Positions 1 to 43,168 of a stretch of DNA of 43,168 nucleotides are shown here, one piece after another (the stretch's first letter is position 1; every line of letters starts with the position of its first letter). Under the pieces are notes generated by a model, which had not been told where the DNA came from, made no database searches, and saw nothing but the letters and a program-made list of their open reading frames with translations. The DNA is from a virus. Made by a program: the position numbers and the translations under genes. The stretch covers positions 1 to 43,168 of IMG/VR virus record IMGVR_UViG_3300047320_000341. One strand, given 5' to 3'.

Positions 1-189
1 TCACGATGCACCTCCACGAATCAGGCGCAGCGTGGGTGGCGGAGGTGGTTCAGGGTAGTTGCGCGCTTGCAGCCCAGTAAATAGCAGAGTTTCACCTTTG
101 GCGCGGTGGTCCATCGTGCGGAAGTCATTGAGCAAGCGCTGCTCTGCCTGGCTGAGCGGCAGCGCTGACGATGTCGGCGCGCGCTTCAT
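1..189 (-). CDS. Small hypothetical phage protein, 62 aa
   Basis: Last gene seen of the leftward early operon. I start it at the ATG at 189, because GGAGGT lies 5 bases upstream and this ATG overlaps the TGA of the preceding gene (ATGA), the same coupling used throughout the operon. The TGA is at 1-3, so the gene is complete. The protein starts MKRAPTSSALPLSQAEQRLL, has a short amphipathic helix and then a proline-rich tail (PEPPPPP). The helix resembles the C-terminal tails of small phage regulators, but I do not recognise a family and assign no function. Confidence 0.6.
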   Translation of the reverse strand: MKRAPTSSALPLSQAEQRLLNDFRTMDHRAKGETLLFTGLQARNYPEPPPPPTLRLIRGGAS

Positions 190-431
190 TTCGCACCTCC
201 GGCACGCACCAGCGCCTCGACGCAAACCACCAGCTCGTCGGAAGTCTGCTGGGCCATCCAGAGAAGGCTGTCTGGTCCCGTCTGGTCGTCCTGCATCGCC
301 ATCAAGAGGGCGGCCAATTGGCGCGCGCGCATGATAGCGCGGTCCGCCAAATCAACTGGCCTAATGTGAACTTTGGCATACGGCGAATCGAGGATAATCG
401 CGGCGTCCTCAAGCGCAGTGCGGGTGCTCAT
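186..431 (-). CDS. Small early protein, array paralogue 1 (81 aa)
   Basis: Function unknown. GGGAG precedes the ATG at 431, which overlaps the stop of the upstream gene by 4 bases. The protein shares a recognisable pattern with the genes at 673-1107 and 1104-1460: a short strand (SPYAKVHI), then a helix with MRARQLAALL, then a second helix with LLWMAQQTSDEL. The shared order strand, M-R-A-x-Q-L-x-x-L-L, L-W-x-A-x-x-x-x-[DN]-E-L indicates gene duplication. No membrane segment, no cysteine motif. Translational coupling to its neighbours suggests the array is produced together. Confidence 0.7.
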   Translation of the reverse strand: MSTRTALEDAAIILDSPYAKVHIRPVDLADRAIMRARQLAALLMAMQDDQTGPDSLLWMAQQTSDELVVCVEALVRAGGAK

Positions 432-676
432 GATGCACTCCCGACAAAACCAGCCTTTACAACGCGCTCGCCCAGGTGGCCGGTGTCGCAGCTGATCTCG
501 TCAGCCAGGCCGGCGCCATGCAGGCACAAGGCCTTGATCTCCTGGTCCTCGCTCAAGCGTGCGATGCTGCGAAACATTGCGGCAATCGCGTCCGCCTGAT
601 CGCTTGCGCGGACGGTCACGCATTCAACATCGGTGGCGGAGACCTGTTCAAAACCATTGACGATAAGGGCGTTCAT
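428..676 (-). CDS. Small early protein, divergent array member (82 aa)
   Basis: Function unknown. A strong AGGAGG site lies 6 bases before the ATG at 676, and that ATG overlaps the TGA of the 673-1107 gene. It keeps only a diluted version of the array pattern: VRASDQADAI followed by ALCLHGAGLADEI, against MRADQL and SLWLAQQLANEL in the neighbour. It is therefore either a diverged paralogue or an unrelated small protein that looks similar by composition. Predicted soluble and acidic. Confidence 0.65.
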   Translation of the reverse strand: MNALIVNGFEQVSATDVECVTVRASDQADAIAAMFRSIARLSEDQEIKALCLHGAGLADEISCDTGHLGERVVKAGFVGSAS

Positions 677-1107
677 GCTATACCTCCTTGTTGTGCGACG
701 TCGGCGACCATCATGTGCATGAGGTCGTTCAATTCATTTGCCAATTGCTGCGCCAACCAGAGCGAGGGGCCTGGCCCTTCATCCGGCTGGATTAAATGAA
801 GAAGGCGCACGGCTTGCTCGGCCCAACGTAGAGCGACCTGAGAGGCGCGATCGGAATTGGACATGCCGATGCAGTCCCTCACCTGACTGGCGAGATCTTC
901 AGCCAGGGACAGCATTGGATCGTGTTCGTCATTGGAGCCGCTCATATAAGCGAGCAGCTCGCTCAATTGATCGGCTCGCATTCCCAAGTGATCGTCTGCG
1001 CCTCGACGGTCGATATGGAGCGTCCCATATGGCACCTGCAGCACGATATATGGCTGGTTCGGTTTTGCAGCTGGTACGGCCCCAGCCAGCGTGGCGGCGG
1101 CGTTCAT
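673..1107 (-). CDS. Small early protein, array paralogue with internal duplication (144 aa)
   Basis: Function unknown. GGGAGG precedes the ATG at 1107, which overlaps the stop of the 1104-1460 gene (ATGA). The N-terminal half carries VPYGTLHI, then ADDHLGMRADQLSELL; the C-terminal half carries AEQAVRLLHLI and SLWLAQQLANELNDL. The helix pair of the array family thus appears about one and a half to two times, which explains why this member is longer than its neighbours. Probably soluble and helical. The dense operon and early position suggest host-takeover or regulatory roles, which is inference only. Confidence 0.7.
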   Translation of the reverse strand: MNAAATLAGAVPAAKPNQPYIVLQVPYGTLHIDRRGADDHLGMRADQLSELLAYMSGSNDEHDPMLSLAEDLASQVRDCIGMSNSDRASQVALRWAEQAVRLLHLIQPDEGPGPSLWLAQQLANELNDLMHMMVADVAQQGGIA

Positions 1108-1460
1108 ACACCCTCCCGCTGCGCAGCGTCAGCACCCACCAGGCTGGCCATGCCGCCCAACTCGTCGGCCATCGACGACGCGAGCCAGAGCAAGCTGACC
1201 CGCGCTCCCATTGCCAAGCTATCGAACGATGCGAACTCATCCGCCCCTATCAGCTTCAACAGGCTGCTCAGCTGGCTGGCGCGCATCATGGCGTGGTCCT
1301 GCGCAAAGTGGCAGTTGATATTGAGCTGACCGTAATCCACCGGAATGCTGCCGATGAACTTCGGATCGCGCGCCAGCAGCTCCGCCGGTTGAAATGCGTC
1401 AAGAACAGCCGCGTTTTCCTTGCTTGACCCCGGCTGTGTGCTATCTTTAAACTTGGACAT
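1104..1460 (-). CDS. Small early protein, array paralogue, first gene of the array (118 aa)
   Basis: Function unknown. An upstream in-frame start at 1514 is possible, but I choose the ATG at 1460: GGAG lies 6 bases upstream and the region 1461-1530 looks like an untranslated leader with a hairpin. The protein has a polar N-terminus, then IPVDYGQLNI, AQDHAMMRASQLSSLL and VSLLWLASSMADEL. These match, in order, the strand and helices of the 673-1107 and 186-431 products. This gene opens a block of four with 4-base start/stop overlaps. Confidence 0.7.
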   Translation of the reverse strand: MSKFKDSTQPGSSKENAAVLDAFQPAELLARDPKFIGSIPVDYGQLNINCHFAQDHAMMRASQLSSLLKLIGADEFASFDSLAMGARVSLLWLASSMADELGGMASLVGADAAQREGV

Positions 1461-1493
1461 GATCGACTCCTGAGAAAATTTAGGTCGTGAGGG

Positions 1494-1522
1494 GCCATCC
1501 GGTGCTCGTAACACCGGGTGGC
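1494..1522 (-). promoter_or_regulatory. Leader hairpin, copy A
   Basis: In the 5' leader of the 1104-1460 gene. On the minus strand the arms GCCACCCGGTG and CACCGGATGGC pair over 11 positions with one C/A mismatch, around a 7-base loop, and six A residues precede it. A second leader at 1989-2015 has the same layout and the same mismatch position, with G-C replaced by A-T in the stem. On the plus strand the hairpin is followed by six T, so it could also stop rightward transcription. Confidence 0.55.
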
Positions 1523-1695
1523 TTTTTTCATTTATGGGGCTGGTGCTGCGCTATGCGGCAGCTGGCGGGCCGTGCAGGTTGGGCTGCGACGCGTGCTTGA
1601 TCTGGTTGGTGTTCATCTCAATCCCCGTCTGGTTTATGTTTCCGCTAATTACTAAAAATTAGTATTGTGTAAACTATTCCTAGTAGGCATTGGTG
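1523..1695 (-). promoter_or_regulatory. Intergenic region with possible leftward promoter
   Basis: No convincing gene. An AT-rich stretch at 1645-1673 contains TTTACA (1673-1668), 17 bases, then AATTAG (1650-1645) reading leftward, a weak promoter candidate for the small-gene array. It overlaps an inverted repeat CTAATT-N6-AATTAG at 1645-1662 that could be an operator. Both calls rest only on motif inspection. Confidence 0.35.
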
Positions 1696-1959
1696 TCAAG
1701 TTTGAGATTGGATATCGGCCGCGATGGCTGCATCAATGACGGCGCGGCGCTCTTGGCGGCGCGTCATACCTTCGGGCGACACGCCTTCGGCTTCCAGCTT
1801 TGCGGCCGCCTGGAGTATCTGCTCTGGCGTCATGGAGGTTCGCATCACTGCGATGATGCGGTCCGCCTTGCTCAACTCTGACAGTAGTGATGCGGCTGTG
1901 CCGGTATGCGATGACGTGCTCTGCGTGCTGGCGCTGGCTGCGGTGGTGTGATTGACCAT
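1696..1959 (-). CDS. Hypothetical protein, 87 aa
   Basis: Function unknown. The ATG at 1959 has GGGAGG 4 bases upstream and sits behind its own hairpin leader (1989-2015). The N-terminal third is Ser/Thr/Ala-rich and probably disordered. The rest is helical and charged, with SLLSELSKADRIIAVMRTSM, then TPEQILQAAAKLEAEG and a basic stretch RRQERRAV. The spacing of Leu and Ile fits amphipathic helices, as in small regulators or adaptors. Not recognisably a member of the array family. Confidence 0.6.
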   Translation of the reverse strand: MVNHTTAASASTQSTSSHTGTAASLLSELSKADRIIAVMRTSMTPEQILQAAAKLEAEGVSPEGMTRRQERRAVIDAAIAADIQSQT

Positions 1960-1988
1960 GATGCCTCCCGTTCGTTAGGGTGTAGGAG

Positions 1989-2015
1989 TCCATCCGATGC
2001 CGAACATCGGGTAGC
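1989..2015 (-). promoter_or_regulatory. Leader hairpin, copy B
   Basis: In the 5' leader of the 1696-1959 gene. On the minus strand GCTACCCGATG and CATCGGATGGA pair around the 5-base loop TTCGG. Core stem CCCGATG/CATCGG corresponds to CCCGGTG/CACCGG in copy A, so one base pair has changed on both sides. The bases just after the stem also resemble copy A and end in CCTAA before the ribosome binding site. Confidence 0.55.
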
Positions 2016-2034
2016 TTGTTTGCTGCGGGTCCGG

Positions 2035-2133
2035 TTAAATCAGTCGGGCTTGTGCGCCGGGTGCGTCGTTGTTGATCAACTCAACCAGTTCGACGCTGGA
2101 CATGGTGGCGACGCCGCGGCTGAGGGCGCTCAT
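2035..2133 (-). CDS. Possible 32-aa protein coupled to the Arc-type gene
   Basis: The ATG at 2133 overlaps the TGA of the 2130-2525 gene (ATGA), with a weak AGGTG 5 bases before it. The short product ends VELVELINNDAPGAQARLI and stops just before the hairpin leader of the next gene. VELVELINN looks like the N-terminus of some phage regulatory proteins, so this could be a truncated remnant. Coupling is the main support; it may not be made. Confidence 0.35.
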   Translation of the reverse strand: MSALSRGVATMSSVELVELINNDAPGAQARLI

Positions 2134-2525
2134 GTGGCACCTGCAGCTTCGGTGGCGCGGCGCCAGATGGCGTGGCCTTCCGCCTGGCCGGCGAAGAACG
2201 CATCGTCCTGCGCGGTGCCAGCTGGGTAAGGGCGGGGCAGCGGCACGCCGTCGATCCGGAACACCAGCGCGGCGCGCACGCCGGCCCGGTATTCGGCGCT
2301 GCGCGGGTCGCGTGTCATGCCGAAGGCCTGCGCGAAGAGCTCGTCGACGGACATTGCCGGCATTGTCCTTGGGCTGCTGGTGGCGGTCGCCGCCGCGACG
2401 TTGGCGCACATTCCGCGCTCTATCAGCGCCAGAATTTCCGAGTTCATGCTGCGGCGGTTATGCGTGGCGCGCTCCCTTATAGAGTCGCGCTGCCCCAGCT
2501 CAAACCTGACTATGAACTTTTCCAT
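2130..2525 (-). CDS. Arc-type ribbon-helix-helix DNA-binding protein, leftward
   Basis: Predicted transcriptional regulator, 131 aa. GAGGAGAG lies 6 bases before the ATG at 2525. Residues 1-37 fit the Arc/Mnt ribbon-helix-helix domain: KFIVRFELGQRDSIRERA then NRRSMNSEILALIERGM, where the short strand reads DNA and the helices dimerise. Residues 60-131 form an unassigned C-terminal extension (DELFAQAFGM, then a GxRAALVFRIDGVPLPRPYP segment). It is first in the leftward operon and is read from a promoter containing an operator. It faces a second Arc-type gene (2676-3053) of very similar domain sequence, so the two probably bind the same or overlapping sites, like the CI/Cro pair in lambdoid phages. 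Confidence 0.85.
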   Translation of the reverse strand: MEKFIVRFELGQRDSIRERATHNRRSMNSEILALIERGMCANVAAATATSSPRTMPAMSVDELFAQAFGMTRDPRSAEYRAGVRAALVFRIDGVPLPRPYPAGTAQDDAFFAGQAEGHAIWRRATEAAGAT

Positions 2526-2564
2526 CTGAGTCTCTCCTCACGGTTAAGGGCGCTGCGAGTTGGT

Positions 2565-2661
2565 ATGGCTCACTGCCATATTTGAAATATAAGGCATTGA
2601 GCCATCATATGCAAGGCAAATTTATGGCTCAATGCCACCATTGCAAAATGGCTCAATGCCA
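2565..2661. promoter_or_regulatory. Four operators between two divergent promoters (immunity control region)
   Basis: Consensus TGGCTCAATGCCA, arms TGGC and GCCA around 5 bases. Copies: 2566-2578, 2592-2604 (inverted, one arm base changed), 2625-2637 and 2649-2661. Leftward promoter: TTGCAT (2614-2609), 17-base spacer, TATATT (2591-2586). Rightward promoter: TTGCAA (2641-2646), 16-base spacer, TATCCT (2663-2668). One operator fills each promoter spacer, one sits at the leftward start site, and one lies between the promoters. The arrangement predicts mutual and self repression by the two flanking RHS proteins. Confidence 0.85.
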
Positions 2662-2675
2662 GTATCCTTAGGCAT

Positions 2676-3053
2676 ATGAAAACCACCCCACCTCCTCCAC
2701 GGACCGCCCAGGACGCCGACAAGTACATCGTTCGCTTCCCTGATGGCATGCGCGATCAGATCGCAGCGGCGGCCAAAGCAAATAATCGGAGCATGAACGC
2801 GGAGATAGTCGCGCGGCTTCAGCAAACGTTTGGCATCACCGGCGTCCGTGCACGGCTACTGGATCTAGTGGCAAGCCATCTTGATGAGGCACTGGCTTCA
2901 GCGCTTAAGACCGTTGGCGTAACTCCTGAAGTCCAAGCTATTTTGGATGAGGAAGGTCCACTTTTGCCCGTGAAACCAATGGAGCCGGAAACAAAGCGTC
3001 GTGCGACGCCAAGTCGATCAAAAAAAACTGCGCGCGCGAAGTCGGGGGCGTAG
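2676..3053 (+). CDS. Arc-type ribbon-helix-helix DNA-binding protein, rightward
   Basis: Predicted repressor, 125 aa. Residues 17-50 match the Arc domain (YIVRFPDGMRDQIAAAAKAN, then RSMNAEIVARLQQTF) and align closely with the 2130-2525 product: R-F, R-D-x-I and N-R-S-M-N-x-E-I are shared. The middle is helical (RARLLDLVASHLDEALASAL) and the last 20 residues are strongly basic (PSRSKKTARAKSG). The -10 box ends at 2668, so transcription should begin at about 2675-2676, on or next to the ATG, and there is no good ribosome binding site. Leaderless mRNA is known for lambda cI in lysogens, which would fit a repressor role here. Confidence 0.8.
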   Translation: MKTTPPPPRTAQDADKYIVRFPDGMRDQIAAAAKANNRSMNAEIVARLQQTFGITGVRARLLDLVASHLDEALASALKTVGVTPEVQAILDEEGPLLPVKPMEPETKRRATPSRSKKTARAKSGA

Positions 3054-3166
3054 TCACGCTGCCAAACGCAACACAGATTTACGCCAGCTTTAGGCTGATC
3101 CCCGAAAACCCGTTTCCCTGACGGGCTGGGCTGGCACTGTTTTTACAGGGGCATCGAGGAGGGGAT

Positions 3167-3931
3167 GTGAACGACTTTAATCATTGGGACTATGCAGATG
3201 AATTTTCAGGCCGAGATGCGGCATATTTGATAGGTGGGATTAATCCATCTAGCAATAATGCAGAAGACTCATACCGTGCATTGCCTATAATCAAGCGAAT
3301 GAAAAAGGCTTATTACAGCTCGTGCTCAGATTATAGAGATGATTTTGAATATTTAGCTGAAGATGATCGACTGATGTTTTCAAGGAATACAAAAAATCCA
3401 AGTAATTTGCTTAGCTGCGAAATCGAGACCTTAATTAAGAATTACGAGAATTCTGAATACGTAAAATCGGGTGATTCATTCCATTCTAGTGGCACTGGGC
3501 CGAAGTTGGTAAAATATCAAGACGACGAAGGGAATGAAGTATTTTTAAAAGACTTAGACGATAAAGGTCACGATGCGATTGGACCAGGGATATTATGGAA
3601 AATGAGCGACCATCACGAATTCGACGATCAATATTTTTCGCGGAGCGAGTTGCGGCGCTGGCTTGCTGATAATAAATTTCCAACTAAATATCATTTCTTA
3701 GATCGAAATGAATTGTCTAGTGCCGGCAGAGCGCTCTCGACCACCGAGCGAAACACCTTGCTCACAATTATTGCAGCGTTGTGCAATTATTCAGACATCA
3801 AGCACGATGCGCGCGGGGTTGCGCCTCGAATAGAAGGAATGACAACTGACATAGGGGCAACGGTAACGGCTGATAGCATTTTGAAAGTATTGAGGCAAAT
3901 TCCTGCTGCTCTTGAATCCCGTACGAGGTAG
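3167..3931 (+). CDS. Conserved prophage hypothetical protein, 254 aa
   Basis: Function unknown. Starts at GTG 3167, behind GAGGAGGGG; the ATG two bases earlier runs directly into a stop. N-terminal part WDYADEFSGRDAAYLIGGIN, a charged middle rich in Asp/Glu, and a C-terminal domain from about residue 190 (STTERNTLLTIIAALCNYS ... ADSILKVLRQIPAAL) that I recognise as a recurring C-terminus in proteobacterial prophage and plasmid hypothetical proteins, often of 200-350 aa. Visibly more AT-rich than its surroundings, suggesting separate acquisition. Placed between the repressor and the AlpA gene, so an accessory or regulatory role is possible. Confidence 0.75.
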   Translation: MNDFNHWDYADEFSGRDAAYLIGGINPSSNNAEDSYRALPIIKRMKKAYYSSCSDYRDDFEYLAEDDRLMFSRNTKNPSNLLSCEIETLIKNYENSEYVKSGDSFHSSGTGPKLVKYQDDEGNEVFLKDLDDKGHDAIGPGILWKMSDHHEFDDQYFSRSELRRWLADNKFPTKYHFLDRNELSSAGRALSTTERNTLLTIIAALCNYSDIKHDARGVAPRIEGMTTDIGATVTADSILKVLRQIPAALESRTR

Positions 3932-3936
3932 CCAAA

Positions 3937-3970
3937 AACCGAATTCGGTTCTTGCGAAACCGAATTCGTA
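3937..3970. repeat. Paired palindromic sites upstream of the AlpA-like gene
   Basis: AACCGAATTCGGTT (3937-3950) is a perfect 14-base palindrome. A second near-copy, AAACCGAATTCGTA, follows at 3957-3970. The centres are about 20 bases apart, roughly two helical turns, and the pair lies 70-100 bases before the AlpA-like start. This is the layout of a cooperative operator. No promoter is obvious. Confidence 0.5.
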
Positions 3971-4037
3971 CACCCCAGAAGCGAACGCGTCCAAGATGCA
4001 TCCATCGGCCCTAGTTGGTCACTAATCGGATGTAATC

Positions 4038-4280
4038 ATGCCAAGACCCGTTCACCGCATGCCAGCAATGAAGGAAACCTTCGGGCTGGCAGATTCAACA
4101 ATCTATCTCCACATCTCCCAGGGCTTGCTGACCAAGCCAGTTAAGCTCGGCCCGCGCGCGGTTTGTTGGCCGGCGGATGAAATTGACGAGATCATCAAAG
4201 CTCGCATTGCTGGGCAAAGCGAAGATCAAATTCGATCACTGGTCAGTCGCCTCATGACTGCCCGCCAGTCTGCAGCCTAA
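4038..4280 (+). CDS. AlpA-family helix-turn-helix regulator, 80 aa
   Basis: Small DNA-binding protein of the AlpA/excisionase-like winged-helix group. Visible signature: METFGL-type helix (MKETFGLADSTIYLHISQG), a wing LLTKPVKLGPRAVCWPADEI, then a C-terminal helix with a basic tail. AlpA proteins activate prophage excision or other early functions. GGATG lies 5 bases before the ATG. The paired palindromes at 3937-3970 are the obvious candidate control sites. A separate excisionase-like gene lies at 35452-35661, so this one is more likely a transcriptional regulator of the rightward early genes. Confidence 0.85.
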   Translation: MPRPVHRMPAMKETFGLADSTIYLHISQGLLTKPVKLGPRAVCWPADEIDEIIKARIAGQSEDQIRSLVSRLMTARQSAA

Positions 4281-4299
4281 AGGCTCCCCATGAAACCAC

Positions 4300-4330
4300 T
4301 AAAAAACGCCGCCGGGCAACCGGCGCGGGG
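4300..4330 (+). other. GC-rich hairpin with GCAA tetraloop
   Basis: CGCCGG-GCAA-CCGGCG forms a 6-bp stem closed by a GNRA tetraloop, just after a run of A and 30-60 bases before the next small gene. No T-tract follows, so it is not a typical terminator; it could protect or punctuate the early transcript. Confidence 0.35.
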
Positions 4331-4360
4331 AACCTGCGCCCTAAATTCCCGGGCGCCATC

Positions 4361-4468
4361 GTGAGGACGCTTCTCAAACGCGCCGTCATGTGGCTGTACT
4401 GCCGCAACCTGGTCAGCGGCCGTTTCGTGTTCCGCGTCTTTGCGCGCTTCGATCTGCGGGGAGTGTGA
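4361..4468 (+). CDS. Small hydrophobic-basic phage protein, 35 aa
   Basis: Start GTG 4361, stop TGA 4466-4468. The product begins MRTLLKRAVMWLYCRNLVSG and ends RVFARFDLRGV. I recall very similar short proteins (a basic start, AVMWLYC-like core, F-x-x-F-x-L-R end) in betaproteobacterial phages at the same early position, which is why I call it despite its length. The core is hydrophobic enough to touch a membrane. It ends two bases before the next start codon, so it is probably coupled to it. Function unknown. Confidence 0.6.
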   Translation: MRTLLKRAVMWLYCRNLVSGRFVFRVFARFDLRGV

Positions 4469-4470
4469 GC

Positions 4471-4788
4471 ATGAAAATCGTCAACAACCAGTTCGTCCTA
4501 TTTGCAAATCCTGACTCAGCTTCACTCTGCATCGATGAGGTGTTCAGCTGCATCGTGGACGAAAAGGTATTCGGGACCGTGTGCGTGGGCCTATCGATTA
4601 GCTCGGCCGAGCAACTGGGCTCGGCGCTGCTCGAATTTGCAAAGGCGGCGCGCATGGCTAGCGCCATTGCGGATGAGTCTGCACAAGCTGGTGAATTGCT
4701 GTCGCCAGCGCGTGTTGCTATAAACGCCGCACTCGCCGCAGCGCGCGCAGCTTCGATCAGGCCTTGCCCACCCTGGGAGGATGCATGA
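4471..4788 (+). CDS. Hypothetical early protein, 105 aa
   Basis: Function unknown. I place the start at ATG 4471 (MKIVNNQFVLFANPDSASLC), behind GGGGAG, rather than at 4390, because the 35-aa gene occupies the upstream stretch. A beta-rich N-terminus (KVFGTVCVGLSISSAEQLG) is followed by an alanine-rich helical C-terminus. Its TGA overlaps the ATG of the next gene (ATGA at 4785-4788). Confidence 0.65.
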   Translation: MKIVNNQFVLFANPDSASLCIDEVFSCIVDEKVFGTVCVGLSISSAEQLGSALLEFAKAARMASAIADESAQAGELLSPARVAINAALAAARAASIRPCPPWEDA

Positions 4789-5717
4789 GTGCGCTGATCA
4801 AGTACGACCAAGCGCGCCAAGCGCTGGCCGCGTGCCGTAACGTCGACGACATCAAGGACATCCGCGACAAGTCGGAAGCGATGCGCCTGTACGCCAAGCA
4901 GGCCAACGACACCGAGTTGGAGCAGTGGGCGGCCGAGATCAAGTTGCGCGCGCAGCGTGCTATTGGCGAGATCAGTCGCACCCTGGAGAAGCAGCAAGGC
5001 AACGCGGGCAAACTTCCCACCGGTGGGAAGTTTAAAACGGAAGCGCTTGCTGATGCGGGCATTTCGACCTCGACAGCGAATCGCTACGAGCAGTTGGCCG
5101 CCATCCCTGATGCTGCTGTTGAGGCATTCATAGCCAAGAGCAAGGATACGGGCAAGCCAGTATCGGCCAAGGCTGTGATGGCTCAACTTGCTCCGAAGTC
5201 GGCGCCAGCGCCGGTGGTAGAGCGCGCATCCGATTCTCCATCCGATTCATCCGATTCACCATCCGATTCGCCCGTAGGTTTAGCCGGTCCGGTGCCTGCG
5301 GCAGCGCCGGCGGCCAGCACTCCGCCGCTGGCGCCGACTGTACCTGAACTAGCGGCACCACCAGCGCCGGCCGCCACTCCCAGCGCCGACGACATCCATG
5401 ATAAAGACGATACGCCCGATTTTGTGGAGAAGTTGCGCGAGGCCGACGATGAAATTTCCGGCCTGAATGCAGAAATCGAAGCGCTCAAACAGCAGATCGA
5501 AATCATCACCAAGGACGACTTGGCGGCCGAGGTCGTGACCTGGTCTTGCAAGTACGATCAGGCGCGCGGACTGGCGCAGCAGCACTTCAATGATCTGGTC
5601 GCCGAAAAGAAAAAAGCATCGTACTACGACGGCATCCTGACAAAGCTGCGCAAGGCAGCCGGCGTCGAGAAAAACGCCGAAATCATCCATTGCATCGTTC
5701 GCAAATCGGAAGCGTAA
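4785..5717 (+). CDS. Phage early protein with linker and coiled coil, 310 aa
   Basis: Start ATG 4785, overlapping the previous stop. Residues 1-75 (YDQARQALAACRNVDDIKDI, EAMRLYAKQANDTELEQWAAEIKLRAQR) match an N-terminal domain I know from many phage proteins that sit next to replication or DNA-modification genes. Residues 80-135 look like a small DNA-binding helical region (ALADAGISTSTANRYEQLA). A low-complexity linker of Ser-Asp-Pro and Ala-Pro follows, and the last 100 residues form a coiled coil and basic tail. Function not established; placement just before the helicase suggests a replication accessory role. Confidence 0.7.
   Translation: MSALIKYDQARQALAACRNVDDIKDIRDKSEAMRLYAKQANDTELEQWAAEIKLRAQRAIGEISRTLEKQQGNAGKLPTGGKFKTEALADAGISTSTANRYEQLAAIPDAAVEAFIAKSKDTGKPVSAKAVMAQLAPKSAPAPVVERASDSPSDSSDSPSDSPVGLAGPVPAAAPAASTPPLAPTVPELAAPPAPAATPSADDIHDKDDTPDFVEKLREADDEISGLNAEIEALKQQIEIITKDDLAAEVVTWSCKYDQARGLAQQHFNDLVAEKKKASYYDGILTKLRKAAGVEKNAEIIHCIVRKSEA
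5228..5269 (+). repeat. Tandem ATCCGATTC repeats in coding sequence
   Basis: Four copies of ATCCGATTC at 5228-5236, 5240-5248, 5249-5257 and 5261-5269, separated by 0-3 bases. They encode the Ser-Asp-Ser-Pro linker of the 4785-5717 product. The spacings keep the reading frame, so copy number could change linker length without breaking the protein. Confidence 0.8.
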
Positions 5718-5719
5718 AT

Positions 5720-7186
5720 ATGGCCACCTTAGAACTCCGCCCGCGCCAACTCGCGGTAGTCGATGCTGTGTCGAAGGCATTCGCAGCCGACAAAAATATT
5801 CTAGTCGTGGCACCGTGCGGCTTCGGTAAAACCGAGTTGGCCACCTATTTCGCCATGGCGACAAAAGCCAGGGGTAAGAGCACGTCATTCATCATGGATC
5901 GCATCAGTCTCGTCGAGCAAGCGTCCGAGCGCTTCGATAAATACGGCCTGGAGCACTCCATCAGCCAAGCGCAGAACCCGCGCCATCGGCCATGGGAAAA
6001 GGTCCATATTTGCAGCTTGCAGACCGTGTGCCGCAAGGGCTGGCTGCCGGTGTCGCTACAGATCGTCGACGAGTGCCATGTGCTGTCGACGGCGATGAAG
6101 GCGCGCCTGCAGGAGCGGGGCTGCTACACCATCGGCCTGACTGCCACGCCATTCACGAAAGGTCTGGGCAAATACTTCGATTGCGTGATCAATGCGGCCA
6201 CGACGAACGACTTGATCCGCGAGGGGTTGTTGGTACCGTTCCGCGTGTTCGCCGCATCCGAACCGGATATGACGGGCGCGAAGGTTGTCGCGGGCGAGTG
6301 GGCCGAAAAGGACGTTGAGGCACGGTCGCTGCCGATCGTCGGCGATGCAGTGGCCGGCTATATGGAGCACGGCGCCAACAAGAAGTTTATCGCGTTCGCT
6401 TCGTCGGTTGCGCATGCCGAGGAATTGCAAAAGCAGTTCTTGGCCGCCGGTGTCGTCTCGAATTTGTACACGTATCGGCAGAGCGATGACGAGCGCGCCG
6501 AGTCGGTCGCCGAATTCCGCAAGCCAGACAGTTACATTCGCGGCCTGATTAGCATCGAGAGCCTGACGCGTGGCTTTGACGTCGCCGATGTCGAGGTGCT
6601 AATTCTTGCACGGCCGCTGCGTAAGGCGCTGGCCGTGCATATCCAGATGCTGGGCCGCGTGCTGCGCACTGCGATCGAGGCCGGGAAAACAGAGGCGATT
6701 GTGCTGGACCATAGCGGCAATTGCATGCGCTTTTGGTCGCAAGTGCAGGACTTCTTCGAGAACGGGATCTCCGAACTTGACGACGGCAAGCCGAAGGAGG
6801 TAAAGGCCGCCAAGAAGGCCGATCGCAAGCCCGTCAAGTGCCCGTCGTGCTTCCACGTGCATGACCCACTGCCGGCGTGCCCGGCCTGCGGCAAGGTCTA
6901 CGAGCGTGGCGCCGAAATCCAGCACGTCGAAGGCGTCCTGAAAGAGGTCAAAGGCGGCAAGGCAGCACTGACCACCGAAGAAAAGCGTGACTTCTATTTG
7001 CAGCTTCGCGCCATCGCGGTCGAGCGCGGCTATAAGGACGGCTGGGCGGCGAACAAATACAAGGAAAAATTCGGCGCCTGGCCTGAGAGCACGGACGATG
7101 CCCCGCGCCCGGCCATCGCCGGAGTGCTGCGCTGGGTGAAGTCCCGCAATATCGCATTCGCCAAGGGCAAGCAGAGCAATGGATAG
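5720..7186 (+). CDS. Superfamily 2 DEAD/DEAH-type helicase with zinc ribbon, 488 aa
   Basis: ATP-driven nucleic acid helicase, probably for phage replication. Start taken at ATG 5720 behind GGAAG. Motifs in order: Walker A APCGFGKT (31-38), motif II DECH (117-120), motif III TAT (141-143), and motif VI QMLGRVLR (309-316). A four-cysteine zinc ribbon follows: C374, C377, C387, C390. The closest recognisable architecture is the RadD/YejH-like and phage DEAD-box group. The C-terminal 90 residues contain a WAANKYKEKFGAWP segment typical of these phage helicases. The gene overlaps the start of the primase gene by 8 bases, so the two are probably made together. Confidence 0.9.
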   Translation: MATLELRPRQLAVVDAVSKAFAADKNILVVAPCGFGKTELATYFAMATKARGKSTSFIMDRISLVEQASERFDKYGLEHSISQAQNPRHRPWEKVHICSLQTVCRKGWLPVSLQIVDECHVLSTAMKARLQERGCYTIGLTATPFTKGLGKYFDCVINAATTNDLIREGLLVPFRVFAASEPDMTGAKVVAGEWAEKDVEARSLPIVGDAVAGYMEHGANKKFIAFASSVAHAEELQKQFLAAGVVSNLYTYRQSDDERAESVAEFRKPDSYIRGLISIESLTRGFDVADVEVLILARPLRKALAVHIQMLGRVLRTAIEAGKTEAIVLDHSGNCMRFWSQVQDFFENGISELDDGKPKEVKAAKKADRKPVKCPSCFHVHDPLPACPACGKVYERGAEIQHVEGVLKEVKGGKAALTTEEKRDFYLQLRAIAVERGYKDGWAANKYKEKFGAWPESTDDAPRPAIAGVLRWVKSRNIAFAKGKQSNG

Positions 7187-8135
7187 TTTCATGAACTTCA
7201 TCGCCGCCAACGGCATCATCGCGCCCGACTACATCACGCCAGGCAAATGGATGCGCTGCCGGACCACGAATCACCCGCGCAAGAAAAACGGCAGCATCAA
7301 GCTGGCCGATGACGGCTTGGTCGGCTGGTGCCAGGACTATGCCGTACACGCCGAACCGCTCATGTGGCGCGCCAATGACTCGACAATATTTGTGGTGCCG
7401 ATCGACCGCGCAATGATCGCCAGGCGTAACGCCGAGCGCCGCGCCGGGCTGATCGCTGCCACGCTTGGCGCGCGCGAGTATTACGCCAAATGCCAGCCGC
7501 TGAAACATTCGCACGCCTACTTGGCCGCCAAAGGCTTCGGCGTCGCTGGCTGTCATGGCCTGCGCGTTGACGCTGGTGGCTGGCTCGTTATTCCGATGCT
7601 CTATAACGGCAAAATTCTCAGCCTGCAGCGCATTGCCCCGGACGGTGAGAAAAAATTCCATTTCGGCGCGACCACCAAGGGCGCGTACTACATCATCGAG
7701 CGGCCAGGATCGACGCTGACGGCGATTGCAGAAGGTTTCGCTACTGGCTTAACCATCTTCCACGCCGTGCCCACCTGTCGCGTTCTAGTGGCATTCAACG
7801 CCGGAAATCTTCCCGTCGTCGCGGCGAGCATCGCGCGCTTCGGCATGGGTGTCGTATGTGCTGACAACGACTGGGAAACGCACAACCGCATCGGCACGAA
7901 CCCGGGGCTGGATGCCGCCGTAAAGGCCGCAACGATTCTGGGCGTCGGCATTGCTTTTCCAGAGTGCGCAGGCAGCGACTGGAACGATTATTTGGCCGAG
8001 CGCACACAAGCCGTGATGGATGCCCAGGACTTCAGTTTCAGTCGCAAGCAAAGCCCATCGCACGTGCGAGCCAAGGTCTTTGCCGAAATCAAAATGCAGG
8101 TGATGCGTGAGGCCCGGCTGCTGCGGGCAGCGTAA
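7179..8135 (+). CDS. Toprim-domain primase, 318 aa
   Basis: Makes RNA primers for phage DNA replication. A Toprim domain is visible from about residue 180: IAEGFATGL with E185-G186, then CADND with D229 and D231, the acidic metal-binding residues of the fold. The N-terminus (residues 20-60) has Cys27 and Cys51 and a WCQDY motif, in place of a complete zinc-binding domain. The middle (residues 95-175) resembles the primase alpha/beta region of phage P4-type and Gp4-type primases. No helicase domain is attached; the separate helicase upstream may partner it. ATG 7179 overlaps the helicase stop; ATG 7191 is an alternative start. Confidence 0.85.
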   Translation: MDSFMNFIAANGIIAPDYITPGKWMRCRTTNHPRKKNGSIKLADDGLVGWCQDYAVHAEPLMWRANDSTIFVVPIDRAMIARRNAERRAGLIAATLGAREYYAKCQPLKHSHAYLAAKGFGVAGCHGLRVDAGGWLVIPMLYNGKILSLQRIAPDGEKKFHFGATTKGAYYIIERPGSTLTAIAEGFATGLTIFHAVPTCRVLVAFNAGNLPVVAASIARFGMGVVCADNDWETHNRIGTNPGLDAAVKAATILGVGIAFPECAGSDWNDYLAERTQAVMDAQDFSFSRKQSPSHVRAKVFAEIKMQVMREARLLRAA

Positions 8136-8139
8136 CGGA

Positions 8140-8400
8140 AAAGCAGGGCATCAAAGGTGGAGCGGACAACACCTCAAAAAATGTGCAACGGCCTGAATCG
8201 GCCCACACCGCAAAAAGACTGGCCCTGTCTAACCTTACAGGCGAGCCAACGCAGCGTTCCTGAAGCGACTGCAAGCAATCCGTAGGGGCAAGTGGTGAAA
8301 CAACCCTACGCGAGAGTGAATTCAGGCTCCTAGAGGGCGTGGTTTTTACGGAGAAATCGTAAAAATGGCGCGGTTGAAGATCAAGAGCTCAAGTCAAGAG
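8140..8400 (+). ncRNA. Structured RNA candidate, possibly an orphan HEARO/omega-RNA relative
   Basis: A 300-base stretch with no early-gene coding signal but dense complementarity in plus orientation. Stems: AGGTG/CACCT (8155-8159 with 8170-8174); GGCC-TGAATC-GGCC with TGTG/CACA outside; GCGG at 8162-8165, in the first loop, with CCGC near 8198-8201, a possible pseudoknot; TGGC..CCTGT/ACAGG..GCCA; GCAG..CTGC; GTAGGG/CCCTAC with a GUGAAAC loop; and TTTTTACG/CGTAAAAA. The shape and several conserved-looking strings remind me of HEARO RNAs, the omega-RNAs of IscB, many of which are found without the nuclease. No IscB or HNH gene is adjacent. Structure is well supported; the family name is memory and inference. 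Confidence 0.5.
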
Positions 8401-8460
8401 CTACTGCATCTCACCTTTGGGAAGCTATGGGCGAGCGGTTTTTTTATGTTGGAAAAAATG

Positions 8461-8769
8461 ATGAAATTACAAACTCAGCCGCTGCCCGAAAAGGTGGATC
8501 GCCGTTTGGAGGAGCTGTTGGAAATGAAGGAGTTCGACGCAGGGGAGGTTGCCTGGTGCCGCGCCACATACTGGGCAGCCCGCGCAGATTGGCACAAGAC
8601 CTTGGTCGATTGCTACGCCGCCGCATTGGCGAGGCAGGCGCAGATAGCCGGGAAAACCGCGTTCGCACGGCGAGAAAATGGCGCGCAACTCCGCATATCG
8701 CCTTTAGGTACAGCATCTCATGATGATGAGTGGTCATCAGTAAAAGACGAGTATTCAATGAGAAAGTAG
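8461..8769 (+). CDS. Hypothetical protein, 102 aa
   Basis: Function unknown. The ATG at 8461 has GGA at 8451-8453 with good spacing; ATG 8446 or 8458 are possible. An even earlier start at 8365 would run through the structured RNA and is unlikely. The product is helical: KVDRRLEELLEMKEFDAGEV, AWCRATYWAARADWHKTLVD, then AAALARQAQIAG and a polar tail. Tryptophan-rich helices of this type occur in small phage proteins between replication genes and the late antiterminator. Confidence 0.6.
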   Translation: MKLQTQPLPEKVDRRLEELLEMKEFDAGEVAWCRATYWAARADWHKTLVDCYAAALARQAQIAGKTAFARRENGAQLRISPLGTASHDDEWSSVKDEYSMRK

Positions 8770-8837
8770 CGGCACAGTCCGAATGACATGTCCAGAACAT
8801 CGGCTCTGCTATTCCGTATAAAGGAGAAAAACGTCCC

Positions 8838-9389
8838 ATGAATTTTGCTGAAAAATATGTCGCAGCCGTCAATTCGAGCAACCTGCAGGATGATGCCTAT
8901 CACCACCAGACCGAGGCGCTGATCGCCGCGGCGCTGGCCGATACCTCCGGCGGTGGCCTGGGCGCATTACTCAGTCGCGTGAAGTACAGCGACGGCACCA
9001 TCAACAAGCAGTTCGAGGGCAACCCGGCCAACCTGGTGCGGCTGCTGCGCATCTGGCACGAGGCCGTGAAGCTCAAGGGTGTCGAGCGGCGTTGGATCAA
9101 GTCGAACACTGCATGGGACCAGCAGGCCGCGCACGCGCTGTACGAACGGGTCGCCTACGCATCGCTGGCGCACTGGCTCGATGGGAAGTGCAAGGCCTGT
9201 GGCGGCGCCGGTCAGACGCCGGAGCGGCGCCTGTGCACGACCTGCAAGGGTAGCGGCCAGGCCGAGCTGCCCGCCGGTGGTTTCGAGCGTGAGAAGACGC
9301 TAGATATGGTCAGCGAATTGGAGGGGCTCATGCAGGCGCACAATTCGCGGGCCTCCAATCGTTTGCGCCGCCATTCAGGCTGTAGTTGA
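8838..9389 (+). CDS. Cys4 zinc-binding protein, candidate late antiterminator, 183 aa
   Basis: Mostly helical protein with a DnaJ-like zinc-binding knuckle pair: C118-x2-C121-G-G-A-G and C133-x2-C136-K-G-S-G. Several lambdoid Q-type antiterminators carry this C-x2-C-x-G-x-G pair within a helical protein of similar size. Position supports the idea: it is the last rightward gene before the accessory block and the terminase genes, and several intrinsic terminators punctuate the late operon downstream. GGAG lies 11 bases before the ATG, a long spacing. It ends by overlapping the convergent gene 9375-10064 by 15 bases. The antiterminator role is inference. Confidence 0.7.
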   Translation: MNFAEKYVAAVNSSNLQDDAYHHQTEALIAAALADTSGGGLGALLSRVKYSDGTINKQFEGNPANLVRLLRIWHEAVKLKGVERRWIKSNTAWDQQAAHALYERVAYASLAHWLDGKCKACGGAGQTPERRLCTTCKGSGQAELPAGGFEREKTLDMVSELEGLMQAHNSRASNRLRRHSGCS

Positions 9390-10064
9390 GAATTTATCTC
9401 CGTAGTCGCGAGGGAAATCGCCAGTGTGGATTTTTTCATTCTGCTGGCGTTCCCTGCCCATCAAATCCTGACGCCACTGCTCTTTTTGTGCTTGGTCTTT
9501 TGCGGCTTTCATCGCTTCGCAGATGTCCCTCATGTTTTTTACTTCCTGCCCAGCTTCTTTCATTGCATTCGATGTTTCGCAGAAAAGATCATGCTCATTT
9601 TGCGATATCTTTCCGTCATTAAGGTCGGTGGCTAATTGGTCGACCGTGTCTTGTAGTTTTTCGTTGAAATTATCTATTTCTTGTTGGGAATTAAGCGAGA
9701 TGCGTTGGTCAATTCCTGCAAAATTGAGGATGCCAAAATATCCTTTGTCAGATGTACCTTCTACGCGCCAAGTGATTCGACTATTCTGTTCGAGTCGCGA
9801 AATCACGCGCGAAAACTGCTCAGTATTGATTCTATTTGAGTCAGCATCAGTCCAAGGGATGATGGTGTATTGCCATAGACTCTCAGGTAATTTTTTGATC
9901 GCTTCGTTAAATGCCAATGCACCACTAAGTCCGCATTCACCAAGGGCTCCAGCAAAGTCGAGGTTGGTCGGATCTAACAGAATCGTTCTAGTTATAGTCA
10001 CATCTACCAAGGCGACCGGAACCCCGGCAATAGACCGGACGCGTCCTTTCCACTGGTCTGACAT
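9375..10064 (-). CDS. Accessory (moron) protein of unknown function, 229 aa
   Basis: Not recognised. An upstream start at 10136 exists, but GGGGAG lies 6 bases before the ATG at 10064 (MSDQWKGRVRSIAGVPVALV), so I use that. The N-terminal 130 residues are mixed alpha/beta (DVTITRTILLDP, WQYTIIPWTDADSNR, WRVEGTSDKGYFGILNFAGI); the C-terminal 100 are a long charged helix likely to form a coiled coil (EIDNFNEKLQDTVDQLATDL onward). No signal or membrane segment. It runs against the late genes, is AT-richer than them and has its own promoter, all typical of a moron expressed in the lysogen. Confidence 0.75.
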   Translation of the reverse strand: MSDQWKGRVRSIAGVPVALVDVTITRTILLDPTNLDFAGALGECGLSGALAFNEAIKKLPESLWQYTIIPWTDADSNRINTEQFSRVISRLEQNSRITWRVEGTSDKGYFGILNFAGIDQRISLNSQQEIDNFNEKLQDTVDQLATDLNDGKISQNEHDLFCETSNAMKEAGQEVKNMRDICEAMKAAKDQAQKEQWRQDLMGRERQQNEKIHTGDFPRDYGDKFSTTA

Positions 10065-10109
10065 GATCCGCTCCCCTATGAAAACGTTAAGATATGATCT
10101 GACAAAAGC

Positions 10110-10136
10110 TAAATATACACTTCGGTTAGCGGTCAA
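10110..10136 (-). promoter_or_regulatory. Possible promoter of the 9375-10064 gene
   Basis: Leftward TTGACC (10136-10131), 15-base spacer, then TATTTA (10115-10110), within an AT-rich leader. The spacer is short, so confidence is limited. The stretch 10137-10348 to the right holds no convincing gene. Confidence 0.35.
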
Positions 10137-10348
10137 ATCTCACCATTTGTAACAGTCTTGCCCAGATTTGGCTTGCGTTGCTATTCCGCTTCATGTAATC
10201 TAAGAAAACATACTCACTGCACTCGTAATGATCGCGTAAGCGGCACCGATAGCAGGGTTTCGCGCAGTGCCCAGCCTTCGATGGTTTCGCACGCGCATAC
10301 GCAGTGTGTCTTGCTCACCATGCACCGATAGCCGTGGGAGCAAAAATC

Positions 10349-10380
10349 GAAGCCCGCCCGAAAGGATCGCGGGCTTTTTG
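10349..10380. terminator. Bidirectional intrinsic terminator
   Basis: AGCCCGC (10351-10357) and GCGGGCT (10369-10375) form a 7-bp stem. Five T follow on the plus strand, and ATTTTT lies beyond the stem on the minus strand. It sits 4 bases after the stop of the leftward 10384-10611 gene, its most likely client. Confidence 0.8.
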
Positions 10381-10383
10381 TTG

Positions 10384-10611
10384 TTAGACGACGTTGCGAG
10401 GGGCGAGGAAGAGCACCTTATCCGCAGCAAAGAATATATCCACTTCATCGTTTCGAAGCATGTAAGTATTCTTTCCTACTTCGTCGATGGTACCGATGCG
10501 TGCCTTATCCTCACCAACGAAGCGTACTGACCATTTAATTTGTGCTTGCTTTTCCGGATCTGGAACATGGCGCGAAATGAACGACAGTGCGTCAAGGATT
10601 ACGTTGGTCAT
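10384..10611 (-). CDS. Accessory hypothetical protein, 75 aa
   Basis: Function unknown. GGA lies 5 bases before the ATG at 10611. The N-terminus is helical (VILDALSFISRHVPDPEKQA); the rest alternates short strands (IKWSVRFVGEDKARIGTIDE, TYMLRNDEVDIFFAADKVLF). Leftward orientation, own terminator at 10349-10380 and own upstream inverted repeat (CTAACA-TCT-TGTTAG at 10645-10659) make it a self-contained cassette within the accessory block. Confidence 0.65.
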   Translation of the reverse strand: MTNVILDALSFISRHVPDPEKQAQIKWSVRFVGEDKARIGTIDEVGKNTYMLRNDEVDIFFAADKVLFLAPRNVV

Positions 10612-10644
10612 AAAATTCCTTCAAAGTAATTGGAGTTGTCGATT

Positions 10645-10659
10645 CTAACATCTTGTTAG
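10645..10659. promoter_or_regulatory. Inverted repeat upstream of the 75-aa accessory gene
   Basis: CTAACA-TCT-TGTTAG is a perfect 6-base inverted repeat located about 35-50 bases before the leftward ATG at 10611. Size and place suit an operator. No clear promoter boxes were found around it. Confidence 0.35.
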
Positions 10660-10813
10660 AGCGAATTCTCGATGCTTCGCGTTTTTCATGGCGGAGGCAG
10701 TATGCGACACGTTGCCCCGTCCCATGAAGGAGTCGGTCCGCGACTACATGGACCGGCCGCGAGGGAATGGCTCGCTGGTTCGATTCCTGTGTAAAGTAAT
10801 AGAGATTCCTCCC

Positions 10814-10866
10814 CCGGCTCGAGCCGGACTTGCCACCGCCTGCATAGCTGCGTCGGTGGCCTTTTT
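10814..10866 (+). terminator. Palindrome and intrinsic terminator
   Basis: A perfect 14-base palindrome CCGGCTCGAGCCGG (10814-10827) is followed by GCCACCG (10832-10838) pairing with CGGTGGC (10854-10860) and then CTTTTTAT. It ends rightward transcription just before the small gene at 10880, or limits its expression. The stretch 10660-10813 has no credible gene. Confidence 0.7.
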
Positions 10867-10879
10867 ATTTGAGGTGGCT

Positions 10880-11086
10880 ATGAAACACCAATATCGTGTG
10901 CTCATCGAAACAATCATCGAGAAGAAAAAAAAGCTCGCTACCGCAGTCGCCATGAAGCACGACGCTGAGCAAGCCTTGATGCAGGCAAACGGCTACGTGG
11001 ACCTCAATACAGCCAGCCTCGACGTAAGCGAACAAGCGCTCCGCGAGCTCGAAGTATCGATCTTTGGATTAGAAGCCCAGGGTTGA
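10880..11086 (+). CDS. Small coiled-coil protein, 68 aa
   Basis: Function unknown. I start at ATG 10880, after the terminator, behind GAGGTG, instead of the longer reading from 10688 that would cross the terminator hairpin. The product has a basic helix (LIETIIEKKKKLATAVAMKH) and a second acidic helix (SEQALRELEVSIFGLEAQG), likely a helical hairpin or coiled coil. Its last 18 bases overlap the convergent gene 11069-11374. Confidence 0.55.
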   Translation: MKHQYRVLIETIIEKKKKLATAVAMKHDAEQALMQANGYVDLNTASLDVSEQALRELEVSIFGLEAQG

Positions 11087-11374
11087 CTCTAGTACGCCCG
11101 GCCATTCTAGTGGGCCTTTCGTGGCCTTCTGGCGATTGTCTACATCGATAACGACCATGATATCTTTTGTTGAATTGAAGTCACTGCCGAGGTACAGATC
11201 ACTGCATAAGCCTTGCGCCGTGTTCACGGCCTTCAATATATAAAACGAGGAGGTCTCGTCCCACACGGCTCCGCTGCTACCTGCAATCGCAACCACTTTT
11301 GATTTAAAAGATTCATATCTTTGTTGATAACTTTCATCGCTCTTGATCCGAAAACTAATAATGAAGTGAGTCAT
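11069..11374 (-). CDS. Accessory hypothetical protein, 101 aa
   Basis: Function unknown. GGAG lies 6 bases before the ATG at 11374. The protein begins MTHFIISFRIKSDESYQQRY, continues SFKSKVVAIAGSSGAVWDET and SSFYILKA, and ends with a DIMVVIDVDN strand. The order strand, helix, strand, strand is like a ferredoxin-type fold as in Cas2 and VapD-like proteins, but the resemblance is weak and I do not claim nuclease activity. Leftward, AT-rich, with an inverted repeat before it; a moron candidate. Confidence 0.65.
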   Translation of the reverse strand: MTHFIISFRIKSDESYQQRYESFKSKVVAIAGSSGAVWDETSSFYILKAVNTAQGLCSDLYLGSDFNSTKDIMVVIDVDNRQKATKGPLEWPGVLESTLGF

Positions 11375-11390
11375 TTTACGCTCCATTGAG

Positions 11391-11407
11391 TTGTTGAATT
11401 CCAACAA
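11391..11407. promoter_or_regulatory. Inverted repeat upstream of the 101-aa accessory gene
   Basis: TTGTTG-AATTC-CAACAA lies 17-33 bases before the leftward ATG at 11374. It could be an operator or a stem at the mRNA start. Seen directly; role inferred. Confidence 0.35.
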
Positions 11408-11440
11408 TATCACAATTGCCAAATGCATAATAGGTGCCGC

Positions 11441-11584
11441 ATGTCGCTACTCGCGTTGATGCTGATCCTGTTCAGCGCCGACAAGCCCGCACCACTTTCC
11501 AGCGCGCCGCGCGCGCCCACCAGCACCTGGCCATACCCATGTGGCACAGTCCTGCCCGCAGCAAGCGATGGCAGCACGGCCTAA
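11441..11584 (+). CDS. Possible 47-aa small protein at the head of the late operon
   Basis: ATG 11441 with AGGTG 5 bases upstream; stop TAA 11582-11584. It begins with a hydrophobic stretch MSLLALMLILFSADKPAPL and continues with a Pro/Ser-rich tail. Its end overlaps the preferred HNH start (11568), consistent with coupling. It could be a small membrane or exported peptide, or simply a leader reading frame. Confidence 0.35.
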   Translation: MSLLALMLILFSADKPAPLSSAPRAPTSTWPYPCGTVLPAASDGSTA

Positions 11585-11984
11585 GACCATCTGCCGCAAG
11601 GTGGCGTGTGGCGCCCTGGTCGATGAACCAGGCTACTGCGCGAAGCACGCCCAGCAGGCCGTGGGCTGGAACCGCTCGCACGGCGACAAGAGCAGCAGCG
11701 AGCGTGGGTATGGCGCCGCATGGCGCAAGCGCCGTGAGCGTGTCCTGATGCGCGACTGTGGCCTGTGCCAGATCAAAGGACCCCACTGCACGACGATTGC
11801 CCGCGAGGTCGACCACAAGGTCAACAAGGAGCACGCGCGCGCCCTGGGATGGACGGAAGATCAGATCGAGGACGAATCGAACCTGCAGTCGGCCTGCCCG
11901 AGCTGTCACGCCGAGAAGACGCAGACGGAAAGGGGAGGGCGGGTCGAAAGTCTGGGCCGCACGCGCGTAGGACCGACTGGGTAA
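11568..11984 (+). CDS. HNH endonuclease next to terminase, 138 aa
   Basis: Phage HNH nuclease that helps terminase during DNA packaging. Visible: an N-terminal cysteine pair region (CRKVACGALVDEPGYCAKH), the motif GYGAAWRKRRERVLMRD, C-x2-C in CGLC, the catalytic EVDHKV, and the C-terminal NLQSACPSCHAEKT. HNH proteins encoded directly before the small terminase are known to be required for specific DNA cleavage in HK97-type phages. ATG 11541 is an alternative start, giving 147 aa. Confidence 0.9.
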   Translation: MAARPKTICRKVACGALVDEPGYCAKHAQQAVGWNRSHGDKSSSERGYGAAWRKRRERVLMRDCGLCQIKGPHCTTIAREVDHKVNKEHARALGWTEDQIEDESNLQSACPSCHAEKTQTERGGRVESLGRTRVGPTG

Positions 11985-12028
11985 CCCTTTTTTTATTTCC
12001 ACAAAATTCGTGTTTTGGATTTCCGGCC

Positions 12029-12430
12029 ATGAGCAGACCTCGCACCCCCTCGAACGTGCTCGATGCGCGCGGCGCGTTTAAGAAAAATCCGAACCGCGCG
12101 CGCCCGGATGAGCCCAGTTCGGAGGGGGAAATCGGCGATCCGCCGGAGCGTTTTACGGAAGATCAGCGCGCCGCCTGGGGGGATTTTGCACGGACGTGTC
12201 ACGCCGGCGTGCTCGGTGGCGCCGACCGCATAGCGCTGGAAATCGCCGCGGTGCTGCTGGCGGATTTCCGGGTGAACCCGGCGGACTTTCCGGCGGCCAA
12301 GCTGGCCCGGCTCGATTCATTGCTTGGCCGATTCGGCATGACGCCGTCGGACCGGTCGAAGGTGAAGGCACCGAAAAAGGAAGCAGCGAACGCATTCAAA
12401 AAGCTTGTAAAGAAGCGAGGCGCTGCGTGA
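12029..12430 (+). CDS. terS: Terminase small subunit, P27 family, 133 aa
   Basis: Recognises the packaging site of phage DNA and recruits the large subunit. The N-terminus RGAFKKNPNRARPDEP is characteristic of P27-type small terminases, followed by helical segments (FTEDQRAAWGDFARTCHAGV, DRIALEIAAVLLADF) and a basic Lys-rich end. Start ATG 12029 has only a distant GGA. The stop at 12428-12430 lies 3 bases before the large subunit start, the standard pairing. Confidence 0.9.
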   Translation: MSRPRTPSNVLDARGAFKKNPNRARPDEPSSEGEIGDPPERFTEDQRAAWGDFARTCHAGVLGGADRIALEIAAVLLADFRVNPADFPAAKLARLDSLLGRFGMTPSDRSKVKAPKKEAANAFKKLVKKRGAA

Positions 12431-12433
12431 TAC

Positions 12434-14131
12434 ATGGCAAATCCCCACGTCACAGCTGCGAATCGCTACGCCCGCGAGGTGGTAGCGGGGAAAATCGACG
12501 CGTGTAAGTGGGTAAAACTGGCATGCCAGCGGCATTTAACCGACCTTGAGAAGAGCAAGAAGACTCGCGCCAAGTACAAATTCGACGTCGCTGACGCCCA
12601 GTCGGTGTGCGAATTCATCGAATTACTGCCCCATACCAAGGGTAAATGGGCTCAAAAAAAGGAGTTGATTGTCCTGCGGCCGTGGCAGGCATTCATTTTC
12701 TGCGTGCTCTTTGGTTGGAAGCACCGGAAGAACGGGCGGCGCCGCTACCGCAAGGCCTACATCGCCGTGCCCCGGAAGAACGGCAAGTCGATCATCGCGG
12801 CCGGCATCGGGCTCTACATGTTCGCTGCGGACGGCGAGTTCGGCGCCGAGGTCTACTCGGGCGCGACCACCGAGAAGCAAGCGTGGGAGGTGTTCCGGCC
12901 CGCGCGCCAGATGCTCGAGCGCACGTCGGAGCTGCGTGAGCTAATCGGCGCGGAAGTGTGGGCCAAGGCACTGGTGACGCCCGAGGATGGTTCGCGATTC
13001 GAGCCAGTCATTGGCAAACCTGGTGATGGCTCGTCGCCTTCCTGCGCGATCGTGGACGAATACCACGAGCACGACACCAGCGACCTGGTCGACACCATGG
13101 AAACCGGCATGGGCGCGCGCGATCAGCCGCTACTGCTGGAGATCACGACGTCCGGATTCAACATCGCGGGCCCGTGTTTCGACCAGGAGAGCGACGCAAA
13201 GCGAGTGTTGGAGGGCGTGCTTGAGGACGAAGAGCTGTTCACCATCATCTATTCGATCGACGAGGATGATAAGTGGGACGCGCCGGCGGCGCTACGCAAG
13301 GCGAATCCGAACTACGGCGTGTCGGTGTCCGAGGATTTTCTCCTTAGCCAGCAGCGCCAGGCGGTGCAAAGTGCATCGAAGCAGACCCGGTTCAAGACCA
13401 AGCACCTGAACATTTGGTGCGCGGCCAAGTCGGCTTGGCTGAATCTACTGGAGTGGGGCAAGTGCGCTGACCGCAAGTTGCGTCCGGAGCAATTCAAGGG
13501 CGAGCGCTGCTACCTGACGCTGGATCTGGCCAGCCGGTCGGACGTGTGCGTGATCATGCTGATGTTCGTGCGGATCATCGACGGCAAGCAGCATTTCTAC
13601 CTGTTCGGCAGCTACTACCTGCCGGAAAGCGCGATCGAGGGTGACACGAAAAACCAAAACACCTATCGGAAGTGGGTGATCGAAGGATTCCTGCAGCAGC
13701 ACGATGGCGCCGAGATCGACTTCGATCTGATCGAGGAGGACACGCTGGCGCTGGTGGCTGAATATGGACCGGACGAAGTGGTGTTCGACCCATACCGCGC
13801 GGCGCAGCTGGAGCAGAGGCTCACCAAAAACGGAGTCCTCGCGGTCGAGTTGGGGCAGACGGTCAAGAACTTGTCGCTCCCGATGAAGGAATTCGAGGCC
13901 GCCGTGAAGGCCGGCCGCGTGCATCACGATGGCAACCCGGTGCTCACCTGGATGGCGTCGAACGTGGTAGCCAAGTTGGACGCGAAGGACAATATTTATC
14001 CTCGCAAGGAAAAGCCCCACCAGAAAATCGACGGCATCCTTGCGTCGCTCATGGGTGTTGCCCGCGCCATTTCGGGCGCGGAACAAGACGGGAATCTCGA
14101 TGACTTCATTAACGCACCGATCAGCACATGA
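12434..14131 (+). CDS. terL: Terminase large subunit, 565 aa
   Basis: ATPase and nuclease that drives DNA into the prohead. Walker A-type loop PRKNGKS at 113-119 and Walker B CAIVDEY with D208-E209 mark the ATPase. The nuclease half starts near LTLDLASRSD (D364), followed later by conserved acidic positions around FDPYRAAQLEQRL. Length and motif spacing fit the Terminase_1 (HK97/phiE125-type) family. Its last 4 bases overlap the portal start (ATGA). Confidence 0.95.
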   Translation: MANPHVTAANRYAREVVAGKIDACKWVKLACQRHLTDLEKSKKTRAKYKFDVADAQSVCEFIELLPHTKGKWAQKKELIVLRPWQAFIFCVLFGWKHRKNGRRRYRKAYIAVPRKNGKSIIAAGIGLYMFAADGEFGAEVYSGATTEKQAWEVFRPARQMLERTSELRELIGAEVWAKALVTPEDGSRFEPVIGKPGDGSSPSCAIVDEYHEHDTSDLVDTMETGMGARDQPLLLEITTSGFNIAGPCFDQESDAKRVLEGVLEDEELFTIIYSIDEDDKWDAPAALRKANPNYGVSVSEDFLLSQQRQAVQSASKQTRFKTKHLNIWCAAKSAWLNLLEWGKCADRKLRPEQFKGERCYLTLDLASRSDVCVIMLMFVRIIDGKQHFYLFGSYYLPESAIEGDTKNQNTYRKWVIEGFLQQHDGAEIDFDLIEEDTLALVAEYGPDEVVFDPYRAAQLEQRLTKNGVLAVELGQTVKNLSLPMKEFEAAVKAGRVHHDGNPVLTWMASNVVAKLDAKDNIYPRKEKPHQKIDGILASLMGVARAISGAEQDGNLDDFINAPIST

Positions 14132-15378
14132 ACCTGCTTAACTCGATTGGCTCATGGTTCACCGGCCGGTGGCTGGGGCGCGGCGGCGCCATATCCGAGT
14201 CCCCGGGGCCGCAGATGCCAGTACCCGGGACCTCGCTCATTCCTGGCCTTGCAAACGTGGGCGTCGACGGCGCCCTGCAGATCAGCACGATCTGGGCTTG
14301 CATCGACCGCCGCGCTACGACGGTGGCCAGCTTGCCGTACTTCGTCTACCAGCAATCGGGTGGGGAAAAGACATTGGCGCGCAGCAGCCGGTTATACCAG
14401 CTGCTGCACGACTCCCCCAACAGCCGCATGACGCCGTTCGAATTTTGGCGCGCCATGATGATGAATCACGACCTGCGCGGCCGCGCCTACGCGCGCATCG
14501 ATAGGGATGCACAAGGGGAGGCCCTTGCGCTGTGGCCGATGCCGTCGGACCAGACCGAGAGCCGGGTGCTGCCGGACGGGTCCATGGTCTACCTGTATTC
14601 CTTCGGCAATGACATCGCGGTGCTGGACGCATCGAGCGTTTTGCATATCAAAAATCTGGGCAACGGGACGGAAGGGCTGGCGAAGCTGGAGTTCATGCGC
14701 GCCACGACGGACGAGGCGGCAAAGGCCCAGGGCGCGGCCAGCAGCCTGTTCGCGTCGGGTGGCAAGCCAACCGGCATCCTGATGGTGGACAAGGTGCTCA
14801 ACGCCGAGCAGCGTGCCGCAGTCAAGCGCAACTTCCTGGAGATGGCCGAGGGTAGCACCTCGCGCCTGCACGTCCTGGAGGCCAACATGAAGTACGAGGC
14901 GCTTTCCCTGTCGCCCGAGCAGATGCAGCTGTTGGCCACCCGGAATTACGGCGTAGAGGAACTGTGCAGGTGGTATGACACGCCGCCGGTGCTCGTGCAT
15001 CACGCGAACGTCACCGCGTGGGGCACCGGCATCGAGCAGATCGTCCAGGGCTTTTACACCATGGCGATCCGTCCGATGCTGATCAACATCGAGCAGGCGG
15101 TGCGCAAGCGCGTGATGACCCCGCGCCAGCGCGCCACCATGGTGGCCGAGTTCAGCCTGGATGCGCTGTTGCGGGGCAATCCGAAAGACCGGGCGGACAT
15201 CAACGCCAAGAACGTGCAAAACGGCCTCAAGACCCGCGCGGAAATCCGCCAGCTTGAGGGTGATCCATTCATTCCAGGCACCGACGTGCTGACGGCCCAG
15301 AGCAACCTAGTGCCGCTGGATATGCTGGGCAAGATCAAGCCCGCGTCAGGCGGCAGAGGCGACGACATTGCGCAATAA
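14128..15378 (+). CDS. HK97-family portal protein, 416 aa
   Basis: Forms the dodecameric vertex ring through which DNA enters and leaves the head. Recognised by the N-terminal ISTIWACIDRRATTVASLPY and HDSPNSRMTPFEFWRAMMMN segments, the LDASSVLHIKNLG region and the ending with an Arg-rich helix (INIEQAVRKRVMTPRQRATM), all in the usual order for this family. Length is typical. Start overlaps the terminase stop, and the gene ends before the protease start at 15392. Confidence 0.95.
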   Translation: MNLLNSIGSWFTGRWLGRGGAISESPGPQMPVPGTSLIPGLANVGVDGALQISTIWACIDRRATTVASLPYFVYQQSGGEKTLARSSRLYQLLHDSPNSRMTPFEFWRAMMMNHDLRGRAYARIDRDAQGEALALWPMPSDQTESRVLPDGSMVYLYSFGNDIAVLDASSVLHIKNLGNGTEGLAKLEFMRATTDEAAKAQGAASSLFASGGKPTGILMVDKVLNAEQRAAVKRNFLEMAEGSTSRLHVLEANMKYEALSLSPEQMQLLATRNYGVEELCRWYDTPPVLVHHANVTAWGTGIEQIVQGFYTMAIRPMLINIEQAVRKRVMTPRQRATMVAEFSLDALLRGNPKDRADINAKNVQNGLKTRAEIRQLEGDPFIPGTDVLTAQSNLVPLDMLGKIKPASGGRGDDIAQ

Positions 15379-15391
15379 CGAGGAAACGATC

Positions 15392-16063
15392 ATGGAACAC
15401 AAGCTGCTCGCACTGACCGCTGTGCAACTGAAGATGGCGGAGGATGGTGGTACCTTCACCGGCTACGCCTCCACCTTCGGAAATGTCGATTCCTATGGCG
15501 ACACGATCGTCAAGGGCGCCTACGCGGACACGCTCAAGGTGAATGGCATGCCGAAGATGTTCTTCAACCACAATAGCTACCAAGTCCCGATTGGCAAATG
15601 GACCAAGGCTATCGAGGACGACTACGGCCTGCTGCTGACCGGCGAATTCACGCCCGGTAACCAGCTGGCCCAGGAGGTCCGCGCTGCGCTGCTGCACGGC
15701 ACGCTCGATTCCATGTCGATCGGCTACAGCCTGACCAAAGGCGACTACGACGAGACGTCCGGCGGGCGCACGATCAAAAAAGTATCGCGCCTGGCCGAGA
15801 CCTCCATCGTGACATTCCCCGCTGATAAGTTCGCCCGGGTGGACCAGGCCAGCGTGAAGTCGCTCAACGACGAGATCATGCAGATCGAAACGATCCGAGA
15901 TTTTGAATACTTCTTGCGGGATGCAAGCGGGTTCAGCAAAGGGGCGGCGCAAGCGTTGACCGCCCGCGCCAAAATCCTGTTCGGCGTGCGGGATGCCGCC
16001 GGCCAGGACGAGGCGAAGCAAGCGGCAGCGATTCTGGATCGACTCCAGCGCATAGCCGCATAG
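15392..16063 (+). CDS. HK97-family prohead protease, 223 aa
   Basis: Serine protease that trims capsid protein during head maturation. Key residues: His60 in MFFNH and Ser109 in LDSMSIGY, the usual catalytic pair; GYASTFGNVDSYGDTIVKGA at the N-terminus is the family signature. I use ATG 15392, with GAGGAAA upstream; the TTG at 15368 is less likely. The neighbouring capsid protein has an unusual N-terminus that this enzyme would be expected to remove. Confidence 0.95.
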   Translation: MEHKLLALTAVQLKMAEDGGTFTGYASTFGNVDSYGDTIVKGAYADTLKVNGMPKMFFNHNSYQVPIGKWTKAIEDDYGLLLTGEFTPGNQLAQEVRAALLHGTLDSMSIGYSLTKGDYDETSGGRTIKKVSRLAETSIVTFPADKFARVDQASVKSLNDEIMQIETIRDFEYFLRDASGFSKGAAQALTARAKILFGVRDAAGQDEAKQAAAILDRLQRIAA

Positions 16064-16084
16064 ACGCGCATTCCGCAAACCACC

Positions 16085-16106
16085 GCCGCCTACGGGCGGC
16101 TTTTTT
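16085..16106 (+). terminator. Intrinsic terminator between protease and capsid genes
   Basis: GCCGCC (16085-16090), loop TACG, GGCGGC (16095-16100), then six T. It is a strong, compact hairpin in the middle of the late operon, 15 bases before the capsid start. Confidence 0.8.
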
Positions 16107-16120
16107 CATTAGAGGGCCAC

Positions 16121-17455
16121 ATGAAACACAAAAAATACTTCGGCGTTCCGCTGCGCGGCATCCTGCTGCTGAGCTTCGCGGCCATCCTGTGCGGCGCACA
16201 GGCGGCCGGCATCGACGTCCCTGCACTGCTGGGCCATGACGCGGCCGGTGTCGTCGGCCTGTCGGCGCTGCTGGTCACCGGCGAGATCGACGGCACGGCG
16301 ATCATGAAGGCGCTGGATGGCGTGGAGATCAAGCTGAAGGACATGTCCACCAAGGCCGAGGCTGAGATGCAGAGCCTGGGGAAGGTCTCGACCGAAACCA
16401 AGACCGCGATCGATAACCTGGGCATCGAACAGCGCACGCTGGCTGACCGGTTGCTCGCCGTGGAGCAGAAAGCCTCCGCGCCAGCCGATGACAAACCAGC
16501 GGCGGAGAGCTGGGGCGAGCAGTTTGTGAAGGGCGCCGGTTACACCGACTTCCAGAAGAAGACCAGCCGCGGCTCGTATGGCCTGGAGGTGAAGAACACG
16601 GTCACCAACGCGATCGGCAACACGTTCAGCGAGCGCCGCCCCGGCATCGTGGAAGGCGCGTTCCGCGTCTTCACCATCGAGGACCTGCTGGTTTCCATCC
16701 CGACCTCGTCGAATGCCATCGACTGGGTGCGCGAAAACGTGTTCACCAATGGCGCGACCGAGGCGACTGAGGGCACGCAGATCGGTCAGTCCAGCATCAC
16801 CTTCACGCCAGGCACCATGCCGGTGCAGAACATCGCGCACTTCATCAAAATCACGCGTCAACTGGCGATGGACAACGCAGCCCTCGCGGCTTACATCAAC
16901 CGTCGCATGGTTTATGGCGTGAACCTGCGCGTCGAAAACCAGCTGGTGTCCGGCAACGGCACCACGCCAAACCTGAGCGGCCTGACCAATGCCGGCAACT
17001 TCACCGCGCACGGTTACACGGCAGCCAGCCTGACGGCCCTGAGCCTGTCGCCGACCAACCGTTTCGACCTGATCGGCAAGATGATCGGCGACTGCGCGCT
17101 GGCCGATTACCCTGCGGACGTCGTCGTGCTGAACACTGCGGACTGGTGGACGCTGCGCCTGACCAAGGATAGCCAGGGCCGCTACATCCTGGGCGACCCG
17201 GGCTCCGCTGTGCCGCCGGTGCTGTTCGGCCTGCCTGTGGTGGCCAGCAACGCGATGGTCGCTGACACCGTTTGGGTGGGCAGCTTGTCGCAGGCGGCCA
17301 CGTTGCACATCCGCGAAGGCATCGCGCTGGATCTCTCGGACTCGGACGAGAACAACTTCCAGCTCGGCCTGGTGAGTGTGCGTGCGATGCGTCGTGCTGC
17401 GCTGACCGTGGAAAAACCCGCTGCTGCGCGTTACGGCGACCTGACTCCGGCATAA
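16121..17455 (+). CDS. HK97-type major capsid protein with hydrophobic N-terminus, 444 aa
   Basis: Builds the icosahedral head. The fold region begins near residue 150 (IVEGAFRVFTIEDLLVSIPT) and contains the usual FIKITRQLAMDNAALAAYIN and QLVSGNGTTPNLSGL segments, ending with RAMRRAALTVEKPAA. Residues 60-135 form a helical delta/scaffold domain. Unusually, residues 5-29 look like a signal peptide or membrane helix: basic start MKHKK, core RGILLLSFAAILCGAQAAG. Family members normally start directly with the delta domain. Start ATG 16121 has an upstream AGAGGG; a later start would be needed to avoid the segment, and none is close. Confidence 0.95.
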   Translation: MKHKKYFGVPLRGILLLSFAAILCGAQAAGIDVPALLGHDAAGVVGLSALLVTGEIDGTAIMKALDGVEIKLKDMSTKAEAEMQSLGKVSTETKTAIDNLGIEQRTLADRLLAVEQKASAPADDKPAAESWGEQFVKGAGYTDFQKKTSRGSYGLEVKNTVTNAIGNTFSERRPGIVEGAFRVFTIEDLLVSIPTSSNAIDWVRENVFTNGATEATEGTQIGQSSITFTPGTMPVQNIAHFIKITRQLAMDNAALAAYINRRMVYGVNLRVENQLVSGNGTTPNLSGLTNAGNFTAHGYTAASLTALSLSPTNRFDLIGKMIGDCALADYPADVVVLNTADWWTLRLTKDSQGRYILGDPGSAVPPVLFGLPVVASNAMVADTVWVGSLSQAATLHIREGIALDLSDSDENNFQLGLVSVRAMRRAALTVEKPAAARYGDLTPA

Positions 17456-17461
17456 CCACCG

Positions 17462-17486
17462 GCCGGGCGGGCAGGCCTCGCCCGGC
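17462..17486 (+). terminator. Hairpin after the capsid gene, weak terminator or processing site
   Basis: GCCGGGCG (17462-17469) pairs with CGCCCGGC (17479-17486) around a 9-base loop. Only TTGT follows, so termination would be weak; it may instead protect the 3' end of the capsid message. Confidence 0.5.
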
Positions 17487-17501
17487 TTGTAAGGAGATTT
17501 C

Positions 17502-17909
17502 ATGGAACTGGTAGAAATTGAGATCACCGGCCAGGTGATCACCGCGCAGTACGGCACGCTGAATTCAGGCGCGGTGCTGCGGACCAGCGCGGAGTTCGCG
17601 AAGCACCTGATAGACGACTGCGGCGCGGCCAAGTATCGCGGCGCCGACGCGAAACAGGTGGAACGCGCGCCCACCGTGGCTGAACTGCTGGCGGCCCGCG
17701 ACGTGCTGCAGGTCCGTGAGCGCGAGTTGGACGAGCGGGCCCGGCGCCTGGATGAACAGGAGGCGGCGAACGTCGCCGAGGCTGCCCGGCTTGCTGAGCA
17801 GGTCGCCGCCAACGCTGCTGAAGCCCAGCGCCTGGCCGGCGAGGCAGGGAAAGCTGCAGCCGCACCAGCCGACGGCCCCGCAGCCAAGGCCGGTAAAGCC
17901 GGCAAATGA
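17502..17909 (+). CDS. Small head-module protein with coiled coil, 135 aa
   Basis: AGGAG precedes the ATG at 17502. Residues 1-55 form a small beta-rich domain (MELVEIEITGQVITAQYGTL), and the remainder is an Ala/Glu/Arg-rich coiled coil (ARDVLQVRERELDERARRLD ...) ending in an Ala/Lys/Pro tail. Its position directly after the capsid gene suits a head decoration, head fibre or head-tail accessory protein. I do not recognise the family. Confidence 0.75.
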   Translation: MELVEIEITGQVITAQYGTLNSGAVLRTSAEFAKHLIDDCGAAKYRGADAKQVERAPTVAELLAARDVLQVRERELDERARRLDEQEAANVAEAARLAEQVAANAAEAQRLAGEAGKAAAAPADGPAAKAGKAGK

Positions 17910-17910
17910 T

Positions 17911-18153
17911 ATGTCCTCCGTGCCGGCCTGCCTCTACGGCTGGCGCGAGGTCGCTACCGATCCACCACCGATCGGCGTGCAAGTACTAGGCCTGTGTTCG
18001 TACACCGGCTGGCGCGGCGTCACGGTGCTCCGCGACGATATTTTCCTGCGGCTCTGGGACAACTGGTACATCAACCACCCGACGCACTGGCAGGAATTGC
18101 CGCCCGCTTTACCACTCACGCCAGAACCGCCAGCGATGGCGCCGATTATTTGA
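17911..18153 (+). CDS. DUF551-like protein, 80 aa
   Basis: Pattern typical of DUF551: WREVATDPPPIGVQVLGLCS at the start, a central WDNWYINHPTHWQELPPALP with the T-H-W-x-x-L-P core. Function of the family is unknown; members occur widely in phages, usually among early genes, so finding one between capsid and connector genes is unusual. Starts 1 base after the previous stop. Confidence 0.8.
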   Translation: MSSVPACLYGWREVATDPPPIGVQVLGLCSYTGWRGVTVLRDDIFLRLWDNWYINHPTHWQELPPALPLTPEPPAMAPII

Positions 18154-18171
18154 CCACGCTGAAGGTAAATT

Positions 18172-18717
18172 ATGTCAGCAAGACTGATCACGCCGCCGGT
18201 CGAAATGGCGGTCACGCTGGATGCGGCTCGCGATGCGGCGCGCGTCAACGGCAACGACTTGGATGAAATGATCGAGATCCAGGTGCGCGCCATCACGGAG
18301 GACGCCGAGCACTTGACTGGTCGCGCGTTTATCACGCAGACCTGGCGGGTGACGCTGAACGGCTTCCCGTCCGCGATTCGGCTGCCGGCGCCGCCGGTGT
18401 CGGCGGTCAGCAGCGTGAAGTACTGGGATGTCGATGGCGTGGAGCAGACCCTGGACCTCAGTGATTACATGGTTGACGCGGTCAGCGAGCCCGGCCTCAT
18501 TGTGCCGGCGCCGGGCAGGGCATGGCCATCGACCGCTAGCCGGATCAACGCGGTCACCGTCGATGTCGTGTGCGGCTACGGCCCGACCGACGCGACGACG
18601 CCAGCGAGCGTCAAGGCATACATCCTGGCTAAGGTTCAGGAATTCTTTGCACCGGCTGGCACGCCGGAATCCCCGTACTTGGTCTGCCTGCTTGACCGTT
18701 TCAAGATGTACGGTTAA
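18172..18717 (+). CDS. Head-tail connector, phiE125 gp8 type, 181 aa
   Basis: Joins the portal ring to the tail. Family pattern: RDAARVNGNDLDEMIEIQVR at the N-terminus, then AEHLTGRAFITQTWRVTLN, a LPAPPVSAVSSVKYWD strand region and the ending VKAYILAKVQEFF. Similar to the uncharacterised phiE125 gp8 / HK97 gp6-like group. The TAA overlaps the next ATG. Confidence 0.9.
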   Translation: MSARLITPPVEMAVTLDAARDAARVNGNDLDEMIEIQVRAITEDAEHLTGRAFITQTWRVTLNGFPSAIRLPAPPVSAVSSVKYWDVDGVEQTLDLSDYMVDAVSEPGLIVPAPGRAWPSTASRINAVTVDVVCGYGPTDATTPASVKAYILAKVQEFFAPAGTPESPYLVCLLDRFKMYG

Positions 18718-19064
18718 TGGTTGCGCCATTTAAGTGTGACGAGAAGGTCACGATCGAGCGACTGGTGGACACGGCGCCTAGCTACGGCGCGCCGGGCGAT
18801 ACCTGGGAACCGGTGGCCGCCCGCATCTGGGCGAACGTGCAGGACGTTCTACCGAGCCGTGGCGGCGCGGAATCGACCGCAGACGGGCTGCGAGTGGGTA
18901 TTCAGCGGTCGCGACTACGGATCCGCAACAACAGCACCATCACGGCCACTATGCGCGTCACGCTGCACGGCCACAGCGACCGAGTCATGCAGATCATCGC
19001 TGGGCCGAGCTTGATGGACGACCGCGTGCACACCGAATTTATTCTGGAGTCTTACTCTTCATGA
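18717..19064 (+). CDS. Head closure / head-tail adaptor protein, 115 aa
   Basis: SPP1 gp16-like closure protein that seals the head after packaging and docks the tail. Visible: CDEKVTIERLVDTAPSYGAP, ETWEPVA-type segment DTWEPVAARIWANVQDVLPS, and the RIRNNSTITATMRVTLHG strand, in the family order. The start overlaps the previous stop (TAATG), and its end overlaps the next start. Confidence 0.9.
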   Translation: MVAPFKCDEKVTIERLVDTAPSYGAPGDTWEPVAARIWANVQDVLPSRGGAESTADGLRVGIQRSRLRIRNNSTITATMRVTLHGHSDRVMQIIAGPSLMDDRVHTEFILESYSS

Positions 19065-19543
19065 GCGATGAAAATATTTTCGGTGGCCGCGAGCTGGATG
19101 CTTTCCTGCAAACGCTCCCAGTCAAGATCGAAAAAAACATCATGCGCGCCGCGTTGCGCGCAGGGGCAGCTGAATTTCGCGATGCAGTCAGGGCTGGAAT
19201 TAATGACGAGACTGGCGAGCTCAGCAAAAGCGTCAAGACTTCCACTAGCGCGAAGGGTGGTCGGGTCATGGCGAAACTGCGCGTAGGGAACAAGAAGGCT
19301 TGGTACGGCCGCTTGGTTGAGTTCGGCACTAAGGCGCACAAGATTGTTCCCAAAAAAGCGGGATCGCTTTCATTTAACGGTATTCAGGTGCGCGAAGTGA
19401 GTCACCCTGGCGCGAAGCCATCCCCTTTTATGCGACCAGCCTTTGACAGCAAGGCTTCGGCCGCGATCACAGCGGTGGGACAGAAAATCCGCAGTCGCCT
19501 GACTGCCGAGGGCATCAATACGCCGGCGCCGGAGGTTGAGTGA
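19061..19543 (+). CDS. HK97 gp10-like head-tail joining protein, 160 aa
   Basis: Tail-completion or joining protein. Pattern: AALRAGAAEFRDAVRAGIND near the N-terminus, then KSVKTS and the GRLVEFGTKAHKIVPKKAG motif, ending PFMRPAFDSKASAAITAVGQ. GRLVEFGT and P-F-M-R-P-A-F are hallmarks of the family. Start ATG overlaps the adaptor stop. Runs on into the next gene with a GTGA overlap. Confidence 0.9.
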   Translation: MSDENIFGGRELDAFLQTLPVKIEKNIMRAALRAGAAEFRDAVRAGINDETGELSKSVKTSTSAKGGRVMAKLRVGNKKAWYGRLVEFGTKAHKIVPKKAGSLSFNGIQVREVSHPGAKPSPFMRPAFDSKASAAITAVGQKIRSRLTAEGINTPAPEVE

Positions 19544-19947
19544 GCGCGGTAAGGGCAATCTGGGAGCTGCTAAATGGTAGCGCGCCGGTGACTGTGATCT
19601 GCCCCGCGCGGAACATCGTCGCCGGCGTAGCGCCCCAAGGGATCGTTTTGCCGGCGATGTCTATCACCCACATCAGTACGGTGCCGGTCGCTCGCATCGA
19701 CGCTTATGCCGAATTCAACCTGGCTACGAGTCGCGTCCAAGTCACCGTGATCGCGAAAGACCACGTCGGCGCCGAGGATCTGATAGACGTCGTGCGGAAA
19801 GCATGCAACTACCAGCGCGGCACGCTCGGCGGGCTCTCCGTAGTGAGCATCGTACGCGACACGGTCGGCCCGGCGTTTGCGAATGATGACGCCAAGATTC
19901 ATTTCCAATCCATCGACTTCAAAGTCACGTACCACGAGCCGAACTAG
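19540..19947 (+). CDS. Tail completion protein, DUF3168, 135 aa
   Basis: Tail terminator-like protein that caps the tail tube at the head end. Starts with GTG at 19540, behind GGAGG, overlapping the previous stop. Visible family pattern: SITHISTVPVARIDAYAEFN, RVQVTVIAKDHVGAEDLIDV and an ending FQSIDFKVTYHEPN. A strong terminator follows at 19968. Confidence 0.85.
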   Translation: MSAVRAIWELLNGSAPVTVICPARNIVAGVAPQGIVLPAMSITHISTVPVARIDAYAEFNLATSRVQVTVIAKDHVGAEDLIDVVRKACNYQRGTLGGLSVVSIVRDTVGPAFANDDAKIHFQSIDFKVTYHEPN

Positions 19948-19967
19948 CAGCAACAAATCTCCAACCC

Positions 19968-20000
19968 GCCCGCACAGCATCCGCTTGCGGGCTTTTTTTT
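19968..20000 (+). terminator. Intrinsic terminator before the tail tube gene
   Basis: GCCCGCA (19968-19974) pairs with TGCGGGC (19986-19992), followed by eight T. Located inside the late operon, 17 bases before the tail tube start. Confidence 0.85.
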
Positions 20001-20016
20001 CGTCCAAAGGAAAGTT

Positions 20017-21228
20017 ATGGGAACCGCAAGCGGAATCTACAAGCAGGTCAGCTACAAGGAAGAAGTCACCTACGGCGTGGTGCCGGCCGCTGCGGCCGCC
20101 CAGGCTATCCGTCGTGTCACGTCGTCACTCGATATGACAAAGGACACCTACCAGTCTAACGAGATCCGCACTGATTTTCAAATCGCGGACTACCGCCATG
20201 GCCAGCGCAAGGTGGGCGGAGCGATCAACGGCGAGCTTTCGGCCAAGACCTACTCCGACTTCATGGCTGCGGCGCTGAAAAAAGCGTTTGCGGCCACGGC
20301 GGCGATAACCGGAGCGTCGATCACGATCGCCGGCACGGCGGGTGCCTACACCATCACGCGTGCGGCAGGCTCGTTCTTGGCCGATGGCGTCAAGGTGGGT
20401 GACGTGGTGCGCCTCACGGCGGGCACGTTCAACGCGGCCAACCTCAACAAGAACGTCATGGTCACAGCCGTGGCTGCTCTGGTTCTCACCGGCCTGGTGC
20501 TGAACGCAACCGCATTGGTTCCTGAGGGTCCGATCGCTACCGCGACTGTGACCGTCGTAGGGAAAAAGTCCCTAGTTCCGCAGACTGGCCACACCGACAA
20601 ATCGTTCTCCATCGAGCACTGGTATCCGGACGTGCCGACGAGCGAAGTGTTCAGTGGCTGCAAGGTATCCAAGATCGGCCTGTCGCTGCCACCCACCGGC
20701 ATGGCCACCTGCAATATCGAGTTCATGGGTAAGGACGTGACCACCAGCGCGGCCCAGTACTACACCAGTCCAACGGCGATAACCACCACCGGCACCATGG
20801 CGTCGGTCAACGGGGTGTTGCGCATCGCCGGCGCGACCGTCGCGAACGTCACTGGTTTGACCATCGACATCGCGGCTGCGCAGAGTGGCGAGCCAACAGT
20901 CGGCTCCAATACGGTTGCTTTCCAGGCCGCCGGCCGCGTGGCGGTCACCGGCCAGATCACTGCCACGTTCGATTCGACCACATTGCGCGATGCATTCCAC
21001 AACGAGACCGAAATCAGCCTGTACGCGGCCTTCACTGCTGACAACAGTGCATCTGCTGACTTCATCGCCTTCAGCCTGCCTCGCATCAAGGTCGGTGGCG
21101 CGTCGAAAGACGATGGTGAAAAGACGATCACGCAGACCTTCCCGTTCCAGGCTCTGCTCAACCTTGTCGGCGGCGCCGCGCTGGCCACCGACCTGACCAC
21201 CATCAGCATTCAAGATTCTGCGGCTTGA
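20017..21228 (+). CDS. Tail tube (major tail) protein, 403 aa
   Basis: Polymerises into the tube of the long non-contractile tail. AGGAAAG precedes the ATG. The N-terminal YKQVSYKEEVTYGVVPA and SNEIRTDFQIADYRHGQRKV segments and the Thr/Ala/Val-rich beta body with KSFSIEHWYPD fit the phage tail tube family of beta-proteobacterial siphoviruses. An insert around residues 95-170 (ITIAGTAGAYTITRAAGSFL and onward) looks like an added Ig-like or beta domain. Located between the completion protein and the G/GT pair, as expected. Confidence 0.9.
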   Translation: MGTASGIYKQVSYKEEVTYGVVPAAAAAQAIRRVTSSLDMTKDTYQSNEIRTDFQIADYRHGQRKVGGAINGELSAKTYSDFMAAALKKAFAATAAITGASITIAGTAGAYTITRAAGSFLADGVKVGDVVRLTAGTFNAANLNKNVMVTAVAALVLTGLVLNATALVPEGPIATATVTVVGKKSLVPQTGHTDKSFSIEHWYPDVPTSEVFSGCKVSKIGLSLPPTGMATCNIEFMGKDVTTSAAQYYTSPTAITTTGTMASVNGVLRIAGATVANVTGLTIDIAAAQSGEPTVGSNTVAFQAAGRVAVTGQITATFDSTTLRDAFHNETEISLYAAFTADNSASADFIAFSLPRIKVGGASKDDGEKTITQTFPFQALLNLVGGAALATDLTTISIQDSAA

Positions 21229-21320
21229 CGCTTTCGTGCGCGGATAGGCCGACGGGCCGAAAAGTGGCGTGTACACCTGCGCCGCCTGCCGTTCACCTTT
21301 TTCAGGTGCGGAGAGTGAAG

Positions 21321-21851
21321 ATGAATCAGATTCCAGTGCTTAATTTTCAAGACTTCATCGCGGCAGATGGTGATGATCTTACGACAACATCGCTTCATGT
21401 GGCTGCTGCTTTCGGCAAGCGACACGACCACGTGCTGCGCGACATTCGCGCACTGATGGCCGAATTGCCGGATGAGGACCGTCTACCCAACTTTGGGGAG
21501 ACGGTTGAAATGCGTCTGAACCCGAGTGGCGGGGCGCTTATTCCATCGGCGGTTTTTACTATCAGCCGGGACGGCTTCACCCTGCTGGCAATGAGCTTCA
21601 CGGGCAAGAAGGCGCTTGCATTCAAGTTGGCATACATCAAGGCCTTTAACGCGATGGCGGCTTACATCAAGAACCAACGCGAAGGCCTGCATTACCAGTG
21701 CATGGCGAAGGAATTGGAGTGCAAGGACAGCGCGCGCCGTGGCAGTTTTCACGGCAAAGGTCTGAACCAGCGAAAGCAGGAAAAACCACGGCTCGAATCT
21801 GAACTGACAGCGCTACTCGATCAAGCGCAAAAACCACTCCGCTTCAACTGA
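21321..21851 (+). CDS. Rha-family phage regulatory protein, 176 aa
   Basis: Putative regulator or antirepressor-like protein. Start ATG 21321 has GGAGAG upstream; the 90 bases before it hold no gene. The Rha domain covers residues 15-115: LTTTSLHVAAAFGKRHDHVL, RDIRALMAEL, FTISRDGFTLLAMSFTGKKA, FKLAYIKAFNAM. The C-terminal 60 residues are basic and helical. Rha genes are normally found in the early region; here it is inserted between tail tube and tail chaperone genes and carries its own terminator, so it is probably a moron. Confidence 0.9.
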   Translation: MNQIPVLNFQDFIAADGDDLTTTSLHVAAAFGKRHDHVLRDIRALMAELPDEDRLPNFGETVEMRLNPSGGALIPSAVFTISRDGFTLLAMSFTGKKALAFKLAYIKAFNAMAAYIKNQREGLHYQCMAKELECKDSARRGSFHGKGLNQRKQEKPRLESELTALLDQAQKPLRFN

Positions 21852-21877
21852 CCCGGCATCGCGCCGGGTTTTCTTTT
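21851..21877 (+). terminator. Intrinsic terminator at the end of the Rha gene
   Basis: ACCCGGC (21851-21857) pairs with GCCGGGT (21863-21869) around a 5-base loop; TTTTCTTTTT follows. The stem begins at the last base of the Rha stop codon. Confidence 0.85.
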
Positions 21878-21976
21878 TGGCGCAAGCCACCCCAGCACCG
21901 ACTGGCCTGCTGTCGTCCTTTCGCGGGACGCGGCGGGCCAGCACGGGCATTTTTATCACTTCCGCGAAAGAAGCAT

Positions 21977-22426
21977 ATGCAAACTGAAAAAGAACTGAGC
22001 AACTTGGCATTCAAGCTGATCAACAATCTGGACCTGGACGATTACGAGGACATCGCCGCCGGCAAACTGGTGCTGTTGAATCCCAAGACCAACGAGCCAA
22101 CCACCTCTTTCATCGACCTGGCCAGCCCTGAACACCAGGCCCGGAAACGCATCGATCTGGCGCGCACGCGCAAGTTGCGCAGCGAATACTCGCAGACCGG
22201 CAAGGTGCCGAGCACCGATCCTGTGGACGACATCGAAGAGGAAACCGACTACCTTGTCGCCGCGACGCTGGGCTGGAATCTGACGCAGGGCGGCGCCCCG
22301 GTCGAATTCTCGGCCGATGCCGCTCGCAAGCTGTACACGGATCCGAAGAAGCAGTGGGTGCGCGCCCAAGCTCTGGCCGGCCTGCGCAAGACCGAGCTTT
22401 TTATCAAAACCTCCGCAAAAGCCTAA
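21977..22426 (+). CDS. Tail assembly chaperone, gpG-like, 149 aa
   Basis: Chaperone that holds the tape measure during tail assembly. Acidic, helical protein (KELSNLAFKLINNLDLDDYE, RKRIDLARTRKLRSEYSQTG, then ETDYLVAATLGWNLTQG) located between the tail tube and tape measure genes, where siphoviruses encode this pair. The reading frame ends at TAA 22424-22426, but frame -1 is open across the stop and continues to 22746, the classical G/GT layout. Identity rests on position and frameshift architecture more than on sequence motifs. Confidence 0.8.
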   Translation: MQTEKELSNLAFKLINNLDLDDYEDIAAGKLVLLNPKTNEPTTSFIDLASPEHQARKRIDLARTRKLRSEYSQTGKVPSTDPVDDIEEETDYLVAATLGWNLTQGGAPVEFSADAARKLYTDPKKQWVRAQALAGLRKTELFIKTSAKA

Positions 22427-22746
22427 CGGAGTGCTGCCGCGCCGAGTATGAGCTGTCGGCGCGGCAAGGCGACGGCGCGAGCTTGCGAACCCACCTCCAG
22501 CGGCTCGCGAAGAACACCGGCAAGGTCGACCCGCGGCTGAACATCGCATGGCCCGCACTGGGTCTACCGATTTGGGATGCGTTCCGTCGGCTGGGCCGAC
22601 CGCCATCCATGGGCGGCGTCGAGGCGATCACTAATCAAGAAATCCAAGCCTATCAAAACGTGTACGGGGTTCGGTTCACCGCGTGGGAGCTCGATGTGAT
22701 CGACATGTTCGACAACATCGCGCTCGAAATCCTCAATAAGAATTAA
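22402..22746 (+). CDS. GT extension of the tail chaperone, reached by -1 frameshift
   Basis: Frame -1 relative to 21977-22426, 114 codons, with no good start of its own. It encodes ECCRAEYELSARQGDG, then VDPRLNIAWPALGLPIWDAF and a helical end. Possible slip points in the overlap are T-TTT at 22399-22402 and A-AAA at 22417-22420; neither makes a full X-XXY-YYZ heptamer in frame, so the exact site is uncertain. Fusion to the upstream protein would give the longer chaperone that binds the tape measure. Confidence 0.7.
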   Translation, partial: YQNLRKSLTECCRAEYELSARQGDGASLRTHLQRLAKNTGKVDPRLNIAWPALGLPIWDAFRRLGRPPSMGGVEAITNQEIQAYQNVYGVRFTAWELDVIDMFDNIALEILNKN

Positions 22747-22756
22747 AGGGTGGCAC

Positions 22757-25700
22757 ATGATCGTTGGCGACATGGAAATCCGGCTGCGCGCCGACATCGC
22801 GCGACTGCAGCGGGACATGGACCAAGCGCGCCAGGTCGTCAACACGACCGCTGGCGCGGTGAGCCGAGCGGCCGACTTGATGAAGGGAGCCTTGGCCGCT
22901 ATCGGTATTGGCGCGGGTATCTCCGAAATCATAAGGATGTCGGACCAGTACACGAAGTTCACTGCGCAATTGCGGCTAGCTACGCAATCGCAGCGCGAGT
23001 ACGTAGCCGCCTACGGCGACGTGAAGCGAATCGCCAATTCCGCGCAGCAGGACCTGGGGGCTACCGGCGCGCTCTATGCCCGTATAGCCAATGGCACACG
23101 CGAGCTCGGGATCAGCCAGAAGCAGGTGGCGGACATCACCGAGACCGTGAACCTATCCCTCAAGGTCTCCGGCGCCACGGCGGCTGAATCGGCGTCGGCG
23201 CAACTGCAGTTGTCGCAAGCATTCGCGTCCGGCACTCTGCGCGGCGAGGAGTTCAACGCGGTCAACGAGGCCGCGCCGCGCCTGATGAAGGCGCTGGCCG
23301 ATGGCCTTGGCGTGCCGATTGGCGCGCTCAAGGAAATGGCGTCGAATGGTGAAATCACATCAAAGGTCATGGCCGAGGTATTGCCCAAGGCTTTGCAGCA
23401 GGTCCGTGAAGAGAGCAAGCATATCGAGACGATCGGCGGCGCATTCACCGTACTGAAAAACAACGTCATGGAATTCACGGGTGTGCAAGCCCAGGCGAAC
23501 GGAACTGTTGCGGTGCTCACAACTGGCATTGGTCTGCTGGCTGACAATCTCCGTTTGGTGGCCGGGGTACTGGCTACGCTAGGCGCCGTAAAACTGGCGA
23601 CAAATTTGGCCGAATGGACAAAAAACACATACGAGAGGATAGCCGCAGCGCAAGCCGAAGTGGCCGCGCTGAACGCCAGTCGCACCGCCAATATCGCGGC
23701 GGCAGAAGCTGAACTGGCGCACACCACGGCGAGGATCGCGCAAACGCAGGCCGCGCGAGCAGGACTGACGATCACGCAGGAAAACGTGGTGCTTACGCTC
23801 AGGCAGGCCAACGCAAACATCGCTTCGGCAGAAGCGGCGGTGGCGGCGGCTTCAGCTGCTGGAGCGCAGAGCTTCGCGCTCCGTGTGCTGCGTGATGCCA
23901 CGAAAGAACTGGCAGTGGCCGAGACGATCCGCGCGGCTGTGCTAGCGGAATCCGCCGCACTAGACAGGGCGAAGATCGCGGCATCGGCGCAGATAGTCAC
24001 GGCGACGGCAGCACAGGCGGCGGCGCAAACCGCATTGAACGCTGCCAATTCGGTAGGCGTTGCCAGCACCGGTCTTGCTACGCGTGCGCTAGGCCTTTTG
24101 GGCGGCCCTATCGGCCTTGTGATTACGGTGCTGGGCTTGGCCGCGACCGCATGGAGCGTATGGGGGTCTACCAGTGGAAAGGCTAACGCACAGGCTACGG
24201 AAGCGACGGAAGCCAGCACTGCGGAGATCGTGGCACAGGTGCAAAAGCAGATCGATGTGCTGGAGAGGCGTAACGCTCTCGCCGCAAAAGGTATCCCGAC
24301 CACGAAACGGGAAACCCCGGCAGACAACAAGTTGGCCGAAGTGCTGGCACAAGTTGACAAGGTAGCCAAGGGTGAGGGGGAGTTCGCGAACCTATCACTG
24401 GAAGCGCGTACTGACATCCTGAAGGTGCTAGGCGGCCAGTACGGCGAGCTGACGGCGGTAGTTGAAAGGTACAACGCAGCAGTGGCTGCTGGCGTCGGCG
24501 GAACACCTGAAGCAAAAGCACTGGTGGCGGTGCGCGAACGCCTGACTGGTGTGAATCAGCAGTACTTGAAAGACCTCAAGACCCTGCAGGATGCGCGTGC
24601 CGTGGGCGCTGTAGGAGAGAAGGAGTACATCGCGCTCGCGTCCCAGCTGGCCACTGAAACGTGGAAAAGCTCCGATGCAGGGAAGGCGGCCGTGGGCGCT
24701 GCTAACAAGGAAACGGAGGCCTACGGCACGCTTATCACGTCCATCCGCGAAGCGATTGAAACGAACAAGCTGGAACTGGTGACGGGCGAGAACGCCACGG
24801 CCAGCCAGAAGGCGCGCGCCAAGCTGGATCAAGAACTGGCCAGCGGCAAGCTGAAGCTGTCCGCCGGCCACTTGGCCGTCGCGCGGGCCGCGCTGGACGA
24901 GCAGGCCGCCACGGAGCAGCTGTTGAAGACGCAGCAGATCGAGAAAGACATTTCGAAGTTCCGCGAGCAAGGCATCGAAGCCAGCCTGGCCGCCACCGGC
25001 GCGCTGGAGATCGAGGCGGCCACCTATGGCAAAGTATCGGACGCGCGCGATATCGCCAATGTTGCTCTCAAGGTGAATGTGGATCTGGAGAAATTCCTGG
25101 ACACGCAGCGCGAGGCCGGCAAAGCGCTATCGGATGAGCAGATCGACCAATTGCGCGCCGAGGCAAAAGTACGTACCCAGGTCGAACAGGCCACGCTGGC
25201 GCAGAGCAAAGCGTACGGCTACGCCACGCAGCTGGCCACCGAGAACAAGCGCTTCGCCGCTGAATATATTCTCGATGAAAAAGCGCGCGCCGCCGCGCTA
25301 CTGGCCATCGATGCCGATACTTGGCAGCAGCGCATCGCTCTCACGGCCGAGGGTTCGGACGCCCGCAAAAAGCTGGAGGGCGAATACGCGACCTGGTACG
25401 CGAATCAGCTGGCCAAGCCGGAGCTCGACAAACACAAGCAGTTCTGGGAAAGCATCGACCGTACCGCGCACGACACGTTCGTGAGCATCATGGATGGCAG
25501 CAAGGATACGGCCACGCGCCTGCGCGACACCTTCAAAAATATCTTCTTTGACTGGCTGTATCAGATGACGCTGAAGAAGTGGATCTTCAATGTCGGCAGC
25601 AGTTTTAGTCCGGGCGACGTGGCGAGCGGCGTGGCCGGCGGCATAGGCGGTGCAGCTTCCGGCGCTGGCAGCGCTTTCAGCGCTTTCAGCAGCGTATCGA

Positions 25701-27928
25701 ATCTGTACTCCGCCGGCAAAACAATTTACAGCGGCTTCCAGTCAGGGATCGCGGGTAGTCTCGGCACCGGTATTTCGTCGATCGGATCGATGGTAGGATC
25801 GGAATCTCTGTATGGATTCGGCGCAGGCATGCAAGGCGCGAATTCGCTAGCTGGCAGCACGGCTCTGTCCATGGGTACTTCCGGCGCAAGTGCAGGCGCC
25901 AGCGCGGCAGCCGCGATCCCGATCATCGGCTGGATTATCGCCGGCATGTCCGCCGCCAATGGTTTTCGGAAGGAGGGGTTTGATCCGAACAACGGCACCA
26001 CCAACGCGCTCGGCCAAATGGTGGGCGCCGTGCCGCTATTGCTCAACAAAGGGCTGCAGTCGCTCGGCGTCGGCTCGTCGCTGGCGAACATCCTTACCGG
26101 CGCCAGCATCAACACCAAGCTTTTCGGCAGGGCCAATCCGGTCGCGGAGCGCCAGGGCATGCAGGGCACCATCACGGCCGGCGGCGTGAATGCGGAAAAC
26201 TACGCGGATATTTTGGAGAAGGGCGGATGGTTCCGCTCGGACAAGCGGTACACCAAAACTGCGGCCATTGATCAAGGAACGGACGCAACATTCGATTCGA
26301 CCATCCAAGCGATGGCAGCCACCATTAAGGGGTTCGGTCAGGCGATGGGCATCGAGGCGGCGCAGATCGATTCCTATTCGAAGTCGTTCAAGCTGGAATT
26401 CACGAGCGACGACGCGAAAAATCAAGAACTGGTGGCAAAGCTGTTCAGCGATGTCGGCGACGAGATGGCAAACAACCTTGTGCCGAATCTCGCAGCCTTT
26501 GCCGTTAAAGGTGAGGCGGCCAGCACCACGCTGCAGCGCGTAGCAGGCGACTTCCTGGTGGTGCAGGGGGCACTGGATGCGCTTGGCGTCACCTCGCAGC
26601 AGGCATTCGGCGCCGTGGGTGTGGCCTCACTTGCCGCGCGTGAGAAGCTGCTGAAGTTCGCCGGCGGCGCCGATGCCCTGGTAGCCGGCGTGAACTATTT
26701 CACGCAGAATTTCCTATCCGCCGCCGAGCAGCTCGCGCCGGTGCAAAAGCAAGTCACCGAGCAGTTGGCTGCGCTGGGTTATTCGCAACTCAAGACCGTC
26801 GACGGCTACAAAAAGGCGGTGCTGGATCTTGCGTCATCCGGCAAGTTGGCCACCGAGAGCGGCGCGCAGACCTACGCCGCCTTGCTGGCACTGGCGCCCG
26901 CATTCAAGACTGTCACCGATGCGACGAACGAAGCACAGCGCGATATGCTTGCGCAGCGTGCCGATCTGCAAAAGCAGCTCAACGACCTGACCAAGACCAG
27001 CACCGAGCTTCTAGCCGACCAGCGCGCCGCACTCGACATCAGCAACCGCGCCCTGTTCGACCAGGTGCAAGCGGTCAAGGCCGCCAAGGACGCGCTATCC
27101 TCCGCCTACCAGCGCGAGCGCGGCGAGATTGCTGCGACGACGGACCGCATGGCAGCCTACGCCACCAGCCTGAGCAATTTCCGCAGTGGGCTGACGCTGG
27201 GCAGCCTGTCCACCCTGTCGCCTGAGCAGAAATATGCTGAGGCGGCGGCGCAGTTCAAGCAAACGCTCGCCGAGGCGCGCTCTGGCGATGCGACGGCCCA
27301 GGGGAAAATCGAGAGCGTCGCCACGGCATTCTTGACCGCCTCCCAGATGGCGAACGCGTCCGACAGCAAATACCAGAATGATTTCTCGATGGTCCAGCAG
27401 GCGATGGGCGACATGCAGAACGCAGCTGCGGCCCAGGTCGATGTCGGCCAGGCCAGTCTGGCGGCGCTTGATAAGCAGGTGTCCGGCCTGCTCGACATCA
27501 ACGCGAGCATTAACGCCGGGACGCTGAGTGTGACGCAGGCAATCAACGCCTGGAGGTTGGCTGGCGGGCCGATCCTCGCCAGCAGCGCGCATATTGATGG
27601 CTCGCACGCTGGTGGTCTGGCCCGCGTGCCGTTCGACGGCTACATCGCCGAACTGCACAAGGGTGAGCAGGTGTTGACCGCGAATGATGCGATCAACTAC
27701 CGCAGCATGGGCCGCTTAGATATGGCCCCACTGGTCGCTGAGGTCAAAGCACTGCGCGCCGAAGTGTCCGCACTGCGCGCCGACAACGAGCGCCAGGCCG
27801 GCCAAACCGCTGCCGTCACCCTCGCCGCGGCCGAGCGCAACGGCGACAAGGTGGCTGCGTCCAACGTCGAGGCGGCACGCGCCGCCACATGGGCGCAGCA
27901 GCAGCAGAGCAAAACAGTAATCGCATAG
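22757..27928 (+). CDS. Tape measure protein, 1723 aa
   Basis: Sets tail length and later enters the host envelope. The N-terminal MEIRLRADIARLQRDMDQAR and the long domain around residues 55-230 (LGATGALYARIANGTRELGI, LSQAFASGTLRGEEFNAVNE, RLMKALADGLGVPIGALKEM) are the tape measure signature. Hydrophobic segments lie near residue 265 (LLADNLRLVAGVLATLGAVK) and residue 455 (LGGPIGLVITVLGLAATAWS), plus a Gly/Ala/Ser-rich stretch near 960-1060. The rest is helical. At about 0.15 nm per residue this predicts a tail of about 250 nm, so a long siphovirus tail. Confidence 0.95.
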   Translation: MIVGDMEIRLRADIARLQRDMDQARQVVNTTAGAVSRAADLMKGALAAIGIGAGISEIIRMSDQYTKFTAQLRLATQSQREYVAAYGDVKRIANSAQQDLGATGALYARIANGTRELGISQKQVADITETVNLSLKVSGATAAESASAQLQLSQAFASGTLRGEEFNAVNEAAPRLMKALADGLGVPIGALKEMASNGEITSKVMAEVLPKALQQVREESKHIETIGGAFTVLKNNVMEFTGVQAQANGTVAVLTTGIGLLADNLRLVAGVLATLGAVKLATNLAEWTKNTYERIAAAQAEVAALNASRTANIAAAEAELAHTTARIAQTQAARAGLTITQENVVLTLRQANANIASAEAAVAAASAAGAQSFALRVLRDATKELAVAETIRAAVLAESAALDRAKIAASAQIVTATAAQAAAQTALNAANSVGVASTGLATRALGLLGGPIGLVITVLGLAATAWSVWGSTSGKANAQATEATEASTAEIVAQVQKQIDVLERRNALAAKGIPTTKRETPADNKLAEVLAQVDKVAKGEGEFANLSLEARTDILKVLGGQYGELTAVVERYNAAVAAGVGGTPEAKALVAVRERLTGVNQQYLKDLKTLQDARAVGAVGEKEYIALASQLATETWKSSDAGKAAVGAANKETEAYGTLITSIREAIETNKLELVTGENATASQKARAKLDQELASGKLKLSAGHLAVARAALDEQAATEQLLKTQQIEKDISKFREQGIEASLAATGALEIEAATYGKVSDARDIANVALKVNVDLEKFLDTQREAGKALSDEQIDQLRAEAKVRTQVEQATLAQSKAYGYATQLATENKRFAAEYILDEKARAAALLAIDADTWQQRIALTAEGSDARKKLEGEYATWYANQLAKPELDKHKQFWESIDRTAHDTFVSIMDGSKDTATRLRDTFKNIFFDWLYQMTLKKWIFNVGSSFSPGDVASGVAGGIGGAASGAGSAFSAFSSVSNLYSAGKTIYSGFQSGIAGSLGTGISSIGSMVGSESLYGFGAGMQGANSLAGSTALSMGTSGASAGASAAAAIPIIGWIIAGMSAANGFRKEGFDPNNGTTNALGQMVGAVPLLLNKGLQSLGVGSSLANILTGASINTKLFGRANPVAERQGMQGTITAGGVNAENYADILEKGGWFRSDKRYTKTAAIDQGTDATFDSTIQAMAATIKGFGQAMGIEAAQIDSYSKSFKLEFTSDDAKNQELVAKLFSDVGDEMANNLVPNLAAFAVKGEAASTTLQRVAGDFLVVQGALDALGVTSQQAFGAVGVASLAAREKLLKFAGGADALVAGVNYFTQNFLSAAEQLAPVQKQVTEQLAALGYSQLKTVDGYKKAVLDLASSGKLATESGAQTYAALLALAPAFKTVTDATNEAQRDMLAQRADLQKQLNDLTKTSTELLADQRAALDISNRALFDQVQAVKAAKDALSSAYQRERGEIAATTDRMAAYATSLSNFRSGLTLGSLSTLSPEQKYAEAAAQFKQTLAEARSGDATAQGKIESVATAFLTASQMANASDSKYQNDFSMVQQAMGDMQNAAAAQVDVGQASLAALDKQVSGLLDINASINAGTLSVTQAINAWRLAGGPILASSAHIDGSHAGGLARVPFDGYIAELHKGEQVLTANDAINYRSMGRLDMAPLVAEVKALRAEVSALRADNERQAGQTAAVTLAAAERNGDKVAASNVEAARAATWAQQQQSKTVIA

Positions 27929-27946
27929 TCACCAATCCCCTCACAA

Positions 27947-27974
27947 AGCCAGCCTAACCCGCTGGCTTTTTTTA
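27947..27974 (+). terminator. Intrinsic terminator after the tape measure gene
   Basis: AGCCAGC (27947-27953), loop CTAACCC, GCTGGCT (27961-27967), then further T residues. The stem leads into the start region of the next tail gene at 27989. Confidence 0.85.
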
Positions 27975-27988
27975 CGTCTGCAAAAAAC

Positions 27989-29668
27989 ATGACCATCACG
28001 AACGCCCAATACAGCGCCTGGTTGGCTGATCCAAGCGCTGTGCGCTGCCTGTTGTTTGAGGTCGGCTGCAATTCGGGCGGCTCCGAGATTACGCGCTACT
28101 TGTCCACCACCGGCTATACCACCGGCGCGGCCGAGACGCCTGCCAATACGACATATCTCGGCATCGGCAGCGGCGGCCTGACCATCACTGAATCGGTGTC
28201 ACTCACCGGCGAGGCGAGTCTGACCATCGGTGACATCAAGGTGAGCAACGTGGCCGGCGAGCGTGACAGCTGGCTAAATGATGTCTGGGCCAACCGCCCG
28301 GCCAACGCGTTCTTGGGCGATGTGCGCTGGGCGCGCGCCGACTTTCGCGCCGTGTTCGCCGGCATCTTGGCCGACATCGGCAGCCAGGACCGCGGCACGC
28401 TGAACTTGATCTTGTCGAACAAGCTGCAGCGCCTGAACACGGCCGTCACCGACACCAAACTGGGCGGCATCGCCAGCTATGCGCAGTCCGGCACCACCGT
28501 CACGATCACCAAGCCCGCCCACGGCCGCAACGTCGGCAGCCCGGTCGAAGTCCACCCAACCAGCGGCACGGCGGTGGCCGGCACCTACACGGTCCTGGCT
28601 ACGCCCACCGTCGATACCTTCACCTATACCGCCCTGACCAGTTTGACCACCAGCGGATCGATGACACTGGGCGGCGTCAACGCCGACAACATCATCCCGC
28701 AGGCATTCGGCGAGGTCCACAACATCACGCCGTTGCTGGTCGATGGCCGGGTGCTCGAATACCAGTACCACGGCGGCGCCACTCAGCAGGCTATTGAGGT
28801 GCGCGACAACGGCAAGCCAGTCACGGCGGCGGTGACGAGCAGCACCGGTAAGTTCCGTCTGCAGGCCGCTCCTGCGGGCGCGATCACCTGTAGCGTGCAG
28901 GGCGACAAACCGAGCACCGGCTATACCAACACCGTCGCGGGCATCGTGCAGCGCATCGTGACCGGCTACGGCGTGGCAGCGACGCGCTTCACCACCGCCG
29001 ATCTCGACACGGCCAGTCTGGCCGCATTCGACGCGGCGCACCCGCAGCCGGTGGGCTTGTACCTGACCGACCGCAGCAACATCTTGGCCGCCTGTCAGCA
29101 ACTGGCGGGCACGCTGGGCGCGCAGTTGGTGCCGACGCGCGCCGGCCTGCTGCGTTTGGTGCAAATCAGTTTCCCGCCGTCCGGCACCCCGGTTGTCATC
29201 CCGCAAAGTTCGCAGATCGACCGCACGCTGCAAATCGTCGCGCGCTCCACGGTGCAGGCGGCCGTCAAGCTGAACTACGTGCGCAACTGGACGGTCCAGG
29301 CGGGCCTGCAAACGTCCATCCCCGCCGAACACAAAGAGATGTTCGCGTCCGAATGGTGGACCGTCACCAGCGTGGATGCGGCCGTGGCCGCCGCCTACAA
29401 GCTTAACGCCGAGCCGATACCGACCGACACGCTGCTGCTCACACGCGCCGACGCGCAGGCCGAGGCTGATCGGCGGTTGGCCATCGTCAAGGTGTCGCGC
29501 ACCACCTATCGCTTTGAGGGCACGGCGACCCACATGGAGTTGGAATTGGGTCAGGCCGTGACGCTGTTCTCGTCCCGCTTCGGCCTGTCCGCTGGCGCGC
29601 TCGGCGCCGTCACATCACTTTCGCCTGACTGGCAATCCTGCCACATCACCGTCGAAATCACAATCTAA
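27989..29668 (+). CDS. Tail tip / distal tail protein with DUF2163-like N-terminus, 559 aa
   Basis: Structural protein of the tail tip. Starts ATG 27989 with no obvious ribosome binding site. The N-terminal region AGRCLLFEV-like (SAVRCLLFEVGCNSGGSEIT), ITRYLSTTGYTTGAAETPAN and the following SLTGEASLTIGDIKVSNVAG fit phage tail proteins of the DUF2163/BR0599 neighbourhood. The C-terminal half (FTTADLDTASLAAFDAAHPQ, LYLTDRSNILAACQQLAGTL) resembles tail hub or baseplate proteins. The family call is tentative; position after the tape measure is the main support. Confidence 0.75.
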   Translation: MTITNAQYSAWLADPSAVRCLLFEVGCNSGGSEITRYLSTTGYTTGAAETPANTTYLGIGSGGLTITESVSLTGEASLTIGDIKVSNVAGERDSWLNDVWANRPANAFLGDVRWARADFRAVFAGILADIGSQDRGTLNLILSNKLQRLNTAVTDTKLGGIASYAQSGTTVTITKPAHGRNVGSPVEVHPTSGTAVAGTYTVLATPTVDTFTYTALTSLTTSGSMTLGGVNADNIIPQAFGEVHNITPLLVDGRVLEYQYHGGATQQAIEVRDNGKPVTAAVTSSTGKFRLQAAPAGAITCSVQGDKPSTGYTNTVAGIVQRIVTGYGVAATRFTTADLDTASLAAFDAAHPQPVGLYLTDRSNILAACQQLAGTLGAQLVPTRAGLLRLVQISFPPSGTPVVIPQSSQIDRTLQIVARSTVQAAVKLNYVRNWTVQAGLQTSIPAEHKEMFASEWWTVTSVDAAVAAAYKLNAEPIPTDTLLLTRADAQAEADRRLAIVKVSRTTYRFEGTATHMELELGQAVTLFSSRFGLSAGALGAVTSLSPDWQSCHITVEITI

Positions 29669-29677
29669 GGAGAACAC

Positions 29678-30697
29678 ATGGCGCTTTTATTCTGCGACGG
29701 CTTCGACCATTATGCATCGGCCGACATCCTGAAAAAATGGACCGTAGCCAACGCCGTGGGCTCCTGCGTCATTGACCCGACGGCTGGCCGCCGGGGCGGC
29801 GGCGCTTTTACCACCACCACCGGCGGTCGCGGCAACCCAGGTAAAACCTTGGCGGCATCCTATGCGACGTTGGTCGCTGGCGTGGCGCTGAATCTTTCGG
29901 GGCCAATCAGCGGGAGTGGTGTACTGTGGTTTGCCGATGCTGGCACTACTCAGGTCGTCGTGATTTTCAATGCTGACGGCACCTTTTCGGTGAAGCGCGG
30001 CTCGACCGTGCTCGCCACATCGTCGGTGGCGATCGGTTACAACGCCTACAACTACATCGAGTTGAAGGCGACGATCCATCCGAGCGCCGGGGCAATCGAA
30101 TTACGCCTGAACGGCGTAGCCATCATCACGGCGAGTGGCATCAACACGCGCGCCACCGCTAATAGCAGCGCCAACGGCCTCTACATCGGCATTGATAGCA
30201 ATCCAGGCGGAAGTTTCAATGCCACGTTTGATGACCTTTACCTGTGCGACACCTCCGGCAGCACCAACAATAACTTTCTGGGTGACTGCCGCATCGACAC
30301 GCTGTTCCCGAACGCAGACGGCACCTACAGCGGATTCACACCCAGCACCGGCACCGCGCACTGGTCCACCGTGGACGACGCGATGCCGAACATCACAGAT
30401 TACGTCAGCGCGGGCGTGGCGTCCACCAAGGACAGTTACGGTTTTACCGACCTGACTTCAGCGGCGTCTGTGTTCGGTGTGCAGGTTTGCAATGCGGCGC
30501 TGAAAGACGACGCCGGCGCGCGCTCGGTCGCCAATCTGGTGCGCTCTGGCTCGACCGATGCGCAAGGGCCGACCGTAGCGCTGTCCACCAGCCAGTTGAT
30601 CTACACGTCGATCCACGAAACCGATCCGGCCACCAGCGCCGCGTGGACGCAATCTGGCGTGAATGCCGCGCAGTTCGGCACTGTCGTTGCGGCGTAA
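29678..30697 (+). CDS. Tail protein with concanavalin-like beta fold, 339 aa
   Basis: GGAGAA precedes the ATG. Begins MALLFCDGFDHYASADILKK, and residues 60-200 are alternating strands with Y-N-x-Y-N-Y-I-E-L-K and DGTFSVKRGSTVLATSSV, the look of a laminin-G/concanavalin jelly roll. Similar proteins lie at this place in many betaproteobacterial siphophages and are thought to be part of the tail tip, possibly binding surface polysaccharide. Binding is inference. Confidence 0.7.
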   Translation: MALLFCDGFDHYASADILKKWTVANAVGSCVIDPTAGRRGGGAFTTTTGGRGNPGKTLAASYATLVAGVALNLSGPISGSGVLWFADAGTTQVVVIFNADGTFSVKRGSTVLATSSVAIGYNAYNYIELKATIHPSAGAIELRLNGVAIITASGINTRATANSSANGLYIGIDSNPGGSFNATFDDLYLCDTSGSTNNNFLGDCRIDTLFPNADGTYSGFTPSTGTAHWSTVDDAMPNITDYVSAGVASTKDSYGFTDLTSAASVFGVQVCNAALKDDAGARSVANLVRSGSTDAQGPTVALSTSQLIYTSIHETDPATSAAWTQSGVNAAQFGTVVAA

Positions 30698-30709
30698 CGG
30701 GGCCATGCA

Positions 30710-32185
30710 ATGACGGTCTTGCAAACAAGTCAGCTGGCAGCGGAAGTCCTGCAATCGCCATCGCCCAATCTGCGCACTTCGCAGCTGGTGGTCGAGGTGT
30801 TGCAACTGCCAAGCGGGAACGCGCGCGTGTCGCAGCTGGTGGTCGAGGTGCTGCGCGTGAACGCGGCCGCCGTCATCAACGACCGCGACCTGCTGCTCCA
30901 AGCGACAGTCCCGCGCTTCACCGCCGCGACTACGAACGCGTTGTTGTTGTCGGCGGCCACGCCGTTTTTCCACGTCAACTCCAGCGGCACGCCAAGCCCA
31001 AGCGCGATCACCGTAACGGCGACCCTGATGGGTGGACTATCTGGCACGGTGGCCTTTACCGCTGCGGGCGGCTCCACCATCACCACCAGCGGCAACACCG
31101 CCACCTTGACCTATGCTGCGCTGGGCGCGGCGAGCAGCGAGGTCATCAATGCGTCGATCGCCATGGACGGCACGACCTACACCGCATCGATCCTGCTGAC
31201 CAAGGTCGTTGACGGCAGTTCGGGCGCGGCTGGCGGCACTCAGCGTGTGTGCTACAGCGTCACAACGTTGTCCACGTTGGCATCGACGCCGGCCACGATC
31301 ACCACCAGCGGAAACACCAGCTTCCCGGCTAACGGCTCGTGGGGAACGGGCACGATCTGGACTGGTGCGCCGACGACTTCTCTGGCGGCCGGCGAATCGC
31401 TATACCGATCTGACGGTCAGTATGATCCGGTCGCGGGCAATACCGTTTGGACGCCGCCCTACCTGTCGTCGCTGAAAGTGGGTCAACTGTCGGCTATCGC
31501 GGTCGATGCCGGCAGTATCACGGCGGGCGATTTTTACGGCGTGACCATCCATGGTGGGCCGGGCTATCCCACCAACGCCTACAGCTTCCCCACCGGCTCG
31601 GTCAACGGCGGCTTCCACCTGAGCGCCGCGGGCCTGCTGCTCGGAAACTTCAACGCCGGCAAGTATTTTCAAGTTACTTCGGGCGGCGATATTTACGCGC
31701 CGGGGTTCGTCGTCGTGGCTGGCGCGGCGACGTTCTCCGGTGCGCTGTCGGCGGCCAGTGGCACCTTTGCGGGCACATTGACTGCCGCCGCCGTCAATGC
31801 GGTGAATACCATCAACATCGCCGGCAACGCCGTGACGGTGCCATACGCCGCGACCACGACAGGTACCACCTACGGCGCAGGCCTGACGAATTGGCTACTG
31901 GTCGCTACCGGCTCGATCACGCTAGCCCAAGCTGGCATGGTGTACGCCGCTTCGACCGGCCTGATCGCCTACGGCACCGGCTGGTGCCCTGCGCAATCGC
32001 GCCTCGACATCAACGGCGCCACGGTATCGGGCGGCGGCGGCGAGGAGGCGTGGGTGAACGCGGCCCATTCCGGCGGCCTGTCCTGCTCGGCCGGCACCAT
32101 CACCGTCAATCTGTATTTCTCCGCAACCGATTCCCGTGCACGAATCATCGACCCCACGCTTTTCATTCAGGGAGCCTACCGCTAA
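30710..32185 (+). CDS. Tail fibre / tip protein with N-terminal triple repeat, 491 aa
   Basis: Receptor-binding candidate. The N-terminus holds three near-identical units, TSQLAAEVLQ, TSQLVVEVLQ and VSQLVVEVLR, each spaced by about 17 residues. The middle is a Thr/Ser/Gly/Ala-rich beta region (FHVNSSGTPSPSAITVTATL), followed by a trimeric-fibre-like stretch (GSITAGDFYGVTIHG, GGFHLSAAGLLLGNFNAGKY, FSGALSAASGTFAGTLTAAA) that resembles the C-terminal part of gpJ-like tail fibres. It ends with a compact beta domain. TAA overlaps the next ATG. Confidence 0.75.
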   Translation: MTVLQTSQLAAEVLQSPSPNLRTSQLVVEVLQLPSGNARVSQLVVEVLRVNAAAVINDRDLLLQATVPRFTAATTNALLLSAATPFFHVNSSGTPSPSAITVTATLMGGLSGTVAFTAAGGSTITTSGNTATLTYAALGAASSEVINASIAMDGTTYTASILLTKVVDGSSGAAGGTQRVCYSVTTLSTLASTPATITTSGNTSFPANGSWGTGTIWTGAPTTSLAAGESLYRSDGQYDPVAGNTVWTPPYLSSLKVGQLSAIAVDAGSITAGDFYGVTIHGGPGYPTNAYSFPTGSVNGGFHLSAAGLLLGNFNAGKYFQVTSGGDIYAPGFVVVAGAATFSGALSAASGTFAGTLTAAAVNAVNTINIAGNAVTVPYAATTTGTTYGAGLTNWLLVATGSITLAQAGMVYAASTGLIAYGTGWCPAQSRLDINGATVSGGGGEEAWVNAAHSGGLSCSAGTITVNLYFSATDSRARIIDPTLFIQGAYR

Positions 32186-32727
32186 TGGCCAACTTTTACG
32201 TCACTGATGGCACCTATCTGATCTCGCACGGCTTCTGTGCCGACGGCATGGAGCAAGCGCAGGCCCGGCCCGGCCAGACAGTCGTCATCGGAGCGCCCCC
32301 CAACTTCGCGCGCGACGCGACACCGTATCCCGGCGCGCGCTGGCATGTGGAAAAAGAGGCATGGGAGGACACCCGCACGATCGAGGTGGCGCGCGAGCAA
32401 GCGTGGACGCGAATCAAGCTGGCGCGCGCCGCAGCCGAGGCGGCTGACTTCACATGGGACGGCTCGGCCTTCCAGTCGGACAAGGCGCGCATCAGCGGCG
32501 CGGTGCAAATGGCATTGCTGGCGCAGATAGCTAGCGCGCCGTTTTCGATCGACTGGACGCTCTCCGACAACGCCGTGCGCACGTTGAGCGCACAGGACAT
32601 GATCGCCGTCGGCGTGGCGCTAGGCCAGCACGTGGCGGGCGTGTTCGAAATCGGGCGCCAGCTGCGCGTGCAGATCGACGCCGCGGCGACTAATGCCGAT
32701 CTGGCCGCAATCGGGTGGCCGCAATGA
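32185..32727 (+). CDS. DUF4376-type tail fibre assembly protein, 180 aa
   Basis: Probable tail fibre chaperone or tip component. N-terminal beta domain (MANFYVTDGTYLISHGFCAD), then the DUF4376 region from residue 70: AWTRIKLARAAAEAADFTWD, SAFQSDKARISGAVQMALLA and TLSAQDMIAVGVALGQHVAG. Starts one base inside the previous stop (TAATG), and its TGA overlaps the next ATG, so all three are coupled. Confidence 0.85.
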   Translation: MANFYVTDGTYLISHGFCADGMEQAQARPGQTVVIGAPPNFARDATPYPGARWHVEKEAWEDTRTIEVAREQAWTRIKLARAAAEAADFTWDGSAFQSDKARISGAVQMALLAQIASAPFSIDWTLSDNAVRTLSAQDMIAVGVALGQHVAGVFEIGRQLRVQIDAAATNADLAAIGWPQ

Positions 32728-33014
32728 GCCGCTGGACGATGCTAGGCCTTTGGCTGCTGTGCCAGGTCGCGCACGTAATGTCGTCGCTGTGGATGCTAGC
32801 CGCCATCGCGACGCGCAGCGAGCGGGCGCGCGAGATCGCGCTGGCCTACGACCGTGTGGCCAATGTCACTATCGGCGGCCGAGGGGATCAGACCATTAGC
32901 CGGCGTGCCGCGCATGGCGCCCGGCTCGGCGTGCGCCACTGGTGCATCCTCTGCCGCCTGCTCGACCGGGTAGATCCAGGTCATTGCGAAAACGCCGACG
33001 TGACGGACACCTGA
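32724..33014 (+). CDS. Conserved phage membrane protein, 96 aa
   Basis: Start ATG 32724 overlaps the previous stop. One N-terminal membrane helix (MLGLWLLCQVAHVMSSLWML), then a polar region and the C-terminal pattern CILCRLLDRVDPGHC. I recall this combination (GDxxTISRRA ... CxLCRLLDxxDPGHC) in many betaproteobacterial siphophages, at the tail-to-lysis boundary, always as a hypothetical protein. The cysteine pairs could bind metal. Function unknown. Confidence 0.75.
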   Translation: MSRWTMLGLWLLCQVAHVMSSLWMLAAIATRSERAREIALAYDRVANVTIGGRGDQTISRRAAHGARLGVRHWCILCRLLDRVDPGHCENADVTDT

Positions 33015-33017
33015 CCT

Positions 33018-33848
33018 ATGGCAAACCTGCGAATCGTCTCCGACAATGCCCTGGCGCGCGCCGCCAGCTTCACCGCATCAAGCACGGCTGGCACGCTGGC
33101 CGCGTCGAACATGCTCCTCGATATCAAGAGCGCCGTGCATCGCGCCACCGGCACTTCTGTCACGTACACGGCCACATGGGCGGCGACCGAAACCGTGGCG
33201 TGCGTGGCGCTGCCGTTTTGCAATCTCAGCCCAACGGCCACTATGAGGGTGCGTATTTACTCGGACACCGCAGGCACCACGCTGGTGTACGACAGCACCG
33301 CGCTGCTGGCGTGCCCGGCCTCGGCTATCGTGCTGCGCGGCTGGACCGCGCTGGCCTCCGCATCGGCGTATGCCTACGGCGGCGGAGCCTATGCGCGCGC
33401 ATGGTTCGCCGCCATCGGCTGCCGCAAGCTGGTGGTCGATATTGTCGATACGTCGAGCCTGGCCGGCTATGTCGAGGCGAGCCGCATGGTTGTGGGCAAT
33501 TACTGGTCGCCCGCCTACAACGCAAACTACGGCGCAGGCCTGCTGCTCATGGACGCGAGCAAGCACGAGCGCAGCGACGCGGGCGACCTGTTGACCGACA
33601 TTGGCCCGCGCAGCAGCAAAATTAGCCTGGACCTCAGCTTCATGCCGCCAACTGATCGCGCAGCGATGGTGAAAATCCTACGTGAGAATGGCATGGCGAA
33701 TCCGGTATTTCTTAGCCTATTCCCCGAGTCTGCCGACTTGGAGCTGGAACGCGACAACACCGTGTACGCAAAGCTGTCGGCAATTTCCGCGATCCTGCTG
33801 ACACAGTTTAACGCGTACGCAATACCGATCGAATTCGAGGGAATTTGA
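33018..33848 (+). CDS. Tail-associated hypothetical protein, 276 aa
   Basis: Beta-rich protein beginning MANLRIVSDNALARAASFTA and including TYTATWAATETVACVALPFC, YDSTALLACPASAIVLRGW and CRKLVVDIVDTSSLAGYVEA. The layout resembles phage proteins with a discoidin/galactose-binding-like fold found at the distal tail. It is the last structural gene before the terminator at 33881 and the lysis cassette. Identity uncertain; carbohydrate binding is a guess from fold appearance. Confidence 0.7.
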   Translation: MANLRIVSDNALARAASFTASSTAGTLAASNMLLDIKSAVHRATGTSVTYTATWAATETVACVALPFCNLSPTATMRVRIYSDTAGTTLVYDSTALLACPASAIVLRGWTALASASAYAYGGGAYARAWFAAIGCRKLVVDIVDTSSLAGYVEASRMVVGNYWSPAYNANYGAGLLLMDASKHERSDAGDLLTDIGPRSSKISLDLSFMPPTDRAAMVKILRENGMANPVFLSLFPESADLELERDNTVYAKLSAISAILLTQFNAYAIPIEFEGI

Positions 33849-33880
33849 ATTTCTCCCGCGCCGCCGCGCACCCCACCCAA

Positions 33881-33900
33881 CCCGCTTCGGCGGGTTTTTT
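33881..33900 (+). terminator. Intrinsic terminator between tail and lysis modules
   Basis: CCCGC (33881-33885), TTCG tetraloop, GCGGG (33890-33894), six T. Compact UUCG-type terminator hairpin. Confidence 0.9.
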
Positions 33901-33915
33901 CATGCAAAGGCCAAC

Positions 33916-34263
33916 ATGACCGATCCTGTTACCACCACGACCGCCATCGTGGCGACCGCCCTCAAATCCGCTTTGACCTACCTTCCGGGCGCTGTCGGCG
34001 CGGCATTTTCGCTCAAGTTCTTGGGCGCCGACCTGACGCTGGGCCAGAAGGTAACGTCTTTCGCCGCTGGCTTGGCCTGCGCGGGCTATGTTGCTCCAGC
34101 CGCGGTCGAGTTCTGGCACATCCCGGGCGAACACGTGCCAGCGCTCCTCGAGTTTCTCGTTGGCCTTTTCGCGCTGGCCGTGGTGCGCGAGCTTTTCGTG
34201 GAGATTAATTCCGCCGACCTGATCGGTGCGCTCAAGCGCCGCTTTCTGGGAGGCGACAAATGA
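33916..34263 (+). CDS. Holin-like membrane protein, 115 aa
   Basis: Likely holin that opens the inner membrane at lysis time. Several hydrophobic segments: residues 20-40 (SALTYLPGAVGAAFSLKF), 45-65 (VTSFAAGLACAGYVAPAAVE) and 75-95 (PALLEFLVGLFALAVVRELF), with a short charged C-terminus. AAAGG precedes the ATG. Placed directly before the peptidase and spanin genes. Overlaps the next small gene by 4 bases. Confidence 0.8.
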   Translation: MTDPVTTTTAIVATALKSALTYLPGAVGAAFSLKFLGADLTLGQKVTSFAAGLACAGYVAPAAVEFWHIPGEHVPALLEFLVGLFALAVVRELFVEINSADLIGALKRRFLGGDK

Positions 34264-34400
34264 GCTACCACGTGATCTTCTCCGGCGCCGTGCTGGGCGC
34301 CTGCATGTGGGGCGTGCTGAACCCCAAGATCCGGACGCGCACCATGGGTACGCTGGCGCTGTCGCTGATTGGCCTGATGGCCTTTGTAAGTCTCCTATGA
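34260..34400 (+). CDS. Small membrane protein in lysis cassette, 46 aa
   Basis: ATG 34260 overlaps the holin stop, and its TGA overlaps the peptidase start (ATGA at 34397-34400). The sequence MSYHVIFSGAVLGACMWGVL and TMGTLALSLIGLMAFVSLL gives two membrane helices joined by a basic turn (NPKIRTR). Double coupling makes it a real gene. Could be a second holin, an antiholin or another lysis regulator. Confidence 0.75.
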   Translation: MSYHVIFSGAVLGACMWGVLNPKIRTRTMGTLALSLIGLMAFVSLL

Positions 34401-34837
34401 ACCTGTCCGAACACTTCACACTCGAAGAGCTGGTGGCATCGCAGTTGGCCGCGCGCCTCCGATTCGATAATCGGCCAGGCCCTGATGTGCTGGCCAACCT
34501 GCGGCGCGTGGCCGCCGTGCTGGAGCAGGTTCGCGCGCTGGTCGGCGGCCCGGTACTGGTGTCCAGCGGCTACCGGTCCCCGGTCGTGAATGCGGCGGTA
34601 GGCGGCGCCAAGGGCAGCGCGCACCTGCAGGGTCTGGCCGCCGACATCAACGTGCCCGGTTTGACGCCGCGCGCGCTGGCGAAGCTGATCCGCGACAGCG
34701 ACATCCAGTTCGATCAGCTGATCTGCGAAGGTGGGGCGTGGGTGCACATCGGACTGTCTGCCGGCGCGCCGCGGCGCGAGGTGCTGACGGCGACGTTCGC
34801 GCCAGGCGGCGTGGTGTACTCGCAGGGACTGGCATGA
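34397..34837 (+). CDS. M15-family peptidoglycan peptidase (endolysin), 146 aa
   Basis: Cleaves the peptide cross-links of the cell wall. M15_3-type motifs: NLSEHFTLEELVASQLAARL at the start, SSGYRSPVVNAAVGGAKGSA, SAHLQGLAADINVPG with the zinc ligands His and Asp, and the late WVHIGL with the third ligand His. No signal peptide, so it relies on the holin for access. Start overlaps the small membrane gene, and end overlaps the Rz gene. Confidence 0.95.
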   Translation: MNLSEHFTLEELVASQLAARLRFDNRPGPDVLANLRRVAAVLEQVRALVGGPVLVSSGYRSPVVNAAVGGAKGSAHLQGLAADINVPGLTPRALAKLIRDSDIQFDQLICEGGAWVHIGLSAGAPRREVLTATFAPGGVVYSQGLA

Positions 34838-35340
34838 GCGCGCTGACCAACTTTTTTGCGCCGTATCGGCTCGGCATCGAGATCGCCGTCATCGGTGCCT
34901 TGGTGGCAGGCCTGTCGTTTGGCGTACATGAATTCCTTGAGCATGAACGCGACATCGGCCGAGCCGAAATACAGGCCCGCTGGGATAAGCAGAAAGTCGA
35001 CGATGCCACCCTGAAGCTGCAGCGTGAAACCGAATTGAAAAACCAAGTCGCCGCAGCGGTGACGGAGGGGAAGAACCGTGAAGAAATTATCCGCACTCTC
35101 GCTGCTGGCAGCGGCAACGCTTCTAACAGCCTGCGCAACACCCTTGCCGCCATCAGCGGCGGCGTGCCCAGCGCTACCGTCGAGGCCCTCCGTCTCTCAA
35201 CCACCACCCTCGCAAGCGTACTCGGCGAGTGCCAAGATCGATATCGAGACTTGGCAGAAAAAGCTGACCGCCACACCAGCGACGTCAAAACCCTGATTCA
35301 GGCATGGCCAACGACACCGGCCGTGCCACCTACACCTTAA
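34834..35340 (+). CDS. Inner-membrane spanin (Rz-like), 168 aa
   Basis: Spanin subunit that fuses inner and outer membranes at the end of lysis. One N-terminal membrane helix (IEIAVIGALVAGLSFGVHEF) followed by a periplasmic coiled coil (ERDIGRAEIQARWDKQKVDD, LKLQRETELKNQVAAAVTEG) and a proline-rich end, as in the Rz / DUF2514 group. Start ATG 34834 overlaps the peptidase stop. It contains the Rz1 gene in another frame. Confidence 0.9.
   Translation: MSALTNFFAPYRLGIEIAVIGALVAGLSFGVHEFLEHERDIGRAEIQARWDKQKVDDATLKLQRETELKNQVAAAVTEGKNREEIIRTLAAGSGNASNSLRNTLAAISGGVPSATVEALRLSTTTLASVLGECQDRYRDLAEKADRHTSDVKTLIQAWPTTPAVPPTP
35078..35296 (+). CDS. Outer-membrane spanin lipoprotein (Rz1), nested in Rz, 72 aa
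   Basis: Embedded completely within the Rz reading frame, +1 shifted. GTG start at 35078 (MKKLSALSLLAAATLLTACA) behind GGGG. Lipobox LTAC with lipid-modified Cys19, then a proline-rich mature part (LPPSAAACPALPSRPSVSQP). This is the classical Rz1 arrangement; the lipoprotein sits in the outer membrane and pairs with the Rz C-terminus. Confidence 0.9.
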   Translation: MKKLSALSLLAAATLLTACATPLPPSAAACPALPSRPSVSQPPPSQAYSASAKIDIETWQKKLTATPATSKP

Positions 35341-35349
35341 TGGGGGTGG

Positions 35350-35371
35350 CGCGGCCTGCGACTGGGCCGCG
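35350..35371. other. GC-rich hairpin after the lysis genes
   Basis: CGCGGCC (35350-35356) pairs with GGCCGCG (35365-35371) around an 8-base loop. No T-tract. It lies between the rightward lysis genes and the leftward excisionase-like gene, so it may stabilise transcript ends. Confidence 0.4.
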
Positions 35372-35451
35372 TGGCCGGACGTACGCAGAAGGGCGCGCCG
35401 CACTATGAAGTGATGCACGCAGAGTGCCCTACAATCCCCCCATGCATGAGT

Positions 35452-35661
35452 TTATAAATTATCGCCTACGCCTTCCACCCAATCGTAATAGCTCTGCAGG
35501 TTCATCGTGATGTGCCCGTCCGGAGCCTTTCGGTAGTGCTTGCCTTGGAGCCAGACGCCATCCTGTATTTTGCGCTGCACGGCTTTGACCGTGTAGCCAG
35601 TCAGCGCGCAAAAGGCCGGGATCAACATCCATTCCACGCGAATCGTTAAATCGACCATCAT
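35452..35661 (-). CDS. Excisionase-like protein, 69 aa
   Basis: Putative directionality factor for prophage excision. The sequence contains MLIPAFCALTGYTVKAVQRK, IQDGVWLQGKHYRKAPDGHI and YYDWVEG, a pattern I know from many proteobacterial prophage excisionases of about 65-75 aa, with a winged-helix fold. AGGA lies 4-6 bases before the start pair ATGATG at 35661/35658. The leftward orientation shared with the integrase, 1.7 kb away, suits the role. Confidence 0.85.
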   Translation of the reverse strand: MMVDLTIRVEWMLIPAFCALTGYTVKAVQRKIQDGVWLQGKHYRKAPDGHITMNLQSYYDWVEGVGDNL

Positions 35662-35835
35662 TTATCCTGACCCAGCAGCGTGCCGGTCTTGTTGTCCGCG
35701 CACCACGCAGCGCTTCCGGAAGTGGCGCCGAAATCGTTGGAGATGCCGCATTGCTCCGCGCCGGCGTGCGCCGCCTTCGCAGCCTGGCGGTGGGGCTGTG
35801 CGCGTCCACGTACGTGTTTTCTTCAGTATAGCCAT
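35658..35835 (-). pseudogene. Possible frameshifted small gene
   Basis: Two frames compete. Frame 1 starts at ATG 35835 (MAILKKTRTWTRT), but has no ribosome binding site, and its translation is Arg-rich and does not look like a protein. Frame 2 has no start codon but ends in a protein-like AKAAHAGAEQCGISNDFGAT and SGSAAWCADNKTGTLLGQDK, with a TGA that overlaps the excisionase start by 4 bases. The simplest reading is a small gene with an early frameshift or a sequencing error. Otherwise I see nothing in this stretch. Confidence 0.35.
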
Positions 35836-35860
35836 GGCGCCGACAAATGCTTGTGAACTG

Positions 35861-36106
35861 CTACCCGCGAGCGCATCGCGATCGATGGCTATCAGATGGC
35901 ACATAACGTGCTGGAGTGCTCGGCCAAATATCATCCTGATTCCGCATGATCCCTGCGACCCGATCGACCGGCACAACGCCAATGTCGCTGAGAAACGCGG
36001 CCGCGAACGGAGCGCCGTGCATGCTCTCCAGTTCCGCCGCCACTGCAATGTATCGCTCAACCAACTCGGCCGGCATCTGCATGCCGGTTCTGTCCTGTTT
36101 GCCCAT
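35861..36106 (-). CDS. Hypothetical protein, 81 aa
   Basis: Function unknown. A strong GGAGG lies before the ATG at 36106. The N-terminal half is a clear amphipathic helical region (MQMPAELVERYIAVAAELES, GAPFAAAFLSDIGVVPVDRV), the C-terminal third polar and basic. Leftward, between SRAP and excisionase-like genes; the three may be read together from the LexA-controlled region. Confidence 0.65.
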   Translation of the reverse strand: MGKQDRTGMQMPAELVERYIAVAAELESMHGAPFAAAFLSDIGVVPVDRVAGIMRNQDDIWPSTPARYVPSDSHRSRCARG

Positions 36107-36155
36107 GGTGACCTCCTGGCGACACTATGGCAGTCCGGCGTGCTCGCCGATTGAT

Positions 36156-36827
36156 CTACGTCAAAGTTTGCTCGGCCAGGTGTGCCCCTTGATTCTTCAC
36201 GCTCCCCACCGCCTTGTCGACCATGTACCAGCCGAAGCTATCCGGCCCTAACGCCATCGACCGCGCCAGTTCGGCGGCCTGCTCGCCGGAGACTGCCGGG
36301 TCCATCCATGTCTCCGCGTCCGCCGCGGTGAAAACGACCGGCCGCCGGTCATGGATGTCGACCATGCCGCCCTGGGCGTCGGCTGTCACGATGGTGAAGC
36401 CATGCGAAGCCGCGTGCTCGGTCGGCTCGCCGAAGCAGGCGAGGGCGGCCATGTACAGCGGCCCGCTGTCGGCGCGGTGGATATGCCACGGCTGCTTCGA
36501 ACCCTTCTCGCCCGTCCATTCATACCAGCCGTTCGCCGGCACAATGCAGCGGCCGCGCTTCAATAATTGGCCCCAGTATCGGTTCGTGATCTTCTCCAGC
36601 CGCGCGTTGACCGCCACCGGCACCTTGCCCACGGCCCACGTGGCCTGATAGCCCCAGTGCAGGTCGTCCAGCAGCAGCGCGCCGCCCTCGACGTGCAGCA
36701 CCGGCCGGCGCATCGTCGGCGCCACGTTCCAGCACGGCTCGGCGCCGCTGCGGTTCACGAATTCGTCAACCCACCCGAAATCACTCAGCGCCCGCGATAT
36801 TTCGCTCTGATGGAATCGTCCGCACAT
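36156..36827 (-). CDS. SRAP-domain protein (YedK/HMCES family), 223 aa
   Basis: Forms a covalent crosslink with abasic sites in single-stranded DNA and protects them. Catalytic Cys2 follows the initiator Met (MCGRF); other family positions are visible: WNVAPT (33-38), NAR (74-76), W-Y-E-W with E103, and H159 in DIHDRRPV, where most members have HDRMPV. GGAGG precedes the ATG at 36827. A consensus LexA box lies about 55 bases upstream at 36881-36900, matching the known SOS link of this family. Part of the phage right end or an SOS moron. Confidence 0.95.
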   Translation of the reverse strand: MCGRFHQSEISRALSDFGWVDEFVNRSGAEPCWNVAPTMRRPVLHVEGGALLLDDLHWGYQATWAVGKVPVAVNARLEKITNRYWGQLLKRGRCIVPANGWYEWTGEKGSKQPWHIHRADSGPLYMAALACFGEPTEHAASHGFTIVTADAQGGMVDIHDRRPVVFTAADAETWMDPAVSGEQAAELARSMALGPDSFGWYMVDKAVGSVKNQGAHLAEQTLT

Positions 36828-36856
36828 ATCGCCTCCGCGAATTGTCTTCTTGATAC

Positions 36857-36900
36857 TTTACAATAAAACGTCAGCCGATATACTGTATGAATGTACAGTA
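36857..36900. promoter_or_regulatory. LexA (SOS) box and rightward promoter
   Basis: CTGT-N8-ACAG (36883-36898), inside TACTGTATGAATGTACAGTA at 36881-36900, matches the gamma/betaproteobacterial LexA consensus. TATACT (36879-36884) is a good -10 box overlapping it, and TTTACA (36857-36862) lies 16 bases upstream. It lies between the divergent SRAP gene and the 36916 gene and probably controls both. Confidence 0.8.
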
Positions 36901-36915
36901 TTTGTGAGAGATGTC

Positions 36916-37251
36916 GTGAGAGTTATTGTGACCCCTATGCGGCGGCGCGGAGTTGAGATCCCAAGGCGGATGCTACGGGATCGCAGTACGGCCATCTACA
37001 AGGGCACGCTGGTCATCATGGACGTGACGGACCAAGGGCTGCGGCGACCGGTCAAGCTGGCGCGTCTGCACGCCAAGATGCGCACCGCAGCCTTGGAGTT
37101 GGTCGAGCCACACATCATCTGGGCGAACGACGGGAAATTCGTGTTGGCCGGATTTGAGCGGGTGCGCAATGAGGCTGGTGACCTAGTCGACTTTGCCCAG
37201 TCCTGGCTTTGTGAGATCGACATGCGACCGGCCGAGGTGGCTCAAAATTAA
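36916..37251 (+). CDS. SOS-controlled hypothetical protein, 111 aa
   Basis: Function unknown. I start at GTG 36916, with GAGAG 5 bases upstream; ATG 36937 is an alternative. The N-terminus VRVIVTPMRRRGVEIPRRML is basic, and the rest mixes short helices and strands (KLARLHAKMRTAALELVEPH, IIWANDGKFVLAGFERVRNE). Divergent from SRAP and sharing the LexA box, so likely induced by DNA damage. Perhaps a companion of SRAP, but I do not recognise a family. Confidence 0.65.
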   Translation: MRVIVTPMRRRGVEIPRRMLRDRSTAIYKGTLVIMDVTDQGLRRPVKLARLHAKMRTAALELVEPHIIWANDGKFVLAGFERVRNEAGDLVDFAQSWLCEIDMRPAEVAQN

Positions 37252-37319
37252 GCCGGCGCGCGCGGAAGAGCGATGATCTCCGCGGACGAACCCTGCTGCC
37301 TGGTGGGCTTCACACACAG

Positions 37320-38573
37320 CTACGCTGCATCGCCAAGCAGCGGAACTACCTCAGCGCCGACACGCAGCTTGTCCAGATAATCGGCCCAGTTCTGCATCAT
37401 CTTTCGGCGCGCCGGCAGATGCGCGGTGCGGTTGTAGGCGCGCCCATTGGGGTCTTTGACGGCATGCGCAAGTTGGTGCTCTATCAGGTCTACTCGTTCC
37501 CCCAGCACTTCGTCAAGGATCGTGCGGGCCATCGCGCGGAAGCCGTGTGCCGTCATTGTCTCCTTATCGTAGCCCATGCCCCGGAGAGCAGCATTGATCG
37601 TGTTCTCGCTCATGCAGCGCTCGCCGGTACGTACACTTGGGAAAACATAGCGCCCATTGCCGGTCATCGAATGCACGGCCTGGAGCAGTTCGACAGCCTG
37701 CTTGGCCAGCGGAACGATGTGATCGTTCTTCATTTTCATTTTGGTGCCCGGGATGCGCCATTCGGCGGCATCGAGATCGACTTCCGCCCACTCCATCGAG
37801 CGGATCTCGCCTGGGCGCTGGAAGACCAGGGGAGACAATTTAAGCGCGGCCGTTGCATATGCGTGTCCACCATAAGCATGTATTGAACGCATCAAATCTC
37901 CGGCGCGCCGGGGATCAGTAATAGCGGCAAAATGAGCTGCGGGTATCGCCGATAACGCGCCACGTAAGTCAGTTGTCACATCGCGATCGGCGAAGCCTGA
38001 TGACACCGCGTATCGGAACACTCGGCCGCAGAGTTGCTTAATCTTGTGGGCGGACTCGATTGCACCGCGCGCTTCAATCTTTCGTAGCGCGGCAAGAACG
38101 TCGGGCGGCCGGATCGTCGATATGGGCATCGTTCCGATCTCCGGAAAAATGTTCTTCTCCAGCCAATCCGTGTTTTTTTCCTGCGTGCTTTCGGCTCGGT
38201 CGGCGGCTGTCTTGCTGAGCCATTCGCGAGCCAGCGCTTCAAAGGTATTCGCCGCATCGGCGGTCCGCGTAGCTTGTTCCTGGCGCCTGACCGAAGCCGG
38301 GTCAATCTCCTCGGCCAGAAGCTTGCGCGCGACCGCGCGACGTTCCCGGGCCTCCAAGAGCGAGATTTCCGGGTAGGGGCCAAACGTGAGCCGGTTGTTC
38401 TTCTTGCTACTCGGCTGCCGATAGGCCATCCGCCAGATTTTTGAACCGGTCGGCGACACCTCAAGGTACATTCCACCGCCATCGGCTAGTGTGTAGGTCT
38501 TCGGCGCGTCTTTGGGCTTGGGCTTGGCGTTGCGCACCTGGGTATCGGTGAGCGGGGTAGCTAGTTTGGGCAT
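37320..38573 (-). CDS. P4-type tyrosine integrase, 417 aa
   Basis: Site-specific recombinase inserting the prophage at a tRNA gene. Residues 1-95: arm-type DNA-binding domain (DUF4102; YTLADGGGMYLEVSPTGSKI, LTFGPYPEISLLEARERRA). Residues 105-200: core-binding domain. Catalytic residues visible: R253 in FQRPGEIR, a Lys in the KMKMK strand near 280, H343-x2-R346 in AHGFRAM, H370 and Y380 in RAYNRTAHL. GGAG lies 7 bases before the ATG. Its start overlaps the end of the 38561-39028 gene, so both are translated together. Confidence 0.95.
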   Translation of the reverse strand: MPKLATPLTDTQVRNAKPKPKDAPKTYTLADGGGMYLEVSPTGSKIWRMAYRQPSSKKNNRLTFGPYPEISLLEARERRAVARKLLAEEIDPASVRRQEQATRTADAANTFEALAREWLSKTAADRAESTQEKNTDWLEKNIFPEIGTMPISTIRPPDVLAALRKIEARGAIESAHKIKQLCGRVFRYAVSSGFADRDVTTDLRGALSAIPAAHFAAITDPRRAGDLMRSIHAYGGHAYATAALKLSPLVFQRPGEIRSMEWAEVDLDAAEWRIPGTKMKMKNDHIVPLAKQAVELLQAVHSMTGNGRYVFPSVRTGERCMSENTINAALRGMGYDKETMTAHGFRAMARTILDEVLGERVDLIEHQLAHAVKDPNGRAYNRTAHLPARRKMMQNWADYLDKLRVGAEVVPLLGDAA

Positions 38574-39028
38574 GTCGGTGCTCCGGTATCGTCATCAGCT
38601 GTGGCGCTCAGAAAGGACCGCAGCGCAGCGACTTGCGCGGCGCTGAGAGTCAGGCGTCCAGACTGTTTCTCAAGGGTCAGGCTGCCGTCATCGCTCATGG
38701 ACAGGCGCAGCCTCGGCTTTATCGCTATGCTCGCTCGCTCAGGCTTTCCCTGCTTCCGTCTACGATCCACGGGATCAATTCCTTCGTCGATAAGTCGGCG
38801 GGCGTTGTCGCGGTGTTGCCGCGCTTCGGTCAAGGACACGCTCGGGTAGGGGCCGAATGATATTGAAGTCTCCTTGCCGCCCCGCCTGTACGCCATGCGC
38901 CACAATTTCGCGCCGGCAGGCGTCACTTCCAGATATAACCCGCCGCCGTCACCGATGATGAACGATCGCGCTTTGGGTAATAGGCTCTCGATCTGCTCCT
39001 CTGTCAGAGGTGTGGCAAGTTTCGGCAT
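38561..39028 (-). CDS. Stand-alone integrase arm-domain protein, 155 aa
   Basis: Residues 1-92 repeat the N-terminus of the adjacent integrase: both begin MPKLATPLT, and share D-G-G-G-[LM]-Y-L-E-V-[ST]-P, [KL]-[IL]-W-R-M-A-Y-R and FGPYP with S-L-x-E-A-R. There is no core or catalytic domain. Residues 105-140 are a short unrelated module (RLRLSMSDDGSLTLEKQSGR, LTLSAAQVAALRSFLS). The start is ATG 39028 behind GGA; ATG 39040 is possible. It should bind the same arm sites as the integrase and could regulate recombination, either as an accessory protein or a competitor. Confidence 0.9.
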   Translation of the reverse strand: MPKLATPLTEEQIESLLPKARSFIIGDGGGLYLEVTPAGAKLWRMAYRRGGKETSISFGPYPSVSLTEARQHRDNARRLIDEGIDPVDRRRKQGKPERASIAIKPRLRLSMSDDGSLTLEKQSGRLTLSAAQVAALRSFLSATADDDTGAPTCPN

Positions 39029-39124
39029 TTTTTCATCCAAGCGGTTTCAAAATGTTCATCCATGGATTCAAGTATGGATGCAAAACGACCGGATTGCAAT
39101 GCACTCCATCGGACCTTAACATAC

Positions 39125-39160
39125 AAAAAAACCGCCACTCCCTAGGGAGAATGGCGGTTT
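39125..39160 (-). terminator. Intrinsic terminator downstream of tRNA-Leu
   Basis: AAACCGCCA (39129-39137) pairs with TGGCGGTTT (39152-39160), and CTCCCTAGGGAG inside (39138-39149) extends the stem. On the minus strand the stem is followed by T residues. It ends tRNA transcription before the leftward integrase operon. It lies on the prophage side of the tRNA 3' end. Confidence 0.85.
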
Positions 39161-39194
39161 GATGTATCTTATTGGACTTCTTTGTATCTGTGGG

Positions 39195-39279
39195 TGGTGC
39201 TCCGAGCCGGAATCGAACCGGCACGCCTTGCGGCGGGAGATTTTAAGTCTCCAGTGTCTACCAATTTCACCATCGGAGC
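39195..39279 (-). tRNA. leuZ: tRNA-Leu(UAA)
   Basis: Cloverleaf on the minus strand: acceptor GCTCCGA (39279-39273) pairs with TCGGAGC (39205-39199), followed by A and encoded CCA (39197-39195). D-loop GAAATTGGTAGACAC, anticodon loop CTTAAAA giving anticodon UAA, a long variable arm typical of leucine tRNAs, and T-arm with GGTTCGAATCC. The gene's 3' end faces the integrase, so it is the probable attachment site and remains complete after integration. Confidence 0.95.
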
Positions 39280-39432
39280 GGTGCGGCCCGGCATTATGCC
39301 ATGATCGAAACATAACTACCAGCGTCAGCTGGCATCTTGGGTCGCTACGGCAATTCGTGTAGCATGCTGGACGGCGGTCGGGCCGGGCGCGTTGCGTGCG
39401 CCTGCCGCGCCCGCCTTTTCCAGGAAGACCGA

Positions 39433-40245
39433 ATGCAAATAGAAATCAATGACATGCTGCGCAGTTATATCGACCCGCTGACCGAGGCCGAGTACACCGC
39501 GCTTGAACGCAGCATCCTGGCCGAGGGCTGCCGCGACGCGCTGGTGCTGTGGAACGAGGTGTTGGTTGACGGCCACAATCGCTACGCCATCTGCCAGCAG
39601 CACAGCATCCCTTTCAAGGTCACACAGAACACCAGCTTCCGTTCGATGGAGGACGTGATGCTGTGGATGATAGACAACCACCTGGGCCGTCGCAGTGTGT
39701 CGGACTTCCAGCGCGGCGTGCTGGCGTTGCGAAAAAAAGACATCATCGAGGCGCGTTCGGCCGAACTGGCCGCCAAGACCGCCGCCGAAGATGCGAGCAT
39801 CGCGCCGCCCGAGCCGGAGGATGCGCCGGCCCCGGCCAAGGTGCGCACCTCGCGCGAGGATATCGCCCGCGCCGCGCGCCTGAGCAGCAATACCCTGAGC
39901 CAGATCGAGAAGATCCAGAAGACCGCGGCGCCGGAACTGGTCGAGGCGGTGCGTGCCGGCACGATCTCGATCAACGCCGCAGCGACGGTGGCGTCGCTGC
40001 CGGAGGCGGATCAGGTGGCGGCTGTGGCCGGCGGCAAGAAGCTGCTGCAGCAGGCGGCCAAGGAAATCCGCGAGCAGCGCGCCGCGTCGCGTCCGGCCAA
40101 GGAGCCGAAAGAGGGCGCCGAGCCGCTGACCGAAGTGGAGGAACTGCGCGCAGAAGTGGCGCAGCTGAAGGAGCGCATGTCCAGGCTGCGCAACGAAAAT
40201 GCCGAGCTGCGCGAGCGCATCGCCCAGCTGGTCGATGCGTCCTGA
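39433..40245 (+). CDS. ParB-like nuclease-domain / plasmid-partition-type protein, 270 aa
   Basis: Host-side gene. Residues 10-70 form a ParB N-terminal-like domain (DPLTEAEYTALERSILAEGC, RDALVLWNEVLVDGHNRYAI, with the DGHNR core). Residues 140-210 contain a helix-turn-helix-like region (SREDIARAARLSSNTLSQIE), and the last 50 residues are a coiled coil with Leu every seven residues (VEELRAEVAQLKERMSRLRN). The architecture fits KorB/ParB-like DNA-binding proteins scattered on chromosomes and plasmids. The partner ParA is not in the window. Confidence 0.8.
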   Translation: MQIEINDMLRSYIDPLTEAEYTALERSILAEGCRDALVLWNEVLVDGHNRYAICQQHSIPFKVTQNTSFRSMEDVMLWMIDNHLGRRSVSDFQRGVLALRKKDIIEARSAELAAKTAAEDASIAPPEPEDAPAPAKVRTSREDIARAARLSSNTLSQIEKIQKTAAPELVEAVRAGTISINAAATVASLPEADQVAAVAGGKKLLQQAAKEIREQRAASRPAKEPKEGAEPLTEVEELRAEVAQLKERMSRLRNENAELRERIAQLVDAS

Positions 40246-40302
40246 ACCTCCTGCCCGATTACCTGAGCGCCTGAGAGTCCGAATATAAGCGGAGTTTGTC
40301 GT

Positions 40303-42501
40303 ATGACTAGATTGAATCCTGTGCTTGCATTTTTGTGCGCTGTCCCCTTGTGTGCCAGTGTGGCGCTGGCCGCGCCGCAGACAGTCGCCAATCCGGCCGA
40401 AGGCCTTCGTTTGCACGCTGCCGCGCAGCGCGTGACGATTCTACGCGACCATTGGGGCATTCCACACGTGATCGGCAAAACCGACGCGGACGCGGTGTTT
40501 GGCCTGTTGTACGCGCAAGCTGAGGACGACTTCCACCGGATCGAGCTGAATTACATCAACGCCATGGGCCGCCTGGCCGAGGTGGAAGGCGAGAAGGAGT
40601 TGTACCGCGACCTGCGCATGAAGCTGTTCATCAATCCGGACAGCCTTAAAGCGCAGTATGCCGCGAGCCCGGCCTGGCTGAAAAAGCTGATGAATGCCTA
40701 CGCCGACGGCTTGAACTACTACTTGCTGACTCACCCCGACGTGCAGCCGCGTTTGATCACCCATTTCGAGCCGTGGATGGCGCTCAGCTTCAGCGAGGGC
40801 AGCATCGGCGGCGACATCGAATCGGTGGACCTGAAGGCGCTCGAAGCCTTCTACGGCAAGCAGCCCGTGCCACCGGTGGCCTTTGCTGGCAGCGATCTCG
40901 ATCATGAACCTAGCGGCTCGAACGGCTTTGCCATCGCGCCGTCCATCAGCAAGTCTGGTCATGCGCTGCTGATGATCAATCCGCACACGTCCTTCTATTT
41001 CCGCCCCGAGGTGCAAGTCACCAGCAGCGAAGGCCTGAACGCTTATGGCGCCGTGACCTGGGGGCAGTTCTTCGTCTACCAGGGTTTCAACGACCGGCTG
41101 GGCTGGATGCACACCTCCGGCGGCGGTGACGTGATCGACGAGTTCCTGGAAACGGTCAGCCTCAAGGACGGCCGCTACGTCTACAAGTATGGCCGCGAAG
41201 AGCGCGCGCTGAAGGAGTTGACTATCCGCCTGCCGTACAAGGGCGCCGACGGCATGGCCGAAAAAACCGTGACGGCCTACTTCAGCCACCATGGTCCGAT
41301 TGTGCGCGCCGCCGACGGCAAGTGGGTCGCGGTCAGCCTGATGAACGATCCGCTGAAGGCGCTGCAGCAATCCTGGCTGCGCACCAAGGCGCGCAACTAC
41401 GCCCAGTTCTACAAGGTGATGGAACTGCGCACCAACTCGTCCAACAATACCGTGTACGCGGATGCGGACGGCAATATCGCCTACTTCCACGGTAATTTCA
41501 TCCCAGTGCGCGATCCGCGTTTCGACTATCGCAAGCCGGTGGACGGCAGCGATCCGGCCACCGACTGGAAGGGCGTGCATCCGGTCAAGGAGACCATCCA
41601 GTTGTTCAACCCGAAGAACGGCTGGATCCAGAACACCAACAACTGGCCCTATTCGGCCGCCGGCGAGTACAGCCCCAAGGCTTCCAACTACCCGGCGTAT
41701 ATGTCGATGAATCCGGAAAATGCGCGCGGCGTGCACGCCGTGCGCGTGCTGGAAAACAAAAAGGACTTCACGCTCGAGAGCCTGATCGCGGCCGCCTACG
41801 ACAGTCAGCTGACCGCCTTCGAGCCGCTGCTGCCGCAGCTGTTCGCGGCCTGGGACGAGCTGCCGGACGGCGACCTGCTCAAGTCCAGCCTGTCCGCCCA
41901 GATCCACGTGCTGCGCCGCTGGGACATGCGCTATGCGCTCAACTCGGTGCAGACGTCGCTGGCCATCTTCTGGCTGCAAGACCTGACCAAGATCTTCGGC
42001 CCGGCCGCCAAGGCCATGAACGTGCCGGTGCTGGACTACATCGCCACCGAGCTGGCGCCGCAGGAGCGCTTGTATGCGCTGGCGCGTGCGTCGGCCAGGC
42101 TGACCGAGGACTTCGGCAGCTGGCAAACGCCGTGGGGTGAGATCAACCGTTTCCAGCGCCTGACCGGCGACGTGGTCCAGCCTTTCGATGACAGCAAGCC
42201 CAGTATCCCGGTGCCGTACGCGTCGGGCAACTGGGGATCGCTGGCCGCTTTCGGGATGACCTCCACGCCCAAGACCAAGCGCATCTACGGCGAGCGTGGC
42301 AACAGCTTCGTGGCGGCGGTGGAGTTCGGCAAGCGCGTGCGCGCCAAGAGCATCCTGGCCGGTGGCGAAAGCGGCGATCCGACGTCACCGCACTTCAACG
42401 ACCAGGCCGAGATGTATGCGCGCGGCGAATTCAAGGACGTGCTGTTCTATAAGGACGACGTGGAAAAACACCTGGAGCGCAAATATCACCCTGGCGAGTG
42501 A
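40303..42501 (+). CDS. Penicillin-acylase family Ntn hydrolase, exported, 732 aa
   Basis: Periplasmic acylase that cleaves N-acyl bonds; close relatives include acyl-homoserine-lactone and beta-lactam acylases. Signal peptide 1-24 (MTRLNPVLAFLCAVPLCASV, ALAA). The proenzyme cuts itself at Gly205-Ser206 in SGSNGFAI, and Ser206 becomes the N-terminal nucleophile of the beta chain. The alpha chain (about 25-190) has the family pattern ILRDHWGIPHVIGKTDADAV. Later conserved segments include QGFNDRLGWMHTSG and RTNSSNNTVYADADGNIAYF. Substrate cannot be told from sequence. Host gene. Confidence 0.9.
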   Translation: MTRLNPVLAFLCAVPLCASVALAAPQTVANPAEGLRLHAAAQRVTILRDHWGIPHVIGKTDADAVFGLLYAQAEDDFHRIELNYINAMGRLAEVEGEKELYRDLRMKLFINPDSLKAQYAASPAWLKKLMNAYADGLNYYLLTHPDVQPRLITHFEPWMALSFSEGSIGGDIESVDLKALEAFYGKQPVPPVAFAGSDLDHEPSGSNGFAIAPSISKSGHALLMINPHTSFYFRPEVQVTSSEGLNAYGAVTWGQFFVYQGFNDRLGWMHTSGGGDVIDEFLETVSLKDGRYVYKYGREERALKELTIRLPYKGADGMAEKTVTAYFSHHGPIVRAADGKWVAVSLMNDPLKALQQSWLRTKARNYAQFYKVMELRTNSSNNTVYADADGNIAYFHGNFIPVRDPRFDYRKPVDGSDPATDWKGVHPVKETIQLFNPKNGWIQNTNNWPYSAAGEYSPKASNYPAYMSMNPENARGVHAVRVLENKKDFTLESLIAAAYDSQLTAFEPLLPQLFAAWDELPDGDLLKSSLSAQIHVLRRWDMRYALNSVQTSLAIFWLQDLTKIFGPAAKAMNVPVLDYIATELAPQERLYALARASARLTEDFGSWQTPWGEINRFQRLTGDVVQPFDDSKPSIPVPYASGNWGSLAAFGMTSTPKTKRIYGERGNSFVAAVEFGKRVRAKSILAGGESGDPTSPHFNDQAEMYARGEFKDVLFYKDDVEKHLERKYHPGE

Positions 42502-42536
42502 GGGTGCTGCGCGTGTTCAATAGGCCGCGGCGCTGA

Positions 42537-42875
42537 TCAATACCACTCGAGGTTCGATACGGCGTTGTTGCTCTTGTTGCCGTCCTTGTGGCGCACCTTG
42601 CTGCGTCCAGCTGGTTTCGGCAGATGGGCTTCGGCCACCAGTTCGTGCACGAAGAAGCTGCCGGTGCGGCTGCCATTGGTCAGCTGGACCTGCATGCCGT
42701 CCGGAAGGGCGAGCGGGCGCAAACACTTCACCTGCTTGCCGCGCGAACGCAGCACGCGGCCGTCGCGCGACACGGTGTAGAAATCGCTGCCGGTCACCGG
42801 CTTGGTGCCGGCGACGGTAATCGAATAGGCGAGGGCGCCCACCAGCAGGCAGGCGGCGACAAGAAGTAATTCCAT
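42537..42875 (-). CDS. Membrane-anchored NUMOD/HNH_3-like protein, 112 aa
   Basis: An N-terminal membrane helix or signal (MELLLVAACLLVGALAYSI) is joined to a domain with NUMOD- and HNH_3-like features: YTVSRDGRVLRSRGK, SFFVHELVAEAHLP, and the C-terminal RHKDGNKSNNAVSNLEW. In homing endonucleases the H-x-D-G-N-K-x-N-N-x-x-x-N-L-E-W motif forms part of the HNH nuclease. Here it appears to face the periplasm, if the helix anchors it. No ribosome binding site is seen before the ATG; instead a two-tier hairpin (42877-42925) adjoins it. Confidence 0.75.
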   Translation of the reverse strand: MELLLVAACLLVGALAYSITVAGTKPVTGSDFYTVSRDGRVLRSRGKQVKCLRPLALPDGMQVQLTNGSRTGSFFVHELVAEAHLPKPAGRSKVRHKDGNKSNNAVSNLEWY

Positions 42876-42876
42876 A

Positions 42877-42925
42877 GGGCGCGGTAAGGTTGCTAACAGA
42901 TGCTATGTTAGCAAAATCCGCGCCC
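42877..42925. promoter_or_regulatory. Two-tier inverted repeat upstream of the HNH_3-like gene
   Basis: Outer arms GGGCGCGG (42877-42884) and CCGCGCCC (42918-42925); inner arms TTGCTAACA (42890-42898) and TGTTAGCAA (42906-42914); 7-base loop and a small internal loop of 5 and 3 bases. All 17 pairs are perfect. No T-tract, so not a simple terminator. It starts one base from the leftward ATG at 42875. Confidence 0.6.
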
Positions 42926-42949
42926 CGCCAAGCGAGGAACAGCGGCCGT

Positions 42950-43168
<219 letters not shown>

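Follow-up and report, generated by a model that had tools for sequence, protein, structure and literature searches.

A stand-alone integrase-type arm domain gene overlapping a prophage integrase gene beside tRNA-Leu: a candidate regulator of the integration module

The stretch of DNA analysed here (the window) comprises positions 1 to 43,168 of the virus record IMGVR_UViG_3300047320_000341. It contains a tailed-phage prophage, recognized by its TerL, portal, capsid and tape measure genes, which ends at the 3' end of a tRNA-Leu (TAA) gene predicted by ARAGORN (bp 39195 to 39279, minus strand); host-like genes, including one for a penicillin amidase and a match to metB-like genes, are found on its far side. 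No direct repeat marking the left att site was found within the record. Along the minus strand from the tRNA gene, a 166-base spacer is followed by a small gene of 155 codons (bp 39028 to 38561) and then by the gene for a 417-amino acid tyrosine integrase of the P4/SXT type (bp 38573 to 37320), with matches to PF13356, PF22022 and PF00589. The small gene starts with an ATG at bp 39028, while an alternative TTG at bp 39040 would extend the product to 159 amino acids. The 13-base overlap between the two genes described in the earlier note was confirmed (bp 38561 to 38573): the stop codon of the small gene lies within the start of the integrase gene, and the ribosome-binding site and start codon of the latter fall inside the small gene. 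At bp 4038 to 4280 on the plus strand, the same element encodes an 80-amino acid AlpA-family protein (PF05930, 34.3 bits against a cut-off of 21) which is a candidate recombination directionality factor (RDF).

Residues 8-93 of the small protein match the Arm-DNA-bind_3 (DUF4102) family PF13356 with 87.4 bits (E 7e-25, cut-off 27), compared to 91.2 bits for the neighbouring integrase. In a BLASTP comparison, residues 1-93 aligned with residues 1-99 of that integrase at 50 of 99 identical positions (51%, E 4e-32), starting with an identical MPKLATPLT. The earlier statement that the small protein repeats the integrase N-terminus therefore holds as homology but not as a recent exact duplication. 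AlphaFold2 modelled the arm domain with a pLDDT of 90-96, and Foldseek matched it to the structures 3jtz, 3ju0 and 3rmp, with a TM-score of 0.92-0.93 to 3jtz and to the attP-bound 3rmp; all positions that are invariant across 32 other arm sequences are kept. The small protein thus belongs to Arm-DNA-bind_3 by Pfam score and predicted fold, and resembles the arm domains of P4/SXT-type integrases in profile, sequence and predicted structure. Outside the arm domain it showed no match to a core-binding or catalytic domain and does not qualify as a tyrosine integrase, nor is it an AlpA, MerR-like or winged helix-turn-helix (wHTH) protein, PF13356 being the only Pfam family above its cut-off. An integrase-type arm domain encoded without a catalytic domain, as had been proposed, was accordingly borne out by both Pfam and BLASTP. 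Its best PHROG match is PHROG 3423, which covers the arm region only (residues 1-100) and leaves the tail outside the profile; since residues 1-160 of the integrase match the same profile nearly end to end, PHROG 3423 seems to model the integrase N-terminus. Most named-phage matches of the small protein are annotated as integrase, and some records carry no annotation. Tyrosine integrases of the P4/SXT class hold a regulatory arm and a catalytic domain in one chain, whereas the arm of the small protein stands alone, is followed by a different C-terminal module, and lacks the core-binding and catalytic domains.

That C-terminal module, encoded by 56 codons (bp 38564 to 38731, minus strand), was likewise upheld as distinct, as the last approximately 55 residues match neither the integrase nor any Pfam family. 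Folded alone with AlphaFold2, the tail gave a beta-beta-beta-alpha arrangement with a core pLDDT of 84-93, spanning about residues 105-145. Searching 399 genomes of one order at the protein level returned several short arm ORFs that match the small protein beyond the arm and lie directly before an integrase gene, and the last 50 residues of such ORFs align with the pattern RFxLDsDGaLs...L.L.paet.eLRaFLdAT, from which tail profiles (A2 and A4) are available. The module has no sequence relative in Pfam or the PDB, was not found in the phage or plasmid collections, and gave no Foldseek match below E 0.7. Three weak tail-profile matches were recovered, in L168 (bp 1468 to 2019), L160 (bp 1048 to 1629) and L161 (bp 805 to 1650). 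The N-terminal parts of these proteins, for which no Pfam family could be named, look like wHTH domains, their tails look like that of the small protein, and their gene neighbours look phage-like; the L161 protein additionally matches phrog_18765. Profile-profile comparison of the tails gave a probability of 97%, which is suggestive only since all three proteins had been picked by the same profile. The likeness to wHTH-type proteins would fit a multimerization or regulatory tail.

Strong tail-profile matches were found in 5 of the 399 genomes of the order, with two more in a class sample of 369 and three in a phylum sample of 349, and tail-profile matches were found in 3 of 117 and 5 of 199 genomes of two families. 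The module recurs in 12 other loci, making 13 with the window, and at all of these it is conserved and adjoins an integrase gene, the combination by which we recognize a new family. The arm-domain-only proteins beside integrases that the earlier note recommended searching for therefore exist as a recurrent arrangement. In every case the integrase frame opens inside the end of the small gene or immediately behind it, and the integrases, all of the P4/SXT type, are full length in 12 of the 13 loci, the broken one (G320) lying near a contig end. The adjoining RNA genes vary (tRNA-Leu, tmRNA, and tRNAs for Thr, Val, Ala, Met and Phe), and phage- or satellite-type replication genes are present at some loci. 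The remaining short arm ORFs of the samples are distinct from the tail-bearing small genes: they extend into a core-binding domain or are integrases truncated in some other way. Another stand-alone arm-domain protein, of 159 amino acids and with an unrelated C-terminus, was seen in L106 (bp 5998 to 6477) and L134 (bp 2905 to 3384); in L106 its gene sits between nuclease-like and helicase-like genes with no integrase beside it. The earlier note knew of no described system of this type, and our search, which covered open-access literature, likewise turned up no account of a stand-alone arm domain that partners an integrase.

In close pairs of loci, dN/dS was about 0.13-0.16 for the tail module, about 0.23 for the arm and about 0.05-0.10 for the integrase gene. 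The small gene is frameshifted in 4 of the 13 copies (G785, G256, G484 and G1205), with the integrase frame open in each; in relatives 72-73% identical to the window integrase, int follows the att spacer directly and the small gene is absent. Purifying selection, taken together with these frameshifts and absences, makes the small gene look like a selected but dispensable accessory.

The arm stretches of the two genes appear to exchange. In five IMG/VR contigs (L182-L186, at about bp 7990 to 8183), an ORF begins as the small gene, continues as an integrase arm and stops after about 60 residues, a chimera that probably arose when the two arm stretches recombined with each other; gene conversion between them would then also be possible. 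In a separate comparison, the integrases of L051/L156 and L049 are nearly identical while their small genes share a tail but carry very different arms, as if the arm domain had been swapped. In the arm tree, which is poorly resolved, the short arms do not group as a single clade, and nor do the arms of the cognate integrases. The only hint of co-evolution with the cognate integrase comes from the pairwise identities in the window, where the two arm domains are 54% identical to each other and approximately 38-41% identical to other short arms.

Five putative arm-type sites of the form [AG]TCC[AG] lie on the minus strand of the window spacer between bp 39177 and 39063 (0.95 expected, 0 of 1000 shuffles), at +18 (bp 39177 to 39173), +81 (bp 39114 to 39110), +101 (bp 39094 to 39090), +116 (bp 39079 to 39075) and +128 (bp 39067 to 39063) from the tRNA 3' end. 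Eight spacers together hold 27 copies of the word where 7.7 would be expected (0 of 1000 shuffles), a figure that is descriptive because the pattern was picked after the spacers had been read; on the opposite strand of these spacers there was no excess. The register of the sites is the stronger point: they fall mostly at +8, +18 and +28 and at +71, +81, +91 and +101, in steps of 10 bp, and the window sites share this register. A terminator-like hairpin of 14 pairs with a T tail (bp 39129 to 39160, minus strand) separates the two groups of sites, and a hairpin and T run occupy the same place in most relatives. A putative promoter for both genes was placed on the minus strand at bp 39099 to 39071, with TTGCAA (bp 39099 to 39094) and CATACT (bp 39076 to 39071) separated by 17 nt; at 8 of 12 matches it is below the threshold of the strict scan. 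The -35-like hexamer starts at +96 in 8 of the 10 spacers compared, so that the predicted site at +101 overlaps it. The small gene, lying between this putative promoter and the integrase gene, would therefore be the first gene behind a promoter that overlaps presumed arm sites. Elements without the small gene have the same site positions and promoter layout, and the sites are absent from the spacers of G320 and of the G917 type. G-rich, operator-like repeats were also considered, and were rejected as specific to the small gene since they also stand upstream of integrases that lack it. Such repeats were observed before P4/SXT-type integrases in L007, L016, L019, L026 and L027, several with a complementary copy before the integrase start codon.

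In KplE1, where the integrase promoter lies across attL, Int and the RDF repress it, and through this geometry of promoter and arm sites intS is negatively autoregulated by IntS and TorI (PMC2951348). By its predicted features the window would resemble the KplE1 IntS module (PMC2951348) in that a putative integrase promoter overlaps arm-like sites beside a tRNA gene, and negative autoregulation would be expected; it differs in having a separate arm-domain gene placed between promoter and integrase, where KplE1 relies on the integrase and TorI. Given that its arm domain is intact and its tail conserved, and that its gene stands just after the att/promoter region and overlaps the integrase start, the small protein could be a dedicated arm-site-binding regulator of the two-gene operon and of intasome occupancy, a reading to which we give an even chance. 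It is favoured by the recurrence, the purifying selection, the intact arm fold, the phased sites overlapping the -35 hexamer and the KplE1 precedent, and further by the position of the integrase ribosome-binding site and start inside the small gene and the resemblance of the tail to that of wHTH-looking proteins. Such a regulator would bind the arm-type sites near the tRNA gene through its arm domain while its tail would multimerize or recruit a partner; in the prophage state it would repress the operon, and it may set the number of arm sites left free for the integrase. Part of the repression task carried by the KplE1 integrase itself would appear to be given here to a dedicated protein. Counted against this reading are the close integrase relatives without the gene, the four frameshifted copies, the spacers without sites, the weak promoter match in the window, and short arms that do not form one clade in a poorly resolved tree; moreover, autorepression may need no more than Int, since the sites and promoter are also present in elements that lack the small gene. 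The interpretation in the earlier note is partly supported overall; for the control function that it suggested, the geometry of the predicted sites points to autoregulation, and nothing speaks for copy-number control.

Of the other explanations, a structural intasome subunit is a rather unlikely one. The small protein would fill some of the arm sites or pair with Int, reducing the number of full-length integrases required or favouring synapsis, with repression secondary; a gene upstream of and overlapping the integrase gene, an arm fold the same as that of known integrase arms, several phased sites and the closeness of the two window arms all suit this role, whereas the identical site layout of elements lacking the gene and the frameshifted copies beside open integrase genes do not. 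We also judge it improbable that the small protein acts in competition or immunity, by denying access to the arm sites to integrases from related elements or to its own integrase. An intact arm domain free of catalysis would serve that purpose, and one site motif and register are common to unrelated elements, but a competitor encoded in the operon of its own integrase would always be made together with Int. We attach an equally low probability to a non-functional remnant, left by partial duplication of an integrase or by recombination: truncated integrases with arm ORFs are common, 4 of the 13 copies are frameshifted and the L182-L186 chimera joins two arm regions, but the tail is conserved in two separate host groups and unrelated to the integrase, dN/dS lies below 0.25 in close pairs, and the overlap is conserved. 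The decaying integrase copy that the earlier note set against its own proposal is largely excluded by tail conservation and purifying selection, even with the frameshifted copies, and was rejected as the main account. That the small protein is itself an RDF, the directionality control raised previously, is very improbable: its small size, its DNA-binding domain and the place of its gene beside att and int speak for this role, and like the AlpA/Vis and wHTH RDFs it is a small element-encoded protein predicted to bind DNA at att, but its fold is that of an Int-type arm domain and its gene position differs from theirs. The gene also runs in the direction of int and overlaps it, as a gene for an RDF under separate control would not, and the window holds a separate AlpA-type candidate.

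The isolated arm-binding domain of lambda Int, which acts in trans without catalysis, is a laboratory construct; the small protein is like it in being an arm domain without catalysis and unlike it in being a natural gene product. Somewhat more tentatively than for the window gene itself, we suggest from these comparisons that naturally occurring integrase subunits without catalytic function may form a family whose arm domains would be dedicated att regulators, kept matched to the cognate integrase by recombination of the arm stretches, with control of integrase level and intasome make-up as a separable gene. Annotation pipelines are likely to label such genes as integrase fragments. If the regulator reading is true, a natural two-gene version of this kind, with a second arm-domain protein working at the att sites of the integrase, would allow a direct test of which arm functions (repression, site occupancy, directionality) come apart from catalysis, and it would give the tRNA-targeting integration modules of several bacterial groups a further part.
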